Of a stretch of DNA of 36,304 nucleotides, positions 1 to 36,304 are shown piece after piece (within the stretch, counting starts at the first letter, position 1; every line of letters begins with the position of its first letter). This DNA is from a bacterium (lineage in GTDB: Bacteria; Patescibacteriota; UBA1384; XYA2-FULL-43-10; JAKAMI01). Below the pieces are notes generated by a model, which did no database searches, was not told the DNA's origin, and worked only from the letters and a program-made list of their open reading frames with translations. A program made the translations under genes and the position numbers. The stretch spans positions 1 through 36,304 of the forward strand of contig JAKAMI010000009.1 of the NCBI GenBank assembly GCA_021812945.1, written 5' to 3'.

Positions 1-87
1 GAAAAAGAAATTTTATCAATTTATTCAGAATATGCGCAGAAAGTTACACTGATCGAACAAATTAATTTTAAGCTAAATTTGGGATGA
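1..87 (+). CDS. C-terminal end of an unidentified protein (partial)
   Basis: A plus-strand frame is open from the first base of the window to a TGA at 85-87. It gives 28 residues ending in INFKLNLG. The composition is protein-like (charged and aliphatic residues alternate), but the piece is too short to assign. If real, it is the 3' end of a gene that starts outside the window and converges on pth. An 8-bp inverted repeat (78-85 with 109-116) overlaps the stop codon and could form a weak stem, but no T-run follows. Confidence 0.4.
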   Translation, partial: EKEILSIYSEYAQKVTLIEQINFKLNLG

Positions 88-377
88 GTTTTCAAGATGT
101 ACGCTTTTATCCCAAAGGCAGCCCCTATCCATTAACTACATCCGATAGCTACAAACGGCTCATTTCGGCTAAAAAAATGTGAATTAATCGTCAAGTTAGC
201 TATTGCTAGCTTTCCTCATACTTCGCATTTTTCGCTCGAAATGATCTCGTTCTCGCTTCAGGAGCAGTTATTGGACAGGCTCTTAGCCCCTTTCGGGTCC
301 CACGTCATTAGTTACCAGTATCCAGTTTGCAACAATCAGTTTTGAAACGGTCAGACACGATATTCAATATACAATAT
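88..377. other. gene-free gap between convergent genes
   Basis: No convincing gene or RNA was found here. The gap holds the inverted repeat 78-85/109-116, and near 230-250 a fragment resembling the TCGCTCGAAATGA end of a repeat family seen elsewhere in the window. There is no tRNA-like T-arm and no RNase P, SRP or tmRNA core motif on either strand. Confidence 0.5.
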
Positions 378-938
378 TTACTCGCTTAGGTCAATCGTAT
401 GGGATTTGAAGCCGTTTTTCAGAAATTCTAAAATCAAATCAACAGTTTTCTCGATGACTTGATCCAAAATCTTGATCTCGCGGTCTTCGAATTTGGCCAG
501 AACAAGGCTCCCTATATCAAGTTTGGACGGGCTGTAAATGCCTATTCTTACAAGATTAAACTCGTTTGTGCTCAGATGCTCGATAACGCTTGAAACACCT
601 TTGTGCCCAGATGTCTTAAAATTTGATCTGGTCCGGAGAGTTCCGACGGGGAGGTCATACTCGTCGGTAACCACCCAGATATCCTTGGGGTCAATCTTAT
701 AAAATAACTTCAGTTCGGAAACGGATTTACCCGATAAATTCATGAAGGTCTGCGGTTTAACCAGCAGGATCTTTTCTCCGTCATGATCTTTTTCCGCCAC
801 TGAAGCGTCAAACTTCGCTTCTTTCTTGAAATCAATATCAAACCTGTCCGCCAATTTATCAACCACCATAAAACCGACGTTGTGCCGCGTCCCTTCGTAT
901 TTCTGGCCCGGATTGCCCAAACCGACAATTAGTTTCAT
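378..938 (-). CDS. pth: peptidyl-tRNA hydrolase
   Basis: Cytoplasmic esterase that releases peptides from peptidyl-tRNA dropped by stalled ribosomes, recycling the tRNA. At 186 residues it has the normal family length. Visible motifs are GLGNPG near the N-terminus, TRHNVG with the catalytic His19, FMNLSGKSV with Asn67, and DEYDLP with Asp92, matching E. coli N10, H20, N68 and D93. One substitution stands out. The family GHNG motif (E. coli Asn114) reads GHKG here, with Lys113 aligned to that Asn without a gap, and the glycine-rich loop before it is replaced by SNFKTS. It lies downstream of ybaB on the same strand, with a GAGG about 12 bases before the ATG. Identification is firm; the effect of the substitution is unknown. 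Confidence 0.96.
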   Translation of the reverse strand: MKLIVGLGNPGQKYEGTRHNVGFMVVDKLADRFDIDFKKEAKFDASVAEKDHDGEKILLVKPQTFMNLSGKSVSELKLFYKIDPKDIWVVTDEYDLPVGTLRTRSNFKTSGHKGVSSVIEHLSTNEFNLVRIGIYSPSKLDIGSLVLAKFEDREIKILDQVIEKTVDLILEFLKNGFKSHTIDLSE

Positions 939-994
939 AGCTGTACTTCGCCTCTATTGACTGAAAACCGATAACCGACAACGGATAACCATTC

Positions 995-1303
995 CTAGCT
1001 CATCCCCGGGATGTTTAGGTTCATGTCGCCCATCATCTCTTTGGTTTTTTCGGCGGCTAGGGCTTGCGAGCGAGCGATGGCTTGCGAGATGGCATTTTTC
1101 AAATCATTTTCCAAAGTTTTCTGATTATCAGGTTTCAGGGCATCCTCGCTAACCGAGATGTCAACCAGATGTTGCTCGCCGTTAAAAACTACCGTGACGA
1201 AACCGTCGTTACTAGCAGCTTCTATCTCCGTGTCCCGCAAATCTTTTTGGATGGCTTTGGCCTTCTTTTGCAAATCGTAAATTTGTTTGGCTTTTTCAAA
1301 CAT
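995..1303 (-). CDS. ybaB: YbaB/EbfC family nucleoid-associated protein
   Basis: Small DNA-binding protein of the YbaB/EbfC family, which forms a tweezer-like dimer. In many bacteria it is encoded next to dnaX or recR. The 102 residues show the family layout: an N-terminal helix rich in K and Q (KAKQIYDLQKKAKAIQKDL), a central beta part (VTVVFNGEQHLVDISV), and a C-terminal helix running into the Met-rich tail MMGDMNLNIPGMS. An AAAGGA ribosome site sits just upstream of the ATG, and the gene begins 10 bases after the membrane-protease stop, so the two are probably co-transcribed. The usual dnaX/recR partners are not beside it. Confidence 0.92.
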   Translation of the reverse strand: MFEKAKQIYDLQKKAKAIQKDLRDTEIEAASNDGFVTVVFNGEQHLVDISVSEDALKPDNQKTLENDLKNAISQAIARSQALAAEKTKEMMGDMNLNIPGMS

Positions 1304-1313
1304 TTTATCCTTT

Positions 1314-1976
1314 CTACATCAATAATGATTTAACCGTAGCTAATACAATACTAAAAAACGAAGCTATGATCAAGACTAAAGTTACCAGACTAAAGGTAAA
1401 CACCAACAAGCTTTCGGGCAGTCTAATAACAAAGAAATAATTAATAAGTAAGATCAGCACCACCAAAATAATCAGTCCTAGGAAAGCATTGGCAAAGTCT
1501 TTCCAGCTTGGCGCCATGGTGACGCTGACTGAACATATCAGATAAAAAACGACTAGATTTTTCAAATTAAACAGGTTGATACTGGAGACCGCTTCTAAGA
1601 TCCGCGAGATATTGCTCCGGGTAAATAATAACTCCAGGACTAGATTATGGTTGGCAAATATTGTTTTTGAAAGTAAATAAACCACCGCTATGCCGACCAA
1701 CATCGGAGCTAGAGAGATGATAACGGGGCCGAGTATCGGAACTTTTGACTTTTCATGTTTGACATAACCGCCCTTGTGATGAAAAAAGTTAATCTCTTTG
1801 ACACGAGCCCCGGTCAGAAGGCAGGCGAAAGCATGAGAGAGCTCGTGCAGGATAATTCCCGGCGCCACCATGATGCGATAACCTCCCGCCACAAAAATAC
1901 GCCGCAAAAAAATATCCAGAACAAATCCCAGCAAAAAAATTACCAATATCCAAATTCCCATCGTGGCTAGAGTCAT
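1314..1976 (-). CDS. M50B-like membrane zinc metalloprotease
   Basis: Predicted polytopic membrane protein of 220 residues. A HELSH motif (HExxH, residues 44-48) lies at the end of the first membrane-associated stretch, followed by AFACLLTGARV, which fits the Peptidase_M50B-like group of intramembrane or membrane-embedded zinc proteases. A possible third ligand is the Asp in MAPSWKDFANA (around residue 155-165), the place where related families carry an N/D motif. Hydrophobic segments follow at the positions of about four to five further helices. The substrate is unknown. It sits between prfB and ybaB on the same strand. Zinc binding is inferred from the motif only; an inactive relative is possible. 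Confidence 0.75.
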   Translation of the reverse strand: MTLATMGIWILVIFLLGFVLDIFLRRIFVAGGYRIMVAPGIILHELSHAFACLLTGARVKEINFFHHKGGYVKHEKSKVPILGPVIISLAPMLVGIAVVYLLSKTIFANHNLVLELLFTRSNISRILEAVSSINLFNLKNLVVFYLICSVSVTMAPSWKDFANAFLGLIILVVLILLINYFFVIRLPESLLVFTFSLVTLVLIIASFFSIVLATVKSLLM

Positions 1977-1999
1977 CGTTTTATCGCTATTTCAATATC

Positions 2000-2075
2000 A
2001 TTCTGAGAGAAGCGAAAGATCCCAAGATTCTTCGCGGATGATGACAGCCTTTACCGTGTCAAGAAGACTGTCATC
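2000..2075. repeat. intergenic palindromic repeat pair
   Basis: Two dispersed repeat types lie side by side. One is a TTCTGAGAGAAGCG...AAGATTCTTCGC unit (about 2000-2037). The other is a hairpin with arms 2040-2051 and 2064-2075 (ATGACAGCCTT against AAGACTGTCAT, one unpaired position). The same hairpin recurs at 9933, 15877 and 20881. Confidence 0.75.
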
Positions 2076-2105
2076 GCTACCGGAAGATCAGTGGAAATTC
2101 TGACC

Positions 2106-3128
2106 TTATTTATTTCCCGCCTCAAACTTTAGATATGCTTCAACAAAGCCGTCCAGGCCTCCGGCCAAAACCGCATCCGGATTGGTGGACTCGAAACCGG
2201 TTCGGTGATCCTTGACCAATTTGTAAGGATGAATGACATAAGACCGAATCTGACTCCCCCACTCATTATTTATCGATTCTCCACGTAGTTCTGAAATATC
2301 ATCTTTGTGCTGACGTTGAGCTAAATCCAAAAGTCTCGAGGTTAATATTCTTAAAGCGGTTTCTTTGTTTTGCAATTGCGAGCGTTGGTTCTGGCAGGTC
2401 ACCACCAAGCCGGTAGGGATATGGGTTACGCGGACCGCGCTGTCTGTGGTATTGACCGATTGCCCGCCGTGACCCGAAGACCGAAAAACATCGATCTTGA
2501 TGTCCTTATCATCGATCTTGATATTGGTGTCAACCTTGACCTCGGGAATCACCTCAACCAATGCAAAAGAAGTCTGGCGGAGATTTTTCGAGTTGAAGGG
2601 AGAAAGACGAACCAGACGGTGGACACCATGTTCCGATTTTAGGTTTCCGTAAGCAAAATCACCGCAGATTAGGAGAGTTGCGTTCTTGATTCCGGCCTCT
2701 TGGCCGGCAGTTTTGTCTACTAAATCAAGTTGATAATTATGAATCTGACAATATCGACTATACATAGTCAGTAGCATCTGCGCCCAATCCTGCGCGTCGA
2801 CACCCCCCGCTCCGGAATAAATCTGTAAGATGGCCGAGTTATTGTCATACTTCCCGCCATAGAGCAGTCTCCTTTCGAGCTCGGCGATCTTCGGCTCTAA
2901 TTCCAATATTTCCTGCTCGTTGGCTAGCTGGCTGATTTCGTCCAGGTCCTGCCACTCTTTGATTACTTTTTCGAGGCTGGATAATTCAGAAGTAATCTCC
3001 CCCGCACCCCCCTCATCTTTCCAAATATTCGGCTCTCCTAAACGTTTTTTGAGCTCCAAAGCCAAAACTCGCTTCTCTTCGATCTTGAGTAACTTTCCTA
3101 ATTCAGTTATTTTATTCCTTATATCCAT
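2106..3128 (-). CDS. prfB: peptide chain release factor 2
   Basis: Class I release factor that reads UGA and UAA stop codons. The 340 residues contain the SPF anticodon-like tripeptide (176-178) specific to RF2, the GGQ catalytic motif (221-223, in SSGHGGQSVN) that triggers peptidyl-tRNA hydrolysis, and the GAGGVDAQDWAQMLL signature of domain 2. The N-terminus is about ten residues shorter than E. coli RF2. The gene is one uninterrupted frame, with no CTT TGA frameshift site near the start, so the classic autoregulatory +1 frameshift is absent. Since RF2 is kept, UGA is a stop here, unlike the recoded Gracilibacteria and Absconditabacteria. It heads the prfB-protease-ybaB-pth series. Confidence 0.97.
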   Translation of the reverse strand: MDIRNKITELGKLLKIEEKRVLALELKKRLGEPNIWKDEGGAGEITSELSSLEKVIKEWQDLDEISQLANEQEILELEPKIAELERRLLYGGKYDNNSAILQIYSGAGGVDAQDWAQMLLTMYSRYCQIHNYQLDLVDKTAGQEAGIKNATLLICGDFAYGNLKSEHGVHRLVRLSPFNSKNLRQTSFALVEVIPEVKVDTNIKIDDKDIKIDVFRSSGHGGQSVNTTDSAVRVTHIPTGLVVTCQNQRSQLQNKETALRILTSRLLDLAQRQHKDDISELRGESINNEWGSQIRSYVIHPYKLVKDHRTGFESTNPDAVLAGGLDGFVEAYLKFEAGNK

Positions 3129-3154
3129 TTTATTTAATCCAACCTTACTATTTC

Positions 3155-3178
3155 GTCATCCCGAACTTGTTTCGGGAT
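3155..3178. repeat. hairpin in the prfB leader
   Basis: Arms ATCCCGAA (3158-3165) and TTCGGGAT (3171-3178) form a perfect 8-bp stem inside a GTCATCCCGAAC-type repeat. It lies in the inferred 5' leader of prfB. It belongs to the dispersed GTCAT repeats, and a regulatory role is not shown. Confidence 0.6.
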
Positions 3179-3268
3179 CCCTCTGTTTAATGATAGGATG
3201 ATGAAACTGGCCTGCCCCGTACGCGATACGGGATTCAGCATAACATAGTAATTTATGACCCTACTTTA

Positions 3269-3296
3269 TTTATATCATATCCGATTCTCTTCCCAA
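3269..3296 (-). promoter_or_regulatory. candidate sigma70 promoter of prfB
   Basis: Read on the minus strand: -35 TTGGGA, a 16-base spacer, -10 TATAAA preceded by TGA (extended -10). It would give a leader of about 135 bases that includes the hairpin at 3158-3178. Confidence 0.45.
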
Positions 3297-3300
3297 ATAG

Positions 3301-3330
3301 AAATTCACCCCGAAACCTCGGGGTGAATTT
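3301..3330 (-). terminator. terminator of the LPXTG surface protein gene
   Basis: Perfect 13-bp stem (AAATTCACCCCGA against TCGGGGTGAATTT) with a 4-base loop, 20 bases past the stop at 3350. The T-run after it on the minus strand is interrupted (TTTCTATTT). Confidence 0.75.
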
Positions 3331-3349
3331 CTTATATTACTGTTCAATT

Positions 3350-5068
3350 TCAGCTAACCGCTAGAGCCAGGTTTTTGAGTTTGCGCTTACCGGAGAAATA
3401 GACGATGTTGGTAGCCACAAAACCAGCTGCGATAATAGCGGCTAAAGTTTCTCCGCCGCCCGTCCGAGGCAACTGAGTATTCTGAGGGACTGTTTTTGTA
3501 ACGGTCTGTGTGATAACGGTAGGGGGAGTTTCAACCTTGACGACAACCGGAGGTGCCACTGGTGTTTCTACTTTGATGATGACCGGATTGCCATATCTGT
3601 TAAACATCACATGGTCGAAATGAAAACCGTTTTGCGGATTGGTTGGGATCGGCGATTTAACCTTGACCATAAACTTGGAGACGTTTACTCCACCGGGTTG
3701 TAGGGTTTTCTGGCCAAAATCAATCAGCATTTGATCGTCTTGATCTAGACTCTGAGGTTGACTGATAAGCTGGCCGCCCTCGGAATCGATCACGGTAGCA
3801 TATTCCAGCACATCGGCAATGCCGTCTTTTACTTCAACCGTACCCTCACCGTTTCCGGTATTACGAGTTATGAGCGAGTATTCGATAGTATCACCGGCCG
3901 AGGCAAGCACGGTTTGAGCGTCGATGTTCTTGGTTTGATTAAAAGCGGATTTCGAAAGTGAAATTATCGGTTTCTTGACCTCGGGAACTTCAGGAACTTT
4001 TATTACGGTTACAACCTGATCAGCCGCCTGAAGCGAATCGGCCGTCGCAAAAGTTTTGTTGACTAACTCTTGACCGGCGGCCAGATCGGAACCGGCAATC
4101 TTGACCTGAAAAATAAACTTGGTGGAGTGTGTGGAACCGGGATGAAGCTCGCCGACCATGATACCGTCGGCAAACAGTTGCTCGGCAGTCTGTCCGTCAA
4201 GCAAAGACATGGGAATATTTGAACCGGCCGGGAAATATTTTAAACTGCCCGGGATATAGCTTGTCTGCACCGGAAGCATATCTTTAACAATCACGTCTTG
4301 AGCATCGGCTTGACCGTCGTTTATAACGTCCAGTTTGTACTCAAGCAAGTCTCCGGCAAATGCTGAATCGGATTTGTTAAATGCTTCATTAATAGCTAGA
4401 TTACGAACGGTTTTTTCGAGTTTTAGATTTGGGTTTAAGACTTGGTGAGCAGGTGTATTGACTACCATAGCAAATGTGACAAAACCGGAGAATTCCCAGC
4501 AACCGTTAATGTCGCCGATATTCAAACCGGTTGTAACCAAACTGTCTCCGCTGACGCCGCCCGGAAGATCTACGGGGGTGGTGGAACGATTGGGAAACCA
4601 ACGGACGGACCCGGGAACAAAATCCACGGTGGAATCGGCGGTTGGTGTCTGAATGGTCAAGCCGGATTTGCCGACAATTGTTTTGTTAACAACAGTATCA
4701 TGAACGGTCGCGGCATTATCGGCCGAGATTGAAGCATCCAAAAGTTTAGTAGTGGTCGTACTAGTCGAGGGGATGGCAACCTTGATAGTGGTGTTGGCGG
4801 CAGTAGTGTTGACCACACCGTTGTGATAATAGATCGAAGCCACAACTTTTTCCTTGTCGCCGGCCGTCACCGGATCGGTGTAGACAGTTTCGCCTTTAGT
4901 ATAGTTAAGAGCGCGAAACATCTCGTGGTCGCCTTCCAAGACGTTGAACTCGGGGCTATCCGCCGAGGTTTTCTGAGTAGCAGAAATAACCTGACCGCCC
5001 AGCATGGCGATAAGCGCAAGTCCTCCGACGATTTTCCCTACCTTTTTGAACCAATGTTTTAAGTTCAT
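3350..5068 (-). CDS. cell-surface protein with DUF11 repeats and LPXTG-type sorting signal
   Basis: Exported 572-residue protein. Residues 1-37 form a signal peptide (KK charged start, hydrophobic GLALIAMLGGQVISA, then ADS). The middle has two DUF11/isopeptide-like beta domains, at about 213-330 (NEAFNKSDSAFAGDLLEYKL...) and 355-470 (ASAGDTIEYSL...). A Val/Pro/Thr-rich spacer leads to LPRTG (about 533-537), a hydrophobic stretch and a KRK tail, the layout of sortase-anchored proteins. It is therefore expected outside the cell, tied covalently to the wall or to other surface subunits. No sortase is in this window. A ribosome site AGGGAG precedes the ATG, and a strong promoter lies at 5101-5129. 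Ligand and role are unknown. Confidence 0.85.
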   Translation of the reverse strand: MNLKHWFKKVGKIVGGLALIAMLGGQVISATQKTSADSPEFNVLEGDHEMFRALNYTKGETVYTDPVTAGDKEKVVASIYYHNGVVNTTAANTTIKVAIPSTSTTTTKLLDASISADNAATVHDTVVNKTIVGKSGLTIQTPTADSTVDFVPGSVRWFPNRSTTPVDLPGGVSGDSLVTTGLNIGDINGCWEFSGFVTFAMVVNTPAHQVLNPNLKLEKTVRNLAINEAFNKSDSAFAGDLLEYKLDVINDGQADAQDVIVKDMLPVQTSYIPGSLKYFPAGSNIPMSLLDGQTAEQLFADGIMVGELHPGSTHSTKFIFQVKIAGSDLAAGQELVNKTFATADSLQAADQVVTVIKVPEVPEVKKPIISLSKSAFNQTKNIDAQTVLASAGDTIEYSLITRNTGNGEGTVEVKDGIADVLEYATVIDSEGGQLISQPQSLDQDDQMLIDFGQKTLQPGGVNVSKFMVKVKSPIPTNPQNGFHFDHVMFNRYGNPVIIKVETPVAPPVVVKVETPPTVITQTVTKTVPQNTQLPRTGGGETLAAIIAAGFVATNIVYFSGKRKLKNLALAVS

Positions 5069-5100
5069 ACTCTCCCTTTATTGATTAGGATTGACTGATA

Positions 5101-5129
5101 CTTATATCACTAATTTAATCACTTGTCAA
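5101..5129 (-). promoter_or_regulatory. sigma70-type promoter of the surface protein gene
   Basis: On the minus strand: -35 TTGACA (all six consensus bases), a 17-base spacer, then -10 TATAAG preceded by TGA (extended -10). Transcription would start near 5094, about 25 bases before the ATG at 5068. Confidence 0.75.
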
Positions 5130-5139
5130 GGGGGTTTTC

Positions 5140-5240
5140 CTTGTCATACCCGCTTCTCCTCCTGTCATACCCGCCTCTCTTCCCGTCATTCCCGCTCCTC
5201 TTCTTGTCATTCCTGCGAAGGCAGGAATCCAGATTCGAGA
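5140..5240. repeat. four 21-bp tandem repeats ending in a palindromic unit
   Basis: A unit of the form CTTGTCATACCCGCTTCTCCT starts at 5140, 5161, 5182 and 5203. The last copy runs into a hairpin, ATTCCTGC GAAG GCAGGAAT. Units differ at a few positions and have no spacers, so this is not a CRISPR. It lies upstream of the surface-protein promoter. Confidence 0.8.
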
Positions 5241-5292
5241 TAAACTCCAGCGGGAATCTACCCGATAAATGCTAAGTTACTTGGGCACCTTA

Positions 5293-5328
5293 GGTAATAG
5301 TTATTACCTCGTAATACTATCTATTACC
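5293..5328. promoter_or_regulatory. clustered inverted repeats, possible operator
   Basis: GGTAATAG (5293-5300) is matched by CTATTACC (5321-5328), and a third related arm TTATTACC lies at 5301-5308. The cluster sits between the GC-rich orphan gene and the surface-protein promoter. It could be a regulator-binding site or a stem; nothing decides between these. Confidence 0.35.
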
Positions 5329-5410
5329 TTTTCCCCGCTCTTTTGTCAATGGCCCCATCAATCTGCATCTGGATAATTTTCGTTATTCAAATGGAATTGA
5401 TAGTTTGGGA

Positions 5411-5437
5411 GGGGGGGCAGTGTTACCTGCCCCCCCC
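5411..5437 (-). terminator. GC-rich hairpin after the orphan gene
   Basis: GGGGGGGCAG (5411-5420) pairs with CTGCCCCCCC (5427-5436) across a 6-base loop, 40 bases past the stop at 5477. There is no U-run on the minus-strand side, so it would be a non-canonical terminator or a transcript-end protector. It marks the left edge of the GC-rich island. Confidence 0.55.
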
Positions 5438-5476
5438 GATCTCGGTTTCCTCTCCCGCGCCTTTCTAAACGCGGGC

Positions 5477-7315
5477 TTACTTGTCTCCTCCGCTGAACCC
5501 GGCCGGCGGTTCCGGCGCCGGGAACGCGTCCGGTGTACTGCCAACCGGCGGGCAGAACACCGGGGTCGGCACACCGTTGATGACTACGGTCTGCCATTGC
5601 GATTGTGTCTGCGACTGCCTCATGAAAAACGGCAGTAACAAGTTCCACTCGGAGTGAACCTGAGGGATACTGACCCTTTGTGAGGCGTCCATACCCCTTA
5701 GGCCCGAGACCTGCCCCTGCCAGACAAACGGCTGGGGAACCAGTTTCGGTGCGCACGGCTTCGGAAGTGGCTCGAGCGTTGGCTTTGTCGGCTCCTTGGG
5801 GAGCACTGCAGGAGTCGTGAACTCCTTACAGACATCCTCCGTGCAAATGTCCGGCTGTAATAGCTTCGCAGGGGGACAGTAAAGCCCTGCCACAAAGTTA
5901 CCGCAGTTCTGGATGATCTGGATAACGTATGTTCTGACCTCATCCGGGAAGATCCAGATCGCCGGAGATTCCGACGACGGCTTCCAACCTTCCTTGTGCG
6001 GCGACAATCCGTAGGCTATCTCGAACTTCTCCAAGGGACGAGCTGGGCGGATTTCATACCGCCACGGTCGTGCATTGAGCTCGGCCTCGACTTCACAGGC
6101 AGAGGTTCCGAGCACCCTCAGGACTTTATCTATGCTGTCGCGCCGTCCTGATCGGAGAAGATCAAGGATGTCTTGAGCCGAGATCGACCGGCGCGGAGCA
6201 TCAGGGTTTCGCCGATTTGCCTGCCAGCAGACAGCCACGATCCCCAGTTCGTTAGGGATGGAAGGACGGGTTGAGTACTCTAGCGCTGAGCCATACTTCA
6301 CGCTTATCTCCGCGCCATCGCACCACCAGACAAATGTCCCTTGACCACCCGAGGCCTGACCACTTGCGACCTGCTCGCCACCACTCAGGATGGAGAATGG
6401 GCCGGTGTAGTCCGAGAGGTAACAGCTTTCGCCATACCTCTCGAAGAAGCGGACAACGGACTTGCGGACAACTGTCCGCTGGCCAGTGACCCGCGTCTCC
6501 TTCTTCGGCTGAGCCGCGGCGCACTCAGCCCGCCAAGTCGCCATATCTTGCTCGTACTGCTTTAACTTCTCGCAGTTACGAGCTTTGACCGCCTCGACCT
6601 CGGCCTCAGTCGGTCCGGTTGGACCTTCTGAGGCGGTCGAGGTGCTGCCGCGAAACATCACTTGACGGATAGCGGCGATTTCCTCCGCGGTGGCGGATAG
6701 GTCCATGGCTGCTGCGCCTCCGGCGCCCATGTGTGCCATGAACCTTGCCGCCCAGATCGGTGACCGTGGCCAGTTGGCCGGCACTGGCACCGACTGGAAA
6801 GAGTAACGGGCCGACGACAGAACATTGGCCGTTATCTTCCCGCTGCCCAGATCGCCGATGACGGGAATGATTGAAAGAATCTTCAACAACCCGCTCTTCG
6901 ACTTCAGGTACGAGGTATCACGACGATACCCCTCCTTCAGTGTAGCGTACACGTAGATGGGATTGACCCCACGGTGCGCCTTGAATGACACACCGTCCGG
7001 AGGAAAAGGGTGAACGACATGGTTCTTAATATCGTCACCGACGGAATAGAAGAGGACGCACTCTTTCGAGGGGTCCGCCTGTAGATCCTCCGGCGTTATG
7101 GTGATCAGCGCGCCTTGCGGCACGCCTTTCATCCACTCCGCCACCTGGCTGTCGAAATCCCAGATCCGGCAATACTGCCCGCCGGCTCCGGGAACCGAGA
7201 CACAACCCGTGGTGATGGGTTTGGCCTCTTCGGAGGTCTCCTTCTCTTGTCCAGCTATCGCTAGCGAGAAGGTAAGGAGTACGGCTACGACGACCAAAAA
7301 GGCTGTGCGTTTCAT
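5477..7315 (-). CDS. orphan secreted cysteine-rich protein of unknown function in a GC-rich island
   Basis: Unrecognised 612-residue protein. The frame is open back to 7519, but the start is placed at the ATG at 7315, because AGGGGG lies about 10 bases upstream and a clear signal peptide (MKRTAFLVVVAVLLTFSLAIAG) follows. The mature part has about 15 Cys, suggesting disulphides, short Pro-rich stretches, a Glu/Lys/Cys-rich coiled stretch around residues 240-285, and a Pro/Gly C-terminus. No transmembrane anchor, sorting motif or catalytic signature was seen. Base composition and codon use (many third-position G/C) differ sharply from both neighbours. It is bounded by a GC-rich hairpin downstream and a 53-bp palindrome upstream. 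Recent transfer from a GC-richer organism fits best; a mis-assembled contig piece is the main alternative. Confidence 0.7.
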   Translation of the reverse strand: MKRTAFLVVVAVLLTFSLAIAGQEKETSEEAKPITTGCVSVPGAGGQYCRIWDFDSQVAEWMKGVPQGALITITPEDLQADPSKECVLFYSVGDDIKNHVVHPFPPDGVSFKAHRGVNPIYVYATLKEGYRRDTSYLKSKSGLLKILSIIPVIGDLGSGKITANVLSSARYSFQSVPVPANWPRSPIWAARFMAHMGAGGAAAMDLSATAEEIAAIRQVMFRGSTSTASEGPTGPTEAEVEAVKARNCEKLKQYEQDMATWRAECAAAQPKKETRVTGQRTVVRKSVVRFFERYGESCYLSDYTGPFSILSGGEQVASGQASGGQGTFVWWCDGAEISVKYGSALEYSTRPSIPNELGIVAVCWQANRRNPDAPRRSISAQDILDLLRSGRRDSIDKVLRVLGTSACEVEAELNARPWRYEIRPARPLEKFEIAYGLSPHKEGWKPSSESPAIWIFPDEVRTYVIQIIQNCGNFVAGLYCPPAKLLQPDICTEDVCKEFTTPAVLPKEPTKPTLEPLPKPCAPKLVPQPFVWQGQVSGLRGMDASQRVSIPQVHSEWNLLLPFFMRQSQTQSQWQTVVINGVPTPVFCPPVGSTPDAFPAPEPPAGFSGGDK

Positions 7316-7494
7316 CAACGCAAGCCCCCTTTCTTTGCCCCGTAGGGCGTATGATAACGTGCCGCCTTGGGCGCTAAGAGAGCCGCTTTTAGCGGCAACA
7401 TGTGCCAAGGCCAATCTCTCCGCTGCTCTGAAGCCCGCGCGAGACGAGTAAATCCTTTGGGTACACTCGTCTAACGCCGGAATTCCGTACATTT
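7316..7494 (-). promoter_or_regulatory. leader of the orphan secreted protein gene
   Basis: GC-rich and free of stops in frame with the gene, but unlikely to be translated, since the signal peptide starts at 7315. On the minus strand it holds GCCGCT AAA AGCGGC (a 6-bp hairpin near 7375-7395), and CAAGGCGGCA further on can compete for the same arm. A structured leader is possible. Confidence 0.35.
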
Positions 7495-7547
7495 CTGAAG
7501 GTGTGAAGCTATTACACATCCGATGTGTAATAGCTTCACACCTTCAG
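7495..7547. repeat. 53-bp near-perfect palindrome at the island border
   Basis: Two 26-base arms (7495-7520 and 7522-7547) are exact reverse complements around the single base C7521. The arms read CTGAAGGTGTGAAGC... on each strand. It lies exactly where GC-rich sequence gives way to host-like sequence. Confidence 0.9.
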
Positions 7548-7556
7548 TATTTCTGG

Positions 7557-7578
7557 ATTCTGGATCAGTATCCAGAAT
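7557..7578. repeat. ATTCTGGAT palindrome
   Basis: ATTCTGGAT (7557-7565) pairs perfectly with ATCCAGAAT (7570-7578) across 4 bases and is followed by GACA, as in the dispersed GTCAT...ATGAC repeats. Confidence 0.7.
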
Positions 7579-7677
7579 GACAAACAGGAATAGGCCTCAT
7601 TCTTTCTACTTGATTCCTATTAATAACTTTGACATTTTGAGGCTGCAACATATCGCATTTATTAGGATCCAGATAGT

Positions 7678-7823
7678 TAAAATGGCAGGAAGCTGGCCAG
7701 AAAGAGGGGGTAAGTAACAGGCAACAAGACTTACCGCCCGCAAAGTTTATGGGGCATTCTTAAGCTCGTTATGATCCCGCTACCAATATTTGCCCAAATT
7801 CCAGCCAACTTTCTGCCATTTTA
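7678..7823. mobile_element. MITE-like element with about 23-bp terminal inverted repeats
   Basis: TAAAATGGCAGGAAGCTGG (from 7678) recurs inverted as CCAACTTTCTGCCATTTTA (ending 7823) with few mismatches, enclosing about 100 bases. Both ends carry TA, the duplication expected for Tc1/mariner-type insertion. An inner stem GGTAAGT/ACTTACC lies near 7710-7736. It encodes no protein. It could be a non-autonomous element or a structured RNA. Confidence 0.4.
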
Positions 7824-7880
7824 TTTGATCTTAAGGTTGGTGAAGATTTTATTGAATATGCGCGTGATAATTTCGTTTAG

Positions 7881-7969
7881 AAAAGGAGGCGCAGTAGCCG
7901 CTAATAAGGCAACTCCTAACCTCCTTTTTACACTGGATTTACTTTAGCAGAAACAACACCTTTTGTCAA
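7881..7969 (-). promoter_or_regulatory. promoter-like site followed by a strong hairpin
   Basis: On the minus strand: TTGACA (7964-7969), 17 bases, then a weak -10 TAAAGT (7941-7946). About 15 bases on is a 9-bp stem, AAAAGGAGG (7928-7920) with CCTCCTTTT (7889-7881), around a 30-base loop. The stem holds a perfect ribosome-binding sequence paired with its complement. It could be a short transcript with its own terminator or an attenuator. On the plus strand it ends in five T and could also terminate. Confidence 0.35.
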
Positions 7970-8000
7970 GCAGTTTTGCTGTAACTACTCACTGTATTGT

Positions 8001-8090
8001 CACGAGTCCGCTTGGCGGCGAGAAATCTCCTGATCCACCATTGTATATCACGCAGGGGATTTCTCGCTCGATGACTCGTTCGAAATGACA
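8001..8090. repeat. dispersed palindrome, GAGAAATCTC family
   Basis: CGAGAAATC (8019-8027) pairs with GGGGATTTCTCG (8055-8066), followed by CTCGATGACTCGTTCGAAAT and GACA. Related copies lie at 19513, 25904 and 27748. It sits just past the pgi stop. Confidence 0.75.
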
Positions 8091-8101
8091 TAGAAGAAAA
8101 T

Positions 8102-8920
8102 TTAGACCCCGTCGTCGAATACCTTATCGGCAGAAAGATTCTCGATATGATTTTCCGGCTTGTCCAGATATTCCAACTTTGAGACTTCCTCCATTCCGGT
8201 TTGATACATCGGATGGCTAAAGATCAGGGCAAATTCGGCAAGTTCCTTTGGAGTCAAAGTTTTGACCTCTGGACAGCTTGCATATTCCGGATTTTTCTCC
8301 ACTTGATAGCCGTCTTCGGACTTGGTTATGAAAACACAACCGCCCTTGTGGCTTTTGATCTCGGAATAATCGGACTGGAACGAGGACGAAACCCAGTTGG
8401 CCATAACTAAGGGCTCTTGATCGATGTTGATGGTGATATGCCCGAAATCCGGCGGCATTATGGCTTTTTGACCAGCCTTTACTTCGACCAAATAAGCTTC
8501 CTCGATGTTCGAAAAATCGTAACCGCCGTCAGCTTTCCTTGGTTTTTGCAAAAGATAGAACGCCCGACCGGAGACAACTTCATAAACTTCCGGATAACTA
8601 ATAGTCTGGCCATCCTTCATCGGGTGGTAATGTCCCAGGGTCTTGGCAAATTCGTTGCCGATCATCCCGGGCAAAATTACGGTCATGTCATAACGAAGAT
8701 TATTTGAGCGAATTTCTTGCTCATCTTCTTCCTTATGGACGTCTCTATACATATAATAGAGTTCTCGATCGGCATCAGTGATCTCATCCTGAGCCACTTC
8801 CTTTAGATCGTACAGCTTACGCATACTCATCTCGCCGCCGCGAAGATTTGAGTCGATCTGCAAATGGCCGGTTTCATCTAATGATATCGGCAAACCTGAC
8901 TGTTGTTGCAGGTCTTTCAT
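8102..8920 (-). CDS. pgi: glucose-6-phosphate isomerase, archaeal cupin type
   Basis: Interconverts glucose-6-phosphate and fructose-6-phosphate (EC 5.3.1.9) in glycolysis and pentose metabolism. This is the metal-dependent cupin form (GPI family, as in Pyrococcus), unrelated to the usual bacterial PGI. Cupin ligands are visible: His97 and His99 in TLGHYHP, Glu111 in YPEVYEVVSGRAFYLLQ, and His161 in PPDFGHITINI. About five extra residues (MKDGQTIS region) separate the His pair from the Glu compared with the Pyrococcus enzyme. At 272 residues it is longer than the roughly 190-residue archaeal proteins, with extra N- and C-terminal parts. An AAGGAG ribosome site precedes the ATG. It follows dus by 19 bases, probably in one transcript. 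Confidence 0.9.
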   Translation of the reverse strand: MKDLQQQSGLPISLDETGHLQIDSNLRGGEMSMRKLYDLKEVAQDEITDADRELYYMYRDVHKEEDEQEIRSNNLRYDMTVILPGMIGNEFAKTLGHYHPMKDGQTISYPEVYEVVSGRAFYLLQKPRKADGGYDFSNIEEAYLVEVKAGQKAIMPPDFGHITINIDQEPLVMANWVSSSFQSDYSEIKSHKGGCVFITKSEDGYQVEKNPEYASCPEVKTLTPKELAEFALIFSHPMYQTGMEEVSKLEYLDKPENHIENLSADKVFDDGV

Positions 8921-8939
8921 TTTTTCTCCTTCTCCTTAA

Positions 8940-9923
8940 TTAATTCTGAACCATTCCCGCCTCGCTGGAGTCAGAGCCCACCCCCGAGGTGAAATGTAGG
9001 ATCCTCTCCACATCCTCTAGGCTCTCGATCATGATCGAGGCCTTCCTTAATTCTAACGCATTTTCGAAACCCTTGAAATACCAAACTAGGTGCTTCCGAA
9101 GCTCTATAATCCCCTGTTTGCCCTTCATCTTATAAGCAAGCCTAGCCTGCTTTCTAATTAATTTAACCAATTCTGAACTTTTCGGTTCCTTTCCGCTAAA
9201 AATCCAGGGTCGACCCAAAGCGGCGCGGCCTATAGCCACCCCATCGAGATTTTTAACCCTTTTTATGATGTCATCATACTTTTTAATATCGCCGTTGCCA
9301 ATGATGATGGTATCGGGTAGCATCTCTTTTAGTTTATAAATGTTTGTCCAGTCCGCCTCGCCGGCAAAGCCCTGCTTGGCGGTACGACCATGAACGATGA
9401 TGGCATCGGCTCCAGCCGCCGCCAACTCTGGGCCAAATTTCAGGATCTCGCTTTGATCCGAAAAGCCGGTGCGGGTTTTGACGCTTATAGAAAGTTTGGT
9501 ACTTTCTTTGAGAGATTTGATGATCAAAACAGCTTGGTCGATGTCGTTCAAAAGCGCCGCTCCGTGGCCGCTTTTTAGAACTTTCTTGACCGAACAACCT
9601 AGATTAAGGTCGATTCCGTCCGCTTTTAGCTCAGTCTCGATAAAACCGGCTGCGACTATAAATTTCTCCGGATCCTTGCCGAAAAGCTGGATCACCACCG
9701 GACGCTCGGATTCTTGAAATTGCATCAGAGAGTATGTCTTTGATTTAAGGAGTTTCTCCTTGGACTTTTTGAGCGCAAAATAGATGGCATCGGCGGAGAT
9801 TAGCTCCGTCATCACCGCATCAGCGCCAAAATCCTTGCAGATACTCCGAAAAACCGAGTCGGTATAGCCGGCCATCGGCGCCAGAAGTTTGATTGGTTTT
9901 TTGATCTGTTGCCAGAAATTCAT
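8940..9923 (-). CDS. dus: tRNA-dihydrouridine synthase (DusB-like)
   Basis: FMN enzyme that reduces specific uridines in tRNA D-loops to dihydrouridine. The TIM-barrel signatures are present: LLAPMAGYTDSVFR near the N-terminus, IDLNLGCSVKKVLKSGHGAAL with catalytic Cys110 (the family usually has GCP, here GCS), ISVKTRTGF for FMN phosphate, VHGRTAKQGFAGEADW, and IGNGDI...GVAIGRAALGRPWIF. The frame runs back to 10004, but that part is an intergenic palindrome (9933-9968) and not conserved-looking, so the ATG at 9923 is preferred (327 residues). The ribosome site is weak. It lies between rodA and pgi. Confidence 0.92.
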   Translation of the reverse strand: MNFWQQIKKPIKLLAPMAGYTDSVFRSICKDFGADAVMTELISADAIYFALKKSKEKLLKSKTYSLMQFQESERPVVIQLFGKDPEKFIVAAGFIETELKADGIDLNLGCSVKKVLKSGHGAALLNDIDQAVLIIKSLKESTKLSISVKTRTGFSDQSEILKFGPELAAAGADAIIVHGRTAKQGFAGEADWTNIYKLKEMLPDTIIIGNGDIKKYDDIIKRVKNLDGVAIGRAALGRPWIFSGKEPKSSELVKLIRKQARLAYKMKGKQGIIELRKHLVWYFKGFENALELRKASIMIESLEDVERILHFTSGVGSDSSEAGMVQN

Positions 9924-9932
9924 AGCATAAGC

Positions 9933-9968
9933 GATGACAGTCTTCTGGCTGTAGTGAAGACTGTCATC
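9933..9968. repeat. GATGACAGTCTTC hairpin
   Basis: GATGACAGTCTTC (9933-9945) pairs perfectly with GAAGACTGTCATC (9956-9968), with a 10-base loop, between rodA and dus. It is the cleanest copy of this dispersed family. Confidence 0.85.
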
Positions 9969-10022
9969 AAAAATTAACTCGAATACTAGATTTCCACGTC
10001 GCAAGGCCTTCTCACAATGAGA

Positions 10023-11138
10023 TCAAAAGATGATCTTCTTGTGGCGGATCGCTACGCTTTGAATAATTCCGAGAGTAGCGAATGAAACCACCAGCGAACT
10101 CCCGCCCGAGCTTAGGAAGGGCAAGGGTATGCCCGTCACCGGCATCAGACCGATATTCATGCCGATATTTTCAAAGACTTGAAAGAAAAACATCCCCAGG
10201 GCCCCGACAGCAATCAAAAGCCCGAAGTTGTCCTTAGCTATGATGCCTATTTTGATAATACGAACCAGCAGGTAAAAATATATAGCTATAAGTAAAAGCG
10301 AACCGACAAAACCAAATGCCTCGGCAAAACCGGAGAAGATGAAATCGGTCTGGGCTTTAGGTAAAAATTGCAGTTGGGATTGCGAGCCTTGGCCCAGCCC
10401 CCTACCGGCCAGACCGCCGGAACCGACCGCGATTATTGCCTGCTTGACATTGTAACCGCGCCCCAAAACATCCTTCTCCGGATTTAGAAAGACTTCAATC
10501 CGGTCTCTCTGGTAGCTTTTGAGCATTTTGCCGAAAAACGAGACATTTTTCACGGCCAGGGAGAAAACCACCAAGGCGCTCATTAAAAACGTTACCAGTA
10601 TAAAATATTGTCTCTTGGAAAATTTAAGCCAAAACAGAGTCAAAATCATCATAAAGATAATAACCAATGCCGTTCCCAAGTCCGGCTGTTTCAAAACCAG
10701 ATACAAGGGTATGCTGAAAAAGACAATTAAAAATATTATGTCTTTCCAATGAATTTCACCGATTTTATTAGAAAAGTAGCTGGCCCAAAAGAGGATCGAA
10801 GTTACTTTCAATATCTCTGAAGGCTGAATTTGGATCGGACCCAATGAAAGCCACCTGGTAGCGCCTCCCGCGGTATGACCGAAAAGATCAACTACTAAAA
10901 GCAATATTACCGAAGTAATATAAAGCGGCCAGATGATATTTCTGATGTGACGATAGTCGTAGATTGTTAGAAAAACCATCACCGCAATCCCGAGGAGCAA
11001 GGAAATGGCTTGCTTAACAACTAGATTGTCCGCATCTTTAGTGTAAACCAAACTATAGATAACAGCGATGCCGACCAAACTCAAAAGAATCGGTATGACA
11101 TACAGCCAGAGATCAAAGTTTGCAAAATACTTTCTCAT
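10023..11138 (-). CDS. rodA: SEDS peptidoglycan glycosyltransferase RodA
   Basis: Polytopic membrane protein (371 residues, about ten helices) of the SEDS family that polymerises lipid II into glycan strands for side-wall growth with a class B penicillin-binding protein. Family motifs include the ATRWLSLGPIQIQPSEILK block, KQPDLGTALV, GRGYNVKQAIIAVGSGGLAGRGLG, PKAQTDFIFSGFAE with the catalytic Asp near residue 265, and the C-terminal GIPLPFLSSGGSS. It reads as RodA rather than FtsW from the GLGQGSQSQLQFLPKAQTDFIF form. The ATG overlaps the ileS TGA (ATGA), indicating translational coupling. Its presence supports a peptidoglycan wall and rod-like growth. Confidence 0.93.
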   Translation of the reverse strand: MRKYFANFDLWLYVIPILLSLVGIAVIYSLVYTKDADNLVVKQAISLLLGIAVMVFLTIYDYRHIRNIIWPLYITSVILLLVVDLFGHTAGGATRWLSLGPIQIQPSEILKVTSILFWASYFSNKIGEIHWKDIIFLIVFFSIPLYLVLKQPDLGTALVIIFMMILTLFWLKFSKRQYFILVTFLMSALVVFSLAVKNVSFFGKMLKSYQRDRIEVFLNPEKDVLGRGYNVKQAIIAVGSGGLAGRGLGQGSQSQLQFLPKAQTDFIFSGFAEAFGFVGSLLLIAIYFYLLVRIIKIGIIAKDNFGLLIAVGALGMFFFQVFENIGMNIGLMPVTGIPLPFLSSGGSSLVVSFATLGIIQSVAIRHKKIIF

Positions 11139-14113
11139 CTAATTCGCTTGAGGCCCAGAAATAATTTTTGTCCCAACGACGAGATCTCACCCTCAAAATC
11201 GCTTTCGGCTTTTTCGTAATTTATTTCTTCGGCTAAAACCTCATTCTTTATATAATGACCGTGCTTGGTTAGAAGTTGTTTGAGCTCGGAACTTGGGTTA
11301 TTAAAATTCAGACTAATCCTGTCGTCGACCGAGAATCCGGCTTCTTTTCTTTTTTGCTGGATCTGCCTGACAATTTCACGCGCTTCCCCCTCCATCATCA
11401 AATCCTCAGTCAAGTCGGTATCCAGAACGATCTCATCTTTTTGTTTCGGATCGTTAATAATTTCTTTAATATTCAGCTCGTCGGCGATTATCGCCTCAAG
11501 TTCCTCGTCTAACCTGGCGCTATGGTAACGCAAAGACTGAAGCGGTTGGCGAATCCTGATTTTCGCCTGGTTACGAGCGAAAAGTGCCAGCTCGACAATT
11601 TTTCTGACTCGTATCATTTGCTCGGTCAAATCTTCGTCGATCAATCTCTTATCCGCCTTGGGATAATCTTCTAGATGAACCGAGACATTACCGCTCAGAT
11701 TCCTAAAAATCTCCTCGCTAACAAACGGGGTAACCGGAGCCATAACTTTGGTAAGCTCCGCAAGAACAAGGTGAAGAGTCTGATAAGCACATTCTTTGTC
11801 TAGATCATTTTCACTCTTCCAAAACCGCTTTCTGGAACGGCGGATATACCAATTTGAAAGATTATCGATAAATGCCGGGAATAATCTGGCGGCTTTGGCC
11901 AAATTTGCGGAATCGAATGCTCGGTTGGCCGAATCTATCAACTGGTTTAATTCCGAAATAATCCATTTGTCCAGTAGATTGTTGGACGATAATCCCTTGG
12001 TCGGTTTGAAGCCGTCGATGTTGGCGTAGAGGACAAAAAAGGAATAGGAGTTCCAGAGCATGCGCATCACCCCCCGACTCAACTCCCCGACCTCTTTCTC
12101 GGAAAAGTTGAGATTTTCCGCCGCCACCACCGGAGACGACATCAGATATAGCCTTAAAGTATCCGCACCGTATTTATCAAATACAGCCATTGGGTCCGGG
12201 TAATTTTGCAATCTTTTAGACATTTTTTTGCCGTCTTCCGCCAGAACTATACCGTTGACCACCGCATTTTTGAAAGCCGGCTTTTTCATAAGCGCGGTCG
12301 ACAAAACATGCAAATAGTAAAACCAGGCTCGGGTTTGGTCGGAGCCTTCGGCGATGAAATCGGCCGGAAATGACCGTTCGAACTCTTCTTTATGTTCAAA
12401 AGGATAATGTTTCTGAGCATAGGGCATAGATCCGGAATCGAACCAGGTATCCAGGACATCGGGAACCCTGGTCATCTCACCGCCGCAGTCCGGACACTTG
12501 AACGATATTTTGTCGACTATGTGTTTGTGAATGTCGCCGACTTTCCGGCCGGATAACTCTTCCAGCTCCCTAACCGAGCCGATAACTTTCAAGTGATTTT
12601 TGTCCTTACCGCAGATCCAGATCGGGATAACCGAAGCCCAAAAACGTTGTCTGGAGATAGACCAATCCCGCGCATTTTCCAGCCATTTGCCAAAGCGGCC
12701 GTTCTTGATGTGTTTTGGAAACCAATTTATCTCTTTGGCTAGTTCTAAAGCCTTTGGTTTGAGATCAATGACTTTGACGAACCAGGACGAAGTGGCGTAG
12801 TTTAGAAGCGGGGTTTCGCAGCGCCAACAGTGGGGGTAGCTGTGAGCGTACTGCTCTTTGCTAAATAACAGATTTTTTTGGGCTAAATATTTGATTATGA
12901 CCACATCGGTCGATTGGATATCTTCAATAGGTTTGACCGATAATCCGGAAAATTCACCGTAGCCCTCCTTGATAATGCCGTCCATCCCGATGTGCTGGAT
13001 AAAAGATAAATTTTCTTTTTTCGAAAGCTCAAGATCGTCTTCACCGAAAGCCGGGGCGATATGCACGATGCCGGTCCCTTCCTGATCGTCGACAAAATCG
13101 GCCGTAACGACCACAAACTCACGCAGACCGGACGCGGGCTTAGGCGGAAAATTAAAGAGTGGTTTGTATTTTTTGCCAGCCAGATCAGAACCGGAGAGCT
13201 CCTTGATGATTTTGTAGTCTTGGTCTTTGATAACTTCCTTGACCCGGTCTTTGGCAAGAATAAAGCTCTTGTTAATGTCATTCTGAGGCTTTGCCGAAGA
13301 ATCCTGTAGTTTATGGGATCCTTCACCGCCGGTCCGCGGTTCAGGATGACTCGCTAAGTGTACCTTGATGTATTTGATATCTTTATTCACTGCCAGAGCC
13401 ACATTCCCAAAAAGGGTCCAAGGAGTGGTGGTCCAAGCCAGAAGATATGTCCTCGGCTCATCAACCAGTTCGAATTTTACCACCGCCGATAAATCTTTGA
13501 CATCGCGATAACCCTCAGCCACCTCCGACTGTGATAATGTTGTTTCACAGCGCGGGCAGATGTGCATTGAACGATACCCTTCGTAAATCAAATTCTTGTT
13601 GTAAAGTTCTTTGAAAACCCACCAGACCGACTCCATAAAGTTTAAATCCATAGTCTTGTAGGCGTTTTTTATATCGGCCCAGCGCCCCAGACGGGTGATA
13701 ACTTTTTTCCATTCATCCACATATCCCAGAACTTTAGAACGGCAAAACTCGTTGAATTTCTCCACGCCAAACTTTAGAATCTCTTTTTTATGAGTAATCT
13801 TGAGTTCTTTTTCGGCAATATTTTCGATGGGCAGACCGTGACAATCCCAACCCCATTTCCGCTCAACATAAAAACCTTTCATAGTCTGATAGCGCGGGAT
13901 AACATCCTTGATGGTGCTGGCGACTATATGACCGTAATGCGGGGTTCCGGTGGCAAACGGCGGTCCATCGTAAAATGAATAACGTTTGGCATTTTTCCGC
14001 AGTTCTAAGGATTTCTCAAAAATGTTGTTCGTTTCCCAATACTCAAGAACCGCCCTTTCCATTTCAGGGAAGGTGATCTTATCTTTCAGTGGCTTAAAAT
14101 TTGGTTCTCTCAT
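11135..14113 (-). CDS. ileS: isoleucyl-tRNA synthetase, eukaryote-like type
   Basis: Charges tRNA-Ile and edits mischarged Val-tRNA. The 992 residues (ATG at 14113; a TTG at 14137 would add eight) show the HIGH motif as PHYGHI (58-63), WDCHGLPIE in the editing entry, CPRCE and CPDCGGEM zinc pairs, and KMSKR in GKKMSKRLQNYPDP (about residue 630). The KMSKR form and the YSFYDGPPFATGTPHYGHI block place it in the eukaryote-like class often insensitive to mupirocin (family knowledge). An extra stretch of about 25-30 residues, starting HPEPRTGGEGSHKLQDSSAK, interrupts the segment before FILAKDRVKEV. Its DNA (13277-13350) is a copy of the dispersed palindromic repeat. Otherwise all landmarks are intact. 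Confidence 0.95.
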   Translation of the reverse strand: MREPNFKPLKDKITFPEMERAVLEYWETNNIFEKSLELRKNAKRYSFYDGPPFATGTPHYGHIVASTIKDVIPRYQTMKGFYVERKWGWDCHGLPIENIAEKELKITHKKEILKFGVEKFNEFCRSKVLGYVDEWKKVITRLGRWADIKNAYKTMDLNFMESVWWVFKELYNKNLIYEGYRSMHICPRCETTLSQSEVAEGYRDVKDLSAVVKFELVDEPRTYLLAWTTTPWTLFGNVALAVNKDIKYIKVHLASHPEPRTGGEGSHKLQDSSAKPQNDINKSFILAKDRVKEVIKDQDYKIIKELSGSDLAGKKYKPLFNFPPKPASGLREFVVVTADFVDDQEGTGIVHIAPAFGEDDLELSKKENLSFIQHIGMDGIIKEGYGEFSGLSVKPIEDIQSTDVVIIKYLAQKNLLFSKEQYAHSYPHCWRCETPLLNYATSSWFVKVIDLKPKALELAKEINWFPKHIKNGRFGKWLENARDWSISRQRFWASVIPIWICGKDKNHLKVIGSVRELEELSGRKVGDIHKHIVDKISFKCPDCGGEMTRVPDVLDTWFDSGSMPYAQKHYPFEHKEEFERSFPADFIAEGSDQTRAWFYYLHVLSTALMKKPAFKNAVVNGIVLAEDGKKMSKRLQNYPDPMAVFDKYGADTLRLYLMSSPVVAAENLNFSEKEVGELSRGVMRMLWNSYSFFVLYANIDGFKPTKGLSSNNLLDKWIISELNQLIDSANRAFDSANLAKAARLFPAFIDNLSNWYIRRSRKRFWKSENDLDKECAYQTLHLVLAELTKVMAPVTPFVSEEIFRNLSGNVSVHLEDYPKADKRLIDEDLTEQMIRVRKIVELALFARNQAKIRIRQPLQSLRYHSARLDEELEAIIADELNIKEIINDPKQKDEIVLDTDLTEDLMMEGEAREIVRQIQQKRKEAGFSVDDRISLNFNNPSSELKQLLTKHGHYIKNEVLAEEINYEKAESDFEGEISSLGQKLFLGLKRIR
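13277..13350. repeat. palindromic repeat inserted in frame in ileS
   Basis: Starts GTCATTCTGAG and ends TTCAGGATGAC, with GAAGAATCCTG and GGATCCTTC inside, the same blocks in the same order as the intergenic copies at 16871-16954 and 34537-34620 (allowing for orientation). It is translated as about residues 255-279 of IleRS with no frameshift or stop. Confidence 0.85.
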
Positions 14114-14133
14114 ACAATAATATATTAGCCCAA

Positions 14134-14361
14134 TCAAGCCTGTATTTCAATCTCGAGCAATTTTGTCTTCGAGCGTCGACCCGATTTAATTCGAATCAGA
14201 GATTTGGCAATACAAAAATTCCCGGCAATCAATTTAATTAGTTCTTTGTTGGCAAGATCATCGTGTGGCGGTGAGATCAAATCCGCCCGATATTTATTGG
14301 TACCGGTCTTGACAAGAGATAAATGAGCAGACTTGGTTTTAACTTGAACCTCAATTAACAT
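14134..14361 (-). CDS. DUF167 (YggU-like) protein
   Basis: Small cytoplasmic protein of the DUF167/YggU family, whose function is not established. The 75 residues show the family pattern: an initial VQVKTKSAH strand, NKYRADLISPPHDDLANKEL (the family usually has DGKAN before KEL), a helix, then KSLIRIKSGRRSKTKLLEIEI. The ATG at 14361 is preferred, because the longer frame to 14403 would overlap rnhA by 53 bases while this start overlaps it by 11. It ends just before ileS and is probably co-translated with rnhA. Confidence 0.85.
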   Translation of the reverse strand: MLIEVQVKTKSAHLSLVKTGTNKYRADLISPPHDDLANKELIKLIAGNFCIAKSLIRIKSGRRSKTKLLEIEIQA

Positions 14362-14788
14362 TTTTACCGCTGTCGAGCGCTTTATTGACCAATTTGTCGG
14401 CAATCTTGTTTTCCTCGCGCGAGACGTAACAAAAATATATCTTTGCTTTAATCTCAGATATCAAGCCCAAGACTGTTTGATACAGACTCTTTAGTCCGTC
14501 GTTTTTGACTTTGTAACGCCCGCAGATTTGTTCGACTACCAGCTGACTATCCAAGCGGCAATAGACCTCCGCCTTGGTTCGATTGTCCCTGAGCCACTGG
14601 CTTTTTTTAACCGTTTTCAGAGCTTCAATGATCGCCGTATATTCGGCAACATTATTAGTGGCGGTACCGATTGGTTTGCCAAATTTGTGGATAAGGTTGT
14701 CCCTCTCGTCATAAAAAACAACCCCGATAGCCGCCGGGCCGGGATTTCCACGCGCTCCCCCATCCGTATTTAGATACATTTTACTCAT
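14351..14788 (-). CDS. rnhA: ribonuclease HI family protein
   Basis: Endonuclease that cuts the RNA strand of RNA-DNA hybrids. All four acidic active-site residues can be seen in 145 residues: Asp9 (NTDGGARGNPG), Glu49 (NNVAEYTA), Asp80 (RLDSQLVVEQI) and Asp131 (ENKIADKLVNKAL). The NNVAEYTAIIEAL block and the missing basic handle make it resemble the short RnhA/Bacillus YpdQ-like type rather than E. coli RNase HI. It starts directly after trpS (stop and ATG adjoin), and its last bases overlap the DUF167 gene. Confidence 0.9.
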   Translation of the reverse strand: MSKMYLNTDGGARGNPGPAAIGVVFYDERDNLIHKFGKPIGTATNNVAEYTAIIEALKTVKKSQWLRDNRTKAEVYCRLDSQLVVEQICGRYKVKNDGLKSLYQTVLGLISEIKAKIYFCYVSREENKIADKLVNKALDSGKNVN

Positions 14789-15772
14789 CTAAATTCCCAA
14801 CCCCAACACCTCTCTGACTCTGGAAAGAGTCTCTCTTGCCACCGGTTCGGCCTGTTTAGCTCCGTTCGCCAAAATCTCAGCCAGCTTTTCCTGGTCCGAC
14901 ATCAATCTGAGATATTTTTCTTGGATCGGGTTTAGGAAATCAATGATTGATTTTGCCAAATCGGTCTTGAACTCGCCGTAATTCTTATCCTTGTATTTTA
15001 GTTCAATATCCTTGAGACTTAAGCCGGAAACTTCGCTGTAAATGTTCATCAGGTTGGTGATAGCAGGTTTAGAAGGATCGGACTTGATTTCCGAACCGGA
15101 ATCGGTAACCGCGCGCTTGATTTTGTTTTCGATAGCAGACGGGTCGTCAAGTAGTGAGATATAATTATTGGCGCTCTGAGACGACTTACTCATCTTCTTG
15201 GCCGGATCGTCCAAACCCATGATGCGAGCGGACTTTTCGGGAATCAGAGGCTTTGGAACAGTAAAAAACCGGCCATATTTTTTGTTAAAACGCTCGGCAA
15301 TGTCTCGGGTCAATTCGACGTGTTGTTTTTGATCTTCCCCCACCGGCACATCGGTAGTCTGATACAAGAGAATATCGGCCGCCATGAGTATGGGATAATC
15401 AAATAGTCCGACAGAAACGCTCTCCTGATTTACGCCCGATTTGTCTTTAAACTGAGTCATCCTTTTGAGTTCGCCCAAGTTGCTGTGACAGTTGAGAATC
15501 CAGGCCAATTCGGAGTGCTCCGGTCTGCTTGACTGAACAAAGACGGCTGATTTCTCGGGATTAACCCCGAGGGCCAAATAAAGAGCCGCCAAAGATAAAA
15601 TATTCTCCTTGAGGATTCTCGGTTCTTGCGGCACGGTGATGGCATGAAGATCGACAATGCAAAATATACATTCGTTGGATTCCTGAAGCGAGACCCATTG
15701 TTTTATGGCTCCGAGATAGTTACCCAGATGAAGCAATCCGCTCGGCTGGACCCCGGAAAATATTTTTTTCAA
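14789..15772 (-). CDS. trpS: tryptophanyl-tRNA synthetase
   Basis: Class I synthetase that charges tRNA-Trp (the tRNA gene lies at 32934). 327 residues, normal length. The HIGH-type motif LHLGNYLG lies in SGVQPSGLLHLGNYLGA at the N-terminus, and KMSKS sits in GLDDPAKKMSKSSQSANNY at about 194-198. FKDKSG and DILLYQTTDVPVGEDQKQH are typical of the family. The start is TTG at 15772, supported by GGAGG a few bases upstream and by homology beginning at KKIFSGVQPSG. It leads the trpS-rnhA-DUF167-ileS-rodA series. Confidence 0.96.
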   Translation of the reverse strand: MKKIFSGVQPSGLLHLGNYLGAIKQWVSLQESNECIFCIVDLHAITVPQEPRILKENILSLAALYLALGVNPEKSAVFVQSSRPEHSELAWILNCHSNLGELKRMTQFKDKSGVNQESVSVGLFDYPILMAADILLYQTTDVPVGEDQKQHVELTRDIAERFNKKYGRFFTVPKPLIPEKSARIMGLDDPAKKMSKSSQSANNYISLLDDPSAIENKIKRAVTDSGSEIKSDPSKPAITNLMNIYSEVSGLSLKDIELKYKDKNYGEFKTDLAKSIIDFLNPIQEKYLRLMSDQEKLAEILANGAKQAEPVARETLSRVREVLGLGI

Positions 15773-15876
15773 CTTGACCTCCGCAACACGATTGAGTAGA
15801 TTTTTACAGACCCTATCTACAGATATAACACAAACGACTAACTTTCACAAAACCCCAACAAATACTTTTCAAGTAT

Positions 15877-15914
15877 AATGACAGTCTTTAGGGGCATTTG
15901 CAAAGACTGTCATT
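15877..15914. repeat. AATGACAGTCTTT hairpin
   Basis: Perfect 13-base arms (15877-15889 and 15902-15914) around a 12-base loop, in the gap between the last prepilin gene and trpS. Confidence 0.85.
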
Positions 15915-15928
15915 TGATCAATCCTGCA

Positions 15929-16050
15929 GTCATCCTGAACCGACGCAGTCGTCCCGAGTCTAACCGAGGGATCTGCGATCTGTTTCAGGATCCTATAGTT
16001 TATGCCGCAGATCATGGAATACTTCGATTCGCCAACTCTTTCAGGATGAC
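15929..16050. repeat. long GTCATCCTGA...TCAGGATGAC repeat
   Basis: Opens with GTCATCCTGA and closes with TCAGGATGAC. Inside are GGATCTGCGATCTG and a matching CAGATCATGG, so it seems to be two nested copies of the dispersed palindrome. It ends about ten bases before the stop of the prepilin gene at 16061. Confidence 0.7.
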
Positions 16051-16060
16051 ATGTGATCGA

Positions 16061-16825
16061 TCATTGCGGACGTTCTTGGAAATTTCGGGAAGAGATGGCA
16101 TTTTTGGTTTCCAAAACGCTACTGCTACCGCCGCCAAGTAGTCCCTCGGCCTTTACTTTAAGATCCGTCTCTAAAAACGGGTGCTGCGGGTTGACAACCG
16201 GCCGGCCCAAAATGGCCAGATAATTTGTGCCGTTAAAACTCAGGCTATCTATCACGGAACCCGTGTTTTTCAGCAAGTATTTATCCGACATCGATTCGGG
16301 AATAATTTTGTTAACTCCGCAATCAGAGGTGTCGCTCTTTAGCATCTTGCAGGGGGATCCGGCGATGGTCCGGCCGTAAAGTTTCTTTGTAGCGGTCTCG
16401 AAATAATAAATAATGTAATCTTCGCCTATAGAGTTGTCTTTGGCGCCGATTACCAGATTTCCTCCGCCGGATGGATCGAAACTAGACTGAATGGCTGGCG
16501 TGCCGGAAGAAGATTGATAGCTAAAAATAGCGAACCCTTTGACCTGATAGATGTCTGACGAGGCGGAAGACCCGCCGGATAAACCCCCGGCCATAGCCTC
16601 GATCTTGTACCAGCCGGTGGCGCTTTTTAAGTCGTTAAAAATATTGTTATTGATCTGTTGTGAAAACTCCACGTTATTGATACTGGCTTTGGTGGAAACC
16701 TGCATGTTGCTGGAAGAGCCAAAAATACCGGCGGTGACCACCACTGTAACCGCAAAGATCGAGACTGCGATAAGCATCTCGATAAGGGTAAAAGCTGGTT
16801 TGTTGATAATTATTCGTTGGTTCAT
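16061..16825 (-). CDS. type IV prepilin-like protein (PilW/PulJ-like)
   Basis: Minor pilin or pseudopilin of 254 residues. The N-terminus KPAFTLIEMLIAVSIFAVTVV carries a class III signal peptide: cleavage is expected before Phe, with Glu at +5 and a hydrophobic helix. The residue at -1 is Ala rather than Gly. The long C-terminal part is Ser/Gly-rich, as in PilW-type minor pilins, and has two Cys (SPCKMLKSDTSDCG). AAGG lies just before the ATG. It is the last gene of the pilus locus. Confidence 0.85.
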   Translation of the reverse strand: MNQRIIINKPAFTLIEMLIAVSIFAVTVVVTAGIFGSSSNMQVSTKASINNVEFSQQINNNIFNDLKSATGWYKIEAMAGGLSGGSSASSDIYQVKGFAIFSYQSSSGTPAIQSSFDPSGGGNLVIGAKDNSIGEDYIIYYFETATKKLYGRTIAGSPCKMLKSDTSDCGVNKIIPESMSDKYLLKNTGSVIDSLSFNGTNYLAILGRPVVNPQHPFLETDLKVKAEGLLGGGSSSVLETKNAISSRNFQERPQ

Positions 16826-16870
16826 GACCTTATTTGTGTGTCATTCCCGCGCAGGATGACGAGTTGTTTA

Positions 16871-16954
16871 TGTCATCCTGAGTGAGTCATCGAACGAAGG
16901 ATCCTGGTGTCCGCCGCAAAGTTCAGGATTCTTCGCTTATGGCTCAGAATGACA
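16871..16954. repeat. GTCATCCTGAG palindromic repeat
   Basis: Reference copy of the family: GTCATCCTGAGTGAGTCATC..., GAAGGATCCTG, GCCGCAAA, TTCAGGATTCTTCGC, closing GGCTCAGAATGAC. The two ends are imperfect inverted repeats. It fills the gap between two prepilin genes. Confidence 0.85.
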
Positions 16955-16964
16955 TAGTCCTAAC

Positions 16965-17576
16965 TTAAAACTTTGGCAGCCAATCTGATAAATATGTGTT
17001 TAGAACCACTTCTTGCGGGCCAAAAGAATCCCAGATTACTCTTGATTCAATCTGATAAATCTTGGGGATCATCCCGTTAGCTGGATGATTAAGCGCCTGA
17101 TCAGTGGAGCCGGTAACTTCAAAAGGAGTAATATTACTTGGCGGTATTTCTTTAACGCTAACCGACCCTTCGTAATTGGCGTATGAATTATCCCCGAAAA
17201 GCAGCGGCTGCGGTTGAACCTGGCCGACGGGAGCGGTAAAAAGATAAAAACCGGTAGACGAAGAGGCTATATAATACCTGCCGCCGTCTTGCACCGCCAC
17301 CGGTTCGGTCTTTCGCGGGCCAACCCAAGCGCTCCAGCCTTTGCCGTCGGCGTTCGAGGCATCCAAAAAAATATTGTCTCTGATGTTTCTGACCTTCTCC
17401 AGCTGGCTTTGGGCGATGCTTGTCGCCTGGGCCATTTGGGCTTTCCTGACGATATTTCGGAGAGAAGCTGAACCCAAAGCGACCGACCCCAAAAGTACCA
17501 GCATCAGCACCGTGATGGCCACAAGGGTTTCAATAATACTAAAAGCCGGTTCTGTCCGTAGCGATTGATTTTTCAT
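16965..17576 (-). CDS. type IV prepilin-like protein (PilV/GspI-like)
   Basis: 203 residues with the leader TEPAFSIIETLVAITVLMLV, a prepilin cleavage site (Ala at -1, Phe +1, Glu +5) and hydrophobic helix, then RKAQMAQATSIAQSQLEKVRNIRDN, typical of GspI/PilV minor pilins, where this helix packs into the pilus tip complex. It ends in a W-rich tail (VIWDSFGPQEV...DWLPKF). Its first 38 bases overlap the end of the preceding prepilin gene, implying coupled translation. Confidence 0.86.
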   Translation of the reverse strand: MKNQSLRTEPAFSIIETLVAITVLMLVLLGSVALGSASLRNIVRKAQMAQATSIAQSQLEKVRNIRDNIFLDASNADGKGWSAWVGPRKTEPVAVQDGGRYYIASSSTGFYLFTAPVGQVQPQPLLFGDNSYANYEGSVSVKEIPPSNITPFEVTGSTDQALNHPANGMIPKIYQIESRVIWDSFGPQEVVLNTYLSDWLPKF

Positions 17577-18048
17577 TGATCGTAATATTTATCTGTTCAC
17601 CTGATTGATTTTTGAGTTCAATCGCAATCGGAGCCTCGGCATTTAGAGTCCCTTTTGGAGCCAAATATATAATATTCAGGTCTCCAGTAATGCTTATCCC
17701 GTTTGTGGGAGTGTGAATTTCCAGCTTGTTACTGAGGCCGGGTATCGGGGTACAACTTTTTTGAAGATCAATCATCCGGTACTCTGACAACAATGTACCC
17801 TCCGGATCGGTCTTTAGGACAATCTGATTGCAGCTGTTCGGATTGTAGTTTGAACTGTCGGTGTAGACCCGGCTCGAGGCTTCATTCCGAGCCGACTCAA
17901 TGAACGATCTGACCGAATCGGCCAGCAGGATCAGGTTGTTGCGGCGTTCGTAAGTTTGGTACTGCGATACAGAAATACCTAGCATTACCAGCAAAATGCT
18001 CATAGCGATCAAAAGCTCAATGAGGGTAAAAGCCTGCTTTTTTTTCAT
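17539..18048 (-). CDS. type IV prepilin-like protein (GspH/FimT-like)
   Basis: 169 residues. [24 protein letters not shown] is a class III signal (Ala at -1). The part that follows (LADSVRSFIESARNEASSRVYTD) resembles the GspH/FimT minor pilin layout, in which a long helix precedes a beta domain. It has two Cys (NSCNQI, KSCTPI). It starts three bases after the previous gene's stop and overlaps the next gene, so it sits in the minor-pilin operon. Confidence 0.86.
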   Translation of the reverse strand: MKKKQAFTLIELLIAMSILLVMLGISVSQYQTYERRNNLILLADSVRSFIESARNEASSRVYTDSSNYNPNSCNQIVLKTDPEGTLLSEYRMIDLQKSCTPIPGLSNKLEIHTPTNGISITGDLNIIYLAPKGTLNAEAPIAIELKNQSGEQINITINEKSIATDRTGF

Positions 18049-18051
18049 AAA

Positions 18052-18597
18052 CTACCAGTTTTTGGTCGTCTCCGAGTTGCTAGATACTTGATAATCGGCG
18101 CATCCTCCGTTTGCCGGATCATAGTATTCTGCCGCAAACTCCTGGCAATTACCGGAATTTGGCAAATACTCGACGTTATTGGCGATAAGTTTGTAATCCA
18201 AAAAATCGGGAGAAGTTTTATAAATATACCCTTTCAAGGTATCAGGCACCGGATCGAGCGGGACATTTGCGATATAGCCCTGAGTCAGGAGCTCCTTTAT
18301 CGTTCCATCGGCCGCGGCACCGCTAATCCCGGAACAACCGAATTGGTCCTGGTCAATTTTGGCCGAAGGACGGCCGGATAAATCCTCCGAACCTTGCGCT
18401 TTGCATGGCTTCGGATATTTGCCTTTTTGCGCTTTATAACTCTCCAGGGCAACGGAGATCGCTTTGATATCGGATTTTCTTTTGGCGTCGCGAGACTTGG
18501 CCTGGGCGCCGATCACGTTGTAAATAATTATAGTCGTCAAAATAGAAATGATTGCAATGACGATAATCAGCTCGATCAAAGTAAACGCTTTTTTCAT
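18052..18597 (-). CDS. type IV major-pilin-like protein (GspG/PilA-like)
   Basis: 181 residues from the ATG at 18597, chosen because GGAGGG precedes it and the leader is then simply [26 protein letters not shown] is the prepilin helix, followed by GAQAKSRDAKRKSDIKAISVALESYKAQKGKYP, the pattern of major pilins and GspG-type pseudopilins. Four Cys are present (PCKAQ, FGCSG, NCQEF, GGCAD), probably two disulphides near the C-terminus. It lies directly after pilD. Confidence 0.88.
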   Translation of the reverse strand: MKKAFTLIELIIVIAIISILTTIIIYNVIGAQAKSRDAKRKSDIKAISVALESYKAQKGKYPKPCKAQGSEDLSGRPSAKIDQDQFGCSGISGAAADGTIKELLTQGYIANVPLDPVPDTLKGYIYKTSPDFLDYKLIANNVEYLPNSGNCQEFAAEYYDPANGGCADYQVSSNSETTKNW

Positions 18598-18703
18598 ATT
18601 CCCTCCACTGAGTTGATATTGACGACAACGCACAGAAAAGGCGCAAAATAATCAATCCAAAGATGCGATAAATACCTCCGTGGGAGACATTCGACCCAAT
18701 AAA

Positions 18704-19462
18704 CTAAAGGATGAATCTCCCCAAATACCAGTCGATGATCCGCTGGCCCCAAAGCATCGAGGCGACCAGTCCGAAAAGCAGAAAAGGCGTAAACGGCAGT
18801 CGGTCTTTGCCAGATTTCCGTTTCATGGCAATCAAAACCGTGCCGACAACCGCACCGCTGATAAATGAGGCGAAGACTGAAAATATGGCTGCAGGAAAAG
18901 ACAAAAACAAGCCTATGGCCAGCGCTATCTTGATATCGCCGTCTCCCATCCACTTGCCCCTCGAAATAAAAACTAAAAGCGCGATGACGCCGCCGGAGAC
19001 CAGTCCGCCCAAAATAACAGAGCCTATTTTGTCATAGTTTAGTAAAATCATACCGATCAACGCCATTCCGAACAGAAGCCACGACAAAACTTCCGGAACC
19101 ATCAGTTCCCGAAGGTCAAAGACAACAATCACCAAAAGCAAAGACAGGGTAAATGCCGACAAAACGGACATCCAGCTTAGTCCGTATACATAATAAGAAA
19201 GCGCGAATAGAAGCGCTGTTAGCCCCTCGACGATCGGATATTGGATGGAGATCTTTTCCCGGCAAGCTCGACATCGACCACCTAAAATAATGAAGCTGAT
19301 GACGGGGACTAGATCGTATGCTTTGATTTGAGTCTGGCACTTTTGGCACTTTGAGGATCCAAAAACCAGACTTTCAGCCTCCCTCAACCTAAAAATAACC
19401 ACATTTAGAAAACTTCCCACAAGCAGACCGGCGATGATGTAGATAATGTAATAGTAGAGCAT
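18704..19462 (-). CDS. pilD: prepilin peptidase / N-methyltransferase
   Basis: Integral membrane aspartic protease (A24 family) that removes prepilin leaders on the cytoplasmic side and methylates the new N-terminus. The 252 residues start with GLLVGSFLNVVIFRL, have the cytoplasmic zinc loop CQKC (39-42) and CRAC (64-67) linked to the methylase part, and have the two catalytic Asp at 116 (VFDLRELMVP) and 176 (GDGDIKIA). Several further helices follow. No ribosome site is obvious. It must process the six prepilins here, most of which have Ala at -1. Confidence 0.95.
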   Translation of the reverse strand: MLYYYIIYIIAGLLVGSFLNVVIFRLREAESLVFGSSKCQKCQTQIKAYDLVPVISFIILGGRCRACREKISIQYPIVEGLTALLFALSYYVYGLSWMSVLSAFTLSLLLVIVVFDLRELMVPEVLSWLLFGMALIGMILLNYDKIGSVILGGLVSGGVIALLVFISRGKWMGDGDIKIALAIGLFLSFPAAIFSVFASFISGAVVGTVLIAMKRKSGKDRLPFTPFLLFGLVASMLWGQRIIDWYLGRFIL

Positions 19463-19512
19463 CGTGAATACTAATTACGAAAACGAATTGCAATATATTG
19501 CACATATTATTA

Positions 19513-19613
19513 TCATTTCGACATCCTTAAACTCGTCGCAGGACGAGAAATCTCATGATCTAATATTAAATCCTGCAGGGGATTTCTCACTCAATGACTA
19601 ATTCGAAATGACA
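19513..19613. repeat. GAGAAATCTC family palindrome
   Basis: CATTTCGACATCC...GACGAGAAATCTCATGATC is mirrored by CCTGCAGGGGATTTCTCACTC...AATTCGAAATGACAG. It is a longer, more complete copy of the element at 8001-8090. Confidence 0.8.
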
Positions 19614-19641
19614 GCGATTGGTTACGAAACAGGTAGGAAAT

Positions 19642-19798
19642 CAAACAAGACACAGACAAATTCCAAATCTCAAGCCGCAACAACCAAACGGTTCCGTTTG
19701 AATTTTGAATATTGATTATTGGAATTTTTTTGTATCTTGTTTCTTGGTTATTGGAATTTGATTTTTGGTTCTCATAGTCCCGATAGAACCATCGGGAC
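19642..19798. repeat. AT-rich inverted repeats and a GTCCCGAT hairpin
   Basis: CAAATTCCAA (19657-19666) matches TTGGAATTTG (19751-19760), and an AAACAAGACACAG arm is echoed by TGTATCTTGTTT. GTCCCGAT (19777-19784) pairs with ATCGGGAC (19791-19798) shortly past the pilin stop at 19813 and may act as its transcript end. No gene was seen in 19463-19812. Confidence 0.65.
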
Positions 19799-19812
19799 AT
19801 ATTAGAATCAAA

Positions 19813-20319
19813 CTAATCGTTGCCGACAACTAAGACCTTGCTGGAACTGGTCCCGCGGGCGGCATTGAAAGGATTAATCCTCCAGGTTGGGTCGGGAGTT
19901 CCCGTCGGAGCCGAGTTAATCACTCCGGAATCGTTGTCATTCTGGTTTTCAATAGCTGCAGCCAAGCCGTAATCGGTACCGTTTGAGGCATATTGGTATG
20001 CGCTCGAAGCTATTGTGCCCGTCGGACGACTGCCCGGATCGTTTGGTATAGATTTCATGTAAGCCATAGAGCCGTTGAACAAGCTGCCAACTGTGGCATC
20101 GACTGCCGCAATTGCCGCGGTCGGGTTGTAGCCGTTTGGTTTCTGGTCGGCATAGTAAAGCTCGAGTGCAGCTTTAATGTTTCTAAGATCGCTCTTTCTC
20201 TGAGCATCGCGAGCCTTGCTTCTGGCGCCGCTTAGGGCAACCAAAACCATGGCGGCCAAGATACCGATGATGGCGATAACCACCAGCAGTTCGATTAAAG
20301 TGAAGCCTCTCCTTTTCAT
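19813..20319 (-). CDS. type IV pilin-like protein (major pilin candidate)
   Basis: 168 residues from the ATG at 20319, which has a strong AGGAGG five bases upstream; the longer frame to 20364 overlaps the upstream gene. [28 protein letters not shown] is a textbook prepilin leader and the only one here with Gly at -1. It is followed by [29 protein letters not shown], close to the major pilins of other candidate-phylum bacteria. No Cys. The C-terminus ends [15 protein letters not shown]. The strong ribosome site suggests high expression. Confidence 0.9.
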
Positions 20320-20351
20320 TTTCCTCCTAATGAATAAATATATTAAATGAT

Positions 20352-20798
20352 TTAAGGCTGACAATTATCGTTATTTTTTACGTTGCCATTCTCGTACATA
20401 CAGGCTGTTGTGTAATTATTTTTTGGAGTGTAGATAAAGGCTTGGTAAATCCCATTGGTCGGTTGCACAACGACATAAAATGAGCTAGTCCATCCGCTTG
20501 GCTGAGTCGGTACATTACTCCCAATCACTTTTTTAAACTTATCCACTCCGGCATTACCCTGCGCGCTCATAAAAGCTGATATAGTCATCCCGCCTTGAGC
20601 AAAATCTCCATAAACCGCACCGTCTGCAACCGTGACCATCAACGCGTCGTCGATGGTCTTGACATCCGACTTGGCTTTGACGTAATTGGCCTTGTCGCGG
20701 GCGTTAATCAGATTCATGATAATAATGATTGCCAAAATGGCGATAATGGCTATCACTATTAGTAGCTCTATGAGCGTAAAAGCTTTCCGCTTTTTCAT
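20352..20798 (-). CDS. type IV pilin-like protein
   Basis: 148 residues: [29 protein letters not shown], then [23 protein letters not shown], a prepilin helix with Ala at -1. Two Cys near the C-terminus (TTACMYENG and NDNCQP) can form the D-region disulphide of type IV pilins. An AGGAGG site lies just before the ATG, and a promoter is visible at 20828-20856. It is the first pilin of the locus and ends 32 bases before the next pilin start. Confidence 0.9.
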
Positions 20799-20827
20799 CT
20801 TTCCTCCTTAAAGATATGCTTTATTTA

Positions 20828-20856
20828 ATTATATATAGGGTCGATTTAAAATACAA
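20828..20856 (-). promoter_or_regulatory. sigma70-type promoter of the first pilin
   Basis: On the minus strand: -35 TTGTAT, exactly 17 bases, -10 TATAAT (full consensus). Transcription would start near 20821, just before the AGGAGG of the pilin at 20798. Confidence 0.55.
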
Positions 20857-20880
20857 TAGTGTCTATGAATTAGTCCAAAC

Positions 20881-20970
20881 AATGACGGTCTTTATGGGGT
20901 GTGCAAAGACTGTCATCCTGAATCGCGACCGATCTTATCCTGATCTGCGGGATTGATCCGTGGCGGTCAC
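20881..20970. repeat. AATGACGGTCTTT hairpin plus GTGGCGGTCAC unit
   Basis: AATGACGGTCTTT (20881-20893) pairs with AAAGACTGTCAT (20905-20916), one wobble. After it comes a segment ending GTGGCGGTCAC (20960-20970), the inverse of the start of the element at 22185. It fills the gap after pilC. Confidence 0.75.
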
Positions 20971-20976
20971 AGTAGA

Positions 20977-22170
20977 TTACTGTATTTGGGCAATCTTGTA
21001 GATCGGGGTAATGACGGAAATGACAATAAATGCGACGCCAATACCTAAAAGAATCATAACCACCGGTTCGATCAGCGAAGCCAGACCTTTGATTTTCTCG
21101 TCAGTCTCCTCTTCGTAAAACTTCCCCAGTTTATCCATAACCCCCTCCAACTGGCCGGTTTGTTCGCCGACACCGATCATTTGCGAAACCAAAACCGGAA
21201 AGTTGGGATTTTTGGAAAGCTGGGAACTTAGAGGCAGACCACGCTCTACTTGAGCCGTGGCCATTCGTAAACCTTCGTTATATACTTGATTATCCATTAC
21301 TGTAGAGATTATTTTTATCGATTCCAAGATAGGCACGCCGGATTTGTTCATCATAGCCAGTGTCTGAGAGAAACGAGCCATATAGACGCCCTCAACGACC
21401 TTGCTGAAGACCGGAATCTTGAGTTTGAGCTCGTCGAAGAAGTAGCGGCCGTAATCCGAGATTAGAAAAGCTCGAACCGCCAGAACCAGAAATACCAAAA
21501 CAATAAAGTAAAAATACCAATAGCTGACTACCGAATCGGAAAAACCGATCAGGGCTTGCGTTGACCACGGCAGATCAACCTTGGCCGAGGCAAAAATCGC
21601 TTTAAATTTCGGAATGACAAAAATCATCATAAATATCCCGATTCCCAGCATAGCCAGGATCACGATCGCCGGATAGATCATGGCATTTCTAACTTTGCTG
21701 GAAAGCATATTGTCCCGCTCCAGCTGTTTGGCCAGTTGGTTTAGAACCTCGTCCAGCTGGCCGGTTTGTTCGCCGGAACGAATAACCGAGATCATGACTT
21801 GAGAAAAGTGATTCGGATATTTTGACATAGCCACCGAGAGCTGCAAGCCTTGCTCCAAATCATCTATAAGGTGGTAATAAACCGATTTGGCAAATTCGTT
21901 TTGTGTCTGAGTGGCGATAACCGCAATAGCTTTCGGCGCCGCTATGCCGGCGCTGACCATAGTTGAAAGCTGTCGGGTGAAAATCATCTTCTCGCGAAGT
22001 GGAAATCGATTGAAAAATGAGTTGATGCGGATAGAGTGCGCCGGTTCAATATCAACCATTATCATGCTGTTCTTTTGCAGGATTGCTTCAGCTTCAACCT
22101 CGTCGGAAGCCACGAGGCTGCCGGTGACCATATCTCCGGATGTATTTTTGGCTCGATAAAGATACTTCAT
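20977..22170 (-). CDS. pilC: type IV pilus inner-membrane platform protein
   Basis: Polytopic platform protein (PilC/GspF) that links the assembly ATPases to the pilin being inserted. 397 residues from the ATG at 22170; the frame upstream runs through a repeat element and is not counted. Two GspF domains are visible: the first at about 50-175 (FTRQLSTMVSAGIAAPKAI...LSKYPNHF type), the second at about 255-380 (FSQTLAMMNKSGVPILESIKI). Hydrophobic helices lie between and after them (AMIYPAIVILAMLGIGIFMMIF, and a C-terminal VVMILLGIGVAFIVISV). Normal family length. It lies between pilT and the pilins. Confidence 0.95.
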   Translation of the reverse strand: MKYLYRAKNTSGDMVTGSLVASDEVEAEAILQKNSMIMVDIEPAHSIRINSFFNRFPLREKMIFTRQLSTMVSAGIAAPKAIAVIATQTQNEFAKSVYYHLIDDLEQGLQLSVAMSKYPNHFSQVMISVIRSGEQTGQLDEVLNQLAKQLERDNMLSSKVRNAMIYPAIVILAMLGIGIFMMIFVIPKFKAIFASAKVDLPWSTQALIGFSDSVVSYWYFYFIVLVFLVLAVRAFLISDYGRYFFDELKLKIPVFSKVVEGVYMARFSQTLAMMNKSGVPILESIKIISTVMDNQVYNEGLRMATAQVERGLPLSSQLSKNPNFPVLVSQMIGVGEQTGQLEGVMDKLGKFYEEETDEKIKGLASLIEPVVMILLGIGVAFIVISVITPIYKIAQIQ

Positions 22171-22184
22171 CTTACAGTTGTTGG

Positions 22185-22264
22185 GTGACCGCCACAGATC
22201 AACTCCACAGATAAGGACAGGATCCATCAGCGGCAGATCAGTGGAATTGATCAGTGGAGGTCAC
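22185..22264. repeat. 80-bp inverted-repeat element between pilT and pilC
   Basis: GTGACCGCCAC (22185-22195) is mirrored by GTGGAGGTCAC (22254-22264), 10 of 11 positions. Inside are two GATCAGTGGAATT-type copies. Related pieces lie at 20960-20970 and 31994-32031. Confidence 0.75.
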
Positions 22265-22277
22265 GGCACGTTATTAT

Positions 22278-23345
22278 TTAATACACCATCATTTTGAAAC
22301 TCTTTGGGTCGATGGCCCAACTCATGGCGTCATCAACCGAAACTTCGCCCTTGCTGACCAGTTCCGCCAAAACTTTGTCCAGACTAATCATCCCTGACGA
22401 AGAAGAGGTTTGGATCACGTTTGGTATTTGATGAATCTTGCCTTCCCGGATTAGATTGCGAATGGCCGAATCCACCACCATAATTTCTGTCGCCAGGACT
22501 CGACCGCCGCTAACCTTTGGTAGCAGACGCTGAGAGACTACCCCCAATAGCACATTGGCCAGCTGCGATCTGACTTGGTCCTGCTGGTGCGAAGGGAACA
22601 TACTGATAATACGATCCGCAGTTTGGGCGGAGGAATTGGTATGAAGAGTAGTCAGGACCAGATGGCCGGTTTCGGCCAGATTTAAAGCCGCCTCCACCGT
22701 CTCTAAGTCCCGCATTTCACCCACCAAAATAACGTCCGGGTCCTCTCGAAGCGCCGAGCGCAATGCCTTGCCGAAAGAATTGGTATCTATGCCGATCTCT
22801 CTTTGCGAGATTATGCTTTTATTATGTTCAAAGACGTATTCTATGGGGTCCTCAATGGTAATAATGTGCTCGCGTCGATTTTTGTTGATGCTGTCCACCA
22901 TCGCTGCCAAGGTGGTCGATTTACCGTGCCCCGCAGGACCGGTGACTATGACAAAGCCTTGGCTGGACTGAACAAATCGCTCTATAATAGCCGGCAGGCC
23001 AAGTTCCTCGAAGGTCCTGACTTTGTTCGGAATCAAACGGAAAGAAGCAGCCAATTCCCCTTTCTGGTAATATAGATTTGCACGAAAGCGACATTCGCCG
23101 TGGCCGAAAGAGAAATCAACTTCCTTGAGCTCCTTCAGTTCGGCGGCGCCGTCTTCACTAAAAAAACCGTCTAGGGCAGCCCTCATCGAGGCAGTGTCAA
23201 ACGGAGCGATATCCTTGATCTCAACCAACTTATCATCGACCCTCAGGATAGGAGCACTATCGACTATCAAATGAAGATCGGTGGCATTTTTCTTTATGGC
23301 AAAATCTAAGAGTGCGCCGATCTTCTGATTTTCTTTAAAATACAC
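22278..23345 (-). CDS. pilT: type IV pilus retraction ATPase
   Basis: Hexameric cytoplasmic ATPase that drives pilus retraction (twitching, DNA uptake). 355 residues with an N-terminal PAS-like part (LLDFAIKKNATDLHLI), Walker A GPAGHGKST (136-144), the Asp-box region with IEDPIEY, Walker B VILVGEMRD (205-213), the His box TGHLVLTTLHTN (226-237), and a close match to the PilT C-terminal AIRNLI motif (AIRNLIREGKIHQI). Walker A has Ala and His where GPTGSGKST is usual; both are loop positions. The start is GTG at 23345 with AAGGAGGG just upstream. A strong promoter lies at 23432-23460. Confidence 0.96.
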   Translation of the reverse strand: MYFKENQKIGALLDFAIKKNATDLHLIVDSAPILRVDDKLVEIKDIAPFDTASMRAALDGFFSEDGAAELKELKEVDFSFGHGECRFRANLYYQKGELAASFRLIPNKVRTFEELGLPAIIERFVQSSQGFVIVTGPAGHGKSTTLAAMVDSINKNRREHIITIEDPIEYVFEHNKSIISQREIGIDTNSFGKALRSALREDPDVILVGEMRDLETVEAALNLAETGHLVLTTLHTNSSAQTADRIISMFPSHQQDQVRSQLANVLLGVVSQRLLPKVSGGRVLATEIMVVDSAIRNLIREGKIHQIPNVIQTSSSSGMISLDKVLAELVSKGEVSVDDAMSWAIDPKSFKMMVY

Positions 23346-23431
23346 GATTCCCTCCTTGGCGACTGTAAGGTTGCCGTTCGACTTGCGAAATTACAAAATA
23401 TACAAAAGTACAAAAAGGATTCGACAATCTC

Positions 23432-23460
23432 ATTATATAACCGTGCTAACCTAACGTCAA
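23432..23460 (-). promoter_or_regulatory. strong sigma70-type promoter of pilT
   Basis: On the minus strand: -35 TTGACG (5 of 6), exactly 17 bases, -10 TATAAT (6 of 6). The start would be near 23425, giving a leader of about 80 bases before the GTG. It can drive pilT and pilC apart from pilB. Confidence 0.8.
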
Positions 23461-23493
23461 CTTTCATAAATGATTCGTGATGACAGTCTTTGA

Positions 23494-25884
23494 TCAGAAT
23501 GTGGCGGTGACACGGAAGACTTCGTCCAGAGTTGTCAGGCCTTCCAAAGCCTTTAGTATGCCATCCTGGCGCATCGTAATCATCCCCTCCGCGATGGCTT
23601 GATTAGCTATCTCGGTGGAAGGTGATTTTTTGATTACCAACTCTTCTAATTTATCGCTAACCGTCAAGACCTCATAAATCCCCAGACGGCCGCGGTAACC
23701 CTGGGAGCATTCGTTGCAACCGCGTCCCTGATAAAATTTATAAGGCTCTCTGATCCGAGCCAGATCGTCTTTGTCGTCCCTGGGGATCCGGCTAATCTCC
23801 TCCTCAATCTGTTTCTTGAGATTTTCGGGTATCTTTATCTCCTCGCGGCATTTCGGACAAACGCGTCGAACCAATCGCTGAGCGATAATTAGGCTGATAC
23901 TGGAGGTAATCAGAAACGGCTCGACGCCCATATTTATCAGTCTGGGCAACGAACTTGCGGCATCGTTGGTGTGCAGAGTTGTTAATACTAAATGACCGGT
24001 TAATGCGGCGTGGGTTGCCATATTGGCGGTCTCTAGGTCTCGAACCTCCCCGACCATAATGACGTTGGGGTCCTGGCGCAAAATGCTTCTTAGGCCGTCC
24101 GCGAAACTGAAACCGATTTTCGGCTTAATCTGGCACTGGTTGATTCCGGGTATCTCGTATTCCACCGGATCCTCGAGCGTAACGATATTGACTGCCGGCA
24201 CGGAAATACGATTCAAAACAGCATAAAGCGTAGTCGATTTACCGCTTCCGGTAGGTCCGGTCGAGATAATAATACCGTACGGTTTTTTGATCGCCTCTGT
24301 GGTTAGTTCGAAAGCTCTTCCGACCATCCCCAGGTCCTCCAAAGATAATATCCCTTGGCTTTTGTCTAAAAGACGAAGCTCGATCTTCTCCCCGCGTACC
24401 GTAGGTAGAGTCGAGACTCGGATATCGACCTGCCGGTCGTTAAAATTTACCCCGAACCGGCCGTCTTGCGGCACTCTCGACTCATCCAATTTTAGGTTGC
24501 TTAATATTTTTACCCGACTGACGATCTGAGGCTGAATCGAGATAGGCAAAGTCACCACGTCCCTCAAGATTCCGTCCACCCTGAAACGAATCCTGAGCGT
24601 TTTTTCTTCCGGTTCCATGTGGATATCGGAGGATTTTAGGTAGAGAGCATAGCTGATCATCGCCGCGACCATTTTTGGAACTTGCGACTCTTTGAGAATT
24701 GATTGTAGTTCTTCGGTCGATGTCACATCGTTTTTAAGTAACTCCCCGATGTTTTGAGCTTTCTCTGTCAAAAGTGCGGCCGAATCGGTCTCGGTTTTGC
24801 TTTCGTCTTGATCGCCGGCGGCCGCAACCTGCTTGATATCTTCCGTCTCGGTGGGTTTAGTCTCGTTCTTTGGCTCCGGCTCCCCGGTTTTTTTGGATTC
24901 GGATCCGGCCAAATTTCTCCCATTCAAAACGCTATCTTGATCCCGATCGTGTTGGACCGGAAAAGTTGTATTCTTCGCCTTTTCGACCGTATCGACTGTA
25001 ATCTGGCCGTTTTGGGATCGTCCCGAAAACATCTCCTTAAAGTTCTGAAAGATTCCGGGCAAATCGGCATCTTTGCCCGGCTGGTTTGCCGCCGCTTTTG
25101 TTTCCGGCGGCTTTGATTTATCTTTGGTACCGATCAAGTTGATCAAATATGCCACATCGTCGCTTGAAGTCGCAAATAATTCAAAGTTAATATTATTTTG
25201 CTCCTCTACTGCCTTTATAGCCTTGAGAGTTTCCGGATTGTCGACCCGATCGGTGGCTACTAAATAGTTGAAGTCGTCGCGTTTGTTGAAAATAATCAGA
25301 TGATACTCTGCTATATACGAGGCCGGGAGTAAATTTAAAAGCTCTTTTGGAATGTTCTGATTTTTTAGGAAGACGGTAGGATATTTGGCTCTAGAAAGAA
25401 GAGTCCCTTGATCCTGCCCCCGCCGCTGTTTCAAAACGCTCTCGATATCGGAAGGCGAGGTAATGAATAAATTAACCCCTTTCACCTTTGACTCGAATTG
25501 TTTCTCGATCAGAGGAACCTGTTCGGATAGCCGAGAGGGCTTGGCTATAGCCACGCTTAAAATTTGGTTTTTAAGAGCAAAAGGCGCGATAAGGTTGCTT
25601 TCAATGAATTTATCGGAAACGATTTTCTTAGCTTCGTCCAGGACAAGATAATTCTTCAGATCAACAAAAGGCATCTTTAAGATAATGCTGTAGGCGCGAT
25701 TTATAGAGTCCGCCGAGATTAACTTGTTTTGCAACAAAAACTTTTCGATCTCGACATCGGATTTGTATTTGTTTTTGATGGTTTGATAATCCTGGTAATT
25801 TATCAGTCCCTGCAACATAAAAACATCGAGTATGGACTGATACCCGCTGGCGACCGGTGATTTGATTATTGAAGCGGTTGGCAT
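23494..25884 (-). CDS. pilB: type IV pilus extension ATPase with long acidic linker
   Basis: Hexameric ATPase (PilB/GspE) that powers pilus assembly. The 796 residues begin with MshEN-like N-terminal domain(s) (about 1-250: VFMLQGLINYQDYQTI..., LISADSINRAYSI). Then comes a low-complexity acidic linker (about 252-375, rich in K, E, T, Q and D) not usual in PilB. The ATPase core has Walker A GPTGSGKST (about 542-550), VIMVGEVRD, TGHLVLTTLHTND, and the zinc tetracysteine CPKC...CNEC (about 676-729). Length is well above the usual 560-600 because of the linker. It ends inside a copy of a dispersed repeat. The next gene downstream is pilT, behind its own promoter. Confidence 0.96.
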   Translation of the reverse strand: MPTASIIKSPVASGYQSILDVFMLQGLINYQDYQTIKNKYKSDVEIEKFLLQNKLISADSINRAYSIILKMPFVDLKNYLVLDEAKKIVSDKFIESNLIAPFALKNQILSVAIAKPSRLSEQVPLIEKQFESKVKGVNLFITSPSDIESVLKQRRGQDQGTLLSRAKYPTVFLKNQNIPKELLNLLPASYIAEYHLIIFNKRDDFNYLVATDRVDNPETLKAIKAVEEQNNINFELFATSSDDVAYLINLIGTKDKSKPPETKAAANQPGKDADLPGIFQNFKEMFSGRSQNGQITVDTVEKAKNTTFPVQHDRDQDSVLNGRNLAGSESKKTGEPEPKNETKPTETEDIKQVAAAGDQDESKTETDSAALLTEKAQNIGELLKNDVTSTEELQSILKESQVPKMVAAMISYALYLKSSDIHMEPEEKTLRIRFRVDGILRDVVTLPISIQPQIVSRVKILSNLKLDESRVPQDGRFGVNFNDRQVDIRVSTLPTVRGEKIELRLLDKSQGILSLEDLGMVGRAFELTTEAIKKPYGIIISTGPTGSGKSTTLYAVLNRISVPAVNIVTLEDPVEYEIPGINQCQIKPKIGFSFADGLRSILRQDPNVIMVGEVRDLETANMATHAALTGHLVLTTLHTNDAASSLPRLINMGVEPFLITSSISLIIAQRLVRRVCPKCREEIKIPENLKKQIEEEISRIPRDDKDDLARIREPYKFYQGRGCNECSQGYRGRLGIYEVLTVSDKLEELVIKKSPSTEIANQAIAEGMITMRQDGILKALEGLTTLDEVFRVTATF

Positions 25885-25903
25885 TAAAGTGAATCAATTT
25901 TAT

Positions 25904-25957
25904 TGTCATTTCGGAACGCTAGCGAGAAATCTCCTGATCCAATATTATGAAATGACA
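25904..25957. repeat. GAGAAATCTC family repeat upstream of pilB
   Basis: TGTCATTTCGGAACGCTAGC, then GAGAAATCTCCTGATCC, closing TGAAATGACA. The outer ends are inverted repeats. It lies just upstream of the pilB start; the rest of the 165-base gap shows nothing. Confidence 0.75.
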
Positions 25958-26048
25958 AACGAAATAACAAACAAAAAGCCAAAACCTAACTATGAAGGGG
26001 ACTTATAATCATATGGTTTAGTTAGTATTTTGACTGATAGTAAATAGT

Positions 26049-26312
26049 CTAAAGTCCGGCGAAGGGGTCGGGGCGTCCCAGCTCGGCCGGCGTGTTGGCC
26101 ACTGGAACGTTGCCAAATTTGGTCAGGGTCGAAATGCTGTTGATATCGTCAGGGCTGATTTGGTCGATTTTTAGAGGAGTCAAATCCGGGTTGCCGGCGG
26201 CTGTTGAAGTCGTCCCCGGATTTGTCCCGATCCAGACATACACGACAATAACCAAAGTCGCGGCCAAAACCACAAGACCCCCCAACATAGATAATACGGA
26301 TTTGCTGTTCAT
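26049..26312 (-). CDS. small membrane-anchored pilus protein, PilP-like by position
   Basis: 87 residues: a single N-terminal membrane helix (LSMLGGLVVLAATLVIVVYVWI), a short flexible part (NPGTTSTAAGNPDLTP), and a C-terminus ending AELGRPDPFAGL. The RPDPF ending recalls the RDPF tail of PilP and GspC-type linker proteins, and the gene occupies the PilP place after pilO. It lacks the PilP beta domain and lipobox, so this is an analogy. AAGGA lies inside the end of pilO, two bases separate the genes, and they are surely co-transcribed. Confidence 0.6.
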   Translation of the reverse strand: MNSKSVLSMLGGLVVLAATLVIVVYVWIGTNPGTTSTAAGNPDLTPLKIDQISPDDINSISTLTKFGNVPVANTPAELGRPDPFAGL

Positions 26313-26314
26313 AG

Positions 26315-26890
26315 TTATTCCTTCGTCAAGTCTCGCGAATAAGTCACAACATCCATCGAAACACTAAGCATATTTTGATCCGACGGGGTGATGATTAGAG
26401 AATCGACCTTCATCAGTCTAAGATTGTTTTCTACATCTTTAATAAATGCGGTCAGGTGGGGATAGTCGGTCGATAAGCTAAGCGTGAAAGCTAAGCTGTT
26501 CCCTGAGTTGCCAGCGCTTGTAGCACCCGAGGCGGTCGGAATAAAAACGGTATTTGACGGTTTGGGTTGGCTGCTCTTCAGTGCCACCGTTTCTTTGGCC
26601 GCCATCGCTTCAAGAGAGGTTAAAGCTCCCGGGACATCACGGCCCGCCGGCACAGCCAGGTTGATGCGGTCGATGGTATCTTTAAGCTCCACAACTTTAC
26701 TTGAAGCAGTCTGAAAACTGTCGACTTTTTCCTGCGCCAAAGCGATCTCGGACTTGAGCAGGGTAACCTGTTCTCGGTATTTCTTTAGCTTGGGAGCCAA
26801 TAACTGCGATGCAAAATAAAGCACCATCACTAAGAGTACCAGCGAAATCCCTACTATATTATTACTTTTGGTTTGGCTTGGTGTTTGCAT
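26315..26890 (-). CDS. pilO: type IV pilus alignment protein PilO
   Basis: Bitopic inner-membrane protein that with PilN forms the alignment complex around the platform. 191 residues: a short cytoplasmic start, a membrane helix (IVGISLVLLVMVLYFASQLL), a coiled coil (about 35-80, LKKYREQVTLLKSEIALAQEKV), then a ferredoxin-like fold (LAFTLSLSTDYPHLTAFIKDVE...MKVDSLIITP), the order expected for PilO. No clear ribosome site. It lies between pilN and the PilP-like gene. Confidence 0.88.
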   Translation of the reverse strand: MQTPSQTKSNNIVGISLVLLVMVLYFASQLLAPKLKKYREQVTLLKSEIALAQEKVDSFQTASSKVVELKDTIDRINLAVPAGRDVPGALTSLEAMAAKETVALKSSQPKPSNTVFIPTASGATSAGNSGNSLAFTLSLSTDYPHLTAFIKDVENNLRLMKVDSLIITPSDQNMLSVSMDVVTYSRDLTKE

Positions 26891-26976
26891 GGTTTTGGTT
26901 TAATGATCCATTCCCGATCCTCATTTCGTCATTCCCGCCTGAGGTGTGCGAATCTGACCGATTATTTATCAGTCGA

Positions 26977-27612
26977 TTATTGGGTTGCGGGAACAGAAGT
27001 CGGATTTGTGGTGACCGGAGCGGACGCTTGAGTCTTCTTCAGCAGTCCCTCGTTGGCCGCCGCTTTATTTATCTTAGCTACGATAGAGAAAGTAGTGGCA
27101 GTCTTGGGGTCGGCGCCGCCGGTGCCGGAAGAAACCAGAGTCACGTCCTGAAATAATGGAGAGTCTTGAAGCGACTGCATAAACTTAGCCAGCGAGGCCT
27201 GGCTGGCTGTAGCCGCGTCGACCTTCACTTGCAGATCGGCGTCGACCGAGAGATTTTTAATCACGACGCCGGTGCCAACCAGTTTGGGAAAGTCGACGAT
27301 AAAATTGCCCATCTTGTATTCGGCAGAGTTTTGCAGGGATTTGATCAGGGCGATGGAGTCGGCAGTACCGTTAATCAATGCCTCGAGTTTTTGGTTGTCC
27401 GGGGTTTTGATCTGAGAGGCGAGGTCGGCTTTTTGGCTCTGCAAGTTGTTGACCTGCCGGCTGAGTGAGAATTGATACAAAAGCATCGCCACCGCAAAAG
27501 CCACCGCTATAACGGTCGAAACGATAAGTAGGGAATTAAACCCGTTAAACCTTACTCCCTGTCCCTGATCGATAGTGAGTTCGTTTAGATGTTGAGGCGA
27601 ACCTTCAACCAT
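26977..27612 (-). CDS. pilN: type IV pilus alignment protein PilN
   Basis: Bitopic membrane protein and partner of PilO; in other systems its cytoplasmic N-terminus binds PilM. 211 residues: a cytoplasmic start (HLNELTIDQGQGVRFNGF, loosely like the PilN INLLP segment, which is not clear here), one helix (LLIVSTVIAVAFAVAMLLYQF), a coiled coil (VNNLQSQKADLASQI), and a ferredoxin-like part with a Thr/Pro-rich tail. AGGAGG precedes the ATG, and a consensus promoter with an overlapping palindrome lies at 27639-27670. No pilM is encoded before it. Confidence 0.87.
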   Translation of the reverse strand: MVEGSPQHLNELTIDQGQGVRFNGFNSLLIVSTVIAVAFAVAMLLYQFSLSRQVNNLQSQKADLASQIKTPDNQKLEALINGTADSIALIKSLQNSAEYKMGNFIVDFPKLVGTGVVIKNLSVDADLQVKVDAATASQASLAKFMQSLQDSPLFQDVTLVSSGTGGADPKTATTFSIVAKINKAAANEGLLKKTQASAPVTTNPTSVPATQ

Positions 27613-27638
27613 TTCCCTCCTAATAACAACTTCTTATT

Positions 27639-27659
27639 CTTATTATCGGTGATAATAAG
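27639..27659. promoter_or_regulatory. candidate operator over the pilN -10 box
   Basis: CTTATTATC GGT GATAATAAG: perfect 9-base arms around three bases. The left arm covers the -10 hexamer and the right arm lies in the spacer, a position where a dimeric repressor would block the polymerase. It could also be just an AT-rich hairpin. Confidence 0.5.
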
Positions 27660-27670
27660 TATCGTGTCAA
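27642..27670 (-). promoter_or_regulatory. sigma70-type promoter of pilN
   Basis: On the minus strand: -35 TTGACA (6 of 6), 17 bases, -10 GATAAT (5 of 6). Transcription would start near 27635, with AGGAGG about 16 bases on. It probably drives pilN, pilO and the PilP-like gene. Confidence 0.75.
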
Positions 27671-27747
27671 CAACCATAGATCTTTCTGACTCTGCGGCGC
27701 TTCAATCCGATTAATCTCAATTTACTCACAGATGATTCAATCCATTT

Positions 27748-27894
27748 TGTTATTTCGAAAGAGTTTTCGAATGAGAAATCCCCTGCGCTATTATCATAAA
27801 TTTAGTTTGCGGCGAAATGTAGCTTGTTCCGTCATTCTGAACGCAGTGAAGAATCTCTGCCTATGGAATAGATCCTTCGCAAGCTCAGGATGAC
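27748..27894. repeat. two palindromic repeats between pilN and the giant gene
   Basis: 27748-27800 is a partial GAGAAATC-family copy (TTATTTCGAAAG...GAGAAATCCCCTGCG). 27831-27894 is a GTCATTCTGA...GAAGAATC...GATCCTTCGC...TCAGGATGAC copy. Apart from the pilN promoter nothing else is seen in 27613-27946. Confidence 0.75.
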
Positions 27895-27946
27895 AGACAT
27901 CAGCTTAAGGATGACAAAATATCGTGAGAAACGCTACAAACTAAAA

Positions 27947-30900
27947 TTAGTAATTAGTATTAGCATTGGTTGGAGCCAGAAAATTGAACCCGGGCGGGGG
28001 TGTCGTCTCTAAATTGCTGTCGTACTTGATAATGGCGGTTTTGGTATCAATGGTGATTTTGTTCGCTACCAGAGAACCGGAAAAATTGATCCCGCCGTCG
28101 CCTTTAATCGTGATGGTGCCTGGAGTGAACACGGCTGCTTTCATATTTAGAATTTTTCCGGCCGGGACAGTGACGGTGATGTCGCCTGTTGCCAGTAAGC
28201 CGAAAGTGGCCGCAGACAGATCAACCGCTCCGAATTGATTTTTTGCGACTTCCGGGTCGAGACCCAGATCAAAAGGGCCATTGACTAAGAGCGTATTTGG
28301 ACAAAAGGTCGCCAAATTTGAGGAAAATGGGTAGAGCGGGTTGGCAAGAGTGCCGAATTGAAAAACTTGACCCTCCGGATATTGCAACTTTGATTCGGCG
28401 CAATTAGAATTCGTCAGTAGTGTGACATTGTTCATAAGGTCCGCGGCTGACCGCTGTAGCCGGTCGAAATTTTTCTGCATCTCTTGGTTTCTGGGCATAT
28501 TTGCCGTATCCCAGCCGCTTAGCGCCTTCGGATCGATAGTATAACCTTTTTCAATCTTCCAAGCGGTTATGAGATCGGTATTTATCCCGAGATGGCTGCC
28601 AAAACTCGAATAATCTTGGAGGCTGGTGGACGAGTCCGGATTCAGATAAACATCGCCGATTATTTGTTTTCGGGGGAAAACCAGAGCATCTTCCGTGTCG
28701 ATGCGCAGGCCGTTGATGACAACGGAACCGTGATAAAGTTGCTGGCGGCTGACGGCGCTGACTAGATCATAATTGTATTCCGTCTTATCCGGAAGCCACA
28801 ACAGTAACGGCGGATTAGCCGTTGGCGTTGCGCTGGCGACCAAGACTTTGGTGTCACTGCCATCCGGCAATTGAATTTCTCGACTGAAATTTTGCTGAAG
28901 AACAGTAACGCCGTCAACCGCCCTGACGGTAACCGTAGCCTTACCGCCAAAAAGCTGCTGGTAGCTTTCCTTGGGAATTTTTCCATCGACCTGCAGGTTA
29001 TATGTAATCTTCCGGTCGCTCAGGCCGCGGCAACTGACCAGTCTTTCCTGCAATAAACTGCATCCGGCCGGAAGATTGCCCAGTATCTTGCCGATGGGTG
29101 TGCCGGGTGTAGCACCGGTTCCATCCGACGGGATTTCGTCAGACAGTTCATAGGGCAGACCTGGTTGTCCGGACAAATCCGACTGTCCCAGCGGATTTTT
29201 CACATCCAAAGTAACCCCCAGCACGCTACCGGCGCCGAGATTGGACGATGAAAGTGTTTTTTTGACGCTTATTTTTTTAGCATCGTTAGCGAGGGAGCCT
29301 GCCACGGCTATCTTCAACAACTTATTTGGACTGGGCGGATATTCCAAGGTATAAGTCAGACTGGAGCCTTTGAAGCCGATACAGCGGATAGCGGTAGCAA
29401 AGTTCTGATCGGAATTATTTAGCGTACAGCCGGCTGGCGGATTAACAATCTTGAGAAAATCGTAATTGCCCGATTCGTCTATTCCGTTGTTAAGAAATTG
29501 ATCGTCAAAGGTGATCGGCAGGCCGGTCGGATTGGCGAAAGTCAGCGTCACCGTAGTTTGATCGCCTGGCTGAAGATTATATTTGGATAATGATTTTTTG
29601 ATCGCCACATACCGAAAACCGCGACAAAGAGTGGTGCCGTCCGTCGCCCCCAATTGATTCGAACCGGCACTGGCCACAACATTGCCGGGACACGAGTCAT
29701 TTGGCGTCGCGAAATTTCCCTCGATAAAGATGCGGCCGCCACCTCCGGCGCCATAATTTGCCACATCATAGTTGCCGTTGGCGGCTACGTGAGGATTGTC
29801 GCCGACCAGATCGGTTGGCTGGTTAAGGGTGAGATGAATCCCGCCACCGGAGCCGGCGCCTCCGTTGTCGCCAAACCGGCCATCGCCCATTCCTCCTCCG
29901 CTGGCCAGAATATTTGCGTTGGGAGCGACTTTCAGTGAACCGGTATTGATTATGACAAGCCCGCCGCCCGGGAAACTGATGTTGTATCCGTTGTTGGGTA
30001 TGTTATTCCCCCCGGCTGAGCCGAGATACTCGACGTCGTCCAAGCCACCGTAGCTGGGTCCGAATCGCAAGCCGCTCAACACATTATAGTCACAGGCGGA
30101 GTTACCCGTTGGCTCGCTTACACTGCCAAGACCACCAAATGAGCCTCCGGCCGCCACGCAGTTATGTCCATCGCTTTGCGACGAGGCCATGCCCCCGCCC
30201 GTCCCAAGGCCATTGCGTTTAGTAGCTGCGAGAGCATCAAAACCTCCGATTTGGGCCGGCATCCCCGGCCAACCGGCCGAAGAGACATCGACCGCTGAAC
30301 CGTTTGAGATTGTCAGTGACCCGGCCACATCCAAGCGCAACCTAGATCGCCCCCCTCCGGTCCAGTCCTGCGTCGTGTTATTTGGATCGAGATAACGGAT
30401 ATTCCGGTTAAAAATATCCGTTTTATCTCCGTTTGAGTTGATAAACGGTGTCCCCAAGCCAGAGCAACCGCTAAAGTCGGTCACATTTGGCAAATTGTTG
30501 GCATCGTTTCCATAGCCCGTATTCAGACTGAATCCGCTGCAGCCGGTTGAGTCAAAAGAGTGGCTATAGCTCGAATCGATGTAAGAAAAATAATATTCCC
30601 TCATCGAAAACGGAGAAACGCTACTAAAGGTGGCCGCCTGGGATGTTACCGAATATGACCGGTGGCTGCCGTTGAGACGAATGTCCTGACAAATTTTGTC
30701 ACTGATGCCTCCTCGCCGCCGCGCGATAGAAATACAAATCTGAGTCGTCGCGGATTCGTCATAAATCCAGTCGCTGGTCGGGATATCTAGGTAATAATCC
30801 GCCACCAAACCCTCGCTGTACTTGGTCCGGTCGGGACCGGTGTAGAAATTTCCGACCAGAGAACCGGCGCCGGCTACCGGCGCGTACCATTTCGCATCGG

Positions 30901-31693
30901 CTCCGTAAACAAACAGAGTCATCCCGGCATAACCCTTTTGGGCATTGTAATAGCTGATCCTGACGGGTAGATAAGTGCCAGCGGCATAGTTAATGCTCTT
31001 GACCGTGGCCGGATTTCGCGGTAACAGGATACTATGGACATCCCAATCGCTTGAAACCTCGTGCCAAGAAAGAGAACTGCCATCATTGAAGTACGCTTCG
31101 ATTTTCGAACCGTCATCGGAGGCAGAGGTAAATTTCAGAGTCGGATTACCGGTGGCGGAAAAATAATAACCGGTCCAGCGAAGACCAAACCCCTGGCTGA
31201 CCCCTAAACCGTTATCGTTGTTAGCCCAGACGAAATCTAGAGGGGTGTGGGTAATGCTTGACTTATTGTCTAAGGTCAAACTGGATAAATGTGTAGTTCC
31301 ATCGGTTATTTGCGGCGTTAGATCCTTGGTCGGATCGGTCGTATCGACTGTAGCAAAAAGCGGGTTATTGGTATGGCCGGGGGTGTTGAAACCACCGGGT
31401 GAATTATCAAAACGCAGCTGGAAACCGTTGCTGACCAAGACTGAGCCGCCTTTGAGATTTCTGAGCGGGGCGACTCGGCCTAGCGCATTTTGGTTACTCA
31501 TCTCCCAACCGTCAAGGAAGTAGTTGTTTTTACCGAGTGAATTATTGACATCGGTACTGGTAAATTCGTAATCGGCAGCTTTGGTGGTTTGATTAAAATA
31601 GCGACTGGTAACCAAAAAGCCGGAAAAAACCAGTAACAAAAACAAGGACGCTACCGTAAAAACGCGCCTCCAGCGTATTCTCTTGGAAATCAC
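27947..31693 (-). CDS. giant exported PA14/glycine-rich protein linked to the pilus locus
   Basis: 1248 residues. One N-terminal helix (VFTVASLFLLLVFSGFLVTS) acts as signal or anchor. About 165-285 resembles a PA14 sugar-binding domain (GLRWTGYYFSATGNPTLKF, ASDDGSKIEAYF, YLPVRISYYNAQKG). About 440-660 is Gly-rich with repeated GGG turns, suggesting a beta-helix. About 690-970 has two DUF11-like parts (KKSLSKYNLQPGDQTTVTL). The last 100 residues (AGKILNMKAAVFTPGTITIK, FSGSLVANKITIDTKTAIIK, YDSNLETTPPPGF) recall the C-terminal domain of PilX/DUF7305-type pilus proteins. There is no C-terminal anchor. The start is GTG at 31693, but GGAGGG is about 28 bases upstream, so a non-standard start nearer to it is possible. 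A pilus tip or adhesin role is inferred. Confidence 0.75.
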   Translation of the reverse strand: MISKRIRWRRVFTVASLFLLLVFSGFLVTSRYFNQTTKAADYEFTSTDVNNSLGKNNYFLDGWEMSNQNALGRVAPLRNLKGGSVLVSNGFQLRFDNSPGGFNTPGHTNNPLFATVDTTDPTKDLTPQITDGTTHLSSLTLDNKSSITHTPLDFVWANNDNGLGVSQGFGLRWTGYYFSATGNPTLKFTSASDDGSKIEAYFNDGSSLSWHEVSSDWDVHSILLPRNPATVKSINYAAGTYLPVRISYYNAQKGYAGMTLFVYGADAKWYAPVAGAGSLVGNFYTGPDRTKYSEGLVADYYLDIPTSDWIYDESATTQICISIARRRGGISDKICQDIRLNGSHRSYSVTSQAATFSSVSPFSMREYYFSYIDSSYSHSFDSTGCSGFSLNTGYGNDANNLPNVTDFSGCSGLGTPFINSNGDKTDIFNRNIRYLDPNNTTQDWTGGGRSRLRLDVAGSLTISNGSAVDVSSAGWPGMPAQIGGFDALAATKRNGLGTGGGMASSQSDGHNCVAAGGSFGGLGSVSEPTGNSACDYNVLSGLRFGPSYGGLDDVEYLGSAGGNNIPNNGYNISFPGGGLVIINTGSLKVAPNANILASGGGMGDGRFGDNGGAGSGGGIHLTLNQPTDLVGDNPHVAANGNYDVANYGAGGGGRIFIEGNFATPNDSCPGNVVASAGSNQLGATDGTTLCRGFRYVAIKKSLSKYNLQPGDQTTVTLTFANPTGLPITFDDQFLNNGIDESGNYDFLKIVNPPAGCTLNNSDQNFATAIRCIGFKGSSLTYTLEYPPSPNKLLKIAVAGSLANDAKKISVKKTLSSSNLGAGSVLGVTLDVKNPLGQSDLSGQPGLPYELSDEIPSDGTGATPGTPIGKILGNLPAGCSLLQERLVSCRGLSDRKITYNLQVDGKIPKESYQQLFGGKATVTVRAVDGVTVLQQNFSREIQLPDGSDTKVLVASATPTANPPLLLWLPDKTEYNYDLVSAVSRQQLYHGSVVINGLRIDTEDALVFPRKQIIGDVYLNPDSSTSLQDYSSFGSHLGINTDLITAWKIEKGYTIDPKALSGWDTANMPRNQEMQKNFDRLQRSAADLMNNVTLLTNSNCAESKLQYPEGQVFQFGTLANPLYPFSSNLATFCPNTLLVNGPFDLGLDPEVAKNQFGAVDLSAATFGLLATGDITVTVPAGKILNMKAAVFTPGTITIKGDGGINFSGSLVANKITIDTKTAIIKYDSNLETTPPPGFNFLAPTNANTNY

Positions 31694-31742
31694 CGGTAAG
31701 TTAGGCCAAAGTTTTATTTATCCCTCCATAATACCTGTGACA

Positions 31743-31771
31743 ATTATAGCAATAGTTGCGATTGTCGACAA
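31743..31771 (-). promoter_or_regulatory. sigma70-type promoter of the giant exported protein
   Basis: On the minus strand: -35 TTGTCG, 17 bases, -10 TATAAT preceded by TGC (extended -10). The -35 lies inside the palindrome ATTGTCGACAAT (31761-31772). The start would be near 31736, about 10 bases before GGAGGG. Confidence 0.65.
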
Positions 31772-31791
31772 TCGATTCCTTCAAAAAATAA

Positions 31792-31959
31792 TTATTTGGC
31801 CGGTCTAAAGATCAGCGTCCAGATGCCGAGGACCGCCGAAACCAAAAGCCATGAGTTGGCCGAAAGCCAGATGTTGACTCCGACCGCGTCCAGCGCCCCC
31901 AAGACCGCCGCGGCGATCGAAAGAACCAACGCCGCCTGCATCAGGGATTTGTTTTCCAT
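31792..31959 (-). CDS. small two-helix membrane protein (55 aa)
   Basis: A short gene read directly from the sequence: ATG at 31957-31959, TAA at 31792-31794, 55 codons. The product starts MENKSLMQAALVLSIAAAV, has a hydrophobic helix, a short polar turn (DAVGVNIWLSANS), a second helix (WLLVSAVLGIWTLI) and a charged end FRPAK. AGGGAG lies a few bases before the ATG. Codon use is like that of its neighbours. It precedes the giant pilus-linked gene on the same strand, so it may belong to its unit, though that gene has its own promoter. Function unknown. Confidence 0.65.
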   Translation of the reverse strand: MENKSLMQAALVLSIAAAVLGALDAVGVNIWLSANSWLLVSAVLGIWTLIFRPAK

Positions 31960-32328
31960 CCTACTCCCTTCTTACAAATTAATATTGAACTGTAACCTCC
32001 ACAGATCAATTCCACTGATTCGCCACTGACACATCCGGCGCTGACCGTTTCTCCAATTAGACTGTAGCCTTTCTTATGATATTTTGTCATCCTGAGCCGA
32101 TGTCTGTCATCCTAGGCTAATGTCATCCTGAGCTACATAAACACCTACATTATACTTAACCTACATTGTAATTTCCATTTTCGAAAATTGCAAATCTCCC
32201 GTCCGATTATGACCGGCGATGCCGCCCACGAAGTGGTAGTATGCCGGTTAATCGAATGATTTTGGGCACATCTGATTTATTATTGAAGAAATGTCATTTA
32301 TTTGTTAAGGTAGTAGTGTCCAAATCGA
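31960..32328. other. gene-free divergent gap
   Basis: This gap separates the minus-strand pilus region from the plus-strand tRNA unit. It holds a CCTCCACAGATCAATTCCAC-type repeat (31994-32031) and a short array of three GTCATCCT units (32085-32135). A promoter for the tRNA unit is expected here, but no hexamer pair stands out (TTGAAG with a poor -10 near 32290-32315 is the best). Confidence 0.5.
32085..32135. repeat. three GTCATCCTGAG units in tandem
   Basis: TGTCATCCTGAGCCGA, TGTCATCCTAGGCTAA and TGTCATCCTGAGCTAC follow one another. They are the outer end of the dispersed palindrome repeated without its inner part. Confidence 0.7.
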
Positions 32329-32404
32329 GCCGATGTAGCTCAGTTGGTAGAGCAACTGTTTTGTAAACAGTCGGCCGTCGGTTCGAGTCCGACCATCGGC
32401 TCCA
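32329..32404 (+). tRNA. tRNA-Thr (TGT)
   Basis: Complete cloverleaf: acceptor GCCGATG/CATCGGC, D-arm AGCTCAGTTGGTAGAGC, anticodon stem ACTGT/ACAGT with anticodon TGT, T-arm with GGTTCGAGTCC. The CCA end is encoded. Confidence 0.97.
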
Positions 32405-32408
32405 AGTC

Positions 32409-32490
32409 AAGTTAATAAAGTTGTAAAGTTAAAAGTTAATCATTTGGTATCTCACTTTACAAACTTTCAACTTTATAGACTTTTAACTTA
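32409..32490. repeat. AAAGTT-type inverted repeats in the tRNA spacer
   Basis: AAGTTAAAAGT (32427-32437) pairs with ACTTTTAACTT (32479-32489), and TTGTAAAGT (32421-32429) with ACTTTACAA (32454-32462). The block ACTTTCAACTTTATA recurs at 32911. Confidence 0.7.
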
Positions 32491-32495
32491 AATGT

Positions 32496-32581
32496 GCTGG
32501 GATAGCGAAGCGGTCAAACGCATTAGACTGTAAATCTAACGGCTTATGCCTTCGTAGGTTCGAATCCTACTCCCAGCACCA
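32496..32581 (+). tRNA. tRNA-Tyr (GTA)
   Basis: Class II tRNA: acceptor GCTGGGA/TCCCAGC, anticodon stem TTAGA/TCTAA with GTA, long variable arm (CGGCTTATGCCTTCG), T-arm GGTTCGAATCC, discriminator A, encoded CCA. Confidence 0.96.
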
Positions 32582-32584
32582 CCC

Positions 32585-32660
32585 GCCGGGGTAGCTCAGT
32601 TGGCAGAGCACGTCATTGGTAATGACGAGGTCACGGGTTCAATTCCCGTCTCCGGCTCCA
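32585..32660 (+). tRNA. tRNA-Thr (GGT)
   Basis: Acceptor GCCGGGG/CTCCGGC (one G-T pair), D-arm AGCTCAGTTGGCAGAGC, anticodon stem CGTCA/TGACG with GGT, T-arm GGTTCAATTCC, encoded CCA. It lies three bases after tRNA-Tyr. Confidence 0.96.
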
Positions 32661-32692
32661 GATAATTTAGAAAATTAATTAAAGGAAATATC

Positions 32693-32854
32693 ATGGCGAA
32701 AGATGCACGCGAAGTTATCACTTTGGAATGCACGGTCTGCAAAGAGCGTAATTATCAAACTGACAAAAATACCAAGCTTCAGAAAGATAAACTGGAGCTG
32801 AATAAGTATTGCAAGAGCTGCAAAAAACACACTCTACACAAAGAAACGAAATAA
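32693..32854 (+). CDS. rpmG: 50S ribosomal protein L33
   Basis: Large-subunit ribosomal protein of 53 residues, read directly from the sequence: ATG at 32693, TAA at 32852-32854. It begins [20 protein letters not shown] and has both zinc pairs, CTVC and CKSC, in the zinc-binding (C+) form, then [10 protein letters not shown] as in other L33 proteins. AAGGA lies about eight bases upstream. It is in the same direction as the flanking tRNAs and is expected to share their transcript. In many bacteria rpmG sits between tuf and secE; neither is present here. Confidence 0.96.
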
Positions 32855-32859
32855 GTCTT

Positions 32860-32928
32860 AAAGTTGAAAGTAATAAAGTCGTAAAGTTATAAAGTTCGTA
32901 AAATGACACAACTTTCAACTTTATAACT
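32860..32928. repeat. overlapping, mutually exclusive stems before tRNA-Trp
   Basis: AAAGTTGAAAGT (32860-32871) pairs perfectly with ACTTTCAACTTT (32911-32922), and AGTTATAAAGTT (32885-32896) pairs perfectly with AACTTTATAACT (32917-32928). The two right arms overlap by six bases, so only one stem can form at a time. Confidence 0.7.
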
Positions 32929-32933
32929 CATTC

Positions 32934-33007
32934 AGGGGTATAGTTAAACGGTATAACGATGGTCTCCAAAACCATAGTTAGGGGTTCGACTCCTCTTACC
33001 CCTGCCA
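32934..33007 (+). tRNA. tRNA-Trp (CCA)
   Basis: Acceptor AGGGGTA/TACCCCT, anticodon stem ATGGT/ACCAT with anticodon CCA, T-arm GGTTCGACTCC, discriminator G, encoded CCA. A CCA (not TCA) anticodon fits UGA being a stop. Confidence 0.96.
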
Positions 33008-33027
33008 ACGAGTGACTTTGATTATTT

Positions 33028-33055
33028 AAAAAAGGCCCTTTGGGCCTCTTTTTTA
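33028..33055 (+). terminator. intrinsic terminator of the tRNA-rpmG unit
   Basis: AAAAAAGGCCC, loop TTT, GGGCCTCTTTTTT. A GC stem is followed by six T, 20 bases after tRNA-Trp. The A-run on the other side lets it serve the convergent TPR gene (stop at 33071) as well. Confidence 0.9.
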
Positions 33056-33070
33056 ATTTCATTGTCTATT

Positions 33071-33724
33071 TTACCTCCCGACTTTATGGGAGAGCTGTTT
33101 TTCACCCGCAGCTGTGGCTAGTTCTTTGTAATGCGCGTAGTCGGGACGCAAGATTTCGGCTTTGCGGTAGGCCATCTCTGCCTTGGCATACATCCGCAGG
33201 TCCATATAAAAATCGGCTAGTTTCTTGTACCAAAGATCGTTGGACGAATCCAGTTTGACGGCTTGTTGAGCCTCTTTCACTGCTTCGTTGCTCCGACCTT
33301 GTTCTTCGAGAATCAAGGCTAATCCAAAGTGAGCGGCGGCTTGAGAATCGTCGCTTTTCAAGGCCGCCTTGTAAGACTCCTCGGCTTCCTCGGTTCTTTT
33401 CCTCTGAAAATAAATGTCGCCTAAAAGCGTATAGGCGGTGGCGCAATGCAGATCTTCCTGGATCGCTTCGATTAGTTTGTCCTCGGCTTGTTGAGCTTTA
33501 TTGTCATCGATCAGTTCCTTGGCTTCGCGAAGACACGATTTTACAGATTCCGAATACCTTGATCCTACAGGCATCTCCTCTATCGGTTCGGATTTGTCGA
33601 TTTCTTGTTTTATTTTCCCGGCTTGCCCCCCGTTTTCTTCCAAAACCTGCGCGGTATCGGGAAAACGCCTGATCATGATGAACAGTATCACTGCCAGACA
33701 AATTATCATTATTACTTCAACCAA
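33071..33724 (-). CDS. membrane-anchored TPR protein
   Basis: 217 residues. An N-terminal helix (VIMIICLAVILFIMI) is followed by RRFP and a Glu/Lys-rich linker. Four or so tetratricopeptide repeats follow from about residue 60 (AEDKLIEAIQEDLHCATAYTLLGDIYFQRKR; AEESYKAALKSDDSQAAAHFGLALILEEQGR; AVKEAQQAVKLDSSNDLWYKKLADFYMDLR; AEMAYRKAEILRPDYAHYKEL, each shown in pieces). It is probably a scaffold for protein contacts at the membrane. The start is TTG at 33724, four bases after GGAGG and overlapping ricT by 13 bases; an ATG at 33709 is the alternative. Partner unknown. Confidence 0.8.
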   Translation of the reverse strand: MVEVIMIICLAVILFIMIRRFPDTAQVLEENGGQAGKIKQEIDKSEPIEEMPVGSRYSESVKSCLREAKELIDDNKAQQAEDKLIEAIQEDLHCATAYTLLGDIYFQRKRTEEAEESYKAALKSDDSQAAAHFGLALILEEQGRSNEAVKEAQQAVKLDSSNDLWYKKLADFYMDLRMYAKAEMAYRKAEILRPDYAHYKELATAAGEKQLSHKVGR

Positions 33725-34512
33725 TCGACCTCCACTCGATTCCCTTCCTTTAACTCAACGCTGACTTTTTTCTTTAATACATTCAGGTCCACAACCGTTC
33801 CAACCCCGTCTTTAATTTTAACTTCTTCGCCGATCTTGGGCAAATCTTTCAATTTTTCGTTGTAATCTTTCAGCTCGAACTTCAAACAACACATCAGTTT
33901 GCCGCAAGATCCGGTAATCCGGTTCGAGCCCATGTGCGCCAGTTGCTGGCTTCTGGCCATTTCCAGCGTGACTTCATCCAGATTTGAGGGTAAAAATGAG
34001 CGGCAACAGTATCTTTGTCCACAACGGCCGTAGCCGTCGGTAAATCGAGCTTGATCTCTGGCGCCGACTTGCTGCAATCGGATCAATTTTTTGAAGCTTG
34101 AAGCCAGATCCGAGACCAATGCCCGAAAATCTACTCGTCCGGGAGCCGAGAAAAAGAAAGTTAGCTTTTTCTCGTCAAAGCTCAGCTCGGCGTCTAAAAG
34201 AGTCATTTCCAGCTTATGAACGTCGATTCTCTTCTGGCACTCCGGAATAAAACCACTCGCCTGTTTTTTTAGCTCTGCATAACGTTTTTTGTCCGCTTCG
34301 GTCAAACGCCGGATAATCTCCGGCGACTCGCCTTCGGCTTCAGTCTGGGTGGCCGCTTCCTCCTCGCCCAAGTCGCCAATGTCGCAGATCACTGCCTTTT
34401 CCTGGCAACCCATAGACTCTATCAACACCTCATCGCCGGAAGCCAGCTTCAAAGCCGATTCCTTGAAAGGAACTATTTTACCGTTTGAAATGATTTTTAT
34501 GCGTAAATCCAT
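33712..34512 (-). CDS. ricT: PSP1-domain protein, RicT/YaaT-like
   Basis: 266 residues with the PSP1 C-terminal domain. In Bacillus, YaaT (RicT) forms the Ric complex with RicA and RicF, binds iron-sulphur clusters and promotes RNase Y-dependent mRNA processing. The Cys residues typical of RicT are present: GYGRCGQRYCCRSFLPS (Cys164, 169, 170) and GSCGKLMCCLKFE (Cys203, 208, 209). GARDQARFTDGYGRCG is the family signature. The ATG at 34512 is chosen over a GTG at 34518. It lies after the HolB-like gene, the order seen in Firmicutes (holB-yaaT). RicA and RicF are not in this window. Confidence 0.9.
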   Translation of the reverse strand: MDLRIKIISNGKIVPFKESALKLASGDEVLIESMGCQEKAVICDIGDLGEEEAATQTEAEGESPEIIRRLTEADKKRYAELKKQASGFIPECQKRIDVHKLEMTLLDAELSFDEKKLTFFFSAPGRVDFRALVSDLASSFKKLIRLQQVGARDQARFTDGYGRCGQRYCCRSFLPSNLDEVTLEMARSQQLAHMGSNRITGSCGKLMCCLKFELKDYNEKLKDLPKIGEEVKIKDGVGTVVDLNVLKKKVSVELKEGNRVEVDWLK

Positions 34513-34536
34513 AGTCACTTATCTTAATTTTTAACT

Positions 34537-34720
34537 GTCATCCTGAGCGAGTCATCGAGCAAAGGATCCCGCCGCCAGTGCCGCAAATTGCAGGATTCTT
34601 CGCTAATCACTCAGAATGACGTGTTGTCTATGTCATCCTGAAAGAGTCAGCGACTGAAGGATCCCGTTGCATGCCTATAAAGTTTGGGATTCTTCTCCCG
34701 CTGAGCAGGATCAGAACGAC
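34537..34720. repeat. two consecutive GTCATCCTGAG palindromes
   Basis: 34537-34620 (GTCATCCTGAGCGAGTCATC...TTCGC...CTCAGAATGAC) and 34632-34720 (GTCATCCTGAAAGAGTCAGC...CAGAACGAC) stand head to tail in the gap between holB and ricT. They match the copy at 16871-16954 along their length. Confidence 0.85.
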
Positions 34721-34729
34721 GTGTTATAT

Positions 34730-35413
34730 TTACGATAATATTAGCATCACGTTCTCGACTATCAGCTTGGCCACGACATTGGCTTGGAAATGCCTTTGGG
34801 CACATAATAAAACCTCGATAATTCTCTCAACCCGCTCCCCGTTTTTCAATTTACCGTGATAATAAGTTAGTAGGTCTTCCAAAAAAATCTCGACTCTCCC
34901 GTCTTTAACTATCTTGTCTGCCATAGCAAAGCGTTCTTTCAATCCTAGTCTAAATATTTTGTCTATATCTTCCGGTTGAAATTCTTGATAACTACGTTTT
35001 AGAGCCGGAAAACTATAGACCTGGCTGCGAGAGACAAGAGTGGGTAAGATGTCGCGGCTTTCCGACAACATCACGATAGTGGTGTCCTTTGGCGGCTCTT
35101 CCAGGGTTTTTAAGAAGCTGTTTGCCGCCTCGGCGTTGATCTTGTGCGCCGCGTTGATAATTACCAACCTTTTGCCGCTGGAAGCTCTGTTTGATAACTC
35201 GGATCGCAAACTTTTTATCATCCCAATGGTGATCTCGCCGTTTTTCTTGTCCTCAGGAGCTATCTTGACAATCTCGAACCGGTTGTATCCCAGTTTGTTT
35301 TGCAAATAATCAATCTGGCCATTTAAAATAGACTCGTCAGACGAGATCAGCAAATTCGCATGATCCAACTGACCATTATCAATTTTTTGTCGAAACAATT
35401 TCTCTTGGATCAT
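34730..35413 (-). CDS. holB: DNA polymerase III clamp-loader subunit, short HolB-like
   Basis: AAA+ family protein related to delta-prime of the clamp loader, which loads the sliding clamp at replication forks. Over 227 residues the core motif NSFLKTLEEPPKDTTIVML, then ILPTLVSRSQVYSFP, is clear, the DnaX/HolB signature with SRS in place of SRC. The N-terminus lacks a Walker A loop, as in other delta-prime proteins, and also the zinc Cys module. The usual length is about 300-330, so the C-terminal collar domain is reduced or missing. No ribosome site is obvious. It is upstream of ricT, the classical neighbour. Confidence 0.82.
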   Translation of the reverse strand: MIQEKLFRQKIDNGQLDHANLLISSDESILNGQIDYLQNKLGYNRFEIVKIAPEDKKNGEITIGMIKSLRSELSNRASSGKRLVIINAAHKINAEAANSFLKTLEEPPKDTTIVMLSESRDILPTLVSRSQVYSFPALKRSYQEFQPEDIDKIFRLGLKERFAMADKIVKDGRVEIFLEDLLTYYHGKLKNGERVERIIEVLLCAQRHFQANVVAKLIVENVMLILS

Positions 35414-35559
35414 ACCAAAACTTTACAAATCTAAATCTAGTTTGACCATACCAAAATTAGCCTCATCTGACAATCGATTTAGGTATAAAATCTAGAACTA
35501 TTTCTCCGAGTAATTATTCACTAGTTCTGGAGCCAATATTTTTTAACTTTTTTAAACGA

Positions 35560-35589
35560 CGAAGTCCCGGGTACAATCCCGGGACTTCG
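35560..35589 (-). terminator. GC-rich hairpin after the second orphan gene
   Basis: CGAAGTCCCGGG (35560-35571) pairs perfectly over 12 bases with CCCGGGACTTCG (35578-35589), 6-base loop, 24 bases past the stop at 35613. The T-rich tail on the minus strand is weak (TCGTTT). Confidence 0.65.
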
Positions 35590-35612
35590 GATGTGCCGTA
35601 GCACCACACCGC

Positions 35613-36092
35613 CTAGTCGTCGCCGCGGATTGCGGCCATGTGAGCCGCCGTGAGTTGGAGACGAAGCAAGTGTGCGGGTAGGACCGGCATCCTGACAAGA
35701 GAGTTGAGCCTGCTGGGTAGCAGACTCAGACCAAGGCCGTGCACGAGGTGGGAGACTGCCGCACCGACTACCAGCACGACCAAGTGCTCAATCTCGTTCG
35801 GGTTGCCACAGACTACGATCCCTGGCACGGAGGGCATCGAGACGACAAACTTCCCACTCTTCTTACAGCCCCCGGTTTCGTTGTCACAGTTCCAGCACTG
35901 ACTGCTCCTCGGCGCTCGAGCGAGTTCGAAGCCGCCCCGCAAATCTGATGGGACTGTAACCCTAACCTCCTTGTGAAACGCGTTGACGTTTAGGTGAACG
36001 CCGGTACAAGTCGGCTTGCCATTCACGATGTACGCAGCACGTCTGCCACATTCGCATTCCTCACCGTTGGCGTAGGTGATGTTAAGCCGCAT
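35613..36092 (-). CDS. orphan GC-rich gene for a cysteine-rich small protein
   Basis: Unrecognised 159-residue protein. The first half has seven Cys (13, 15, 29, 66, 69, 76, 95) with CEC and CWNC motifs in ECECGRRAAY and SSQCWNCDNETGGC, suggesting one or two zinc-ribbon sites. The C-terminal half is hydrophobic with Leu-rich and His-containing stretches (LVVLVVGAAVSHLVHGLGL), maybe a membrane-associated helix. GGAG lies nine bases before the ATG. Base composition is far more GC-rich than that of holB and other neighbours, like the orphan gene at 5477-7315. A GC-rich hairpin follows it. Transfer from a GC-rich source is inferred. No function assigned. Confidence 0.6.
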   Translation of the reverse strand: MRLNITYANGEECECGRRAAYIVNGKPTCTGVHLNVNAFHKEVRVTVPSDLRGGFELARAPRSSQCWNCDNETGGCKKSGKFVVSMPSVPGIVVCGNPNEIEHLVVLVVGAAVSHLVHGLGLSLLPSRLNSLVRMPVLPAHLLRLQLTAAHMAAIRGDD

Positions 36093-36212
36093 CGACTATC
36101 ACTCCATTCCTGATCTGGCTTTTGTAACTGCTGGATATAACCAAATTAATAGCATTAAAAGAGTCCCTTGTCAATTCTTGGTATAGTTGAGACACTACTG
36201 TCCAAATAAAAC
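36093..36212. other. gene-free gap
   Basis: AT-rich sequence between the partial gene at the right edge and the GC-rich orphan. No repeat or RNA was recognised. The base composition changes abruptly near 36100. Confidence 0.5.
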
Positions 36213-36304
36213 TTACCAAAAACTTAACTGCGGATCGAATTCTTGGCTCTTAAACTTGTGAATTGTATCTTCGTTTAGCGATAAAAGGTCGATGAGACTT
36301 CTTT
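36213..36304 (-). CDS. C-terminal end of an unidentified protein (partial)
   Basis: A minus-strand frame enters at the right edge and ends with TAA at 36213-36215. The last residues read SLIDLLSLNEDTIHKF and then a tail ending PQLSFW. The other two minus-strand frames meet stops sooner. The composition is protein-like, but the piece is too short to identify. Confidence 0.45.
   Translation of the reverse strand, partial: RSLIDLLSLNEDTIHKFKSQEFDPQLSFW

Follow-up and report, generated by a model that had tools for sequence, protein, structure and literature searches.

In 2013, Di Nocera, De Gregorio and Rocco described a superfamily of CGTC-tagged REPs to which the Rickettsia palindromic elements RPE-4 and RPE-6 belong (PMC3733652). 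These repeats have a stem of 8–9 bp, a loop of 4–5 nt and a 3-nt unpaired tail, mostly CCA, and are listed for five phyla. They were found inside DNA-repair and tRNA genes of several phyla, and the same work includes CGTC repeats without a transposase (PMC3733652). The frequency in Rickettsia was called unusually high in a 2024 review (PMC10969869). Before now, repeat DNA becoming protein was known mainly from Rickettsia and scattered other bacteria.

The original prediction, which concerned a palindrome inside the ileS gene, knew of no such case in candidate-phylum bacteria. That part stood: we found no reports of such elements from these bacteria in the open-access literature, and nothing relevant on the encoded peptide or the DNA word of the element. 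Novelty in general is less than was suggested, since translated REPs have been known in several bacterial phyla since 2013. New here are the group of hosts, how densely core genes are filled with in-frame inserts, and that the same loops are used again and again.

A two-hairpin repeat inside ileS

The window, by which we mean the whole 36,304-nucleotide stretch analyzed, carries ileS on the minus strand at 11135–14137, encoding an isoleucyl-tRNA synthetase (IleRS) of 1000 amino acids when read from a TTG codon (TIGR00392, 918 bits, cut-off 621). The likelier start is an ATG at 14113, eight codons inside the TTG-opened ORF. Inside the gene, at 13277–13350 on the minus strand, lies a 74-bp palindrome, GTCATTCTGAG...TTCAGGATGAC, which is a head-to-head REP dimer with two hairpins. 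Together with one flanking base, the 74 bp make up 25 codons in a stop-free frame. These are codons 263–287, encoding the residues SHPEPRTGGEGSHKLQDSSAKPQND, which are followed by INKSFILAKDRV. The original prediction of about 25 in-frame residues just before FILAKDRV thus agrees with the codons covered by the element, and these residues are presumably present in the mature protein. The HYGH and KMSKR motifs are present, as had been claimed, and the flanking WTTTPWT segment aligns with relatives.

Arm 1 (13317–13350, minus strand) consists of a GTC tag, an ATCCT/AGGAT stem, a GA/GA step and an apical ACCGC/GCGGT stem, assigned from the sequence, the arm pattern with its stem covariation, and the fold of most of the arm. 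Arm 2 (13277–13303, plus strand), assigned from sequence, covariation and fold, has a GTC tag, an ATTCT/AGAAT stem, GA/GA and an apical GGC/GCC stem. A 13-bp spacer, defined by sequence, separates the arms at 13304–13316. With the preceding base, the tag reads TGTC on arm 2 and AGTC on the other arm. As RNA, the insert has a strong fold (−30.5 kcal/mol, z −4.8), and it was more stable than shuffled sequences on both strands (z −4.8 and −4.3).

The blocks that the element was proposed to share with intergenic copies were confirmed: the arm at 13277–13312 is 81–82% complementary to intergenic positions 16918–16955 and 34585–34620, although the first copy starts at 16872 rather than 16871. Repeat searches of the window located intergenic dimers of the same subfamily at 16872–16953, 27831–27894 and 34537–34620. 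Another intergenic dimer, at 34632–34720, adjoins the last of these and has one terminal arm with one mismatch, and a degenerate intergenic dimer occupies 15948–16050.

The repeat is present in the genome (G000; 912 kb in 42 contigs) far above chance. The word GTCATYCTGA was counted 128 times over the two strands of the whole genome and its reversed form 0 times, and the pair GTCATYCTGA-N(20-50)-TCAGRATGAC occurs 22 times against 0 for the reversed pattern. A general hairpin-dimer search, which covered 841 kb, returned 62 head-to-head dimers of any subfamily and 0 in the reversed sequence; 21 of the 62 pair one TTCTGA arm with one TCCTGA arm, counting head-to-head pairs only. The arm layout is GTC, ATYCT, GA, a variable apical stem-loop, GA, AGRAT and C. 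Each arm is its own hairpin, and the pair is arranged head to head, so that the GTC tags point outward. At the variable stem position of 85 arms, covariation is near-perfect, with 51 C-G pairs, 31 T-A pairs and 3 mismatches. Distinct apical segments have pairing ends in 30 of 50 cases (shuffle mean 6.6). The GTC tag itself was fixed by the arm search; in the 85 arms it is preceded most often by T (60 arms), then by C (17 arms). In the main subfamily, a 5-bp stem and GA/GA enclose an apical segment of 5–18 nt, and the tails are CTAT, CTCT, CCTG and similar. Related words are also frequent in the genome (GTCATTCCCG, 51 occurrences; GTCATTTCGA, 18; GTCATTCCGG, 13; GTCATCCCGA, 13; GTCATGCTGA, 12; GTCATTGCGA, 11), with 0 to 2 for the controls.

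Several other repeats were seen. Another subfamily with GTCATTTCGA ends and GAGAAATCCCC, likely a REP of the same kind, lies at 8044–8090, 19567–19613 and 27748–27787 in the window. Elsewhere in the genome, intergenic dimers with a GAGCTTGCGAAGGATC arm, such as that at C30:60051-60113, often have longer outer inverted repeats (ATGTAGCTTGTTCT ... AGAACAAGCTACAT) and may be a subfamily that expanded recently. Inverted copies of a separate repeat (GATCAGTGGCGGTCAC / GTGACCGCCACAGATC) are found at window positions 20931–20970, 22185–22279 and 31977–32036, and a perfect 26-bp inverted repeat with a 1-bp gap (7495–7547) lies at the start of the ORF at 5477–7519. In addition, a similar segment (GCGATAAGCATCTCGATAAGGGTAAAAGC) occurs at five places within 16767–20792 and may be the conserved start of a pilin-like gene cluster.

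The element shares several features with the CGTC REPs. In both, the GTC tag is mostly TGTC or CGTC, the stem begins with AT and each unit forms its own stem-loop; both occur as many dispersed copies and as head-to-head dimers, often with unlike arms; and in both, units lie in frame inside genes and no transposase gene flanks them. The differences are a 5-bp stem with GA/GA and a variable apical stem-loop, compared to the 8–9 bp stem and 4–5 nt loop of the published repeats, a tail of CTA, CTC or CCT rather than CCA, and a host phylum outside the five listed. Because the stem layout and tail differ, we classify the element as a variant of the CGTC REPs, while other subfamilies of this genome (GTCATTCCCGCGAAGGCGGGAAT, GTCATCCTGAACTTGTTTCAGGAT) look like the published layout.

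The comparison with Rickettsia palindromic elements made at the outset proved apt: RPE-4 and RPE-6, themselves CGTC REPs, have the same kind of tag and dimer arrangement, and they, like RPE-1, are in-frame palindromes in many unrelated genes. However, RPEs are described as ≈150 bp, longer than most dimers here, and the present host is not an alphaproteobacterium. The GTAG-3 REPs of E. coli and relatives (BIMEs) also resemble the element, having a stem, a non-complementary di- or trinucleotide and then a complementary GC/GC or GGC/GCC apical part, and inverted pairs of units. Their tag is GTAG rather than GTC, E. coli REPs seldom overlap coding regions, and the Y1 transposase genes here lack flanking pairs of the repeats. 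The element behaves like a Rickettsia palindromic element and is close to the CGTC superfamily, of which it is a variant, and repeat DNA appears to turn into protein in this genome in largely the same way as in Rickettsia.

The IleRS loop in relatives

Searches identified an IleRS in 60 relatives, of which 29 were aligned. The nearest, from the same order, are at most ≈66% identical over the synthetase, a distance at which the exact insertion point and any short duplication are beyond resolution. The loop between the KV strand and (F/Y)ILAKDR has 32 residues here and 7 to 12 in several relatives of the same order (for example G009, G004, G006, G001, G005 and G008); subtracting the 25 codons of the element leaves 7. 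In agreement with the alignment check set beforehand, the loop is short in nearly all of the 29 aligned relatives, and the solved IleRS structure 8c8u has 5 residues where IleRS here has 31. An equally long, conserved and unrelated peptide at this place, which would have spoken against an insertion, was not found in the 29 aligned sequences. No second IleRS of comparable score appeared among the matches listed for this genome.

In G007, a member of another family, the IleRS loop contains a separate copy of the element (CHSERSEESQRSFANTQDD) at a slightly different offset, whereas the congener of G007, G005, has none. The longer loop of G023 (KEKLLNPSRTLRTGKLEE) may come from another repeat.

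An AlphaFold2 model of IleRS built from 17 aligned sequences had a mean pLDDT of 88. The only internal stretch with pLDDT below 50 was 264–288, between strands 255–261 and 291–295. The model fits a disordered loop on an otherwise intact IleRS.

A larger domain was noticed elsewhere in the same protein of G007: near query residue 534, a complete histidine phosphatase domain (PF00300, E 6.7e-36; L135:3108-3689, G007:C24) lies inside the IleRS. Long gaps in the IleRS match at about this site were also seen in G018, G002, G022, G034, G042, G051 and G060.

In-frame dimers in other genes and genomes

A genome-wide search for copies inside genes and their reading frame, as the original prediction had suggested, revealed at least 20 dimers in frame within 17 genes recognized by curated families in 841 kb of the genome. 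One dimer each was present in ileS, alaS, leuS, uvrC, ligA, pcrA/uvrD, tgt, mnmA, prmC, rsmA, rsmI, rfbD, a family-2 glycosyltransferase gene and the gene for ribosomal protein S6, where it lies in the C-terminal extension. Two each were present in the polA-type 5'-3' exonuclease gene, recG and tsaD, the tsaD pair being of different subfamilies. The 20 are made up of 16 family-checked dimers from the hairpin-dimer search, the S6 dimer, and the uvrC, rfbD and second tsaD dimers from other repeat searches. The count excludes an N-terminal copy in rseP (C6:9552), a possible second glycosyltransferase split between contigs (C21:24104 and C18:8), and C8:484, all of them unverified. More than one in four palindrome dimers in this 0.9-Mb genome are in frame in conserved genes.

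Among the 62 dimers, 16 of them in genes, 13 of the 22 with length 3n+2 lie in genes, compared to 3 of the 40 of other lengths (Fisher p 1.9e-5), an argument that is partial, as the in-gene search itself required an open frame. A scan for genes broken by a dimer gave no clear case in this genome.

In the PolA of G003, the matches flanking both insert sites are 6 nt apart, compared to 32 and 39 residues here. With only the insert peptide matching, the PolA query also hit four other places in the genome it comes from, and three of these contain internal stop codons. In UvrC relatives, the insert is absent and the loop short. The LigA insert is less clean because its site is length-variable in relatives; relative to the E. 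coli structure, it is an insertion. The AlaRS insert seems to have partly replaced a native segment. No second match for alaS or ligA was found in this genome.

The same loops are used in other genomes. Repeat-derived peptides occupy the AlaRS loop in five sampled genomes (G000, G001, G002, G004 and G007), ranging from a single unit in G001 to mixed subfamilies in G004, and are absent in G005, G006, G008, G009 and G010. In PolA loop 2 the dimer is of the GTCATTCCCG type in this genome but of the GTCATTCTGA type in G007, and the UvrC inserts of these two genomes are at neighboring but different places. By inspection, G007 also has in-frame copies in ORFs resembling priA, folD and secA. Loops that relatives have filled with different repeats provide natural experiments on where proteins tolerate inserts.

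Origin, effect and spread of the inserts

Most likely, IleRS tolerates the ileS insert as a loop with a near-neutral effect. The insert would have arisen when one of the dispersed head-to-head dimers of CGTC-type REPs was copied into the IleRS editing domain, at a beta-hairpin loop that was short; since 74 bp and one flanking base give 25 stop-free codons, the gene would still be translated, and the encoded peptide would be accommodated by the enzyme as a disordered loop on its surface. The same process would have struck many core genes in this genome and in its relatives, with frame-breaking copies lost by selection and in-frame copies in flexible loops staying and drifting. We consider this account as a whole highly probable. 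It starts from the observed match to a genomic repeat, the in-frame position, the short loop of relatives and the recurrence in genes and genomes; from these we infer that the insert is translated, that its effect is near-neutral and that the repeat moved into the gene. The original proposal that a copied palindrome becomes protein sequence is likewise supported by the short loops of relatives and the in-frame dimers, its translation step being the presumptive part.

The insert might instead be present in the mRNA and absent from the protein, through ribosome bypass of the hairpin or removal from the RNA, and the strong fold of the insert RNA would suit such a mechanism. However, either process could do without an open frame, yet the scan gave no clear example of a dimer that disrupts the frame of a gene, and the length bias of in-gene dimers points, if partially, the same way; we regard this as very improbable. 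Somewhat less remote, but still improbable, is that the inserts are adaptive, the repeat peptides being positively selected because they alter how active tRNA and DNA-repair enzymes are or how they are regulated. Many hosts do act in tRNA charging, tRNA modification or DNA repair, as in other phyla (PMC3733652), and the same AlaRS, IleRS and PolA loops are filled in several genomes. Against this, the peptides differ between genomes and come from different subfamilies, the insert is disordered in the IleRS model, and neutrality would also be expected to leave survivors in genes that are long and conserved and have flexible loops. A misjoined repeat in the assembly is hardly credible: short repeats do break this assembly, one such dimer being the place where contigs C18 and C21 overlap, but the ileS frame continues on both flanks, the same is seen in many genes and other genomes have inserts at the same loops.

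A further alternative concerns the history of the inserts rather than their nature, namely that each shared site received one ancestral insert, over which gene conversion later wrote other repeats. The families with AlaRS inserts are f1, f2 and f3, while f4 has none, which makes one gain with a few losses about as parsimonious as several gains. On the other hand, the IleRS element starts at the fourth residue after KV here and at the second in G007, the subfamilies in PolA loop 2 differ between genomes, and the congener of G007 lacks both the IleRS and the AlaRS inserts. We therefore think a single ancestral insert unlikely, and have counted the possible overwriting of an old insert against the account of REP dimer entry. 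Judging from the sequences compared, the shared-site inserts are likely to be separate insertions. It is conceivable, though we would hesitate to call it probable, that in this order REP dimers of several subfamilies repeatedly insert, without target duplication, into the same permissive loops of core enzymes that act on tRNA or in DNA repair. Repeat-to-protein conversion would then regularly supply very small genomes with new protein segments.

Direct repeats of 2–6 bp at the borders of 119 dimers were not above shuffled pairings at any offset tested, and the target-site duplication expected of a MITE was thus lacking. A dedicated RAYT (a Y1, RAYT-like transposase) was considered as the mover and found to be unsupported. 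This genome has five Y1 transposase genes, none of them between a pair of these repeats; none of 29 Y1 loci in 11 genomes had a flanking pair of these repeats within 700 bp, and G108 and G112 carry the repeat without a Y1 match over threshold. Genomes rich in CGTC-type repeats are places to seek the enzyme that moves them. The paired pattern is patchy among relatives, being present in 21 of 119 genomes, with 37 copies in G007. In named genomes the pattern is spread over many phyla; the matches listed included Komeilibacteria, Shapirobacteria, Curtissbacteria, Levybacteria and Uhrbacteria, as well as Clostridia, Bacteroidota, Omnitrophota and Rickettsiales. Of the 87 listed copies in named genomes, 6 lie in long ORFs, one of which, in a Levybacterium, is gatB-like by motif.
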